From Candidatus Gastranaerophilales bacterium (GTDB lineage Bacteria > Cyanobacteriota > Vampirovibrionia > Gastranaerophilales > Gastranaerophilaceae): DNA of 41,120 nt. The translations under genes were made by a program, and so were the position numbers. Under the pieces are notes generated by a model. The model was not told the origin of the DNA. It ran no database searches and was given only the letters and a program-made list of their open reading frames with translations. The stretch is from assembly GCA_905236055.1 (NCBI GenBank), contig CAJOOA010000081.1, forward strand, positions 1-41,120, written 5' to 3'. Shown one piece after another: positions 1 through 41,120 of the stretch (positions are counted from its first letter, which is position 1; each line of letters opens with the position of its first letter).

Positions 1-64
1 CAACGTGGCCTATAGTACCAATGTTAACGTGCGGTTTTGTACGTTCATACTTTTCACGTGCCAT
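1..64 (-). CDS. tuf: Elongation factor Tu (partial, N-terminus)
   Basis: This is the first 21 codons of EF-Tu, cut by the window edge. EF-Tu is the GTPase that brings aminoacyl-tRNA to the ribosome. The reading begins [20 protein letters not shown], which is the near-universal EF-Tu start running into the P-loop (GHVDHGKT family motif, mostly outside the window). The ATG is at 64-62, preceded by AAGGAG. The SD lies partly in a perfect 12-base palindrome (65-76) whose role, if any, is unclear. It has its own strong promoter at 131-158. Identification is by sequence; only the start is visible. Confidence 0.95.
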
Positions 65-130
65 GAGATTAATCTCCTTCTTTGATTTAATATACTACGT
101 TAACTTACTCTCTAAGTTATAACTTATTAT

Positions 131-158
131 ATTGTAGTATTTCAAAAAATTTTGTCAA
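131..158 (-). promoter_or_regulatory. Sigma-70-type promoter of tuf
   Basis: On the minus strand TTGACA (158-153) and TACAAT (136-131) are separated by 16 bases. The -35 matches the consensus fully and the -10 in five of six positions, as expected for a highly expressed gene. The leader of about 60 bases contains the palindrome AAGTTATAACTT (114-125). Confidence 0.7.
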
Positions 159-210
159 TGTTTTGGGGAAATTAACGGCTTACAAGTGAACATTTACTTA
201 AAATACAGTG

Positions 211-1335
211 TTATTGGCATAATTTGGCATAATGATAGTTATAAAATTCGTCAAATCTGTCTTCCAAAATTGCCTGTCGGGCTTTTTGCGAGAAATCGAC
301 TAAAAACTTTATGTTATGAATTGATATTAAAGCTTGGGCTGTACCCTCTCCGCATTTATACAAATGCCTTAAGTATGCCCGGGAATGGTTTTCGCAGCAA
401 TAACAGTCACAATTCTCATCAAGCGGGCTTGCATCCTCCTGATAAGCAGCATTCTTTATTTGACATTTACCCTCGTATGTGAAAAATGAGCCGTGGCGGG
501 CATTTCTAGTGGGAAGAACACAATCAAACATGTCAACACCGCGCATAATTCCGTCAAGTAAATCTTCGGGGGTGCCGACTCCCATTAAGTACCTCGGTTT
601 ATCAGCCGGAAGTAATGGTGCCGTAAATTCTACAAAATGATTCATGGTTTCTTTATCTTCTCCGACACTCAATCCGCCGATTGCATAACCGACAGCAGGG
701 ATTGATGATACAAAAGCTGCACTTTCACGTCTCAAATCATCATAAAAGGCGCCTTGACAAATTGGAAATAGAGCTTGATTCGTTGTTGCTTTGGCTTTAA
801 CACACCTTTCAAGCCATCTGTGAGTACGTTCCATTGCTTCTTTCGCCGTATTGTAATCACAAGGGTAAGGTGCGCACCAATCGAATGCCATAATTATATC
901 TGCCCCGATTGATTGTTGAATTTCCATCGATATTTCAGGACTTATAAAATGTTTTTTACCATCTTTTGGATCTCTGAATTCCACTCCCTCTTCGCTTATT
1001 TTTCTCAAGTGAGCTAACGAAAAGACCTGAAAACCACCGGAATCCGTCAGTACCGGTTTATTCCAATTCATCCACCCGTGTATGCCGCCAAACTTTTCTA
1101 TAAGCTTATGTCCTGCTCGCAGGTAGAGATGGTAAGAATTAGCGAGAATGATTTGAGCACCTGTGTCATACAAATTATTATTTGTAACCAATTTGACTGT
1201 AGAATTTGTTCCGACAGGCATAAAAATCGGCGTTAAAATATCCCCGTGCGGAGTATGTAAAATTCCGGCACGTGCGCCTGTCTTTTTATCAACATGAACT
1301 AACTGATAGTTAAAATTATCAAATACGGAGGTCAT
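211..1335 (-). CDS. tgt: Queuine/preQ1 tRNA-guanine transglycosylase
   Basis: Tgt swaps guanine-34 for the queuosine precursor in the GUN anticodons of Asp, Asn, His and Tyr tRNAs. The sequence shows the TIM-barrel family signatures: LTDSGGFQVFSL near the N-terminus, GGLSVGE, the catalytic Asp region FDCVLPTRNARHG and the zinc site CDCYCC followed by a downstream His. Length 374 aa is normal for the family. The open frame extends 21 codons further upstream, but those codons lie inside ndk; the start chosen is the ATG at 1335, whose A is the last base of the ndk stop (TAATG), with AAGGG upstream. The two genes are therefore translationally coupled. No other queuosine genes are in the window. 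Confidence 0.95.
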   Translation of the reverse strand: MTSVFDNFNYQLVHVDKKTGARAGILHTPHGDILTPIFMPVGTNSTVKLVTNNNLYDTGAQIILANSYHLYLRAGHKLIEKFGGIHGWMNWNKPVLTDSGGFQVFSLAHLRKISEEGVEFRDPKDGKKHFISPEISMEIQQSIGADIIMAFDWCAPYPCDYNTAKEAMERTHRWLERCVKAKATTNQALFPICQGAFYDDLRRESAAFVSSIPAVGYAIGGLSVGEDKETMNHFVEFTAPLLPADKPRYLMGVGTPEDLLDGIMRGVDMFDCVLPTRNARHGSFFTYEGKCQIKNAAYQEDASPLDENCDCYCCENHSRAYLRHLYKCGEGTAQALISIHNIKFLVDFSQKARQAILEDRFDEFYNYHYAKLCQ

Positions 1336-1823
1336 TATAGCCCTTGTTGATTGTAGCGTTCTTCGTCGTAAGCAATCAATTCCTGCATAGACTGCCAATT
1401 ATCATAGATTTCTTCGGGCTTAAAATATATACCGATTTCACGCTCAGCGCTTGTAATGGAATCAGAAGCATGAACAACATTATATTCCATAATTTGGGCA
1501 AAATCTGCACGAATAGTACCTACATCCGCATTTAAAGGACTTGTCGCGCCTACAATATGGCGAACAGATTCAACTGCATTATAACCTTGAATTACCATCG
1601 CAACAATGGGTGCGCTGGTAATGTAATATATAAGTCTTTTATAAAAAGATTTACCCTGATGCTCTTCGTAATGTTTTGCGGCAAGTTCAGGAGTAACCTG
1701 TAAAAGTTTCATACCGACTATTTTGAACCCTTTGTTCTCAAATCTTTCAATAATTTTGCCTATTAAGCCCCTTTTTACGCCATCCGGCTTAATTGCTACA
1801 AAAGTTCTTTCTTCCGGTTTCAT
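1335..1823 (-). CDS. ndk: Nucleoside diphosphate kinase
   Basis: Ndk transfers the gamma phosphate from ATP to other NDPs through a phosphohistidine. Visible family signatures are RTFVAIKPDGVKRG at the N-terminus, the GTIRADF stretch that follows NADV, and the active-site His in NVVHASDS. At 162 aa it is slightly longer than the usual 140-150 because of a C-terminal tail rich in E, Y and Q. The ATG at 1823 has GGAG eight to ten bases upstream; an earlier in-frame ATG 13 codons upstream encodes a stretch (YKYYTYFRIGA) unlike the family and is rejected. It forms an operon with tgt by a one-base stop/start overlap. Confidence 0.95.
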   Translation of the reverse strand: MKPEERTFVAIKPDGVKRGLIGKIIERFENKGFKIVGMKLLQVTPELAAKHYEEHQGKSFYKRLIYYITSAPIVAMVIQGYNAVESVRHIVGATSPLNADVGTIRADFAQIMEYNVVHASDSITSAEREIGIYFKPEEIYDNWQSMQELIAYDEERYNQQGL

Positions 1824-1906
1824 AATTGCTCCAATCCTAAAATACGTATAATACTTATACATACATTAGAGCACATAATGGTTAAAAAGTAAATATTGTA
1901 AGAGTA

Positions 1907-2350
1907 TTATCTGCCTATTTCGGTTGCTCTGCTTGCCATTGACCTTGAAATATTAATGAGTGCAAGGTTGGCTTCATAAGCACGCTGAGCCATAATTGCA
2001 TCAGCCATGTCTACCATTGCATTTACATTAGATGCCCTTATATAGCCGTTTTCGTCAGCATCAGGATGCCCCGGTGAATAAATTCTTTCGCCTACAGTCG
2101 GATCTTCAACACATCCGTTAAAAACGACCCCTCCTTGCAAATACGGTAACGTTCCGGTACCGAAAACGTCATTTTTCATAACGTTCATCAAACCATGAAA
2201 CGAAATATCTTCAGAAGCGTTCAGGACCGGTATTCTTCTGACATAATTCGGAGTATCTATATTCGCAATGTTTTTTGCGTGAATATCAAGCCGTAATCCG
2301 TGTGCTCTTAATGCATTTGAGCCAATATTCATTGATTCTAAGATACTCAT
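1907..2350 (-). CDS. flgC: Flagellar basal-body rod protein FlgC
   Basis: FlgC is a proximal rod subunit of the flagellum, exported through the flagellar type III apparatus. The 147-residue protein shows the N-terminal rod motif (SNALRAHGLRLDIHAKNIAN followed by DTPNY), the central PGHPDADENGYI segment found in FlgC, and the C-terminal coil NVNAMVDMADAIMAQRAYEANL. It is the last gene of the rod operon, 7 bases after flgB. The usual next gene fliE is not here: the next gene on this strand is ndk, 83 bases away and unrelated. Length and motifs are intact, so it is probably functional. Confidence 0.95.
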   Translation of the reverse strand: MSILESMNIGSNALRAHGLRLDIHAKNIANIDTPNYVRRIPVLNASEDISFHGLMNVMKNDVFGTGTLPYLQGGVVFNGCVEDPTVGERIYSPGHPDADENGYIRASNVNAMVDMADAIMAQRAYEANLALINISRSMASRATEIGR

Positions 2351-2357
2351 AATATAC

Positions 2358-2708
2358 CTACTTTCCTACATTTAGAACTGTTTTCATTTGTGTAATTATA
2401 TTAGACATTCTGCGAGTTGCCATTGTGTACATAAGAGAGTTCTTTTGCAATTCTGCAAGTTCTTCTGCTATGTCAATTTCTTTTTCCCGTCTGTCTTCTA
2501 TGACACCTGATGGTCCGAGCGCGGTGGATAATTTAGTTTCAATCGGGCTGTTCATTGTTCCCAAATATTGCGAGAAATCCACATCACGTCTTACATACCC
2601 GGGGGTGTCGATATTCGCGATATTTGAACCCAAAGCCCGCTGTCTTTGTGAAATCAAATCCATCATTAATGATGTTTTGCTCATAGAATCCAAACTTGTA
2701 AATGTCAT
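2358..2708 (-). CDS. flgB: Flagellar basal-body rod protein FlgB
   Basis: FlgB is a proximal rod subunit, partner of FlgC. The 116-residue product has the rod motif SNIANIDTPGYVRRDVDFSQ and the C-terminal helix LMYTMATRRMSNIITQMKTVLN; length is within the range for FlgB. AAGGA precedes the ATG. It sits 12 bases after the FlgF/G-like gene and 7 bases before flgC, the normal flgB-flgC order. Confidence 0.93.
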   Translation of the reverse strand: MTFTSLDSMSKTSLMMDLISQRQRALGSNIANIDTPGYVRRDVDFSQYLGTMNSPIETKLSTALGPSGVIEDRREKEIDIAEELAELQKNSLMYTMATRRMSNIITQMKTVLNVGK

Positions 2709-2720
2709 TTTATTTTATCC

Positions 2721-3434
2721 TTATTGATTTAGATTAATTGCCTTGTTATACATATCATCTGCGACTTTCATAAGATTCAAACTCGCGATCATAGAAGTAT
2801 TTAGTCTCATGAGATCATTTAATTCATCATAAATATTTGTGTTTGAAACTTCAATTGCATATTGGCGAATATTTTCTTCACCTTTTACAATTCTCGGGTT
2901 TCCGGAATCTTCTGTTATGACCATTTTATTGTTGTGTCCTTGTTCAAGTGATTCCGGAGAATCAAATTGAACAATCGGGATTGTACCTATTTTTTCCGGT
3001 AGAGAACCTGCGTTGTCATAATTATAAACGTCTCCGTTCGGTTTAATCTCAAATTTATAAGAATTTGCCGGAATTTTTATACCGTCACCAACCATCCAAT
3101 CATCATTTGTAACAAGATATCCGCCGACTCCTCTTTTAAATGAACCGTCTCTTGTATACTGAACTTCGCCGTCAGGGGATACAACAGGAATATATCCTTC
3201 TCCGCTTATTGCGACATCAAAAGGATTCTTACTTACTCTGATATCGCCCTGTGCCGCGTTGGTCCTGATAGCGCCGTCTACATAACCGTCTTCACGCAAT
3301 ATTTGTTCAAACCTATTTGTTTTATAAGCCGGAGTGCTGTAGTTTGCCATGTTATTTGAAATATAGCCAAGCTTTTCAAACTGCATTGTGGCATTATTTA
3401 TACTTTTTCTTACTACTGCTTGCATATTGTACAT
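2721..3434 (-). CDS. Flagellar rod/hook protein of the FlgF/FlgG family (second copy)
   Basis: This 237-residue protein belongs to the FlgF/FlgG/FlgE superfamily that builds the flagellar rod. It shows the N-terminal motif YISNNMANYSTPAYKTNRFE, the internal region KNPFDVAISGEGYIPV and the C-terminal coil beginning VSNTNIYDELNDLMRLN. ATG at 3434 has AGGAG nine bases upstream, overlapping the stop of the preceding gene. It lies directly after a second family member, so one is probably the proximal and one the distal rod protein. I cannot tell FlgF from FlgG by eye: the tail lacks the usual QRAYEAN, and both copies are somewhat shorter than enterobacterial FlgG (about 260). Confidence 0.87.
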   Translation of the reverse strand: MYNMQAVVRKSINNATMQFEKLGYISNNMANYSTPAYKTNRFEQILREDGYVDGAIRTNAAQGDIRVSKNPFDVAISGEGYIPVVSPDGEVQYTRDGSFKRGVGGYLVTNDDWMVGDGIKIPANSYKFEIKPNGDVYNYDNAGSLPEKIGTIPIVQFDSPESLEQGHNNKMVITEDSGNPRIVKGEENIRQYAIEVSNTNIYDELNDLMRLNTSMIASLNLMKVADDMYNKAINLNQ

Positions 3435-3446
3435 GTTTCAGTTCTC

Positions 3447-4145
3447 CTATGATGATGAACCAAGTTGTTGTATAACTTTTTGAAGATTGTTATTTTCAAT
3501 CATAAATATTTGTCTGTTTGCTTCAAAATTTCTTACTACCGGTTTTATGGCCAAAAATTCATTTTGAATAAGAACGTTTGAATATTCGTTATAACCCTGC
3601 TTTACGTCCGGATTAATAACGGCAAGACCGTTAGAATCTACGATTCCTAGATATCCGGCTTCAAGCATTTCATTTGAATTGCCATCATAAACACTTATTT
3701 TACCTTTTGTATTCACAACAACTTCAGATGGATTGTTCGGAACGATAGGTAATTTTATTGGCATGCCGGCATCGGAAAGCACAGGGTTATCCTCTAAATC
3801 TAATAAATTACCGACCTTGTCGAGTTTGAATCTGCCATCACGGGTTAATCTTACTCCCTCCGGAGTTTGAACCTGAAAATACCCTTTATTTGCCATTGTA
3901 ATATCCAAAGGATTTTTTGAAACCATTATACGACCGACCTGATCGTCAACGGTTTTTGACAACCCATGTATCCCGATATATTCGGTAAAGGAAGATACTA
4001 CCGGCTCACGCCTTTGGAATCCCACTTTGTCAAATCCGGCAACATTTTCATTTATTATGCCCAGAATTTCACTTTGAACGTGCATTGCACGAATTGAGGA
4101 TTTCATACCTTGTTCACAAAATCTTACGCCGCCGTTTATTTGCAT
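3447..4145 (-). CDS. Flagellar rod/hook protein of the FlgF/FlgG family (first copy)
   Basis: First gene of the rod operon, 232 residues. FlgF/FlgG family features are the N-terminal coil with INENVAGFDKVGFQRREP, the segment SKNPLDITMANKGYFQVQTP followed by RLTRDGRFKLD, and the C-terminal VVRNFEANRQIFMIENNNLQ, the counterpart of the QRAYEAN coil. Together with the second copy, FlgB and FlgC it supplies rod components; hook, filament, export and motor genes are outside the window. GAGG precedes the ATG. Two promoter candidates lie upstream, one of sigma-28 type at 4171-4198 and one of sigma-70 type at 4241-4268. Confidence 0.87.
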   Translation of the reverse strand: MQINGGVRFCEQGMKSSIRAMHVQSEILGIINENVAGFDKVGFQRREPVVSSFTEYIGIHGLSKTVDDQVGRIMVSKNPLDITMANKGYFQVQTPEGVRLTRDGRFKLDKVGNLLDLEDNPVLSDAGMPIKLPIVPNNPSEVVVNTKGKISVYDGNSNEMLEAGYLGIVDSNGLAVINPDVKQGYNEYSNVLIQNEFLAIKPVVRNFEANRQIFMIENNNLQKVIQQLGSSS

Positions 4146-4170
4146 ATTTGTTACCTCATTTCTCCCATGC

Positions 4171-4198
4171 TAATCGACTGATTTTACAATATACTTTA
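4171..4198 (-). promoter_or_regulatory. Sigma-28/FliA-like promoter of the flagellar rod operon
   Basis: On the minus strand TAAAGTAT (4198-4191) is followed after 12 bases by GTCGATTA (4178-4171). The known flagellar sigma consensus is TAAAGTTT, 11 bases, GCCGATAA in enterics and TAAA, 14-16 bases, GCCGATAT in Bacillus. Here TAAA to the -10 is 16 bases and six of eight -10 positions match. It lies some 25 bases before the first rod gene. Confidence 0.5.
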
Positions 4199-4240
4199 AC
4201 GAATTTGCGAAAAATCCTCCGATTAAGGGAGTCTGGCATG

Positions 4241-4268
4241 AATATAATGATTTTTTTATTCAAGTCAA
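4241..4268 (-). promoter_or_regulatory. Alternative sigma-70 promoter upstream of the rod operon
   Basis: On the minus strand TTGACT (4268-4263), 16 bases, TATATT (4246-4241). This is a plausible housekeeping promoter about 95 bases from the first rod gene and could act with, or instead of, the sigma-28-like site. Confidence 0.4.
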
Positions 4269-4299
4269 GGAAATGGGGACAGTGAATTTTAGAAGAATC

Positions 4300-6072
4300 T
4301 TACTTATTTCTTTGGAAAAGTTTTGAAAGTTCTTTGTGCTCGAAAAATTTTGATATAGGTCGTCCGTGGGGGCATGTTTCCGGATTTTTACATGTGCGCC
4401 AATTGTTGATAATTTCTTCCATCTGATATTGATTCAGATATGTATTTGCTTTGACTGCAGCTTTGCAGGAGGTTGTTATTAATATTTTTTCTTCAATATT
4501 ATCGATATCTCCAGAAATATTTTCCAAAATGTCCGCAAGTATATCTTTGGGAGGTATTTTTGATAATATTTGCGGAATTTTTCTGAAAATAACTTCGGTA
4601 TCCGAAATAAAATCAATTTCATAACCGTATTTCAGTAATTTATCTTTATTCGTTTCAAGGAGTTCTTTATCTGAAACAGAAACAGGAAGTACATCTGAAA
4701 TGAATAACAGCTGGCAATTAATATTTTTGGATTCTTTTAGCTTTTCATAAATATAGCGTTCTTCTGCTATATGCTGATCAACAATTTCCAATCCGTTTTC
4801 TTTTTCAATCAAAATATATGTTTTTTTGTATTGACCTATAATAATATCTTTCTGTACATATTCCGGTTCATCAACAAGCTTTGATTGTAAATGTTGCGGG
4901 GGTAAATTATTTTTATTGATACGCTCGCTTCTATCTGGATTTAAATACACAAGTTCACTTTGTGTTTTCTCAATAGGTTTTGAAAAAATCTCAGATATAT
5001 TTGTTTCGGCCGGAACAAACGCATCTTCTTTTTCTGAACTTTCAAATTCGGAAATTTTATCATAATTCTTGTATTCCAAATCTTCAATTCTCGATTGCAA
5101 GGCATCTCTTACGGAAGATGATATAAAATTAAATATTTGGTTTGGATTTTTGTACCTGACTTCCCTCTTAGACGGGTGAACATTAACATCTACGTCTGCA
5201 GGCGGTATTTCTAGGTTAAGTATTATAAATGGATACTTTGAACCGATAAGATTTCTGTATACCATATCGATTGCTTTCTGGAATACGGGACATTTCACAG
5301 GCCTTGAATTTACATAAGTATAGTAATCTTTTTTGCTTGCTCTTGTATAATCAGGAGAACTTACGTAACCTGTTATTTTTAACCCCGATAGTTTGTCCGT
5401 TTTTGCAACTTCTTTGAGATGAGATGCAGTATCTGCAGAAAATATTTCTTTTACGGACAATAGTTGATTATCTGTCGGCGAAGTTTTAAATGTTGTTTTC
5501 CCGTTGAATTTAAGTTCAAACGATATTTCGGGATGAATAATTGCAGCAGACTGCAGGAACTCACTAATATAAGCAAACTCGGTTTTGGGACTTTTTAAAA
5601 ATTTTAACCTTGCGGGAATGTTGTAAAACAAATCACGAACTTCCATAATTGTACCAACGGCACAGCCGGTCTGTGTTTGTTTTATCTCAGAATTGGCACA
5701 TTCGACTTTTGTTCCGTAGTCAAACTCCTTAGTACGTGTTACACAGATTACTTTTGAAATTGATATTATACTTGCAAGGGCTTCTCCTCTGAATCCCATA
5801 GTTTTTATATTGTATAAATCTTCTTCGGATTTAAGCTTGCTGGTGGCGTGTTTTGAAAATGCAAGAACTATATCGTCAGGATAAATTCCGCTTCCGTTAT
5901 CGGCGACTCGAATATCTCGGCATTCATTTGCAATCTCTGCGCTAATTTTAGAAGCACCTGCATCTATCGAATTCTCTATAAGCTCTTTTACAACAGAAAA
6001 CGGACGCTCAATAACTTCTCCCGCTGCGATTTGGTTAATAACATTTTTTGATAGTTGAATTATTTTCCCCAT
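4300..6072 (-). CDS. mutL: DNA mismatch repair protein MutL (endonuclease type)
   Basis: MutL couples mismatch recognition by MutS to strand removal. The N-terminal GHKL ATPase is clear (INQIAAGEVIERPFSVVKEL, DNGSGI, TMGFRGEALASI). The C-terminal dimerisation domain keeps nicking-site motifs: DQHIAEERYIYE at residues 432-443 (family DQHA-x2-E-x4-E with Ala replaced by Ile), SCKAAVKAN near 535 and CPHGRP at 567. This predicts a strand-nicking MutL as in most bacteria lacking MutH. Length 590 aa is normal. No ribosome-binding site is visible; a TATAAT box ends six bases before the ATG, so the mRNA may be leaderless. mutS is not nearby. Confidence 0.95.
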   Translation of the reverse strand: MGKIIQLSKNVINQIAAGEVIERPFSVVKELIENSIDAGASKISAEIANECRDIRVADNGSGIYPDDIVLAFSKHATSKLKSEEDLYNIKTMGFRGEALASIISISKVICVTRTKEFDYGTKVECANSEIKQTQTGCAVGTIMEVRDLFYNIPARLKFLKSPKTEFAYISEFLQSAAIIHPEISFELKFNGKTTFKTSPTDNQLLSVKEIFSADTASHLKEVAKTDKLSGLKITGYVSSPDYTRASKKDYYTYVNSRPVKCPVFQKAIDMVYRNLIGSKYPFIILNLEIPPADVDVNVHPSKREVRYKNPNQIFNFISSSVRDALQSRIEDLEYKNYDKISEFESSEKEDAFVPAETNISEIFSKPIEKTQSELVYLNPDRSERINKNNLPPQHLQSKLVDEPEYVQKDIIIGQYKKTYILIEKENGLEIVDQHIAEERYIYEKLKESKNINCQLLFISDVLPVSVSDKELLETNKDKLLKYGYEIDFISDTEVIFRKIPQILSKIPPKDILADILENISGDIDNIEEKILITTSCKAAVKANTYLNQYQMEEIINNWRTCKNPETCPHGRPISKFFEHKELSKLFQRNK

Positions 6073-6078
6073 AAATAT

Positions 6079-6084
6079 ATTATA
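6079..6084 (-). promoter_or_regulatory. -10 box six bases before the mutL start
   Basis: A perfect TATAAT on the minus strand ends at 6079 and the A of the mutL ATG is 6072, so transcription would be expected to start at or next to the start codon. No good -35 and no SD are seen. The same geometry occurs at rnpA and, with TATTAT, at miaA. Confidence 0.4.
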
Positions 6085-6360
6085 TTACATCAAATTTTTA
6101 TTTGTTAATTTCCTTTTTGCAGGTAATATCGTTGTTCATGGAATAGGCATGTTTTTTGCAAAAACATTGGCATGCCAAAAAATTCATGATTGTTTTTTAT
6201 AATTTAGTATCGTATTATTTGCTGATGATAATTTTAGAATTTGTCAAGGAATTTTACATAAAAATTTTGAAAAAAAATTTACAATTTTAACATTGTTGCG
6301 AAGTGTAAAGATGGCGTTATTATTGGGTTTTGCTGTTTGTAACATGTTGTAAAATTTTTG

Positions 6361-6431
6361 ATTCAAAATCATGTTTGAATTATTATCATAATCATAGAGT
6401 ATAGATTTTGGGATACAGAATGTTATTCTGT
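6361..6431 (+). promoter_or_regulatory. Two operator-like palindromes upstream of nrdD
   Basis: ATTCAAA and TTTGAAT (6361-6367, 6374-6380) and ACAGAAT and ATTCTGT (6415-6421, 6425-6431) are perfect 7-base inverted repeats with centres about 52 bases apart, close to five helical turns. The second lies just upstream of TATAAT at 6445. Its ACA...TGT ends recall NrdR boxes, but the core differs, so the binding factor is unknown. Confidence 0.4.
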
Positions 6432-6507
6432 TATTAAGGATAGTTATAATTATAAGAAGAAATATAATAGCTAACCTGTCAACGAAAGATTAGGAGGGTA
6501 TTTACCA

Positions 6508-8790
6508 ATGCAGAACAGTTTAAGTACAGAAGGAAAAGTTTTAGAATTTGCCTCAAAAAACAACGAAACGGCTAAAGGAATTTCTATTCCAAATGAGCTT
6601 ACAAGTCGCCCGTGTGTAACTGCACCGGATATGTCTGCTTCTGCACAAATCAAACCTATTAGTTCACAATCTGTTTATGTAATTAAAAAAGACGGAACGA
6701 AAGAGCCATTCGATACTCAAAAAATAATTAATGCAGTTAAGAAATCTGCTACCCGTGCTCTTGTTACATTTACGGAAGAGGACTTGAAAAGTATATGTGA
6801 CTTCGTAAATAATAATATTATAAGGATGAATAAAACAGAAGTTACTATCTCCGAGATGCATAATCTCGTTGAAGGCGCTCTGGAACACCTTTACCCGCAG
6901 GTTGCGCAAAGTTACAGAAATTACAGAAATTACAAGCAGGATTTCGTACATATGCTCGACAAAGTTTATCAGGAATCCCAAAGAATTATGTACATTGGGG
7001 ACAAAGAAAATTCAAATGCGGATTCTACACTAGTATCAACCAAACGTTCATTAATTTTTAATGAATTGAACAAAGAACTTTACAAGAAGTTCTTCCTTAC
7101 CGTTGACGAATTGCAAGCAATCAGAGACGGTTATATTTATATTCACGATATGTCAGCAAGACGTGATACTATGAACTGCTGTTTATTTGATGTTGCTTCC
7201 GTTTTAAAAGGCGGATTTGAAATGGGCAACCTCTGGTATAACGAACCGAAATCTTTGGATGTGGCATTTGACGTAATCGGGGATATTGTTATGGCTGCTG
7301 CGAGTCAACAATATGGCGGTTTTACCGTTCCGGAAGTTGATAAAATTTTGGCGCCTTATGCAGAAAAAACTTTCCAAAGACAAAATGAAAAATATTTATG
7401 CTTGGGTCTGGACTTTGAAAAAGCAAGAGAGGCAGCTATGGAAGATGTTCGTAAAGACTTCGAACAGGGTTTCCAGGGCTGGGAATACAAGTTTAACACA
7501 GTTGCATCTTCGAGAGGTGATTATCCGTTTATTACTGTTACAGCCGGCTTAGGAACGGAACCTTACGAAAAAATGGCTACAATAGCAATGCTTAAGATTC
7601 GTATGAACGGTCAAGGTAAGAAAGAAAACAAAAAGCCGGTATTGTTCCCGAAAATAGTTTTCTTGTATGACGAAAATTTTCATGGCGAAGGCAAAATCAA
7701 TCATGACGTATTTGAAGCAGGTATTGAATGCTCAAAACGTGCAATGTATCCTGACTGGTTATCACTTTCAGGTGAAGGTTATGTAGCGTCAATATATAAG
7801 AAATACGGCAAAGTCATTTCTCCGATGGGCTGCAGAGCATTCCTTTCACCTTGGTTTGAAAGAGGCGGAATGGAACCGGCTGATGAAAATGATGTACCTG
7901 TATTTGTAGGTCGTTTCAATATTGGTGCAATCAGCTTACACTTGCCAATGATTTATGCAAAAGCCAAAAAAGAAAGCAGAGATTTTTATGAAGTCCTTGA
8001 TTACTATATGGAATTAATAAGGCAGCTTCATATAAGAACTTATGAATATCTTGGCGAAATGAAAGCATCTATCAACCCGCTTGCATATTGCGAAGGGGGT
8101 TTCTTGGGTGGACATTTGGGTATTCATGACAAAATTAAACCGTTATTAAAAGCAGCAACAGCTTCGTTTGGTATTACTGCCTTGAATGAATTGCAAGAGC
8201 TTTATAACGGCAAGTCTCTCGTTGAAGACGGCGAATTTGCAATTGAAGTTATGAAGCACATAAATGAAAAGGTTAATCAATATAAAAAAGAGGACGGCAA
8301 TCTTTATGCACTTTACGGAACTCCTGCTGAAAATCTTTGCGGATTGCAGGTAGAGCAATTCCGTAAGAAGTACGGTATTATTCCGAACGTTTCGGATAAA
8401 CCGTACGTTTCAAATTCTTTCCATTGCCATGTTTCAGAGAAAATCACTCCGATTGAAAAACAGAATTTGGAAAAACGTTTCTGGGATTTAATGAACGGCG
8501 GAAAAATTCAATACGTTAAGTATCCGTTAGACTACAATACTGATGCGGTTAAAACTCTTGTCTTAAGAGCAATGGATATGGGCTTTTATGAAGGGGTAAA
8601 TTTATCACTTTCTTATTGCGATGACTGCGGACACCAAGAGTTAAATATGGACGTATGTCCTAAATGCGGAAGTCGCAACTTGACTAAGATTGACCGTATG
8701 AACGGATATCTTTCATACTCTCGTGTCAAGGGTGATTCTCGTCTTGCTGATCATAAGATGGAAGAAATTGCAGACAGAGTATCTATGTAA
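6508..8790 (+). CDS. nrdD: Anaerobic (class III) ribonucleoside-triphosphate reductase
   Basis: NrdD makes deoxyribonucleotides without oxygen using a glycyl radical. An ATP-cone regulatory domain (about residues 50-145, from SVYVIKKDGTKEPFDTQKI) is followed by the catalytic barrel with RRDTMNCCLFD and ISPMGCRAFLSPWF. The C-terminus has the four-Cys zinc site C704, C707, C717, C720 and the radical loop RMNGYLS with Gly733. The family loop is usually R-V-x-G-Y, so Val to Met is a small change. The first 50 residues form a low-similarity extension, but AGGAGGG nine bases before the ATG supports this start. The activase gene nrdG is not adjacent. A strong hairpin ends the unit. Confidence 0.96.
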   Translation: MQNSLSTEGKVLEFASKNNETAKGISIPNELTSRPCVTAPDMSASAQIKPISSQSVYVIKKDGTKEPFDTQKIINAVKKSATRALVTFTEEDLKSICDFVNNNIIRMNKTEVTISEMHNLVEGALEHLYPQVAQSYRNYRNYKQDFVHMLDKVYQESQRIMYIGDKENSNADSTLVSTKRSLIFNELNKELYKKFFLTVDELQAIRDGYIYIHDMSARRDTMNCCLFDVASVLKGGFEMGNLWYNEPKSLDVAFDVIGDIVMAAASQQYGGFTVPEVDKILAPYAEKTFQRQNEKYLCLGLDFEKAREAAMEDVRKDFEQGFQGWEYKFNTVASSRGDYPFITVTAGLGTEPYEKMATIAMLKIRMNGQGKKENKKPVLFPKIVFLYDENFHGEGKINHDVFEAGIECSKRAMYPDWLSLSGEGYVASIYKKYGKVISPMGCRAFLSPWFERGGMEPADENDVPVFVGRFNIGAISLHLPMIYAKAKKESRDFYEVLDYYMELIRQLHIRTYEYLGEMKASINPLAYCEGGFLGGHLGIHDKIKPLLKAATASFGITALNELQELYNGKSLVEDGEFAIEVMKHINEKVNQYKKEDGNLYALYGTPAENLCGLQVEQFRKKYGIIPNVSDKPYVSNSFHCHVSEKITPIEKQNLEKRFWDLMNGGKIQYVKYPLDYNTDAVKTLVLRAMDMGFYEGVNLSLSYCDDCGHQELNMDVCPKCGSRNLTKIDRMNGYLSYSRVKGDSRLADHKMEEIADRVSM

Positions 8791-8816
8791 TAATTCTACA
8801 AGATTTCATAAAGATA

Positions 8817-8850
8817 TTTGCAAAAGGGAATTTGTCTGCCCTTTTGCAAA
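8817..8850 (+). terminator. Hairpin after nrdD
   Basis: A perfect 12-base-pair stem (8817-8828 with 8839-8850, arm TTTGCAAAAGGG) with a 10-base loop follows the nrdD stop by 26 bases, then T-rich sequence. It is a likely intrinsic terminator, although the T run is not immediate. Confidence 0.65.
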
Positions 8851-8915
8851 TACTTTTAAAATAGCAAATTTTTTTATTACGGGTTTTAATGTATTGGAGG
8901 TTTTAAGTTTAGGTT

Positions 8916-9296
8916 ATGAAAGTACAATCAATTGATAATAAATACCATTCACCAAATTTCAATGCAAAGATAATTGTGTCAGGAAATATACATGATTTAC
9001 GTTTAAAAATGATTTCCAATTGGATGGACAAAGCCGTAAAAATAGGATGCGATTCGGATTTGATTATCTTGCAATTCGGCAAAAAAGAAAGCAGTTATGC
9101 GAAACGATTTTTAGGATTTATACCTTTAGGAGATAAAAAAGTAAATAGCAGAAAAATTTTTGCTGTATCTCAAATCAACGACAAGTCGTTTGATGAAAAT
9201 TTGAGTTATTACTATAAAGATAAGAATTTTGACGAACACGGCTATATTAATGAAGTCGTAGATAAATATTTAGACACTCTTTCAAAAGTTAAATAA
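8916..9296 (+). CDS. Small tagged protein of unknown function
   Basis: I do not recognise this 126-residue protein. It begins MKVQSIDNKYHSPNFNAKI, an example of the N-terminal signature shared by eight proteins here (Met-polar-Ile/Val, hydrophobic at 6, Asp/Asn at 7, then Phe at 15). The rest is soluble and basic, with no membrane segment or signal peptide; the middle contains Trp-Met-Asp and a KRFLGFIPLGDKK stretch. GGAGG lies 15 bases before the ATG, an unusually long spacing, and a weaker AGG is nearer. It converges on the AAA-R3H gene with six bases between the stops and a 7-bp hairpin in the junction. Confidence 0.75.
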   Translation: MKVQSIDNKYHSPNFNAKIIVSGNIHDLRLKMISNWMDKAVKIGCDSDLIILQFGKKESSYAKRFLGFIPLGDKKVNSRKIFAVSQINDKSFDENLSYYYKDKNFDEHGYINEVVDKYLDTLSKVK

Positions 9297-9315
9297 TCTC
9301 ATTTATTTTGAGATT
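9295..9315. terminator. Small hairpin at a convergent junction
   Basis: AATCTCA (9295-9301) and TGAGATT (9309-9315) pair perfectly around a 7-base loop, overlapping both stop codons region of the converging genes. There is no good T run, so any terminator role is tentative. Confidence 0.3.
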
Positions 9316-10880
9316 CTTAGCCGTCTGTTTTCACCTTCACCGATTGATGTGCTGTTAAGGCCGTATTGTTCGGCAAGTTCGTGTTGGTGTTTTCTTATTT
9401 GCGTATCCTGAGGGGTTAATTCTATTTCTGATGCGCCATCCATAACCTTTTTAACGGCATCTTTGACTTCATCTAGGGCTTTCTCGGTTTCATCCGTATA
9501 AGATGTCTCTTCTTCGGACAAATCCCCCGGTTGAATATCCAAAGCGTCTTTCAATACTTTTTGAATTTGAGCCATTGAGTTGGTTTTTACATAAAATATT
9601 TGAGCACGGTACTCTTTTGCTGTGTTTAGAATTTTTGCACCGCCCTTTGCGAAGTTTTTATGTGCAATTACAATATCGGCATCTTCTACGTTTCTTGTAA
9701 TTTCCACATTGAAATCCATTCTCTCAATAAGTTTTTCAACGATAGTTCTCGAAACTGCATACAAATAGATTCTTTTTGTTGGTTTATTTTGTTCGCAATA
9801 TTTTGGCCTTGAGAATGAGAAATTCATCTTGTTATCTTCTGCGGTTTCAGGTTGTTTAATTTCTTGAACGGCAGGTGATTCAACAGATACTGTAGTGTAT
9901 TCCTTATCAACTTTCCTAATTTCAGGTCTTATAGGCCAGCCCCTCAAGATGTAATCTACAGCTTCAGCCGTATTTCTGTAGACTGCTAAAGTATTTCTGT
10001 CAATAATTTCAATAACTATATCAAAAGTCGGTTGTTTTTCTCTTTCCAGAACTGTTTTTTGAGAAGCCCTTCTTTTTGCCTCGTCATCACCCAAAGTAAC
10101 GGATTGTATTCCGCCAACCAAGTCGGAAAGTGTCGGGTTTTTAATCAAACTTTCAAGACTGTTACCGTGAGCGGTTGCAATAAGCATTACCCCCCTTTCA
10201 GCTATTGTTCTGGCTGCTTGGGCTTCTGCTTCCGTACCGATTTCGTCTACGACAATAACTTCCGGTGTGTGATTTTCAACGGCTTCTATCATAATATCTT
10301 TTTGATACTCCGGTTGAGGAACCTGCATTCTTCTTGCGGCTCCAATTGCTGGATGAGGGGTATCTCCATCACCCGCAATTTCATTAGAAGTATCAACTAT
10401 TACAACGCGCTTGCCCAGTTCATCTGCAACTAACCGTGATATTTCTCTTAATTTGGTTGTCTTACCAACACCCGGGCGGCCGAGAAATAAAATACTTTTG
10501 CCCTGAGTACATATATCTTTTATGCAAGTAATTGTCCCCGTAACGACACGTCCTATACGGCAGGTTAAACCAACTACTTTTCCTTGCCTGTTCCTTATTG
10601 CACTTATACGATGTAAAGTGCCCGGAATACCGGAACGGTTATCGTGAGTAAATTCTTGAAGATGTGAAGTTACAAAATTTATATCATCCTCGCTAACGCC
10701 ATCGGTCCCCAACTTATCTATTTTACCTCCGGCATGCCTAATTTCCGGCGGTCTTCCGATATCAAGAACAATTTCAATAACATCATTCAAACCTTCGGCT
10801 GAAAGATTTGATGTAACCTTTTGGGGCATAATAACCATCAATTTTTCAAGGTCATTTTGAAATTGTATATTTTCTGTCAT
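9303..10880 (-). CDS. Ycf45-like AAA ATPase with C-terminal R3H motif
   Basis: This 525-residue ATPase resembles the Ycf45 proteins of cyanobacteria and plastids and the SpoIIIAA-type ATPases. An N-terminal region of about 120 residues precedes the ATPase core: Walker A GRPGVGKTTK at 134-143, VDTSNEIAGDGD near 162, and Walker B VIVVDEIG at 208-215. After a linker and a second alpha/beta region (about 360-440) the tail holds an R3H signature, R496-x3-H500, a single-strand nucleic-acid-binding motif. Role unknown; nucleic-acid-linked ATPase is an inference. A TGn-TATAAT promoter at 10974-10982 gives a leader near 87 bases. A 27-codon overlapping frame in the leader is noted but not called. Confidence 0.88.
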   Translation of the reverse strand: MTENIQFQNDLEKLMVIMPQKVTSNLSAEGLNDVIEIVLDIGRPPEIRHAGGKIDKLGTDGVSEDDINFVTSHLQEFTHDNRSGIPGTLHRISAIRNRQGKVVGLTCRIGRVVTGTITCIKDICTQGKSILFLGRPGVGKTTKLREISRLVADELGKRVVIVDTSNEIAGDGDTPHPAIGAARRMQVPQPEYQKDIMIEAVENHTPEVIVVDEIGTEAEAQAARTIAERGVMLIATAHGNSLESLIKNPTLSDLVGGIQSVTLGDDEAKRRASQKTVLEREKQPTFDIVIEIIDRNTLAVYRNTAEAVDYILRGWPIRPEIRKVDKEYTTVSVESPAVQEIKQPETAEDNKMNFSFSRPKYCEQNKPTKRIYLYAVSRTIVEKLIERMDFNVEITRNVEDADIVIAHKNFAKGGAKILNTAKEYRAQIFYVKTNSMAQIQKVLKDALDIQPGDLSEEETSYTDETEKALDEVKDAVKKVMDGASEIELTPQDTQIRKHQHELAEQYGLNSTSIGEGENRRLRISK

Positions 10881-10973
10881 TTATAAAGGATGCCTTTCTG
10901 CTCTCGCTGATGTCCTTTGTCTTTTCCGGACTCATTTTTGGCGGTCTGCTATCAAAAGATATCTCCTACCATT

Positions 10974-10982
10974 ATTATAACA
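10974..10982 (-). promoter_or_regulatory. Extended -10 promoter of the AAA-R3H gene
   Basis: TGTTATAAT on the minus strand (10982-10974) is a full TGn-TATAAT extended -10. The predicted leader of roughly 87 bases includes an AGGAG not followed by the gene itself but by a seven-codon TTG frame whose TGA overlaps the ATG of a 27-codon frame. Confidence 0.45.
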
Positions 10983-11072
10983 TATTTTCGCATGGTTTTT
11001 GGCGGTTTGTCACATATATTAAGAAATGTAAACAGTTCTTTAAGTGTTGAAAATACCTTTATTCAGTGGGTT

Positions 11073-11101
11073 TTGCTTGCTTGCTGCGAGCGTGGTATAA
11101 T
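11073..11101 (+). promoter_or_regulatory. Promoter of rnpA, positioned for a leaderless transcript
   Basis: TTGCTT (11073-11078), a 17-base spacer and TATAAT (11096-11101), the latter with an extended TGG. The ATG begins at 11108, six bases after the -10, so the transcript should start at or beside the start codon. No SD is present. Confidence 0.65.
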
Positions 11102-11107
11102 CGCATT

Positions 11108-11473
11108 ATGCTAACAAAGGAATATCGACTAAAGAAAAGAACTGCTTTCAATGCCACTTATAAGACAGGCAATTCCTGTTATAAAGGTGGGATTACTTTG
11201 TTTTGCGGAAAGGTTAAACCGGCGGAACGAGAGCACATAAAAACAAAAATAGGGTTTGTGGTTAGCAAAAAAATACATAAAAGGGCTGTCAAAAGAAACA
11301 GAATAAAACGTTTAATGAGAGAATCAGTGCGGCTCTTTATTAAAAATTCAAATGAGTCATTTGATACAAAGTACCTTTCTTTAATATTTGTAGCTTCGGC
11401 AAAATTGTTAGATAAAAACTTTGAATTTGTGAATGAACAGATTAAAGAATTAATGAGAAAATTATATGATTGA
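11108..11473 (+). CDS. rnpA: Ribonuclease P protein component
   Basis: RnpA is the protein subunit that helps RNase P RNA cut the 5' leader from tRNA precursors. The 121-residue basic protein has the RKxxRF-like start YRLKKRTAFNATYKTG, GFVVSKKIHKRAVKRN and the RNR signature KRNRIKRLMRE. A longer frame starts 14 codons upstream, but those codons cover the -35/-10 promoter, so ATG 11108 is chosen. In most bacteria rpmH precedes and yidD/yidC follow; here rpmH is absent and the next gene is an unrelated unknown that overlaps by eight bases. Confidence 0.92.
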   Translation: MLTKEYRLKKRTAFNATYKTGNSCYKGGITLFCGKVKPAEREHIKTKIGFVVSKKIHKRAVKRNRIKRLMRESVRLFIKNSNESFDTKYLSLIFVASAKLLDKNFEFVNEQIKELMRKLYD

Positions 11474-12032
11474 CGGTATAATAACTCCTGCCATAAGAGA
11501 TATTGATTATCTTGCGCCATGTGCTCCTTATCCAATGACTCCTTCGGGGATTACGGTACATGAAGGGGCTATATACAGATACAATATTCCTACGGATGAG
11601 CAGCCAAATCTTATGATTGTGGACTACATACCGGATTTTAATGGAAATTTTATTAAACCCGGATATTATCAGCTTGCGCTTTCTGATGACAGAGAATTCC
11701 TTTATCTTATAGAATCGAAGAATTTGGTCGCTGTGATTCCGGTTTTTAAACTTGCCGAAAACGAAGAAGAATTGAAAAAATACAGAAAAAAACAATCTCT
11801 TTCAAAAAAGGACAGAAAAGAACTTAAACAAGAAGAAAGAAAAGCAAAAAGGCAAGAAAAGTTCAGAAAAGTAATTGAAGCAAAATATGCCGAAACCGGA
11901 GCAACGCTGCCTCCCAAGGATTATATTCATATGGAAGCGTCAATTGAATACATAAAAGAAGGCGGATACTACCTTATAATGTATGAAAAAGGTGTCATCA
12001 GAGCTTGGGGTGCGATAAAAGCCGTGCGATGA
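11466..12032 (+). CDS. Conserved-looking protein of unknown function overlapping rnpA
   Basis: I do not recognise this 188-residue protein. It begins MIDGIITPAIRDIDYLAPCA. Residues 1-95 look globular and beta-rich; residues 96-140 are a very basic, charged helix (EELKKYRKKQSLSKKDRK and onward) that could bind RNA or form a coiled coil; the last 45 residues are again globular and end GVIRAWGAIKAVR. There is no signal peptide or membrane segment. It shares eight bases with the end of rnpA, the place where yidD is usual, so it is probably co-translated with RnpA. It is not a YidD homologue by eye. Confidence 0.8.
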   Translation: MIDGIITPAIRDIDYLAPCAPYPMTPSGITVHEGAIYRYNIPTDEQPNLMIVDYIPDFNGNFIKPGYYQLALSDDREFLYLIESKNLVAVIPVFKLAENEEELKKYRKKQSLSKKDRKELKQEERKAKRQEKFRKVIEAKYAETGATLPPKDYIHMEASIEYIKEGGYYLIMYEKGVIRAWGAIKAVR

Positions 12033-12329
12033 TTAAGCAAGTCCATGCAGAATTTTATTAAGTTCAGCGACTGTCATAGCACCGAGTTTTTGGATTTCCA
12101 TTTGAGATCTTTCGGCCATTTCGTTATTTTGAGCGGGAATATTTTTATCTTCAATTTTTTCTTCAATTTTTTGTGCAAGTTTTTGCTTTTCTACTTCAAG
12201 ACGGGCCTTATCAACATTTATATCCCCTGTTGGTCTGATGTTAAGCTGCTTTAATTCCTGCAAGATTCTCACATACTCAGGATTATTTAAGTTTGAGTTT
12301 CCTCCTATTGCACCAATTGCTTGAATCAT
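12033..12329 (-). CDS. Small coiled-coil protein of unknown function
   Basis: A 98-residue protein starting MIQAIGAIGGNSNLNNPEY, with a charged helical middle (KARLEVEKQKLAQKIEEKIE) that looks like a short coiled coil and a C-terminus MTVAELNKILHGLA. AAGGAG sits well before the ATG, which supports a real gene. It converges on the preceding gene with no base between the two stop codons. Small Gly/Asn-rich starts followed by a helix occur in flagellar or secretion-related small proteins, but nothing here proves such a role. Confidence 0.7.
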   Translation of the reverse strand: MIQAIGAIGGNSNLNNPEYVRILQELKQLNIRPTGDINVDKARLEVEKQKLAQKIEEKIEDKNIPAQNNEMAERSQMEIQKLGAMTVAELNKILHGLA

Positions 12330-12439
12330 AAAATACTCCTTTTTCCGTTCTGGTAATTTCTATAACGGCATATTTTGCAAAAACTTTAGGATTTTTAACA
12401 AAAATGTTACAAAGATTAACATTGACGTAGTTTTTATAG

Positions 12440-12445
12440 TATAAT
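12440..12445 (+). promoter_or_regulatory. -10 box of gpsA
   Basis: TATAAT within TATAGTATAATTT, 24 bases before the ATG. No -35 at the right spacing is clear; TTGACG at 12422 is only 12 bases away. The same TAGTATAAT context occurs before atpD and lpxI. Confidence 0.45.
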
Positions 12446-12469
12446 TTCGTTAAATAAGGAGAATCTTTG

Positions 12470-13483
12470 ATGAAACTGACCGTACTCGGACCGGGATGCT
12501 GGGGTTTAACTCTTGCTTGGTTAATGAATGATAATTTTAATGAAATAACAATCTGGGGGCGTGAACAAGACTTAAATGACGATTTGGTTATAAATAAACA
12601 TTGTTCAAAACCATTGGAAGTTCAGTTGGATAGAAGAGTTGTAATAACCTCAGACTTGAAATCAGCAATATCCGGAGCGGATGTAATACTTTCTGTTGTT
12701 GCAACATCCGGGGTAAGGCCTGTTTGCGAACAGCTTAGAGATGCGGGAGTAAATCCTGATACTCCGTTGGTCAATGCATCTAAGGGTTTGGAATTAAATT
12801 CTTTAATGAGAATGTCCGAGGTAATTAAGGATGTCTTACCTTTACAAAAGGTTGTGATTCTTTCGGGGCCTACGTTGGCAAAAGAAGTGCTTATGGGTAA
12901 GCCCACTGCAGCGTCGGTTGCGTGTGAAGATATGGAGACGGCAGAATTTGTACAGAAAGCATTAAATGTTCCGAACAGATTCAGACTGTATACAAATAAT
13001 GATGTTATTGGTGTAGAGCTTGGCGGAAGTTTGAAAAATGTTATTGCAATCGCATCCGGTTTTGCACACGAAATGGACCTTGGTGATAATTGTATGGGTT
13101 CTTTGCTCACAAGAGGTATGGCTGAAATTGCAAGATTAAGCGTTAAGCTGGGAGCAGATCCTTCTACATTATACGGACTTTCCGGCATGGGAGATTTGAT
13201 TGCGACTTGCTCAAGTCCGTTGTCCAGAAACTATACAGTGGGTTCTATGCTCGGCAAAGGTAAGAAAATTGATGATATTTTAAAAGAGCTGGGCTCCGTC
13301 GCAGAGGGTGTTAAAACTTCAAAGGCAGTATGTGATTTGGCGAAAAAAATGGGCATAGAAGTTCCTATATCAAGTGCTATTTATGAAGCCGTTTATACAG
13401 ATATTACGCCAAATGAAATACTTTCCAAATTGATGAACAGAAAACTTAAAAAGGAAGAAACATACAATGCAGTACGCTGTTAA
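12470..13483 (+). CDS. gpsA: Glycerol-3-phosphate dehydrogenase [NAD(P)+]
   Basis: GpsA reduces dihydroxyacetone phosphate to sn-glycerol 3-phosphate, the backbone of phospholipids. The Rossmann start is VLGPGCWGLTLA (family GxGxWGxAxA). Further signatures are NASKGLE, LSGPTLAKEV, GVELGGSLKNVIAIASG with the catalytic Lys, and the C-terminal GLSGMGDLIATCSSPLSRN. Length 337 aa is standard. The ATG at 12470 is seven bases after AAGGAGAA; a TTG one codon upstream is less likely. Its 3' end overlaps the next gene by 17 bases, so the PSP1 protein is probably made from the same message. Confidence 0.95.
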   Translation: MKLTVLGPGCWGLTLAWLMNDNFNEITIWGREQDLNDDLVINKHCSKPLEVQLDRRVVITSDLKSAISGADVILSVVATSGVRPVCEQLRDAGVNPDTPLVNASKGLELNSLMRMSEVIKDVLPLQKVVILSGPTLAKEVLMGKPTAASVACEDMETAEFVQKALNVPNRFRLYTNNDVIGVELGGSLKNVIAIASGFAHEMDLGDNCMGSLLTRGMAEIARLSVKLGADPSTLYGLSGMGDLIATCSSPLSRNYTVGSMLGKGKKIDDILKELGSVAEGVKTSKAVCDLAKKMGIEVPISSAIYEAVYTDITPNEILSKLMNRKLKKEETYNAVRC

Positions 13484-14396
13484 ATATCTTAAAAACGTTA
13501 TTGTTCCTCTGACAAAAGTGCCTGAGGATGCAGATATAAATAATCAGTTAGTTCTTGTTCGCACTGAGAAAGGCGAAGAAGTTTTGAAAGCATTTTTGGT
13601 TTGTCCCAAAATATCAAAACTTTTTGAAGAATATGAAAAAACACCTGAGCCGTTTGAATTTATAAGGAAAATGACTCAGGAAGATATGATGATATATGAG
13701 GATATTCAAAAGGAAGAAGTCGAATCATTTTTTAAATGCAAAGATTTGGTAAAAAAGCACAATTTGCAGATGAATTTGGTTCAATGCCGACTCACTTTTG
13801 ACAGAAGAAAAATTTCTTTTTATTACACTGCACCGGAAAGAGTTGATTTTAGGGAACTTTTAAAAGATTTAACTCAGGTATTCAAACGTATGAGAATAGA
13901 CCTGCGCCATATTGGAGTAAGAGATGAATCTTCAATAATGGATGGAACGGGAATTTGCGGAAAACCGTTCTGCTGTTCTTCATATTTAAGAAAATTCGAA
14001 TCAATAAACGTTAAGCTTGCCAAAGACCAAGGTATGCCAATTACACCGTCTAAGATATCAGGTACTTGCGGACGGCTTTTGTGCTGCTTGACTTATGAAT
14101 ACGAAAACTATGTAGAAGCGGCAAAAGGTATGCCTCCGGTTGGTTCTACTGTTATGACATCATCCGGATTAGGTAAGGTTTGCTTCATTCAATTTTTAAA
14201 CAATTCTGTCGCCGTAAAATTTGAAGATGGCAAGATAAAAGAATTTGATAAGTCCGAAATTGAAATGGTTGATGCTAACATAAATGTTGACATAGAAACT
14301 TCAAGACTTACCAACTATGGTACAGATGAAAAAGTTGATGCAAAACAGCTCAAGCAGCTTGAAGATGATAGAAACAGCTCAACCGGAAATGTTTAA
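13467..14396 (+). CDS. PSP1-domain protein, RicT/YaaT-like
   Basis: This 309-residue protein has the PSP1 C-terminal domain found in RicT (YaaT) of Bacillus, part of the RicA-RicF-RicT complex that binds Fe-S clusters and promotes RNase Y-dependent mRNA processing. The cysteine-rich signature is plain: GICGKPFCCSSYL and, 45 residues later, CGRLLCCLTYEYENY. A beta-barrel-like tail (GSTVMTSSGLGKVCFIQFL) follows. Function by transfer from RicT is an inference; partners RicA and RicF are not here. The ATG lies inside the end of gpsA with AAGGAAG upstream, and rpsU follows with its own apparent promoter. Confidence 0.88.
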   Translation: MQYAVKYLKNVIVPLTKVPEDADINNQLVLVRTEKGEEVLKAFLVCPKISKLFEEYEKTPEPFEFIRKMTQEDMMIYEDIQKEEVESFFKCKDLVKKHNLQMNLVQCRLTFDRRKISFYYTAPERVDFRELLKDLTQVFKRMRIDLRHIGVRDESSIMDGTGICGKPFCCSSYLRKFESINVKLAKDQGMPITPSKISGTCGRLLCCLTYEYENYVEAAKGMPPVGSTVMTSSGLGKVCFIQFLNNSVAVKFEDGKIKEFDKSEIEMVDANINVDIETSRLTNYGTDEKVDAKQLKQLEDDRNSSTGNV

Positions 14397-14523
14397 TAAA
14401 ACAATTTTATATATGTGACAAATGGTATCATATAAATATTTTTCCCCATGCTTGCAATTAAAAAGCGTTTGTATTATGCTCTTTGGTGTACACAATATGC
14501 TATAAAGGTGGTGAAAATATAAA

Positions 14524-14697
14524 ATGGCAGAAGTTAAAGTTGGCGAAAACGAATCTATAGAAAGCGCTTTACGCAGATTCAAAAAGAAAATCCAAAAAGC
14601 TGGTATTCTTTCTGAAGTTAAGAAACGTGAACGTTACGAAAAGCCGAGCGTTAAGAGAAAACGCAAATCCGAAGCTGCTCGTAAACGCAAAGTATAA
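14524..14697 (+). CDS. rpsU: Small ribosomal subunit protein bS21
   Basis: A 57-codon gene encoding a strongly basic protein beginning [20 protein letters not shown], the standard bS21 start, and ending in a Lys/Arg-rich tail [14 protein letters not shown]. bS21 binds the 30S platform near the anti-SD and assists initiation. AAGGTGG lies upstream at a rather long spacing. A candidate -10 is TATAAA in an extended TGC context at about 14501-14506. A strong terminator follows 8 bases after the stop. Confidence 0.95.
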
Positions 14698-14704
14698 TTT
14701 ATAC

Positions 14705-14734
14705 AAAAAGGATGACCAAAAGTCATCCTTTTTT
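14705..14734 (+). terminator. Intrinsic terminator of rpsU (probably bidirectional)
   Basis: The arm AAAAAGGATGAC (14705-14716) pairs with GTCATCCTTTTT (14722-14733) around a 5-base loop, with T and A runs on both sides. It separates rpsU from the convergent ksgA gene and can serve both. Confidence 0.85.
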
Positions 14735-14751
14735 GTATATTGATACAATTT

Positions 14752-15585
14752 TTATTTTAAAACTTCTGATAGTTTCCCAAATTCAGCAATTGATAACTTT
14801 TCTCCCCTGATGTTTTCATCAAGTCCTAACTTAACTAAAGCATTTCCTATTTTCCCCCTATCAAATCCTGCATTAAGCAAACAATTTTTCAAGGTTTTTC
14901 TTCTTTGAGCGAATCCCGCTTTTACAACTTTTCGGAAGAATGAATAGTCTGAAAGTTTTAATAAAGGTTCTTTTCTGACTTTCATTGAAACAAGAGCAGA
15001 GTTTACTTTAGGCGCAGGGTAAAACGAACGCCTCCCGACAGGTCTCAGAATCGTACAATCTGCCCAGAATTGCGAAAGTATCGTCAGAAGTCCGTATTGT
15101 TTTCCCGAGCTCTTTTCTGTAGCAACGATTCTTCGTGCAACTTCCTCCTGAACCATAAGCATTATATCCGTAATTTTTGCCCTGTTTTTATTCTCCAAAT
15201 CGTCAATTTCTCCAAGCAAATGAGCAATAATCGGGGATGTTATGTAATATGGAATATTAGCCACAACTTTTAAGCTGCCCTCACACAGATTGCTCAAATC
15301 TGTTTTTAAAATATCCGCATGGATAATTTCCAGATTTTCTGCTTCCAATTTTTCCAGTTCTTTTATTGCTTCTTCATCAAGCTCAACTGCTATAACTTTT
15401 TTTGCGTGTTTAATGAGTTGTTCTGTTACAAAGCCGACTCCCGGACCAATCTCAAGAATTGTATCATCCGGTTGGATATCGGAGAATTCAATAATATCAG
15501 AGATAACGTCGGGGTTAATCAAAAAATTTTGTCCCAAGCGTTTTTTGGTTCTGAAGTATTTTGCTCTTTGTAAATAATCCACCAT
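14752..15585 (-). CDS. rsmA: 16S rRNA dimethyladenosine transferase
   Basis: RsmA/KsgA dimethylates two adjacent adenines in helix 45 of 16S rRNA during late 30S assembly. Signatures: KKRLGQNFL at the N-terminus, the SAM-binding LEIGPGVGFVTEQL, AVELDEEA, and the catalytic NIPYYITSPI; the C-terminal helical domain contains FAQRRKTLKN. At 277 aa the length is typical. The start has no convincing SD; TAAAAT lies seven bases before the ATG, so a very short leader is possible. It converges on rpsU and diverges from the glutamate-cysteine ligase gene. Confidence 0.95.
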   Translation of the reverse strand: MVDYLQRAKYFRTKKRLGQNFLINPDVISDIIEFSDIQPDDTILEIGPGVGFVTEQLIKHAKKVIAVELDEEAIKELEKLEAENLEIIHADILKTDLSNLCEGSLKVVANIPYYITSPIIAHLLGEIDDLENKNRAKITDIMLMVQEEVARRIVATEKSSGKQYGLLTILSQFWADCTILRPVGRRSFYPAPKVNSALVSMKVRKEPLLKLSDYSFFRKVVKAGFAQRRKTLKNCLLNAGFDRGKIGNALVKLGLDENIRGEKLSIAEFGKLSEVLK

Positions 15586-15657
15586 GCTATTAATTTTAAT
15601 ACAAATAGCTAAATGTTAAAACTCTTATTTCGTAGTAGAACATTATTGTTTTTAAGT

Positions 15658-15663
15658 TATAAT
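15658..15663 (+). promoter_or_regulatory. -10 box of the glutamate-cysteine ligase gene
   Basis: TATAAT lies 12 bases before AAGGAG and 24 before the GTG start. No good -35 is apparent at 17 bases. The box falls inside the longer open frame, which helps reject the upstream start. Confidence 0.5.
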
Positions 15664-15681
15664 AAATACAAGGAGTACATT

Positions 15682-16941
15682 GTGAGTTATTGCGGAGTTA
15701 AAACCGAAGAACGGTTAGAATACAGCCAGTTAATGGATGAGTTTTTGCTTGGTTGCAAAACCGAACAAAAAATCGGTATGGAATATGAGCGAATCCCGGT
15801 TAATAAATATACGGACGAAGTTATCCCTTATGAAGGCGACTTTGGTGTTTGCGAACTTTTAAGAAAAATAGCAAAGGTAGATAATTGGGATTATATTTTA
15901 GACGGAACCGAAATTATAGGACTAAAAAAACTTCATAATACCATTACACTCGAACCTGGATGTCAATTTGAGCTCAGTATGGAGCCGCAAAATACAGTTG
16001 CGGAACTCAAGAAAAATATAGAAGAGATAGATGCCGCAATAAAACCAATTTTAGAAGAATTTGAAATTAAGCTTTTGAACAGAGGAGTTTCTCCAAAAAC
16101 GACATATAAAAATATTAAGCTTATTCCCAAAAAACGATACCATGTTATGGCAAACTATCTCTGGGGAATTTTGTCAGATGTCATGATGAGAGAAACTGCG
16201 GGAGTTCAAGTAGGAATTGATTATAGATCAGAAGAGGACGCGATGAGAAAATTTCGGCTTGCTAATCTCATGTCCCCTTTTATGACAGCGATGTATGCAA
16301 ATTCTAACATTCGGGGTGGTGTTGATACGGGGTATAAATCTTTTAGGGCACTTGCTTGGTTAAATACAGATAATGAACGCTGCGGATTCGCGACTAACTT
16401 TAACAATGGGATGTGTTTTAGAGATTATGTAAAATTGCTTTTGGATACCCCGATGATATTTATAAACAGAGAAAATGTTCCAGTAAATATCAACGGAAAT
16501 CTTACTTTTAAACAGTATATGGATAAGGGATTTGAGGGCTTTATTCCGACAATGGATGACTGGAAACTGCATTGCAATCTTTATTTTCCTGAAGTCAGGT
16601 TAAGAAATTTCCTCGAAATCCGCAACCACGATTGTGTCGGCGGCGGACTTGAATACTCGATTCCTGCATTTTACAGAGGAATAATGTATTCTCCCGAGGC
16701 ATTGCAATCAGCGGAAAAATTGCTTAACAGATATACAATCAATGAAATAAAAGAACTCAGATATAATGTCGCGCGCTATGCGATTCATTCTAAAATCGGC
16801 AAAACTCCCATATTGGGAGTTTGCAAAGAATTGGCAAATATTTCTTATAACTCTTTATTAAATGAAGGACTTGGCGAAGAAAAATTCTTAGAACCGTTAA
16901 TTGAAATGCTCAAAAAGGGTAAATGCCCTTGCGAGTATTAG
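15682..16941 (+). CDS. gshA: Glutamate-cysteine ligase, GCS2 type
   Basis: This enzyme joins glutamate and cysteine with ATP to form gamma-glutamylcysteine, the first step to glutathione. The 419-residue product resembles the GCS2 family of plants, proteobacteria and cyanobacteria: GMEYERIPV near the start, EPGCQFELSMEP, MMRETAGVQVGIDY and RNFLEIRNHDC. I choose GTG 15682, six bases after AAGGAG; the frame extends 23 codons upstream but that part holds the -10 box and hydrophobic noise (LFRSRTLLFLSY). No gshB is near. Substrate choice between glutathione and related thiol pathways is assigned by family only. Confidence 0.88.
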   Translation: MSYCGVKTEERLEYSQLMDEFLLGCKTEQKIGMEYERIPVNKYTDEVIPYEGDFGVCELLRKIAKVDNWDYILDGTEIIGLKKLHNTITLEPGCQFELSMEPQNTVAELKKNIEEIDAAIKPILEEFEIKLLNRGVSPKTTYKNIKLIPKKRYHVMANYLWGILSDVMMRETAGVQVGIDYRSEEDAMRKFRLANLMSPFMTAMYANSNIRGGVDTGYKSFRALAWLNTDNERCGFATNFNNGMCFRDYVKLLLDTPMIFINRENVPVNINGNLTFKQYMDKGFEGFIPTMDDWKLHCNLYFPEVRLRNFLEIRNHDCVGGGLEYSIPAFYRGIMYSPEALQSAEKLLNRYTINEIKELRYNVARYAIHSKIGKTPILGVCKELANISYNSLLNEGLGEEKFLEPLIEMLKKGKCPCEY

Positions 16942-16995
16942 GGGTAAATGTTCTAATATAGATTAAATTTAAATCATTTGTAGTAACAATTACCC

Positions 16996-17024
16996 TTGCG
17001 CCACCCTTAAATTTATAGTATAAT
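16996..17024 (+). promoter_or_regulatory. Promoter of atpD-atpC
   Basis: TTGCGC (16996-17001), a 17-base spacer and TATAAT (17019-17024). The 50-base leader contains a small GGGG-gatta-CCCC hairpin before the GAGGAAGAG ribosome-binding site. Confidence 0.65.
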
Positions 17025-17072
17025 TTGCTCATAGAGAGAGTTGGGGGGATTACCCCTTAGAGTTTATTATGA

Positions 17073-18488
<1,416 letters not shown>

Positions 18489-18498
18489 AGGTTTATAA

Positions 18499-18891
18499 AT
18501 GAAGTTAAAAATAATAACACATGAAAGAATAGTTTTTGAGGACGAAGCAGAGGAAATAGTCATTCAGACTAAAACAGGTCAGATGGGTATTTTAAAAGAT
18601 CGTTTGCCTGTCACTACCGTGCTTGATATTGGTGTTACTAAAATTAAGCAAGGCGAGAAGTACAAATACTTTGCCACAATGGGCGGAGTCTTTCAGTTTA
18701 AGGATAATGTTGCGACTATACTCACCGATACATGTGATGATGGGTGCGATATTGATGTACAGAGAGCAAATGCGGCAAAAGAACGTGCAGAAGCAAGATT
18801 AGCAGATAAAGCCACCGAAATCGATATTCAAAGAGCACAAGCTGCACTTGCGCGAGCCCTTGCAAGATTAAAAGCTGCTTTGGGTAAATAA
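18499..18891 (+). CDS. atpC: F1Fo ATP synthase subunit epsilon
   Basis: The epsilon subunit of the central stalk, 130 residues: N-terminal beta sandwich (ITHERIVFEDEAEEIVIQTK, GQMGILKDRLPV) and a C-terminal helix hairpin rich in Ala and Arg (RANAAKERAEARLADK and RAQAALARALARLK) that can inhibit ATP hydrolysis. It closes the atpD-atpC pair and its stop is one base from the stop of the convergent tolC-like gene; no hairpin terminator is seen. Confidence 0.94.
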   Translation: MKLKIITHERIVFEDEAEEIVIQTKTGQMGILKDRLPVTTVLDIGVTKIKQGEKYKYFATMGGVFQFKDNVATILTDTCDDGCDIDVQRANAAKERAEARLADKATEIDIQRAQAALARALARLKAALGK

Positions 18892-18892
18892 T

Positions 18893-20275
18893 TTAAGCTT
18901 TCGCTCCAACTGCTTTATAATAATTTATACAATCTATCATGCAGTCAAATTGGCTTGAATAAACCATTCTGGTAACGGTCATGAGGTTTTCTTGCCGTTG
19001 GTTTAAATCAAGCTTTGAAATAACACCTTCGTCATATTTTGACTGAGTCAGAGCAAAATCCTGTTCTTCAAGTGCCTGAATTTCTTTTTGCTTATCAAGT
19101 TTTTCTTTGTCCAAATTCACTGCAACGAGTGTATCATTTACCTCCTGCATGGAAGTAAGGTTTACTTTTTCGTACTCTTTCAGACGTTTTTCATATGCGA
19201 TTTTTTGTAATTTAAGATTCGCTTTTATACTTCCTCCTGCAAAAATATTCTGCATAATTCCGCCGCCAACGCCCCAAAGTGCGTTAGAAGTTGTGAATAA
19301 ATCTCCTATCTGTAGAGAATTAAAAAGCGTTCCGCCTCCGAGTTTAATGGAGGGCAAGCATTCTTTCCTTGCCACTTTTACATCGATGCCGGCCTTTTCA
19401 AGCATTTTTTCCGCTCTCATGTAATCAGGCCGCTGCATAATTATTTCCGAATTAACATACTCAGGCACAGTTCCTTGATAGGCAAATTCTCTCCAATTTG
19501 TACGTGCTAATTCTTCTATATTATTTGGGCTGTCGCCTATCAGCACTGCAAAAGAATGCAGCAATTGTGTGCGCTGTTTCTTTAACTCAGTTAAGTCTGT
19601 AATTCCTAAAACATAGGATTTATTGGCTTTTACAAGGTCAGAGGTTGAAGCAATACCTTTTTTATTAGCTATATCCATCATTTCAAAAATTTCTTTTCTC
19701 AAATTAACTATTTCGGTTTGTAAATCAATCATTGAATCAAGTTTTACAATATTTACATAAGCACATCCCACTGCAGATACGATAGATATGTAAGCTGCTC
19801 TTTCTTCAAGAATGGACGCTTCATAAAGTTTGCGTTTTGAGGTTGTTTTATTATGGTTTTTCCCGAATAAATCGAGTTCATAACTTGCAATTATAGGGAA
19901 TCCAAATGATTCGTGGGTTTTACCCATAATATTCCCGTATCCTGGCACGAAACCTGCTACTACGGAAGGAAGTTCACCGGCTCTTTGTATAGCAACCTTT
20001 TGATAATATTCTTCCACTGAAAGTGTTGCTAGTTTTAAATCTTTATTGTTTTCAACGGCCTTGACGATGTATTCGTTTAAAAATTCATCATTAAATCCCT
20101 GCCACCATTCCATATTTATGTATTCATATTTATTTTTTACTGGTTTAATTTTTTTATTTTTTTTGCTTTTTTCGACTTTTGCAGGACTTGTGTTTATATC
20201 TTCAATACTCCATGAAGGTGCCGTATAAGCCATAGTTAATGATGCAATCAGTGCCAGTGAAATCAATTTCTTCAT
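18893..20275 (-). CDS. TolC-like outer-membrane efflux protein
   Basis: A 460-residue outer-membrane factor that would form the exit duct of a tripartite efflux or type I export system. A signal peptide (MKKLISLALIASLTMAYTAPSWS) has no lipobox Cys. A Lys-rich linker (about 33-48) precedes two outer-membrane-efflux repeats: WWQGFNDEFLNEYI, NKDLKLATLSVEEY, later NSEIIMQRPDYMRAEKML and ALEEQDFALTQSKYDEGVISKLDL. The layout, including QRPD, is that of the NodT/OprM-like branch though without lipidation. It is divergent from marR-emrA across an operator palindrome and probably works with that membrane fusion protein. Confidence 0.9.
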   Translation of the reverse strand: MKKLISLALIASLTMAYTAPSWSIEDINTSPAKVEKSKKNKKIKPVKNKYEYINMEWWQGFNDEFLNEYIVKAVENNKDLKLATLSVEEYYQKVAIQRAGELPSVVAGFVPGYGNIMGKTHESFGFPIIASYELDLFGKNHNKTTSKRKLYEASILEERAAYISIVSAVGCAYVNIVKLDSMIDLQTEIVNLRKEIFEMMDIANKKGIASTSDLVKANKSYVLGITDLTELKKQRTQLLHSFAVLIGDSPNNIEELARTNWREFAYQGTVPEYVNSEIIMQRPDYMRAEKMLEKAGIDVKVARKECLPSIKLGGGTLFNSLQIGDLFTTSNALWGVGGGIMQNIFAGGSIKANLKLQKIAYEKRLKEYEKVNLTSMQEVNDTLVAVNLDKEKLDKQKEIQALEEQDFALTQSKYDEGVISKLDLNQRQENLMTVTRMVYSSQFDCMIDCINYYKAVGAKA

Positions 20276-20316
20276 ATTTACAAAATTCTCCGAGTACTTG
20301 ATTTTTTATGACAACA

Positions 20317-20345
20317 ATGATAACATAACTATGTTGCATTTGCAA
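20317..20345 (-). promoter_or_regulatory. Promoter of the tolC-like gene
   Basis: On the minus strand TTGCAA (20345-20340), 17 bases, TATCAT (20322-20317). The -35 lies inside the operator palindrome at 20331-20348, so a bound repressor would block it. Confidence 0.6.
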
Positions 20346-20348
20346 CAT
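20331..20348. promoter_or_regulatory. Probable MarR operator
   Basis: Perfect inverted repeat ATGTTGCA-TT-TGCAACAT in the divergent region, of the size and symmetry of MarR-family operators. It covers the -35 of the tolC-like gene and lies just before TAGTATAAA (about 20350-20358), a candidate -10 for marR. Joint autoregulation is inferred. Confidence 0.65.
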
Positions 20349-20387
20349 GTAGTATAAACAACACTCTCAAAACAGAGGAAGCAAAAA

Positions 20388-20855
20388 ATGAAGACTCAAA
20401 TACATGAACATTTTACAGATACGATATTCTATCAAATTGAACTAACTGCAAAATATTGCAAGCTTTTGGGTCAGCAGGTTTTTGAGAAATTCAACTTGGG
20501 TATATCGCTGGAAGAGTATTCTGTTTTAGATGTTCTTACTATAAATGAATCTCTTTGCCAGAGGGATATTGCTAAGTTGATTTTAAAAGACAGAGCAAAT
20601 ACGGGTAAGCTTTTGGATACGTTAGCGGAGAAAAATTTTATTACAAGAGAATTGACGGTTAAAAATAATCGCCCGGTGAAGCTTGTAAAAATTACGGAAG
20701 AGGGTATCAAAAAAATAAATGAAGTGGCTGAAAAGGCAAGACCTAACTACAATTTGGTAAAGGAAAAAATTAATAAAAGAAATTTATCAAAAGTTGGGGA
20801 CTTGCTCAAGGAGCTTAGAGAAATTTTAAAAGAAACAATAGAAATTCAAATATAA
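20388..20855 (+). CDS. MarR-family transcriptional regulator
   Basis: A 155-residue winged-helix regulator. The core reads SLEEYSVLDVLTINESLCQRDIAKLILKDRANTGKLLDTLAEKNFITRE, the MarR helix-turn-helix and recognition helix, followed by the wing (NNRPVKLVKITEEG) and C-terminal dimerisation helices. AGAGGAAG precedes the ATG. It is the first gene of marR-emrA and divergent from the tolC-like gene, so it probably represses both and itself through the palindrome at 20331-20348 and responds to a small molecule. The ligand is unknown. Confidence 0.9.
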   Translation: MKTQIHEHFTDTIFYQIELTAKYCKLLGQQVFEKFNLGISLEEYSVLDVLTINESLCQRDIAKLILKDRANTGKLLDTLAEKNFITRELTVKNNRPVKLVKITEEGIKKINEVAEKARPNYNLVKEKINKRNLSKVGDLLKELREILKETIEIQI

Positions 20856-20875
20856 AGATTTATAAGGGTATAAAA

Positions 20876-21850
20876 ATGGATATAGAAAATAAATTAAGTA
20901 CAAAAAAACACTGGTTGATATTTGGCGGAATAGTTGCCATTATAATTGTTGCTTTTTTAATTTTTGAAGCATGTAAATATCAATCAACAGACGATGCTTA
21001 CGTTGATACAACAACTGTTACAGTTTCACCTAAGGTTTCAGGTCAAATAGTTAAGGTTTTAGTAAAAGATAATCAACAGGTAAAAGCCGGAGACATAGTT
21101 GCGGTTATAGATAAAGTTGACTATGAAGTTAAACTTCAGCAGGCAAAAGCAGCTTATGACAGGGCCTTATTGAATCAGCAAAATGCGCATGCTAATCTTA
21201 ATGCGGCAAATTCCGAAATAGAATTAGCGAAAAAAGATGTGGAAAGATATCAAAACCTTTATAAAGCGGGTGCAGTTTCCAAGCAAACGCTTGACAGAGC
21301 AGTTACCAATCTTGAATCTATTCAAGCAAGACAAATAACAGCAGAGCAAGCTATATTTTCATCAAATCCATCACAGGCATCAAAAGTTGCGGATGCCGAT
21401 TTAAATGTCTTGAATGCACAAAAACGTGCTGCAGAATTGGCTCTCGATTATACAGATATTGTTGCGCCGATTGACGGAACGGTATCAAACAAAAAAGTTG
21501 AAGTCGGTATGATGGTTCAGCCGGGCTCACCGCTTTTTGTCATAGTTCCGAATGAAGTTTGGGTTGTAGCAAATTATAAAGAAACCCAAATCCGCGGTAT
21601 GAAAAAGGGCATGCCTGTTGATATAAGAATTGATACTTATCCAAACAAAGTATTTAAGGGCGAAATTGATTCAATTCAAAGAGCATCAGGGGCAAAATCG
21701 AGTCTTTTTCCTCCTGAAAATGCAGTAGGTTCGTTTGTAAAAATTGTTCAAAGAATCCCCGTAAAAATAGTATTTACGGAAAAAATTAATCCGGAAGAAT
21801 ACTCTATTATCCCCGGAATGTCAGTCGTTCCGAAGGTTAAAACAAGATAA
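20876..21850 (+). CDS. HlyD/EmrA-type membrane fusion protein
   Basis: A periplasmic adaptor anchored by one N-terminal membrane segment (WLIFGGIVAIIIVAFLIFEA, residues 14-33). It shows the EmrA-type start STDDAYVDTTTVTVSPKVSG, the lipoyl half (GQIVKVLVKDNQQVKAGDIV), a coiled-coil hairpin (about 90-180), the second lipoyl half (DYTDIVAPIDGTVSNKKVEV) and a beta-barrel domain. Length 324 aa is typical. It should link an inner-membrane pump to the TolC-like protein. The pump that normally follows (EmrB or an ABC transporter) is missing: the next gene is on the other strand six bases away. Confidence 0.92.
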   Translation: MDIENKLSTKKHWLIFGGIVAIIIVAFLIFEACKYQSTDDAYVDTTTVTVSPKVSGQIVKVLVKDNQQVKAGDIVAVIDKVDYEVKLQQAKAAYDRALLNQQNAHANLNAANSEIELAKKDVERYQNLYKAGAVSKQTLDRAVTNLESIQARQITAEQAIFSSNPSQASKVADADLNVLNAQKRAAELALDYTDIVAPIDGTVSNKKVEVGMMVQPGSPLFVIVPNEVWVVANYKETQIRGMKKGMPVDIRIDTYPNKVFKGEIDSIQRASGAKSSLFPPENAVGSFVKIVQRIPVKIVFTEKINPEEYSIIPGMSVVPKVKTR

Positions 21851-21855
21851 ATTTA

Positions 21856-22278
21856 TTACATAAACTTTTCATTATTTATATTATCAATCAAGTTTTCGAA
21901 TGAATCTTTTTCCGAGATTTTGCTTTCGGCAAATGCCATTCGTTCTTCTGCCTTAGATTTTGAATAATCTGCCCAAGATATTTTGGCAATTGTCTGAAAT
22001 TTTTCGTTAGCACTTTCTTTAGGAATATGACTGAACCAAACAAAAGTATCAAATTTTTCTGCAAGATTTTTTACAAACGGAATTTTTGAAAAAGCATCTT
22101 TAATCTCTTGCGAAAGTCCGGTATTTTCTATATATCTTGCACCGGTTGGTGATTTTTTAACGATTTCTTCTGATAAATAGCTAACATTCTCTGATTTGTT
22201 AAATAGTACACTTGAAGATTTAGTAAAAAACAAACCGCTTTTAAAATTTATACCATTATTGATTTTTGATATGTGCAC
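21856..22278 (-). CDS. Small tagged protein of unknown function
   Basis: Unrecognised 140-residue protein starting MHISKINNGINFKSGLFF, an example of the shared N-terminal signature (Asn7, Phe12). The rest is soluble with aromatic-rich stretches (KFDTFVWFSHIPKES) and a charged helical tail. No signal peptide or membrane segment. It lies ten bases after the TPR-propeller gene on the same strand and may be co-transcribed with it. No catalytic motif is visible. Confidence 0.75.
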   Translation of the reverse strand: MHISKINNGINFKSGLFFTKSSSVLFNKSENVSYLSEEIVKKSPTGARYIENTGLSQEIKDAFSKIPFVKNLAEKFDTFVWFSHIPKESANEKFQTIAKISWADYSKSKAEERMAFAESKISEKDSFENLIDNINNEKFM

Positions 22279-22288
22279 TTTAATCTCC

Positions 22289-23119
22289 CTAAATTTTCTG
22301 TCTAAAAATTGAATTTGAGCCCTGACAGGTTATTAATAACATATCTCCGCAAACGTGCAACCCGTAGGGTTTCGCCAATCTGTCAACAAGTATGGTGACA
22401 ACACCTGAGGGTGAAATCTTTAGGACATTGTTGGCATTATAGTTGGCAACGTAAATATTCCCGATAGCATCACTTGCTAAACTTATTGGTCCTGAAATTT
22501 GGTTACTTTTTAAGAAAATTGTGCGCTTATTATCAGGTGAAATTTTTATAATTGTATTATCAGAAAAAGTTGCAACGTAAATATTTCCCTGTTTATCGGT
22601 AGTAATTCCAGTAGGACTTAAAATATTTTCGTATATACCTGTTTGAATTGCTATTGTTGAGGGCGGATTAATCGGTCTTTCCGGAACGGTAGTCTGTGCC
22701 TTTATTTTGTTTGAAATTTCTTGGGCTTTTTCATAATATTCACTTGTCTGAGGAATTAGGGCAATATATTTTTCGGAATTGCCATAATCTTCAAGTTTAT
22801 TGGATATCTCAGCAAGTTTGTATATAATTTCATAATCGTTTGGATTCCGCATATACATCTGTTTAAAAACAGATAGAGCATCTGAGTAATTTCTCAGATA
22901 TTCAAGTACTGTACCAAGGTTGTAATATGCATCCATATAATCGGGATAAGTTCTTATTGCACTTCTAAAAGATTCAACTGCTCTTTCGTACATACCGAGT
23001 TTGTAAAAATCAATTCCTTGGTTGTAATCAAGTTTTGCATCCATCGGAACTTCTGCTGAAAAAGTTGTTATGGATAATGCAAAAAACAGAGCTAAACTTG
23101 AAAGAATCTTCTTATACAT
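22289..23119 (-). CDS. Exported TPR protein with NHL-like propeller repeats
   Basis: A 276-residue protein with a signal peptide (MYKKILSSLALFFALSITTFSAE) and then TPR units: YNQGIDFYKLGMYERAVESF, MDAYYNLGTVLEYLRNYSDAL and a weaker third. After a Pro/Thr linker (about 145-165) come NHL/SMP-30-like blades: SPTGITTDKQGNIYVATFSD, GPISLASDAIGNIYVANYNA and a third, degenerate one. Three blades are too few for a closed propeller, so it may oligomerise or be shortened. I choose the second ATG, since the first lies within the AAGGAT ribosome-binding site. It is probably periplasmic; function unknown. Confidence 0.8.
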   Translation of the reverse strand: MYKKILSSLALFFALSITTFSAEVPMDAKLDYNQGIDFYKLGMYERAVESFRSAIRTYPDYMDAYYNLGTVLEYLRNYSDALSVFKQMYMRNPNDYEIIYKLAEISNKLEDYGNSEKYIALIPQTSEYYEKAQEISNKIKAQTTVPERPINPPSTIAIQTGIYENILSPTGITTDKQGNIYVATFSDNTIIKISPDNKRTIFLKSNQISGPISLASDAIGNIYVANYNANNVLKISPSGVVTILVDRLAKPYGLHVCGDMLLITCQGSNSIFRQKI

Positions 23120-23178
23120 AATACGCATCCTTTTTTACAATATTATCATAAATTTCAGATTTAAGGTATTATGTAAAT

Positions 23179-24027
23179 ATGAAACCAAAAGTGATAGCGA
23201 TAGCAGGGCCTACAGCAAGCGGCAAAACACAAATGGCGATAGATTTGGCAAAGCGGATTGATGGTGAAATCATATCCGCAGACTCTCGTCTTGTTTATAA
23301 AGGGTTTGATATCGCGGCAGCAAAACCGACAATTGAAGAGAGAGAAGGGATTTCTCATTATTTGATCGATATTGTTGAGCCGGAATACGATTATTCTGTC
23401 GGTAATTATTATGAAGATGCAAAAATGGCAATTAATAAAGTTTTATCAAGGGGGAAAGTACCTATAGTAGCAGGGGGTACCGGTTTGTATTGCAGGATTC
23501 TTCTTGAAAATTACGATTTACCGAGAGTTGAGGCGAACCCTAGATTAAGGGCAGAGCTTGATAAAAGGGATAAAGAGGATTTGCTTGATGAGATAAAACA
23601 ACTTGACTCAGCGAGTTATGAACGATTGAAAGAATCCAATAAACGCAGAATAGTCAGAGCGCTTGAAGTAATGAAGATTTTAAACAGACCGTTTTCCGAA
23701 GTCAGCAAGTTAAAAGAACCGGAATATGATGTTGAGTGGCTTTGTCCAAAGATGGAATCAAGAGAGTGGCTATATGACAGAATCAACAAAAGGGTTGACT
23801 TGATGGTTGAGCAGGGAATTGTTGATGAGACAAAATTTTTGCTCAAAAAACATGGCAGAATAAAAAACTTTACAGAAACAATCGGTTACAAAGAAATACT
23901 TACCTATTTGGATGGTGAAGCAACCCTTGAAGAAGCATTGGATAAGCTTAAACAACATTCAAGAAATTATGCAAAACGTCAATTGACGTGGTTCAGAAAA
24001 AATCCCGAACTTAAAATATCTATATAA
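23179..24027 (+). CDS. miaA: tRNA dimethylallyltransferase
   Basis: MiaA adds a dimethylallyl group to A37 of tRNAs that read codons beginning with U. Signatures: P-loop IAGPTASGKTQ, ISADSRLVYKG (family DSRQVY, with Gln to Leu here), AAAKPT, VAGGTGLYCRILLENYDLP, the C-terminal TETIGYKEI and NYAKRQLTWFR. At 282 aa it is slightly short but complete. No proper SD is visible; TATTAT lies exactly six bases before the ATG, the same geometry as at mutL and rnpA, so the mRNA may be leaderless. miaB is not nearby. Confidence 0.95.
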   Translation: MKPKVIAIAGPTASGKTQMAIDLAKRIDGEIISADSRLVYKGFDIAAAKPTIEEREGISHYLIDIVEPEYDYSVGNYYEDAKMAINKVLSRGKVPIVAGGTGLYCRILLENYDLPRVEANPRLRAELDKRDKEDLLDEIKQLDSASYERLKESNKRRIVRALEVMKILNRPFSEVSKLKEPEYDVEWLCPKMESREWLYDRINKRVDLMVEQGIVDETKFLLKKHGRIKNFTETIGYKEILTYLDGEATLEEALDKLKQHSRNYAKRQLTWFRKNPELKISI

Positions 24028-24046
24028 AAGTATTGAGCTTTTTTTT
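24026..24046 (+). terminator. Weak terminator after miaA
   Basis: AAAAG and CTTTT form a short 5-bp stem around a 7-base loop, running into a T tract of about eight. It overlaps the miaA stop codon. The stem is weak, so this is tentative. Confidence 0.35.
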
Positions 24047-24136
24047 GTAAAAATTTGTAAATAAACAGAATTAGTTAGTCAAATTTGAATCTTCACACAA
24101 CTTATATGCATTACATAACAAGTGTAGGTAAATACT

Positions 24137-24601
24137 ATGAATATTAATACATATAATTCGGTTAACTTTAATGGTTTATGGGCACCTGTAAAAACTGTTA
24201 CAAAAGAAGTTGGACATAAAAATATAGATAAAGCTATTTACACAATGTATGACATGGTTTACCATCCTTGGGTAGGTGAATCAAAACAGGCAATAGAAAA
24301 GGCCGTTAATAAGTATTTCCACGGATTGACATATTCCGTACATGATGTTAATGAAGGTCAAATGACGGCTGATATGTACAAGGTAAATTTTGTTAGAGTC
24401 GGAGATGCTATTTCAAAGGAGAGTGCAAAAAAATATTTGGATTTGGGCTATAAAAAAACTCCCAATGATTATGTACAAAATGTGGATGAACTATATGATT
24501 CGTATGGTTCAGTGACGGGGTGTAATATTAATGATGTGCAAACGTATGATAAGGAAAAAGTAAAAGCTTTTGTTAAACGGCATTTTAATATAAATGCTTA
24601 G
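24137..24601 (+). CDS. Small tagged protein of unknown function
   Basis: Unrecognised 154-residue soluble protein beginning MNINTYNSVNFNGLWAPVK, with the shared signature (Asn7, Phe11) continuing as FNGLW, the same FxGLW seen in the tagged gene at 36822. The body is charged and mixed, with KAVNKYFHGLTYSVHDVNEGQ and a basic end VKAFVKRHFNINA. No signal peptide, membrane segment or known motif. It has an AGG eight bases before the ATG and lies alone between miaA and galM. Confidence 0.78.
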   Translation: MNINTYNSVNFNGLWAPVKTVTKEVGHKNIDKAIYTMYDMVYHPWVGESKQAIEKAVNKYFHGLTYSVHDVNEGQMTADMYKVNFVRVGDAISKESAKKYLDLGYKKTPNDYVQNVDELYDSYGSVTGCNINDVQTYDKEKVKAFVKRHFNINA

Positions 24602-24655
24602 CGCAAATAATCATTTTTTGCTAAAATATAGCTGTTAAGTATTTAAGGAGTTGTT

Positions 24656-25885
24656 ATGCCAATCGATTTCATTGCTAATTTTTTTCATTTTCCGAAAAAC
24701 AATATAACCCCTAAAAGAGAGCAAACAGTGAATTTCAAACGGCAAAAGAATAAGGCGTTTGTAAAAACAGTTACGGTCGGAAACGTTGTGCAGTCAGAGT
24801 ATGAGGGAATTACGGTTTCCGAAAAATTTTTCGGTACGTTAAAAAACGGGCAGAGTGTGAAATTATATACCATAACCAATAAAAACGGTGCTTCTGTTGA
24901 TTTTTCCGAGCTAGGAGCAACAATCGTTTCAATAAAAATTCCGGACAGAAACGGAAAGATTGTTGATGTTGCTCAGGGGTATAATGATGTTACTCCTTAC
25001 GAAACGGCCCCTGTGGGGCATGCGGGAGGAACTATAGGGCCTTGCGCTAATAAAATTGCCGAGGGTAAATTTTCAATAGGAAATGAAACCTATGAGCTTG
25101 AAAAAAATAAAGACGGCGGCAGAACTCATTGCCACGGTGGAAGTGCGGGTTTAGACGTAAAACTTTGGAATTCGAAAGTTTTGTCCGACGGGATTGAATT
25201 TACCTACAGAAAAGCCGATATGGAAAACGGATATCCCGGGAATGTTGATTTGAAAGTTACTTATAAATTCGATAATGATAACAATTTACATATAAAATAT
25301 GATGCGGTAACTGATAAAGACACTCTTTTGAATCTTACTAATCATACATATTTCAATCTTGATGGGGAAGAAAATACACAAGAAAATTCGGTTTTAGAAC
25401 ACGTGGTTAAATTACCGAATTCGTCAAGAATTACCGAAAATAGTGCAATTGCGGTTCCTACGGGTAAATTTATCGATGTAAAAGCTACACCGTTTGATTT
25501 TAGCAAGGCACATAAAATAAAAGATTCTATAAATAAGGAATCCGAACAATTAAAAATTGGCTCGGGTTATGATCAGAACTATTGTGTAGACGGTTATGAC
25601 GGAAAATCTTTGATTGAAGTTGCCGAGGTTGAATCCGAAAAAACAGGCATTAAGTTAAAAGTTTCGACAAATCTCCCCGGCTTTCAGTTTTATACGGCGA
25701 ACCACTTGGGCAAATCCGCTCAACCGAGTGGTAAATCCGAAACAAGATACGAAAAAAGATCTTCGTTCTGTGTTGAACCTCAGTTTTATCCAAATGCAAT
25801 TAATACAGATGGCTTTGACGAAAAAGGTATTCTGAAGGAAGGCGAAAAATACGATAGAGAAATCGTATATTCGTTTTCGCACTAA
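24656..25885 (+). CDS. galM: Aldose 1-epimerase with an N-terminal extension
   Basis: GalM interconverts the alpha and beta anomers of galactose and glucose. The catalytic body starts near residue 58 (FFGTLKNGQSVKLYTITN) and has TIGPCANKIAEGKFSI, THCHGG, LTNHTYFNLDG with the acid His and FCVEPQFYPNAIN with the base Glu. The first 57 residues are extra for the family and contain QTVNFKRQ at 24-31, a variant of the tag motif of the neighbouring unknown proteins; no signal peptide is seen. AAGGAG lies six bases before the ATG. It precedes a sugar-transporter-like MFS gene, so the two may form an uptake and mutarotation pair. Confidence 0.9.
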   Translation: MPIDFIANFFHFPKNNITPKREQTVNFKRQKNKAFVKTVTVGNVVQSEYEGITVSEKFFGTLKNGQSVKLYTITNKNGASVDFSELGATIVSIKIPDRNGKIVDVAQGYNDVTPYETAPVGHAGGTIGPCANKIAEGKFSIGNETYELEKNKDGGRTHCHGGSAGLDVKLWNSKVLSDGIEFTYRKADMENGYPGNVDLKVTYKFDNDNNLHIKYDAVTDKDTLLNLTNHTYFNLDGEENTQENSVLEHVVKLPNSSRITENSAIAVPTGKFIDVKATPFDFSKAHKIKDSINKESEQLKIGSGYDQNYCVDGYDGKSLIEVAEVESEKTGIKLKVSTNLPGFQFYTANHLGKSAQPSGKSETRYEKRSSFCVEPQFYPNAINTDGFDEKGILKEGEKYDREIVYSFSH

Positions 25886-25905
25886 TTCTTATCCTGAGAT
25901 ATTTG

Positions 25906-25914
25906 TGGTATAAT
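25906..25914 (+). promoter_or_regulatory. Extended -10 promoter of the MFS gene
   Basis: TGGTATAAT is a full TGn-TATAAT box; the -35 is poor, which fits an extended -10 promoter. It lies 36 bases before the ATG and could drive the run of genes to 31187. Confidence 0.55.
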
Positions 25915-25950
25915 TGTTTCAATGATTATTCGTTTAATATTGGGGGATAA

Positions 25951-27315
25951 ATGGAAGATAATGCATTAAAAAACTTTACTCCGGCTAAGTTTATAAGTTT
26001 TGCTGTCGGATTTTTCGGGCTGCAGTTCGCATGGCAGATGAGAATAATTCTGTCAGGGCCTGTAACGGAAAATTTAGGTGCATCTCCGTTTATCTTTGGC
26101 TTAATTTGGCTGGCGGGACCGTTTACGGGAATGGTTGTACAGCCCTTAATAGGTGCGCTGAGTGATAAAACGAAGCTCGCTTTCGGAAGACGCAGACCAT
26201 ATTTGCTTGGCGGGGCGTTGTTGTCGGCAATTGCATTGATTGCACTTCCTAATTCCGAATCGATAGTAAATTGGATTTCAACCCAATTACATTTGCCTCT
26301 TCTGGCGTTGGCTGCGTTATTCTTTGCGGCAGTTATGATATGGATTTTGGATGCGTGTGTTAACATTGCACAAGGTCCTTATAGAGCACTTGTACCGGAT
26401 GTTGTTCCTCAGGAACAACACTCATTGGCAAATGCATATATAAGCTTGGCAATTGGCTTGGGTTCGGTCGTGGCAGCTGCGACAGCTCCGTTTTTAAAAT
26501 GGGCATTCCATTACCAGATGTCTATTCCGGCTCAATTCGTTATGGCTGCCCTTGCCTTTACTCTCGGTATGATTTGGACATGTACGTTTATAAAAGAGAG
26601 GGTAAATAAGGGAGAAAATAGTGAGGCAAAGACCGAAAAATTTGATTTCGTTCAATCTTTGAAAGACTTTTTCGCACTTTCTCCGGAAGTCGGAAAAATT
26701 TGCTGGATGCAATTTTTCACTTGGATCGGGAATATGTGTATGATGATTTATTTCACGCAGTATGCGGTTCATACAGTATTCAATGTGCCAGATCTGTCAG
26801 GTGTAAATGAAGGGCTGAAAGCATCTTATGACAGTTTAGTGCTTGCAGGAACAAATTTTTCATCAATTTGTTTTGCTATATTTAATCTTGTGTGTTTTCT
26901 TGTAGCTATTCCAATCGGGATTGTTGCGGGAAAATTGGGTAACAAGAAAGTTCATATAATTTCAATGCTTTCGATGGCACTTGCATTCTTAGGAATGGCA
27001 TTTACTAAAAATCATACAGCTGTTGCAGTATTAATGGGGCTTTCCGGTATCGGCTGGGCAAGTATTTGCGCTCTTCCGTTTGCAATGCTTTCCAAATACA
27101 TTAAACCAGGAACTGAGGGTTCTGTTATGGGGATATTTAATATCTTTATTGCAGGCCCGCAGGTATTTGTCTGCACGCTTGTTTCGTGGTTTATCAATAA
27201 ATGCGTATTTGAAGTTCAGGGTGTCGGAGTAAATTATCATTGGGAATACACATTTATAATTGGTGCTGTTTGTCTTATAATAGCATCAGTAATAACGGCA
27301 ATGGTTAAGGAGTAA
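25951..27315 (+). CDS. MFS sugar transporter of the GPH/SLC45-like type
   Basis: A 454-residue permease with about 12 membrane segments. Family signs are the segment 2-3 loop LIGALSDKTKLAFGRRRPYLLGG, close to the SDRxxxxxGRRRP motif of sucrose/SLC45 and GPH sugar symporters, the N-terminal FAVGFFGLQFAWQM, and QGPYRALVPDVVP. It should import a sugar or glucoside with a cation; substrate is unknown. The galM gene just upstream supports sugar uptake. GGGGGA precedes the ATG. The ribosome-binding site of the next gene (AAGGAG) lies in its last codons, so the two are coupled. Confidence 0.85.
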   Translation: MEDNALKNFTPAKFISFAVGFFGLQFAWQMRIILSGPVTENLGASPFIFGLIWLAGPFTGMVVQPLIGALSDKTKLAFGRRRPYLLGGALLSAIALIALPNSESIVNWISTQLHLPLLALAALFFAAVMIWILDACVNIAQGPYRALVPDVVPQEQHSLANAYISLAIGLGSVVAAATAPFLKWAFHYQMSIPAQFVMAALAFTLGMIWTCTFIKERVNKGENSEAKTEKFDFVQSLKDFFALSPEVGKICWMQFFTWIGNMCMMIYFTQYAVHTVFNVPDLSGVNEGLKASYDSLVLAGTNFSSICFAIFNLVCFLVAIPIGIVAGKLGNKKVHIISMLSMALAFLGMAFTKNHTAVAVLMGLSGIGWASICALPFAMLSKYIKPGTEGSVMGIFNIFIAGPQVFVCTLVSWFINKCVFEVQGVGVNYHWEYTFIIGAVCLIIASVITAMVKE

Positions 27316-27320
27316 ATAAA

Positions 27321-27866
27321 ATGCACATATCACCAGTCAATAACGTAAAATTTGGAGCAGTATACGTTGCAAATGAAAAATGTAACGATTCACAAGCCAA
27401 AATGATAGAAGGAATTAAGAATTCTTTAGAATATAGGGCACCTTTTGACAAGAAGAACCGCAGTTATAATGATTATATAGACCAAAACGGGTACGATATA
27501 ATGCTTGTTCCGGCAAAAGAGAGCAAAGTAAGGACATATCTTGTTATTCAGCCCAGAACATATGAACAAGAAATGTTGAGAGATAACGGTATATTCAGAT
27601 GTGACGATAATCTTCTTGCCGGTGAGTATGACGAAAAGCATGCTTTTGATATAAATGATGTTATGGAACTTGTCAATTACGATATGAAAGCAACAAGAGA
27701 TATTATGTTAGGCGGAATATTGCCTGTTGCGGGATTCGTTTTATTGGCCGTTGTTACAGCATTACTGAAATTCTGCAATCCAAAGCAACAGGAGCCAAAA
27801 GTATTTCAAAAAGCTGTACAAGACACAACGATGGTTGTAAAAGATACTATAAAAATGTTTAATTAA
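27321..27866 (+). CDS. Tagged membrane-anchored protein, tandem paralogue 1
   Basis: First of three tandem homologous genes of unknown function, 181 residues. It starts MHISPVNNVKFGAVYVAN (shared tag, Asn7 and Phe11). A soluble domain with APFDKKNRSYNDYIDQ and YDEKHAFDINDVMELV is followed by one membrane segment (about 129-151, MLGGILPVAGFVLLAVVTAL), then KFCNPK and a conserved tail QDTTMVVKDTIKMF. This suggests an N-in or N-out single-span protein with conserved ends on both sides of the membrane. The AAGGAG is inside the end of the MFS gene, so expression is coupled to the transporter. Confidence 0.85.
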   Translation: MHISPVNNVKFGAVYVANEKCNDSQAKMIEGIKNSLEYRAPFDKKNRSYNDYIDQNGYDIMLVPAKESKVRTYLVIQPRTYEQEMLRDNGIFRCDDNLLAGEYDEKHAFDINDVMELVNYDMKATRDIMLGGILPVAGFVLLAVVTALLKFCNPKQQEPKVFQKAVQDTTMVVKDTIKMFN

Positions 27867-27893
27867 TATAGAAAAATTGGGAGGTTAAACAAT

Positions 27894-28442
27894 ATGAACA
27901 TAATGCCGATTAATAACATAAAGTTTGGGGGAATATTTGCTACGGATGTGAAATACAGTGATTCGCAAAATCAAATTATAAACGAGATAAAGGAAACACT
28001 GAATCAAACTGCCCCTTTTGATAAAAAGAAACGCAGTTATAATGAATATATTGATAAATATGCAGATTGTGATGTTTTTCTTGCTCCGGAAAAGGACGAC
28101 AAAATTAAAACGTACGTTGTTATGAAACCGATATCTCATGAAGGAGAAGACTTAAGAAAGCATGGAATAATACAAGTTACTGATAATTGCCTTGCCGGAA
28201 TATATGACAAAAAACATCCTTTTAATATAGATGATGTTATGTCTATGGTAAAAGACAATATAGAATATACAAAAGATATCGTAATAGGTAGCATTGCTCC
28301 TGTTGCAACGTTTGCGGCAGTAGTAGCTCTTGCGGTTTTCCTGAGATTTTGCAATCCGAAATCGCATGACTCAAAAGTGATTGAAAGAGCAGCACAAGAC
28401 ACGACAATGATAGTAAAAGACACCGTAAAAATGTTTAAATAG
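27894..28442 (+). CDS. Tagged membrane-anchored protein, tandem paralogue 2
   Basis: Second tandem copy, 182 residues, aligning with copy 1 from end to end: MNIMPINNIKFGGIF tag, APFDKKKRSYNEYID, LAGIYDKKHPFNIDDVMSMV, membrane segment VIGSIAPVATFAAVVALAVF, RFCNPK and the tail QDTTMIVKDTVKMFK. GGGAGG precedes the ATG. Conserved blocks are the tag, the FDKK-RSYN-YID box, the YD-KH-F-I-DVM box, the membrane segment and the tail. Function is unknown; duplication of copy 1 or 2 is the simplest origin. Confidence 0.85.
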   Translation: MNIMPINNIKFGGIFATDVKYSDSQNQIINEIKETLNQTAPFDKKKRSYNEYIDKYADCDVFLAPEKDDKIKTYVVMKPISHEGEDLRKHGIIQVTDNCLAGIYDKKHPFNIDDVMSMVKDNIEYTKDIVIGSIAPVATFAAVVALAVFLRFCNPKSHDSKVIERAAQDTTMIVKDTVKMFK

Positions 28443-28463
28443 TTTGGGAGGAGATTAAACATA

Positions 28464-29018
28464 ATGAATATAATGCCGATTGATAGTGTAAAATTCGGTG
28501 AGGTATATCATAAGAATACCAAGTATTCAATATTGCAAAACTATGTGTTAAAAGGAATTGAAAAATCATTTGAGAAGACTGTTCCTAATGATAAATACAA
28601 AAGATCTTATCGTGATTATATAAATGCAAAAGGTTATGATGTATTGCTAAATCCGCACGATAAAAATTCTATTCGTGTAAATTTACTCAAACGTTCCGTA
28701 CGTGACGAGGATAAAAAATTACAATTAAAAGAAGGATTTGAATATTCTGATGAAAAAACCCGTGTGGGTGTGTATGATAAAGATTACACATTTTATATTG
28801 AAGATGTAATGGAAGCGCTGGACAAAGATATAAAACGTGACAGAAAAATCCTTTTCAGTGCGTTGGCGGTTCCGATTTTGATGGGGGCGATGATTATCGG
28901 TGCATCTTTGGGTTTGTCAAAGTCTCCTGCATCCAAAAAAGTTGAGCAAAAAGTGATTGAGAAAGCGATGCAGGATTCAACAAAAATCGTAAAAGATACA
29001 ATAAGTTTGTTTAAATAA
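28464..29018 (+). CDS. Tagged membrane-anchored protein, tandem paralogue 3
   Basis: Third tandem copy, 184 residues, more diverged: MNIMPIDSVKFGEVY tag, VPNDKYKRSYRDYINAKGYDVLL, VGVYDKDYTFYIEDVMEAL, membrane segment ILFSALAVPILMGAMIIGAS and tail QDSTKIVKDTISLFK. The Cys-Asn-Pro after the membrane segment of copies 1 and 2 is lost. GGGAGGAG precedes the ATG. It is 19 bases before tyrS and probably in the same message. Function unknown. Confidence 0.85.
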   Translation: MNIMPIDSVKFGEVYHKNTKYSILQNYVLKGIEKSFEKTVPNDKYKRSYRDYINAKGYDVLLNPHDKNSIRVNLLKRSVRDEDKKLQLKEGFEYSDEKTRVGVYDKDYTFYIEDVMEALDKDIKRDRKILFSALAVPILMGAMIIGASLGLSKSPASKKVEQKVIEKAMQDSTKIVKDTISLFK

Positions 29019-29037
29019 TAAAGGATAATGGGTTATT

Positions 29038-30264
29038 ATGAAAATATTTGAAGAATTAGAGGCGAGAGGTTTAATCGCGCAGGTTACGGACAATGAAGAA
29101 ATAAAAGAGCTTATCAATAACGGCGGAGCAAAGTTTTATATTGGTTTTGATCCGACAGCTGATTCTCTTCACGTTGGGCATTTTATGGCGCTTTGCTTAA
29201 TGAAACGCCTTCAAATGGCTGGAAATAAGCCGATAGTCCTCATAGGCGGAGGAACAGGCCATGTCGGAGATCCATCAGGAAGAACTGATATGCGTTCAAT
29301 GATGACTACGGAAACTATTCAGCATAATTGTGATTGTTTCAAAAAGCAGATGGAAAAGTTTATTGAGTTTGGCGAAAATAAAGCCATAATGGTAAACAAC
29401 GCAGATTGGCTTTTAAAACTCAATTATGTTGAACTTTTGAGAGAAGTTGGTGCGTGCTTTTCCGTAAATAATATGCTCAGGGCAGAATGCTATAAACAAA
29501 GAATGGAAAAGGGCTTAAGCTTTTTGGAATTTAATTATATGATTATGCAGGCATACGATTTTTATTATCTGCATAACAACTACGGCTGTAATATGCAATT
29601 CGGCGGTGATGATCAATGGAGCAATATGCTTGCGGGAACGGAACTCATACGTAAGAAAACTGGCGATGATGCTTATGCAATGACGATTACACTTCTTCTA
29701 AACAGTGAAGGTAAAAAGATGGGAAAAACAGCCAACGGTGCTGTATGGTTAGATCCAAACAGAACTTCCCCCTTTGAATTCTATCAATATTGGAGAAATG
29801 TTGATGATGCTGATGTTATGAAATGCTTTAAGCTTTTAACATTCGTTTCGTTGGAAAAAATTGAAGAAATGAATGGTTGGGAAGATAACAGAATTAACGA
29901 AAAGAAAGAAATTCTTGCTTACGAACTAACTCAAATGATTCATGGTAAAGAAGAAGCGGATAAAGCGCAAGAATCGGCACGAGCATTGTTCTGTGGAGGC
30001 GGAGATTGCGAAAATATGCCAACTACCGTACTTACAGAAGCTGATTTTGAAAACGGACAGATTGATATTTTAAATTTGCTTATAAAATGCGGATTCGCTC
30101 AAAGCAGAGGCGAAGCAAAAAGGTTAATTCAGCAGGGCGGTGTTAGTGTTAATGACGAGCCGATTTCTGCGCTTGATAAAAAATATGAACAAAATGATCT
30201 CAAAAACGGTTTAAAAGTTAAGAAAGGCAAAAAACATTTCCATAAAGCTGTATTTGAGGTGTAA
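29038..30264 (+). CDS. tyrS: Tyrosyl-tRNA synthetase
   Basis: Class I synthetase charging tRNA-Tyr. The catalytic domain shows YIGFDPTADSLHVGHFMAL (HIGH motif as HVGH), GGGTGHVGDPSGR, QFGGDDQWSNMLAG and the KMSKS motif as KMGKT. The C-terminal S4 RNA-binding domain is visible at SRGEAKRLIQQGGVSVNDEP. Length 408 aa is typical. It follows the tandem tagged genes by 19 bases, without a sign of a T-box leader. It precedes the vWA gene with a five-base gap. Confidence 0.96.
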   Translation: MKIFEELEARGLIAQVTDNEEIKELINNGGAKFYIGFDPTADSLHVGHFMALCLMKRLQMAGNKPIVLIGGGTGHVGDPSGRTDMRSMMTTETIQHNCDCFKKQMEKFIEFGENKAIMVNNADWLLKLNYVELLREVGACFSVNNMLRAECYKQRMEKGLSFLEFNYMIMQAYDFYYLHNNYGCNMQFGGDDQWSNMLAGTELIRKKTGDDAYAMTITLLLNSEGKKMGKTANGAVWLDPNRTSPFEFYQYWRNVDDADVMKCFKLLTFVSLEKIEEMNGWEDNRINEKKEILAYELTQMIHGKEEADKAQESARALFCGGGDCENMPTTVLTEADFENGQIDILNLLIKCGFAQSRGEAKRLIQQGGVSVNDEPISALDKKYEQNDLKNGLKVKKGKKHFHKAVFEV

Positions 30265-30269
30265 ATATT

Positions 30270-31187
30270 ATGCTGAATATGCCCAAAAAGATTATTTTTT
30301 TAGTATTGCTGTCAGTTGTTACGACATGCGTATCTTACGCTGCAAAATATACTGTTAATACTTCAGGCACGGTAAAAAACAAGGCCGGCACGGTTATTAC
30401 TTCACCCTCCAATTCTGTTAATCAGAATTATTACAATAATTACAGCGCGCAGACCTATATATCATCAAATCGGGTCAATGCGCAGAACGTTGATATTATA
30501 GAATTTGTGATGGATTATTCCGGAAGTATGTCCAATTGGATTGAGGTTGCAAAACGCAGTATGACAGCAATATTAGCCCAAATTTCTGCTTCGACAAGGG
30601 TTGGCTTTAGAGTGTTTGGTCATGATTTAAACGGCACGAATCCGACAACATTAAATACTGTTAAAGAAGTTAAAAAGATTGTAAGGCAGGGAAATAAGTT
30701 CAAAATCATAACGGAAAGAGGATGTCTCGGCTCTTCAACCGGGGTTTGCTCGGCTACTAAGCAAGTTGCACCGATTATTCCTATAAACATAAGTTCTTTG
30801 GTTCAAGGAATGAATTCCGTGCGTTTGGGCGGAGCAACGCCTCTGGTTTATGCTTTGGACAGAACAGTTTATCAGGATTTTTCAAGTTTTGATAATGTTA
30901 CTCCAAAGAAAATTGTGCTAATAACTGATGGAGGTGAAAACTGCGGAGGAGATCCTTGCGCATTTGCAAAGAAACTCATGCAAAAACGTTCTGATGTTCA
31001 CATCGATGTTGTGCTTGTGTCATCTTCTTCAAAAGCGCTGGCATGTTTATCATCAACAACGGGCGGACATTTTTATAACGTAAATAATCTTGAGAATTTC
31101 TCAACGGTTATTAATCAATCAATGCAGTCACAACCAACACTCCAACCTAAGACACAGAACCAAAAATATGAATATATAGGTAATTAA
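30270..31187 (+). CDS. Exported von Willebrand factor A-domain protein
   Basis: A 305-residue protein with a signal peptide (hydrophobic residues 8-24, cleavage near SYAA-K) and a Thr/Asn/Tyr-rich low-complexity segment (26-70). The vWA domain keeps all metal-site residues: DYSGSMS with D82, S84, S86, then GGATP with T190 and LITDGGE with D220. Extra cysteines (GCLGSSTGVC, NCGGDPC) may form disulfides in the periplasm. The tail is Gln/Pro-rich. vWA proteins mediate protein contacts; the target is unknown. GAGGTG eight bases upstream supports this ATG. It ends one base from the convergent isochorismatase gene. Confidence 0.85.
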   Translation: MLNMPKKIIFLVLLSVVTTCVSYAAKYTVNTSGTVKNKAGTVITSPSNSVNQNYYNNYSAQTYISSNRVNAQNVDIIEFVMDYSGSMSNWIEVAKRSMTAILAQISASTRVGFRVFGHDLNGTNPTTLNTVKEVKKIVRQGNKFKIITERGCLGSSTGVCSATKQVAPIIPINISSLVQGMNSVRLGGATPLVYALDRTVYQDFSSFDNVTPKKIVLITDGGENCGGDPCAFAKKLMQKRSDVHIDVVLVSSSSKALACLSSTTGGHFYNVNNLENFSTVINQSMQSQPTLQPKTQNQKYEYIGN

Positions 31188-31188
31188 A

Positions 31189-31740
31189 CTATTTTATTAA
31201 GGCCTGAACTTCTTTAAAATCCGGGTGCTTAGCCGTTTTTAAGAGTTCAAATAATGCCATTTCCGTTGTCTTTATAAGGCAACCTTCCTGTTTCATAATA
31301 TCTAAGCCGGCAATATGTTCATTTTCTGAACGGCTGCCGCAGCAATCTTTTATAACGGAAATTTGAAATCCTCTGTTTAGCATTGCGGCTGCTGTTTGAC
31401 GGACGCAAATGTGTGTCTCAATGCCGCAAAGAATAATCTGTGATTTTTGGATATTATTAAAACAATTCAATATGCTTTCTTCGTTTAATGCGTTGAAACT
31501 AACTTTTTCAAAATAATTCTCACTGCTTTGGGGCAAAATATCAGAGATTTCGCTAATTGTGTTTCCCAAACCTTTTGGATATTGCTCGGTAATTATACAA
31601 GGGATATTTAGTATTTTAGCCATTTTAACCAAAATTTCAGATTTTTTTCGTATAACGGATTCATTAAAAGTGGCATTTATGAGTTTTTCTTGTATATCAA
31701 CAATAACAATTAAAGCATCTTCGGTATTTAAAATTGCCAT
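31189..31740 (-). CDS. Isochorismatase-family cysteine hydrolase
   Basis: A 183-residue Rossmann-like hydrolase of the isochorismatase/nicotinamidase superfamily. The catalytic triad is intact: D15 in VIVDIQ, K79 in EKVSF and C112 in CGIETHICVRQTA, with the cis-peptide region GIETH and the CCGSR segment. The substrate cannot be read from sequence; nicotinamide, ureidoacrylate or other amides are possible. A nicotinamide riboside-type transporter occurs 7 kb away but in another unit. GGAGG precedes the ATG. It is the last gene of the long minus-strand run from 36278. Confidence 0.85.
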   Translation of the reverse strand: MAILNTEDALIVIVDIQEKLINATFNESVIRKKSEILVKMAKILNIPCIITEQYPKGLGNTISEISDILPQSSENYFEKVSFNALNEESILNCFNNIQKSQIILCGIETHICVRQTAAAMLNRGFQISVIKDCCGSRSENEHIAGLDIMKQEGCLIKTTEMALFELLKTAKHPDFKEVQALIK

Positions 31741-31751
31741 TTTACCTCCTG

Positions 31752-32939
31752 TTAAGCATAATTTTTGGCTTCAGAAATAAATTGTTCCATTAAATCTTCT
31801 AATAATGTTTCGTCAAACTCATCAGGTTCAAAAGAAAATCTTTTCGAATCAACTTCTTCGGAATCCTTTTGCAGTGTTATAACAATATTTATTTTTGAAA
31901 ACCCCGGATTTGTAATTTTAAAACTTGAGTTAAAATGTTTTCCGGTTATTGAAAATAATCCGCTGTCATTGTTGCAAGACTGTTCCAATTTAACTCCGGA
32001 TAACCGATTTAAATATTTTTGCTGCATCCTGTAAAAAAGAGGCGTAACCATAATGCTAAATTTACGTTCAGAGGTTCTTCTTCTCATTTTAAAATTCGAA
32101 TCCGAATTATTTATATTCTTATTCTTTACAGATGCGTTCTCTGTTTGTTTGTTGTCAAAGCTATCACTTAATTCACTTAAAGCGTCATTAATCAAACCTT
32201 GAACAGTTTGACCTTCTATTTGAACAAAGCCGGCATATAAATTTTGCTTACAATTTTTTGCAATTTTCTTCCATTGTTTTTTTGCGGAAACGGTATCAGT
32301 ATTATACCAAACAGTGCAATATTTATTTGGCGTATACTTCATCACAATATCTGTTTTCCTTATACTGTTTAGCAAAAGAGTTTCAATAACGGATGGATTG
32401 ATAAGATATTTGTCTTTTTCTCTCGGTGAAATTATTCCAAAAACAGCAGTAATCTTATTTTCTTTTATATCAGACAGCACATTGTCCAGCATATTTTTGT
32501 AATTTGTAAATATCTCGTTAGTTTTATCTATAATTTTGTTCTTAACGAGAATATTTCTGTATTGTTGGTTTTTAGTTAAAATCGAGGACATGCTGAGCGC
32601 CGGAAGCATTCTTGCCCTAAATTCCGCATCAGGAGTTAACAAGGGAATGAAATCAAACATTCCTGCTCTATAACATTTTTTCTTAAAGACATCGTTATCA
32701 TTATATGCAGTAACAATTATCGGTGTGCAAGAATTGAAAATTTTCAGAAGGTCGATTGTCTTTTGGTCAGACTGTTCACTATTAACTATAAGCACAGATG
32801 TTTGTAATAAATCCACGTTTTCAGGAACTTCTTCAAAACTTAGCGTGAATAATTTATCACTTCTGCGTAATTCAAGTTTATTTTTTATAAAATCAAAGAA
32901 ATCAGTGTCATCTGAAATAAGAACAATCCGATTAGACAT
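31752..32939 (-). CDS. Degenerate receiver plus degenerate GGDEF-like protein
   Basis: A 395-residue protein that looks like a response regulator which has lost its chemistry. Residues 1-115 follow the receiver fold: acidic pair D10-D11 in LISDDTDFF, but the phosphoacceptor position is N53 (VLIVNS), with T77 kept and the conserved Lys replaced (FDFIPLL). Residues about 155-260 follow a GGDEF domain, with SIRKTDIVMKYTPNKYCTVW where RYGGDEF is expected, so the active-site loop is gone. The last 110 residues (beta-rich, acidic tail) are unrecognised. It follows the HDOD gene by 13 bases. A phosphorylation-independent signalling or scaffold role is an inference. Confidence 0.72.
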   Translation of the reverse strand: MSNRIVLISDDTDFFDFIKNKLELRRSDKLFTLSFEEVPENVDLLQTSVLIVNSEQSDQKTIDLLKIFNSCTPIIVTAYNDNDVFKKKCYRAGMFDFIPLLTPDAEFRARMLPALSMSSILTKNQQYRNILVKNKIIDKTNEIFTNYKNMLDNVLSDIKENKITAVFGIISPREKDKYLINPSVIETLLLNSIRKTDIVMKYTPNKYCTVWYNTDTVSAKKQWKKIAKNCKQNLYAGFVQIEGQTVQGLINDALSELSDSFDNKQTENASVKNKNINNSDSNFKMRRRTSERKFSIMVTPLFYRMQQKYLNRLSGVKLEQSCNNDSGLFSITGKHFNSSFKITNPGFSKINIVITLQKDSEEVDSKRFSFEPDEFDETLLEDLMEQFISEAKNYA

Positions 32940-32952
32940 TTTCCGTCCTGTT

Positions 32953-33750
32953 CTATGTCAATTCCGCAATAAGAAGTTCGGCTTTCTGCATTATAACATT
33001 TCGCAAATCTTCTACATCTTCAATGTCGATTCCCATTGTCTTCAGAAATGCTTTATCTAAGCCATCCGGATTGAGAGTATCTTGCATCAATTTATCAACT
33101 GTGCAAACCAAATTACAAGGTATTGGTATAGATGATAAAGATGGTGAATGGTGATAAGAAATGATATTTGCCAGCAATATAGGCAACTGCCATCTTTTTG
33201 CAAGCAACGAACCGGTTCTTACGTGGTCAGAATCAAAATATTTCTTTTCAACTTCCAATATATCGTGGCCAGCATTTGCTACCTCTTTAACTTTTTCATA
33301 AGTTTTTGGATTGTTCATAGTAAGGACTGTTTTCCCTATATCATGAATAAAACCGGCTATGAAAGCTTCATCAGCATCCATAATATTTGTTAATTTTGCA
33401 AGGTATTCACAACCTGCAGCAACTCTTATTGAATGTTTCCAGAGCTCTTTATCTCCTGCTCCTGACATCATCGGTTTCATTGCGACAGCAACGACAATGT
33501 TTTTAACCTTAGTCATACCCAACAATGAAAGTGCTATGTTAATTGAACTTATCTGTTGTGAGAAACCGTAATATGCAGAATTCACTAATGCAAGAATTTT
33601 TACTGTAAGTGATTGGTCATAAATAACAATATCACCTAATTCTTTCATATTTGCATTTGGATTTTTCATTACATTCAATACTCTGACGATTACGCTGGGC
33701 ATTGCTTGTAAATCTTTAATATTGTTTACCAATTCAATTGTTTTATCCAT
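32953..33750 (-). CDS. HDOD-domain protein
   Basis: A 265-residue HDOD protein, a degenerate relative of HD phosphohydrolases found in signalling. Signatures: LQAMPSVIVRVLNVMKNPNA at the N-terminus, IVIYDQSLTVKILALVNSAYYG and ALSLLGMTKVKNIVVA. HD-type residues remain unusually complete: LWKHSIRVA, FIHDIGKTV and YHHSPS, so residual metal binding cannot be excluded. GAGGTG precedes the ATG. It is 14 bases after ftsX and before the degenerate receiver gene; the two signalling genes probably act together, and their place after ftsEX suggests a link to cell envelope or division. Confidence 0.88.
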   Translation of the reverse strand: MDKTIELVNNIKDLQAMPSVIVRVLNVMKNPNANMKELGDIVIYDQSLTVKILALVNSAYYGFSQQISSINIALSLLGMTKVKNIVVAVAMKPMMSGAGDKELWKHSIRVAAGCEYLAKLTNIMDADEAFIAGFIHDIGKTVLTMNNPKTYEKVKEVANAGHDILEVEKKYFDSDHVRTGSLLAKRWQLPILLANIISYHHSPSLSSIPIPCNLVCTVDKLMQDTLNPDGLDKAFLKTMGIDIEDVEDLRNVIMQKAELLIAELT

Positions 33751-33764
33751 ATATACACCTCACT

Positions 33765-34676
33765 TTATACTTGTAAATGTTTTTTGATAGACCATAAGCT
33801 GCCGCATGCCCCAAATGAGGTTCCAATGAGCAGTAATGTTATGATAACTATATTTTGCGCAAAAACGGGAACCGGAATTAAGAAAAATTTGTGCATTTGA
33901 ATTAACAGACCTTGCACACAATTTAACGGTAATACCGCTATTACGGATGATATAAAGCCGTAAAATGCGCCTTGTATAACCAAAGGAATTTTAATATACC
34001 AGTTTGAAACTCCCATTAATCGCATAATTTCTATTTCGTCTTTTCTTGCCTGAATAACCAGCCGTATTGTATTGTTTATAATTGTAATTGTTAATGCAGC
34101 AGATATTGCAACTACAAAAAACATTGTGGTTCTGACAACATCAGTTAAAATTTGTATCTTTTTTGCTAATTCTTTAGCGTAACCAATATCTTCAACTCCA
34201 GCCATTTGCTTGATACTGTTGCAAACCTCTACTGTGCTTTCCGGCTTATCTACTCTAACCCTGAGAGTATCAGGCAAAGGATTATCCATATCATGAAGCC
34301 CTAAATCTTTTCTTAAATTATTCCAGGCCTCGGTTTTTGAAATTAATTTTACGGATTTGACATGCTTAACAGTTCGTATTCTGTCCATAACATTATCCGG
34401 AGCTGCACTCGATCTCAAATATACGGATATTTCAAGTACGTTGCCCAATTCTGCAGCAAACGTCGATAATGAAAGTGTAAATCTGAAAAGTACACCAAAT
34501 ATTGTCAATATAGCTGCCATTGTGGTGATTATTATAATGTTTGTCACCCAGCCGGTACGCAATATATCATTGACTGATTCCATAAGAATACGGTAGGCAA
34601 TTCTTAATTCACAGAGCCAATCTTTCGGTATGTGTTTTTTTACTGTCCTTTTCAGCTGTTGTCTGCTATTGTCCAT
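33765..34676 (-). CDS. ftsX: Cell-division protein FtsX
   Basis: FtsX is the membrane partner of the ATPase FtsE; the complex activates peptidoglycan hydrolases at the division site. The 303-residue protein has a basic cytoplasmic start, a first membrane segment (about 43-67), an external domain with VEDIGYAKELAKK, and three further membrane segments (FFVVAISAALTITIINNTI; VIQGAFYGFISSVIAVLPL; IVIITLLLIGTSFGACGS), plus the family motif RKDEIEIMRLMGVSNWYI. It overlaps ftsE by 11 bases. Confidence 0.93.
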   Translation of the reverse strand: MDNSRQQLKRTVKKHIPKDWLCELRIAYRILMESVNDILRTGWVTNIIIITTMAAILTIFGVLFRFTLSLSTFAAELGNVLEISVYLRSSAAPDNVMDRIRTVKHVKSVKLISKTEAWNNLRKDLGLHDMDNPLPDTLRVRVDKPESTVEVCNSIKQMAGVEDIGYAKELAKKIQILTDVVRTTMFFVVAISAALTITIINNTIRLVIQARKDEIEIMRLMGVSNWYIKIPLVIQGAFYGFISSVIAVLPLNCVQGLLIQMHKFFLIPVPVFAQNIVIITLLLIGTSFGACGSLWSIKKHLQV

Positions 34677-35343
34677 AAGTACCTGCCTGTATATCTCTTA
34701 TGATTTCGCCGTTTTCCAGCGTTAATACTCTCTTTCTGAATCTGTCTACAAGTGTAAAATCGTGAGTTGATACGATGACCGTAATCCCTCTTTGATTAAT
34801 TTGTTCCAGAATTTGCATTACTTCGAGCGAATTTTTCGGATCAAGATTTCCTGTGGGCTCGTCCGCAATCAGCAGCGGAGGACCGTTTACTAACGCTCTT
34901 GCTATACTTACTCTTTGTTGTTCTCCGCCTGAAAGCTCGGATGGTTTAGCATGCATTTTATCCAATAGACCTACGACTTTTAAGGCACCTGTTACACGAT
35001 TTCTGATTTCGGATGAGCTGATACCGAGTGTGCGGATTACATACGCAATATTATCGTATACAGTCTGATTCTGCAGTAATTTATAATCCTGAAATACGAT
35101 TCCCATGCATCTTCTTAAATTAGGAACCTTATCCGAAGGCAGATTCGCAATGTTTATCCCCCCGATTAGCACTGTACCGGCGGTAGGTGTTTCCTCTTTG
35201 TATAACATTTTAATAAGAGTAGATTTACCTGCACCGGAAGCGCCTGTTATAAAAACAAATTCTCCCGACAAAATATCAAGATTAATATTTTTGAGTGCAT
35301 AAATATTTTTATATTTTTTTGTAACCGATCTTAATTGAATCAT
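34666..35343 (-). CDS. ftsE: Cell-division ATP-binding protein FtsE
   Basis: ABC-type ATPase of 225 residues: Walker A GASGAGKST, Q-loop VFQDYKLL, signature LSGGEQQRVSIARAL, Walker B LLIADEPTGNLDP and switch His in VSTHD. The start MIQLRSVTKKYKNIYALKN is typical FtsE. ATP turnover drives FtsX and so the peptidoglycan hydrolases. Its ATG overlaps the transketolase stop by four bases (ATGA) and its end overlaps ftsX, so the three are translationally coupled. Confidence 0.94.
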   Translation of the reverse strand: MIQLRSVTKKYKNIYALKNINLDILSGEFVFITGASGAGKSTLIKMLYKEETPTAGTVLIGGINIANLPSDKVPNLRRCMGIVFQDYKLLQNQTVYDNIAYVIRTLGISSSEIRNRVTGALKVVGLLDKMHAKPSELSGGEQQRVSIARALVNGPPLLIADEPTGNLDPKNSLEVMQILEQINQRGITVIVSTHDFTLVDRFRKRVLTLENGEIIRDIQAGTYGQ

Positions 35344-36278
35344 AATACTTCCATTACCTTATTAATTATACCCGCAGAATCCAATCCGTACAGTTTTAAA
35401 AGTTCTTTTGCATCTCCGCTCTGTCCGAACACATCATTTGTACCTATTCTCAAAACCTTTACGGGATAGTTTTCGGACAAACATTCGCAAACAGCAGAGC
35501 CCAAACCTCCGTATATAGAGTGATTTTCAACCGTAACTACAGTGTTTGTTTTCTTGGCGCTGTCAATTATAGTTTCGCAATCTAGTGGCTTAACCACCGG
35601 CACACTTATTACTTCTGCACTTATACCTTTTGTTTCAAGTACTTCGGCGGCCTTTAATGTTTCTGCAAGTAAATCTCCGTTTGAAATTAATGTTAAATCC
35701 GAACCTTTTTTAATAACATAAGCTTTGCATGGGTTAAATTTATAATCTTCGGGATATATGTCAGGAGCGCTGTTTCTTGCGATTCTTATATATACAGGAC
35801 CATTGTGTTCCGCAGCAAATTCAAGCGCCTGTTCGCATTCATTACAGTCTGACGGTAATATTACTGTCATTCCTGGTAGTCCTCTCATCAACGAAACATC
35901 TTCCAGCGCCTGATGAGTTGCACCGTCTTCTCCGACGGTAATTCCTCCATGAGTCCCGATTAGTTTAACATTCGCTTTTTGGTAGCATACGGACATTCTG
36001 ACCTGATCATAAGCCCGTCCCGTGATAAACACAGCAAATGCAGCAGCAAAAGGTATTTTGCCGGTAAGCGCTAAGCCCGCTGCTGTTGTTACCAAATCTT
36101 GTTCTGCTATTCCTACATTAAAAAATCTTTCAGGATAAGTTTTTGCAAAAAACTTTGTTTGGGTGGAAACTGACAAATCAGCATCAAGAACAACAATATT
36201 CTTATTTTTGCCCCCAAGTTCTTCTAACTTCTTTCCAAAGGATTCTCTGATGGATTTTTTGGTGTCAAAATTAATCAC
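35340..36278 (-). CDS. Transketolase, C-terminal half
   Basis: A 312-residue protein equal to the pyrimidine-binding and C-terminal domains of a split transketolase. It shows VLDADLSVSTQT, FFNVGIAEQDLVTTAAGLAL (with the TPP-contacting Glu), GTHGGITVGEDGATHQALEDV and RGLPGMTVILPSD. Together with an N-terminal half it moves two-carbon ketol units in the pentose phosphate pathway. The N-terminal half normally lies just upstream, but here the upstream neighbour is an unrelated 77-residue frame, so it must be elsewhere. The start is GTG. A TGATATAAT promoter lies 27 bases upstream and begins the long unit ending at 31189. Confidence 0.9.
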   Translation of the reverse strand: MINFDTKKSIRESFGKKLEELGGKNKNIVVLDADLSVSTQTKFFAKTYPERFFNVGIAEQDLVTTAAGLALTGKIPFAAAFAVFITGRAYDQVRMSVCYQKANVKLIGTHGGITVGEDGATHQALEDVSLMRGLPGMTVILPSDCNECEQALEFAAEHNGPVYIRIARNSAPDIYPEDYKFNPCKAYVIKKGSDLTLISNGDLLAETLKAAEVLETKGISAEVISVPVVKPLDCETIIDSAKKTNTVVTVENHSIYGGLGSAVCECLSENYPVKVLRIGTNDVFGQSGDAKELLKLYGLDSAGIINKVMEVL

Positions 36279-36304
36279 AGATACTCACTTACTCCCATGG
36301 TAAG

Positions 36305-36313
36305 ATTATATCA
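36305..36313 (-). promoter_or_regulatory. Extended -10 promoter of the transketolase-ftsEX unit
   Basis: TGATATAAT on the minus strand is a full TGn-TATAAT box with a poor -35. The predicted start near 36298 leaves a leader of about 20 bases with GGGAG before the GTG. Confidence 0.5.
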
Positions 36314-36317
36314 CAAA

Positions 36318-36551
36318 CTAAGAAAAATAATCACAAATTAATTTTTCTTTGTGGGGTACAAGTCTTTTTACACCTTCAATTATGGGGTTTTTTTCAAGGT
36401 TTTCAAGCTGTTTTTTTAGAACGGCTTTTTTCAGTATTAAAGAATTGTATAAATCCTCGCAAACATCATTATTGCTATAATGTATTTGCAATCTTTTTAT
36501 TTGCAGTTCTGTTTGGTGGATTTGTTTTTTTAGTTGTTGTTTATTGTTCAC
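36318..36551 (-). CDS. Small coiled-coil protein of unknown function
   Basis: A possible 77-residue protein starting at GTG 36551, seven bases after AGAGG. Its first 60 residues are a Lys/Gln/Leu-rich amphipathic helix (QQLKKQIHQTELQIKRLQIH; LILKKAVLKKQLENLE), followed by a short tail. The composition is protein-like and the ribosome-binding site is good, but the length is short and no homologue is recalled, so it may not be real. Confidence 0.5.
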   Translation of the reverse strand: MNNKQQLKKQIHQTELQIKRLQIHYSNNDVCEDLYNSLILKKAVLKKQLENLEKNPIIEGVKRLVPHKEKLICDYFS

Positions 36552-36821
36552 AAAAACCTCTGTTTTCTATAGGATACTATTTTTTTTTATTTTTTTCATC
36601 AGTTTTTTAGTGGATAAAATTTTGTTGCCGAATGTAATATTACTTAACAATGTCAAAAACGTTATATGTCAATGCATGCAAGGACTTGGAGTGTTTTTTT
36701 GAGGTTTTATTACCCCACCCAAATTCTAACGTTTTGTTAAGATTTATTGTTAATTTTATCCGGAATTGGGCAAAATGAGTTAGAATATTTAATTATTAGT
36801 GTTTATGCAGGGGAATTACTA

Positions 36822-37271
36822 ATGAAAATCCTTTCAATCAATAGCCAATTAAACAACAAAATGCAACATTTCAAAGGATTATGGGGAGCACAAGAAGGCG
36901 ATGGTGACTGGGCAACAGATCGACGCATATGTGAGCCGCCATTACTTAGAGAGTTTGTGACTCTCAAATATTATCCGTTCAAGGATGAAACAGTAAAAGA
37001 GACATGGAATACAACAAAGGAATTCAGGGGTATTCATAAAGAATCCCGAGTTGACGATATTTGTTCTTATGATGTAGAAAGACATACTACTGTTGAAGTT
37101 GAAAAAGCATTGCCTATAACAAAGAAAGAGTGGGCAGCGTTTGTGGCAAATAAGTATAAGCTAAATCCGGAAATGAAAGCTTCAATTGAAAAAACATTGA
37201 AGGAGTTTGGGTTAAACAAATATATAAGAAGCAATCCGATAAAGTACATAATTGCCAAACTTCATATATAA
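36822..37271 (+). CDS. Small tagged protein of unknown function
   Basis: Unrecognised 149-residue protein starting MKILSINSQLNNKMQHFKG then LWGAQ, with the shared tag (Asn7, Phe17) and the FxGLW form also seen at 24137. I choose the ATG at 36822, eight bases after AGGGG; the frame is open for 25 more codons upstream, but there it has no ribosome-binding site and would bury the tag. The body is charged, with EFVTLKYYPFKDETVKETWN and a basic C-terminus (KYIRSNPIKYIIAKLHI). No signal peptide or membrane segment. It converges with the next gene with one base between stops. Confidence 0.78.
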   Translation: MKILSINSQLNNKMQHFKGLWGAQEGDGDWATDRRICEPPLLREFVTLKYYPFKDETVKETWNTTKEFRGIHKESRVDDICSYDVERHTTVEVEKALPITKKEWAAFVANKYKLNPEMKASIEKTLKEFGLNKYIRSNPIKYIIAKLHI

Positions 37272-37272
37272 G

Positions 37273-38250
37273 TTACTGACGGGCTTTATTACTGATTTTT
37301 TCTCCGAAAAATGTTGAAACAAAAGGTATCACGGCATAGTACATTATTCCGAGGATCATGACGGGTTTTGCTATTTTAAAACCGTTAATATATTTTTCCA
37401 AGTGGGGATCATTTTTATTTGCAGTTCTCAATTTTTGTATAAATTTGTCAGCGGGTTTTTGTGTAACGGAATCCATAAAATATCCCGATAAGATGCTGAG
37501 TACTGTTCCGATTATTGAATTGTATATGAGAGGTTCTTTCCTATCCGCTTCAACTTTTTTGCTTTTACTTAGCCCGGCAACGAAAACGCTTGTAGTAAGA
37601 GCATCCTTAAAAGCATTTATATGAAGCGGGAAATTTGAATCCGCATTGTTTTTAGAAAACTTTTGAATTGCTTTGTTGTCAATGATTTTACCAATCCAAC
37701 ACGATAATTTATCCGAATTTTTCCCTTTGAAATTCAAACTTTTATCGTAATTAGGATTCTTTTTATCTCCGGACATAGCGCTTAAAACATAAGGCATGCC
37801 AAGTAAGTTTAATATTGCTTTCGGAGCGGCAATCGCGACGCCGATACCCAGTTTAAAAATCTGGTTTGCAAGATTATATGCACTTGATTCATCAAGCGTT
37901 TTTGCTCCGTTTTTTAAATTCTCTATTGTTTCTTTTTTTAAATATTTTTGAGGATTTTTATTGATATTTCCAACGGCTTTTACAATTGGTGCGGATATTG
38001 CAAAAGTGATTAAGAAATCCAAAATTGTCGATGTAATCGCCTTTGCACAGGCAATTTTTTTATTCTCTTTTTCTGTTTTAGGAGTTGCCATTATTGACAT
38101 AGGTCTTATGGTAGCAGACAAAACAAGGGCTGTTGTGGATGCAAACAAAGCACCGTTATTTTCGGCAAAACTTAAAAATTTTTTCAAAGCATTGCTGTTA
38201 TAAAATCCGTTGAATGAGATTGAATTTTTATTTACAGAATTTACTTTCAT
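37273..38250 (-). CDS. Tagged multi-span membrane protein of unknown function
   Basis: A 325-residue protein starting MKVNSVNKNSISFNGFYNS, with the shared tag (Asn7, Phe13). A second related motif, SLNFKGKNSDK, occurs internally near residue 170. Several hydrophobic stretches suggest four to six membrane segments (GALFASTTALVLSATI; STILDFLITFAISAPIV; LGIGVAIAAPKAILNLLG; IIGTVLSILSGYF; VMILGIMYYAVIPFVSTFFG). The ATG follows AAAAAAGG directly with no spacer, an odd initiation site. It diverges from pnuC with 24 bases between starts. No function recognised. Confidence 0.78.
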   Translation of the reverse strand: MKVNSVNKNSISFNGFYNSNALKKFLSFAENNGALFASTTALVLSATIRPMSIMATPKTEKENKKIACAKAITSTILDFLITFAISAPIVKAVGNINKNPQKYLKKETIENLKNGAKTLDESSAYNLANQIFKLGIGVAIAAPKAILNLLGMPYVLSAMSGDKKNPNYDKSLNFKGKNSDKLSCWIGKIIDNKAIQKFSKNNADSNFPLHINAFKDALTTSVFVAGLSKSKKVEADRKEPLIYNSIIGTVLSILSGYFMDSVTQKPADKFIQKLRTANKNDPHLEKYINGFKIAKPVMILGIMYYAVIPFVSTFFGEKISNKARQ

Positions 38251-38274
38251 CCTTTTTTATTAGATAACATAAAT

Positions 38275-38943
38275 ATGGGAAGTATTAAACCTGAAAATTG
38301 GAAATATGGCGAAGTAATCGGAATAGGATTTGTATATTTAGTTCTTATCTTGAATACTTTCTTATTCAAGGATAGCTTAGTTGCAGTGCTTTCTGCTTTC
38401 TTCGGAGTAACTTACACGATGCTGGCGGGGAAAGGAAACCCCAATTGTTATTTGTTTGGTATAGCCGGTTCCGGTTTATATAGCTGGCTTGCACTAACCA
38501 ATGGTTTATGGGGAAATCTGTGCTTATATTTGTTATATTACATTCCTATGCAAATAATCGGATTTTATAAATGGAACCAGCATCTTAAAAAAGATTCTCA
38601 TGAAATCGTAAAAAGTAAGCTGGATAAACGTGAATGGATGATTTTAGTTATTATAATTGCTGTTTTAAGCATTTTGTGTATAAAAATTTTGTACATAACA
38701 CAGGACAAGAGTCCTGTTATCGACGGACTTACAACAATTCTTTCCATTGCGGGAATGTATTTAACTGTAAAACGGGCACTTGAACAATGGTTTATATGGA
38801 TAATAGTAAACGGATTTACGGCAATTATGTGGGTTAATATCCTTCTTAATGGAGAAAGAGTATATTCAACAGTTGTAATGTGGCTTGTATATTTTATTTT
38901 GGCAATATATTTTTGCCGTGAATGGAAAAATGAAGTTGTTTAA
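38275..38943 (+). CDS. pnuC: PnuC-type nicotinamide/vitamin transporter
   Basis: PnuC proteins are facilitators for nicotinamide riboside or thiamine that depend on a cytoplasmic kinase to trap the substrate. The 222-residue protein has about seven membrane segments and the family marks AGKGNPNCYLFGIAGSGLY, the central YIPMQIIGFYKWNQHLKK and a late EQWFIWIIVN with the conserved Trp and Asn. Substrate cannot be told from sequence; no thiamine riboswitch is present. No SD is visible in the 24-base divergent gap. The name follows the family. Confidence 0.85.
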   Translation: MGSIKPENWKYGEVIGIGFVYLVLILNTFLFKDSLVAVLSAFFGVTYTMLAGKGNPNCYLFGIAGSGLYSWLALTNGLWGNLCLYLLYYIPMQIIGFYKWNQHLKKDSHEIVKSKLDKREWMILVIIIAVLSILCIKILYITQDKSPVIDGLTTILSIAGMYLTVKRALEQWFIWIIVNGFTAIMWVNILLNGERVYSTVVMWLVYFILAIYFCREWKNEVV

Positions 38944-38957
38944 AACTTTTATTGTAG

Positions 38958-38963
38958 TATAAT
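38958..38963 (+). promoter_or_regulatory. -10 box upstream of lpxI-lpxB
   Basis: TATAAT in the TAGTATAAT context shared with gpsA and atpD, just after the pnuC stop. The -35 is weak. The leader holds GAGG and a three-codon frame (ATG GAT ATA TAA) whose stop overlaps the lpxI ATG. Confidence 0.45.
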
Positions 38964-38993
38964 CAAAAGAGTAAAAAGAGGTATGGATATATA

Positions 38994-39809
38994 ATGTCAG
39001 TTACTTTGGAGCATAAACAAGGATTAATTGCAGGAGACGGCTTATTACCCGTCAAAATGGCTCAGCACGCTAAAGAAAACGGGTTTGAAGTGGTTTGTAT
39101 TTCGCTTTCCGGCGACAATTACAAAAAGCTAAAAAAATATTGTTCGAGAGTTTACTCCGTCTGTCCCGGGGAAGCTCTGAAAATAGAGAAAATTTTAAAA
39201 GATGAAGGTATAAAACAACTTACTTTTTTGGGCAAAGTAAGTAAAACTATTATACTTAAACGCCCCAAATTTGATTCTAAAGCCATAGATTTTGTCAGAA
39301 AGGCGATACGGCTTAATGATGACAAAGTAATGCTTATGATTATTGAAGAACTCGAAAACATAGGCATCACGGTTCTTGATCAAACATTATTTATAAAAGA
39401 GCTTATGATTCCATCAGGGGTGTTAGGTTCTGTTCAACCGAATCAAGTACAAATTGATGACGTAAATTATGGCTATTGGCTGGCTAAAGAAACTGGCAAG
39501 CTTGACATTGGTCAATCGGTTGTTATACGGGACAAAATGATTATGGCGGTCGAGGCAATCGAGGGAACGGATAAATGTATTAAAAGAGGCGGAAAACTTG
39601 CCAAAAGACGTGCTCGCATTATTAAAGTTGCAAAACCGTCTCAGGATAAAAGATTTGATATTCCGGCAATCGGTCTTAAAACTCTAAAAACAATGAAGAA
39701 ATATAAAGCCGATTTAATTGCGGTTGAAGCCGGAGAAACAATCATAGTCGATAAAGATAAAGTTGTAAAATACGCAAACAAACACGATATCGTAATTATG
39801 GCGGTTTAA
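38994..39809 (+). CDS. lpxI: UDP-2,3-diacylglucosamine pyrophosphatase LpxI
   Basis: LpxI hydrolyses UDP-2,3-diacylglucosamine to lipid X in lipid A synthesis, replacing LpxH in many bacteria. The 271-residue protein follows the family (formerly DUF1009): GLIAGDGLLPVKMAQHAKEN, LTFLGKVSKTIIL, NLDDK-type segment LNDDKVMLMIIEELE, DQTLFIKELMIPSG, GQSVVIRDKMIMAVEAIEGTD with the catalytic Asp region, and a C-terminal GLKTLKTMKKYKADLIAVEA. Its TAA overlaps the ATG of lpxB by one base, so the product of one enzyme passes to the next from a coupled pair. Confidence 0.92.
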   Translation: MSVTLEHKQGLIAGDGLLPVKMAQHAKENGFEVVCISLSGDNYKKLKKYCSRVYSVCPGEALKIEKILKDEGIKQLTFLGKVSKTIILKRPKFDSKAIDFVRKAIRLNDDKVMLMIIEELENIGITVLDQTLFIKELMIPSGVLGSVQPNQVQIDDVNYGYWLAKETGKLDIGQSVVIRDKMIMAVEAIEGTDKCIKRGGKLAKRRARIIKVAKPSQDKRFDIPAIGLKTLKTMKKYKADLIAVEAGETIIVDKDKVVKYANKHDIVIMAV

Positions 39810-40927
39810 TGAAGAAGATTTTTGTTATTACCGGAGAATATTCAGGCGACATACACGGAAGCAGGGTTGTGAGTTTAATCAAAGAAAAAACCCCTGATAT
39901 TCAGGTGGAAGCTATTGGCGGAGAAAATCTTAAAAATGCAGGGGCTAAGCTTTTTTGTGACCATTCCAAAATGGCGGCTTTTGGATTTAGTTTTCAAATT
40001 GCAGTCGAGCATTTAACTTTGGAAAAAAGAGTTTGCGAATATATTCTCAATGATTACAAGCCCGATTTGGTTCTGCTAATTGATTATGGCGGTTTTAATC
40101 TTAGAATCGCGGAACGGCTTCACGGAAGCGGAATAAAAGTAGTTTATTATATTCCGCCTCAAATATGGGCAAGCAGAAGATGGCGAATTAATAAAGTTAA
40201 AAAATTTGTCGATAAAGTTTTATGTATTTTTCCGTTTGAAGTTGATATGTATGAAAAATACGGAATTGATGTTCATTTCTGTGGGCATCCGCTCGTAAAA
40301 CAATTGCCTCCAAAAGCCGATAAACAAGAATTTTTTGAAAAGCACGGACTTGATTCTTCACGGCCTTTGGTTTCAATTTTCCCCGGTTCAAGGGCTTTGG
40401 AACTTGCATTTCTTGCGGAAACATTTATTGAAGGTGCAAAAAAATTGCAGGTAAAACATCCTGAACTTCAGTTTTGTATTTCACACGCGCCTAATCTGAG
40501 TAATGACATATTTGACAAATATATCCAAAATACTGATTTTAAAATTATAAAAGGTGACAATCAAGCATTGTTGAGCGTATCTGATGCATTAATTTTGGCA
40601 TCGGGAACAGTGGCTCTTGAAGCCGCTCTTTATCAGACACCTATGATTATCGGATATAGAGGACCTTGGCTCCTTTACTTAATATATTTGTTTGTAAGGT
40701 GCATTAAAAATGTTTCTTTGCCAAATATTATTACGGGAAAAGATATTGTTCCGGAATTAATTCAAAATAAGTTTACTTCGGAAAATATATGTTATGAAGC
40801 AGAAAAATTACTTTACGATAATAATTACAGAACAAATTTTATTGAACAATTAGCCAATGTAAAAGAACTTTTGACCGATAAATATTCAGCAAAAGAAGCT
40901 GCAGACGCCATTTTAGAATGTTTATAA
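39809..40927 (+). CDS. lpxB: Lipid-A-disaccharide synthase
   Basis: LpxB (GT19) joins lipid X and UDP-2,3-diacylglucosamine into the lipid A disaccharide. The 372-residue protein shows VITGEYSGDIHGSRVV at the N-terminus, MAAFGFSFQI, LLIDYGGFNLRIAERL, VVYYIPPQIWASRRWRINK, FCGHPLVKQLPPK, VSIFPGSRALEL and SGTVALEAALYQTPMIIGYR. Length is typical. Translation is coupled to lpxI. With LpxI it shows that the organism makes lipid A and so has an LPS-type outer membrane. Confidence 0.95.
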   Translation: MKKIFVITGEYSGDIHGSRVVSLIKEKTPDIQVEAIGGENLKNAGAKLFCDHSKMAAFGFSFQIAVEHLTLEKRVCEYILNDYKPDLVLLIDYGGFNLRIAERLHGSGIKVVYYIPPQIWASRRWRINKVKKFVDKVLCIFPFEVDMYEKYGIDVHFCGHPLVKQLPPKADKQEFFEKHGLDSSRPLVSIFPGSRALELAFLAETFIEGAKKLQVKHPELQFCISHAPNLSNDIFDKYIQNTDFKIIKGDNQALLSVSDALILASGTVALEAALYQTPMIIGYRGPWLLYLIYLFVRCIKNVSLPNIITGKDIVPELIQNKFTSENICYEAEKLLYDNNYRTNFIEQLANVKELLTDKYSAKEAADAILECL

Positions 40928-40987
40928 AATCGCAAAATCCAGGTTAGAATTTTATGTAAACTTTTGTAACAATTGGCCCGAGATGGC

Positions 40988-41014
40988 TAAAGTTTTGGGC
41001 TAAAGTGCCGTAAT
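40988..41014 (+). promoter_or_regulatory. Near-consensus sigma-28 (FliA) promoter
   Basis: TAAAGTTT (40988-40995) matches the FliA -35 element in all eight positions; 11 bases later GCCGTAAT (41007-41014) begins with the GCCG core of GCCGATAA. Spacing equals the consensus. The start codon of the next gene is 38 bases downstream with AAAGGA in between. Confidence 0.65.
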
Positions 41015-41052
41015 ACATGGTGCAAAAGGGACAAACATAAAGGAACGTTGCT

Positions 41053-41120
41053 ATGGGTATGGCATCCTCACAAGCCAGACTCTTGATGCTGACATCGAGA
41101 TTGCATGACGTTGAGTTAAA
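41053..41120 (+). CDS. Start of a probable flagellum-linked protein (partial)
   Basis: The last 68 bases encode 22 complete codons, beginning MGMASSQARLLMLTSR, with AAAGGA eight bases before the ATG. This start resembles a group of coiled-coil proteins from uncultured gut bacteria with unknown role, and its small-residue-rich amphipathic helix is like flagellar axial-protein N-termini. The sigma-28-type promoter directly upstream supports a flagellar or motility link. The rest lies outside the window, so the assignment is open. Confidence 0.6.
   Translation, partial: MGMASSQARLLMLTSRLHDVEL

What the first reader, a model, noticed from the sequence alone, without database searches (positions are those of the whole stretch)
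40988..41120. Near-perfect sigma-28 promoter before an unknown gene starting MGMASSQARLLM
TAAAGTTT, 11 bases, GCCGTAAT is very unlikely by chance in a 125-base gap and sits at the right distance from an ATG with a good SD. It predicts that the following unknown protein is a late flagellar or motility product, giving a functional clue to a family with no assigned role.
Basis: partly seen in the sequence, partly recalled or inferred. Interest (0 to 1): 0.6.

Follow-up and report, generated by a model that had tools for sequence, protein, structure and literature searches.

The report
Sigma-28 promoter with cyanobacterial activator box
The promoter before this unknown gene is a real flagellar-type (sigma-28) promoter, but it also carries what looks like a light-response regulator site known from Cyanobacteria, and the same arrangement precedes this gene family even in gut relatives without flagellin, which suggests that these non-photosynthetic cousins of Cyanobacteria have given both regulators a non-flagellar job.

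Summary
TAAAGTTT-N11-GCCGTAAT lies at 40988-41014, 38 bases before the ATG at 41053. It is one of about 30 such sites in this Gastranaerophilales genome (reversed control: 0). A FliA-family sigma factor is present. The genome has an RpaB equivalog.

The 'late flagellar product' reading is mostly not supported. The main flagellins examined lack the motif. The gene family (SQAR, no Pfam or NCBIfam match) and FliA occur across the order, including all 144 sampled genomes without flagellin, and the core promoter is kept before 28 of 29 SQAR genes tested from flagellin-less genera.

Those genomes also keep a second, divergent type III export locus (FliE/FliF/FliH/FlhA-like). Best explanation: RpaB plus sigma-28 drive a flagellum-independent regulon, possibly substrates of that apparatus. 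The promoter is well supported by sequence, RpaB binding is likely, export is a hypothesis.

The parts
40953..40970 (+). HLR1-like box, reverse complement of KTTACAWW-N2-KTTACAWW: TATGTAAACTTTTGTAAC, direct repeat at 10-bp period; proposed RpaB site
   Evidence: exact consensus match, -66..-49 from predicted start; consensus and activating position -66..-45 from PMC13421787
40988..40995 (+). -35 element TAAAGTTT
41007..41014 (+). -10 element GCCGTAAT after an 11-base spacer
41019..41022 (+). predicted transcription start (5-8 bases after the -10 octamer; inferred)
   Evidence: inference from promoter geometry
41040..41044 (+). Shine-Dalgarno AAGGA
   Evidence: sequence
41053..41120 (+). 5' end of a SQAR-family gene (MGMASSQARLLMLTSRLHDVEL...), cut by the contig end; its body is the 414-aa or the 400-aa paralogue on contigs C46 or C67
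   Evidence: 81-base overlap of the C81 end with both contig starts; SQAR profile match
41040..41120 (+). 81-base repeat shared with the end of contig C17 and the starts of C46 and C67; reason the contig stops
12362..12388 (-). second sigma-28-type promoter in the window, TAAAGTTTTTGCAAAATATGCCGTTAT
12406..12421 (-). HLR1-like repeat TGTTAATCTTTGTAAC of the second promoter (not an exact HLR1 match)
12033..12329 (-). 98-aa protein of unknown family (MIQAIGAIGGNSNLNNPEYV...) behind the second promoter
   Evidence: no Pfam match

Best explanation
The element is a composite promoter: a sigma-28 (FliA) core with a fixed upstream box for an OmpR-family activator, most likely the RpaB orthologue. RpaB bound at about -58 would recruit or stabilise FliA-RNA polymerase, comparable in kind to CRP at the sigma-28-dependent aer promoter of E. 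coli. In this genome it serves some 20-30 genes, including five SQAR promoters, and it is not tied to flagellar motility, because sigma factor, gene family and promoter persist where flagellin is absent. The products may be late substrates of a second, filament-less type III export apparatus that the whole order keeps. Shown by sequence: core, fixed HLR1-like box, conservation, FliA, RpaB equivalog, universal FlhA-like gate. Inferred: RpaB binding, activation. Hypothesis: export.
For: Sites versus reversed control 19:0 and 30:0. The profile of 81 exact composite sites shows, in positions not fixed by the query, a second half-site that completes a WWTGTAAM-NN-WWTGTAAM box at a fixed distance; 55 of 117 match the full 18-bp HLR1 consensus. 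At least 116 stretches of GTDB contigs hold the exact composite. FliA and RpaB pass curated cut-offs (227 > 189.6; 353 > 330); the other two OmpR-type regulators do not pass the RpaB cut-off. FliA is over cut-off in 235 of 241 genomes, flagellin is found in 97. SQAR genes of flagellin-less genera: core at least 12/15 in 28 of 29, Fisher 1e-33; HLR1-like repeat at least 11/12 in 19 of 29 against 2.1% of shuffles. FHIPEP in 241 of 241, with a ~730-bit class in flagellin-less genomes; operon content.
Against: No expression, binding or secretion data. OmpR-family sites resemble one another, so RpaB is not the only possible reader. In other genera the spacer is 11 or 12 and the -35/-10 drift, so not all orthologues are canonical. 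The second export operon has no visible sigma-28 promoter. Co-occurrence of SQAR and FlhA is uninformative because both are universal. Structure comparison of SQAR is not specific. The second FlhA was not located in the window's own genome; only three FHIPEP matches were counted there.
Confidence: 0.62

Rival explanations
1. Ordinary late flagellar (class III) promoter: the gene is a flagellar accessory protein switched on by FliA after the hook is built.
For: Canonical core; one flagellin (C18) and one FliD share it; a 42-aa member sits next to flagellin genes in three relatives; the genome is flagellin-positive.
Against: Main flagellins examined lack the motif; SQAR and its promoter persist in flagellin-less genomes; most members look unrelated to flagella.
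Confidence: 0.15
2. The sigma-28 core is real but the upstream box is read by another OmpR-type regulator (L170 on C96 or L171 on C78), not RpaB.
For: Three OmpR-type regulators in the genome; half-sites are similar across the OmpR family (general knowledge).
Against: Exact HLR1 consensus and activating position; only one regulator is an RpaB equivalog by cut-off.
Confidence: 0.2
3. The regulon is flagellum-independent, but its products are cytoplasmic or envelope proteins with no link to type III export.
For: No homologue, and fold comparison is non-specific; two composite-site products start like Sec signal peptides (L045, L141).
Against: Most members have polar N-termini without a signal peptide, SQAR has paired terminal helices around a variable middle, and a non-flagellar export gate is universal.
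Confidence: 0.4

Closest known systems
E. coli sigma-28 promoters, especially aer (CRP-activated; PMC2859248)
   Same: Core sequence and 11-base spacing; an activator site just upstream of a sigma-28 core
   Different: The activator is CRP centred at -49.5 there; here an HLR1-type direct repeat centred near -58, at a fixed place before dozens of genes
Cyanobacterial RpaB/HLR1 regulon (PMC13421787, PMC11633204)
   Same: 18-bp box, activating position, RpaB equivalog
   Different: There it serves photosynthesis genes; here there is no photosynthesis (order described as non-photosynthetic, PMC3787301) and the core is of sigma-28 type
FliA kept in non-flagellated Legionella (PMC5655016)
   Same: Sigma-28 outlives the flagellum and is thought to serve other genes
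   Different: In L. oakridgensis only FliA and FlgM remain; here an order-wide family with many paralogues and a retained export apparatus
Partial flagellar gene sets in Melainabacteria (PMC4040986, PMC3787301)
   Same: The same kind of genes was noticed: fliF, fliH, flhA, fliI and others without filament genes
   Different: Read there as a non-functional flagellum or ongoing genome reduction; here a conserved second locus whose FlhA-like protein is 81-90% identical between genera

Membership tests
sigma-28 (FliA) promoter | -35 TAAAGTTT, -10 of GCCGATAA type, 11-base spacer | tested here: met
sigma-28 (FliA) promoter | cognate FliA-family sigma factor in the genome | tested here: met
   TIGR02479 and NF005413 over cut-off
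sigma-28 (FliA) promoter | element conserved upstream of orthologues | tested here: met
sigma-28 (FliA) promoter | transcription depends on FliA | not testable with these tools
   no expression data
RpaB/HLR1 target | 18-bp HLR1 consensus | tested here: met
   exact at 40953-40970; 55 of 117 composite sites
RpaB/HLR1 target | box at about -66 to -45 for activation | tested here: met
   -66..-49 to -69..-52 for starts 41019-41022; the start itself is inferred
RpaB/HLR1 target | RpaB orthologue in the genome | tested here: met
   NF045944 353.2 bits, cut-off 330
RpaB/HLR1 target | NblS partner kinase in the genome | not tested
   reported for other Melainabacteria (PMC3787301), not searched here
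RpaB/HLR1 target | RpaB binds the box | not testable with these tools
   no binding data
late flagellar gene | shares its control with the flagellins of the genome | tested here: not met
   one of two own-genome flagellins examined has the motif (C18 yes, C56 no); none of three in genus relatives; seven more own flagellin_N matches not examined
late flagellar gene | found only where a flagellar filament is encoded | tested here: not met
   SQAR in all 241 genomes, flagellin in 97
type III export substrate / axial protein | paired N- and C-terminal helices flanking a variable domain | tested here: inconclusive
   the models show it, but generic coiled coils match as well as flagellins
type III export substrate / axial protein | exported through a type III apparatus | not testable with these tools
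   apparatus genes present in relatives; export not shown
canonical flagellar or injectisome export apparatus (second locus) | passes the curated equivalog model of either type | tested here: not met
   FlhA-like 705.8 (<772.1) and 594.7 (<692.25); FliF-like and FliI-like also under the equivalog cut-offs of both; FliE-like does pass fliE

The most novel reading that the evidence does not exclude
Gut relatives of Cyanobacteria run a filament-less, flagellum-derived type III secretion apparatus whose late substrates are SQAR proteins and co-regulated unknowns, switched on by FliA together with the old light/redox regulator RpaB.
Probability: 0.38. Interest if true: 0.88.

Novelty: new variant of a known kind. 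Interest (0 to 1): 0.7.

Why it matters
Melainabacteria were reported in 2013 to keep RpaB, RpaA and NblS although they have no photosynthesis, and the authors could only say that these may have another function (PMC3787301). This composite promoter offers a concrete candidate target set for RpaB in a non-phototroph, so the question becomes testable. It also gives a reason why FliA and part of the flagellar export genes survive in lineages without flagellin, and points to a large set of unknown, possibly exported proteins in common gut bacteria. I found no paper in the library that describes either link.

Tried and rejected
A search with the spacing wrong by one base found only background (48/44 against 36/47), an accidental but useful negative control. 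A composite pattern with the box shifted by one base found one site. SQAR in viral contigs: none. Pfam and NCBIfam on SQAR: nothing above cut-off. PDB by sequence: nothing convincing. Foldseek: no match at E 0.001 for either model. VIA-align gave Z 8-9 to flagellins but up to Z 12 to unrelated coiled coils, so no fold was assigned. A rigid weight matrix failed on 12-base spacers and was replaced by a spacing-tolerant score; one genus-g1 upstream in that run (L220) came from a wrong start codon. A sigma-28 promoter before the second export operon was looked for and not seen.

Full report
What is there. The 125 bases between lpxB (39809-40927; LpxB 264 bits) and the ATG at 41053 hold, in order, a direct repeat TATGTAAACTTTTGTAAC (40953-40970), TAAAGTTT (40988-40995), an 11-base spacer, GCCGTAAT (41007-41014) and AAGGA (41040-41044). 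The -35 and the spacing equal the E. coli sigma-28 consensus, and the -10 keeps its GCCG (PMC2859248). No shuffle of the gap out of 2000 scores as well.

It is a regulon. The genome (1.76 Mb, 119 contigs; the window is all of contig C81) holds 6 exact copies, 19 with the ACATG extension at up to 3 mismatches, and 30 of a degenerate core; the reversed pattern gives 0 each time. A spacing error of one base in my own query gave only background. A second site lies in the window at 12362-12388 on the minus strand, before a 98-aa unknown.

The upstream box. In 81 exact composite sites from GTDB contigs, positions not fixed by the query show a second half-site, giving WWTGTAAM-NN-WWTGTAAM at one distance from the core. 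This is the reverse complement of HLR1, KTTACAWW-N2-KTTACAWW, the site of RpaB, which activates from about -66 to -45 (PMC13421787; PMC11633204). The window copy is an exact match at -66 to -49 if transcription starts 5 bases after the -10; the start is inferred. 55 of 117 composite sites match all 18 positions, where the independent half-site alone has a chance of about 0.0004. The genome encodes three OmpR-type regulators; one passes the RpaB equivalog cut-off (353.2 against 330), the others reach 217 and 203.

Distribution. The exact composite fills at least 116 stretches of GTDB contigs (the scan stopped at its limit). Of the titles that name a lineage, nearly all say Gastranaerophilales, Melainabacteria or Cyanobacteria; many say only 'uncultured bacterium' or 'Bacterium', and a few MAGs are labelled Acinetobacter (L101, L129, L134, L152), which I take to be mislabelled but did not test. 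In 241 genomes of the order, the genus of the window has 10-28 composite sites per genome, two other genera (g15, g21) 4-23, most others 0-3.

Uncoupled from flagella. Flagellin was found in 97 of 241 genomes and FliA over its cut-off in 235; by their E-values the six below it (G017, G020, G026, G028, G202, G222) are all flagellin-positive, so every flagellin-less genome sampled keeps FliA. The core motif is also above background in flagellin-less genus g20 (52 hits in 17 genomes against 7 control, summed by hand). Conversely, the main flagellins examined in this genus and in four loci of other families do not carry the motif; a flagellin next to flhA on C18 does, and a FliD in a relative lies behind a composite site. 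Not all nine flagellin-like genes of the genome were examined.

The gene. The window contig stops at an 81-base repeat shared with contig C17 and with the starts of C46 and C67, so the gene continues as a 414-aa or a 400-aa protein. Both belong to a family with starts like MGMAASQARLL (called SQAR here), found by profile in all 241 genomes, mostly several copies each; scores fall to E 1e-5 in the most distant families, where coiled-coil cross-matching is possible. There is no Pfam or NCBIfam family. The model has helix 2-50 and helix 353-413 around a variable middle (a paralogue likewise). That is the layout of flagellar axial proteins, but generic coiled coils match as well, so I draw no family from it.

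Conservation at orthologues. For 29 SQAR genes from flagellin-less genera, a spacing-tolerant score finds the core at 12/15 or better in 28, Fisher p about 1e-33; spacers are 11 or 12. The genes were chosen one or more per genus from the best profile matches, and related genomes are not independent, so the p-value overstates the evidence; the spread over a dozen genera does not depend on it. An HLR1-like 10-bp repeat scores at least 11/12 in 19 of 29 against 2.1% of shuffles.

A candidate destination. FHIPEP (FlhA/SctV) occurs in all 241 genomes. Scores fall in two classes, about 865 bits in flagellin-positive and about 730 bits in flagellin-less genomes, and some flagellin-positive genomes list both. 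The second gene is 81-90% identical between genera and about 37% identical to flagellar FlhA. It sits with FliE-, FliF-, FliH- and, in one genome, FliI-like genes; the FlhA-, FliF- and FliI-like proteins score below both flagellar and injectisome equivalog cut-offs. Soo et al. described the partial flagellar sets as unable to encode a functional flagellum; Di Rienzi et al. list the shared genes and note the missing filament, cap and junction in MEL.A1. In the window's genome three FHIPEP matches were counted, but only the flagellar one was located.

How it most likely works. FliA-RNA polymerase reads the core; RpaB on the HLR1 box helps it. That a sigma-28 promoter can depend on an activator just upstream is known for CRP at aer. 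The proteins made are mostly without signal peptides and may be exported by the second type III locus. The first two steps rest on sequence alone; the last is a hypothesis with modest support.

Novelty. Each part (sigma-28 promoter, HLR1/RpaB, type III export) is of a known kind; the combination, and its persistence without flagellin, I did not find described in the library searched, which lacks most subscription papers.

Noticed in passing
L256:4081-10067, L257:6365-13514, L258:4156-10135, L259:8136-14236: Order-wide second type III export operon (FliE-, FliF-, unknown, FliH-, FlhA-like; FliI-like in one), between flagellar and injectisome models, present in flagellin-less genomes.
   Followed up: partly
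L237 (G012 contig C11): Flagellar flhA and the second flhA lie next to each other, convergent, in one genome of another family.
   Followed up: no
L292, L293, L294: A 42-aa protein (MYSMWPGCYSF...) with a full composite promoter sits beside a flagellin gene that itself lacks the motif, in three genomes of the genus.
   Followed up: partly
L027, L090, L109, L111, L120: Several long regulon proteins begin with EF-hand-like D-x-[DN]-x-[DN]-G stretches and lack an obvious signal peptide.
   Followed up: no
L001, L044, L063, L047: Families of very small conserved regulon proteins (41-60 aa) of unknown kind.
   Followed up: no
window 41040-41120; G000 contigs C17, C46, C67: Two SQAR paralogues share an identical 81-base 5' stretch, which broke the assembly; which 3' body belongs to the window is undecided.
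   Followed up: yes
L101, L129, L134, L152: MAGs titled 'uncultured Acinetobacter' carry the composite promoter and are probably mislabelled Gastranaerophilales.
   Followed up: no
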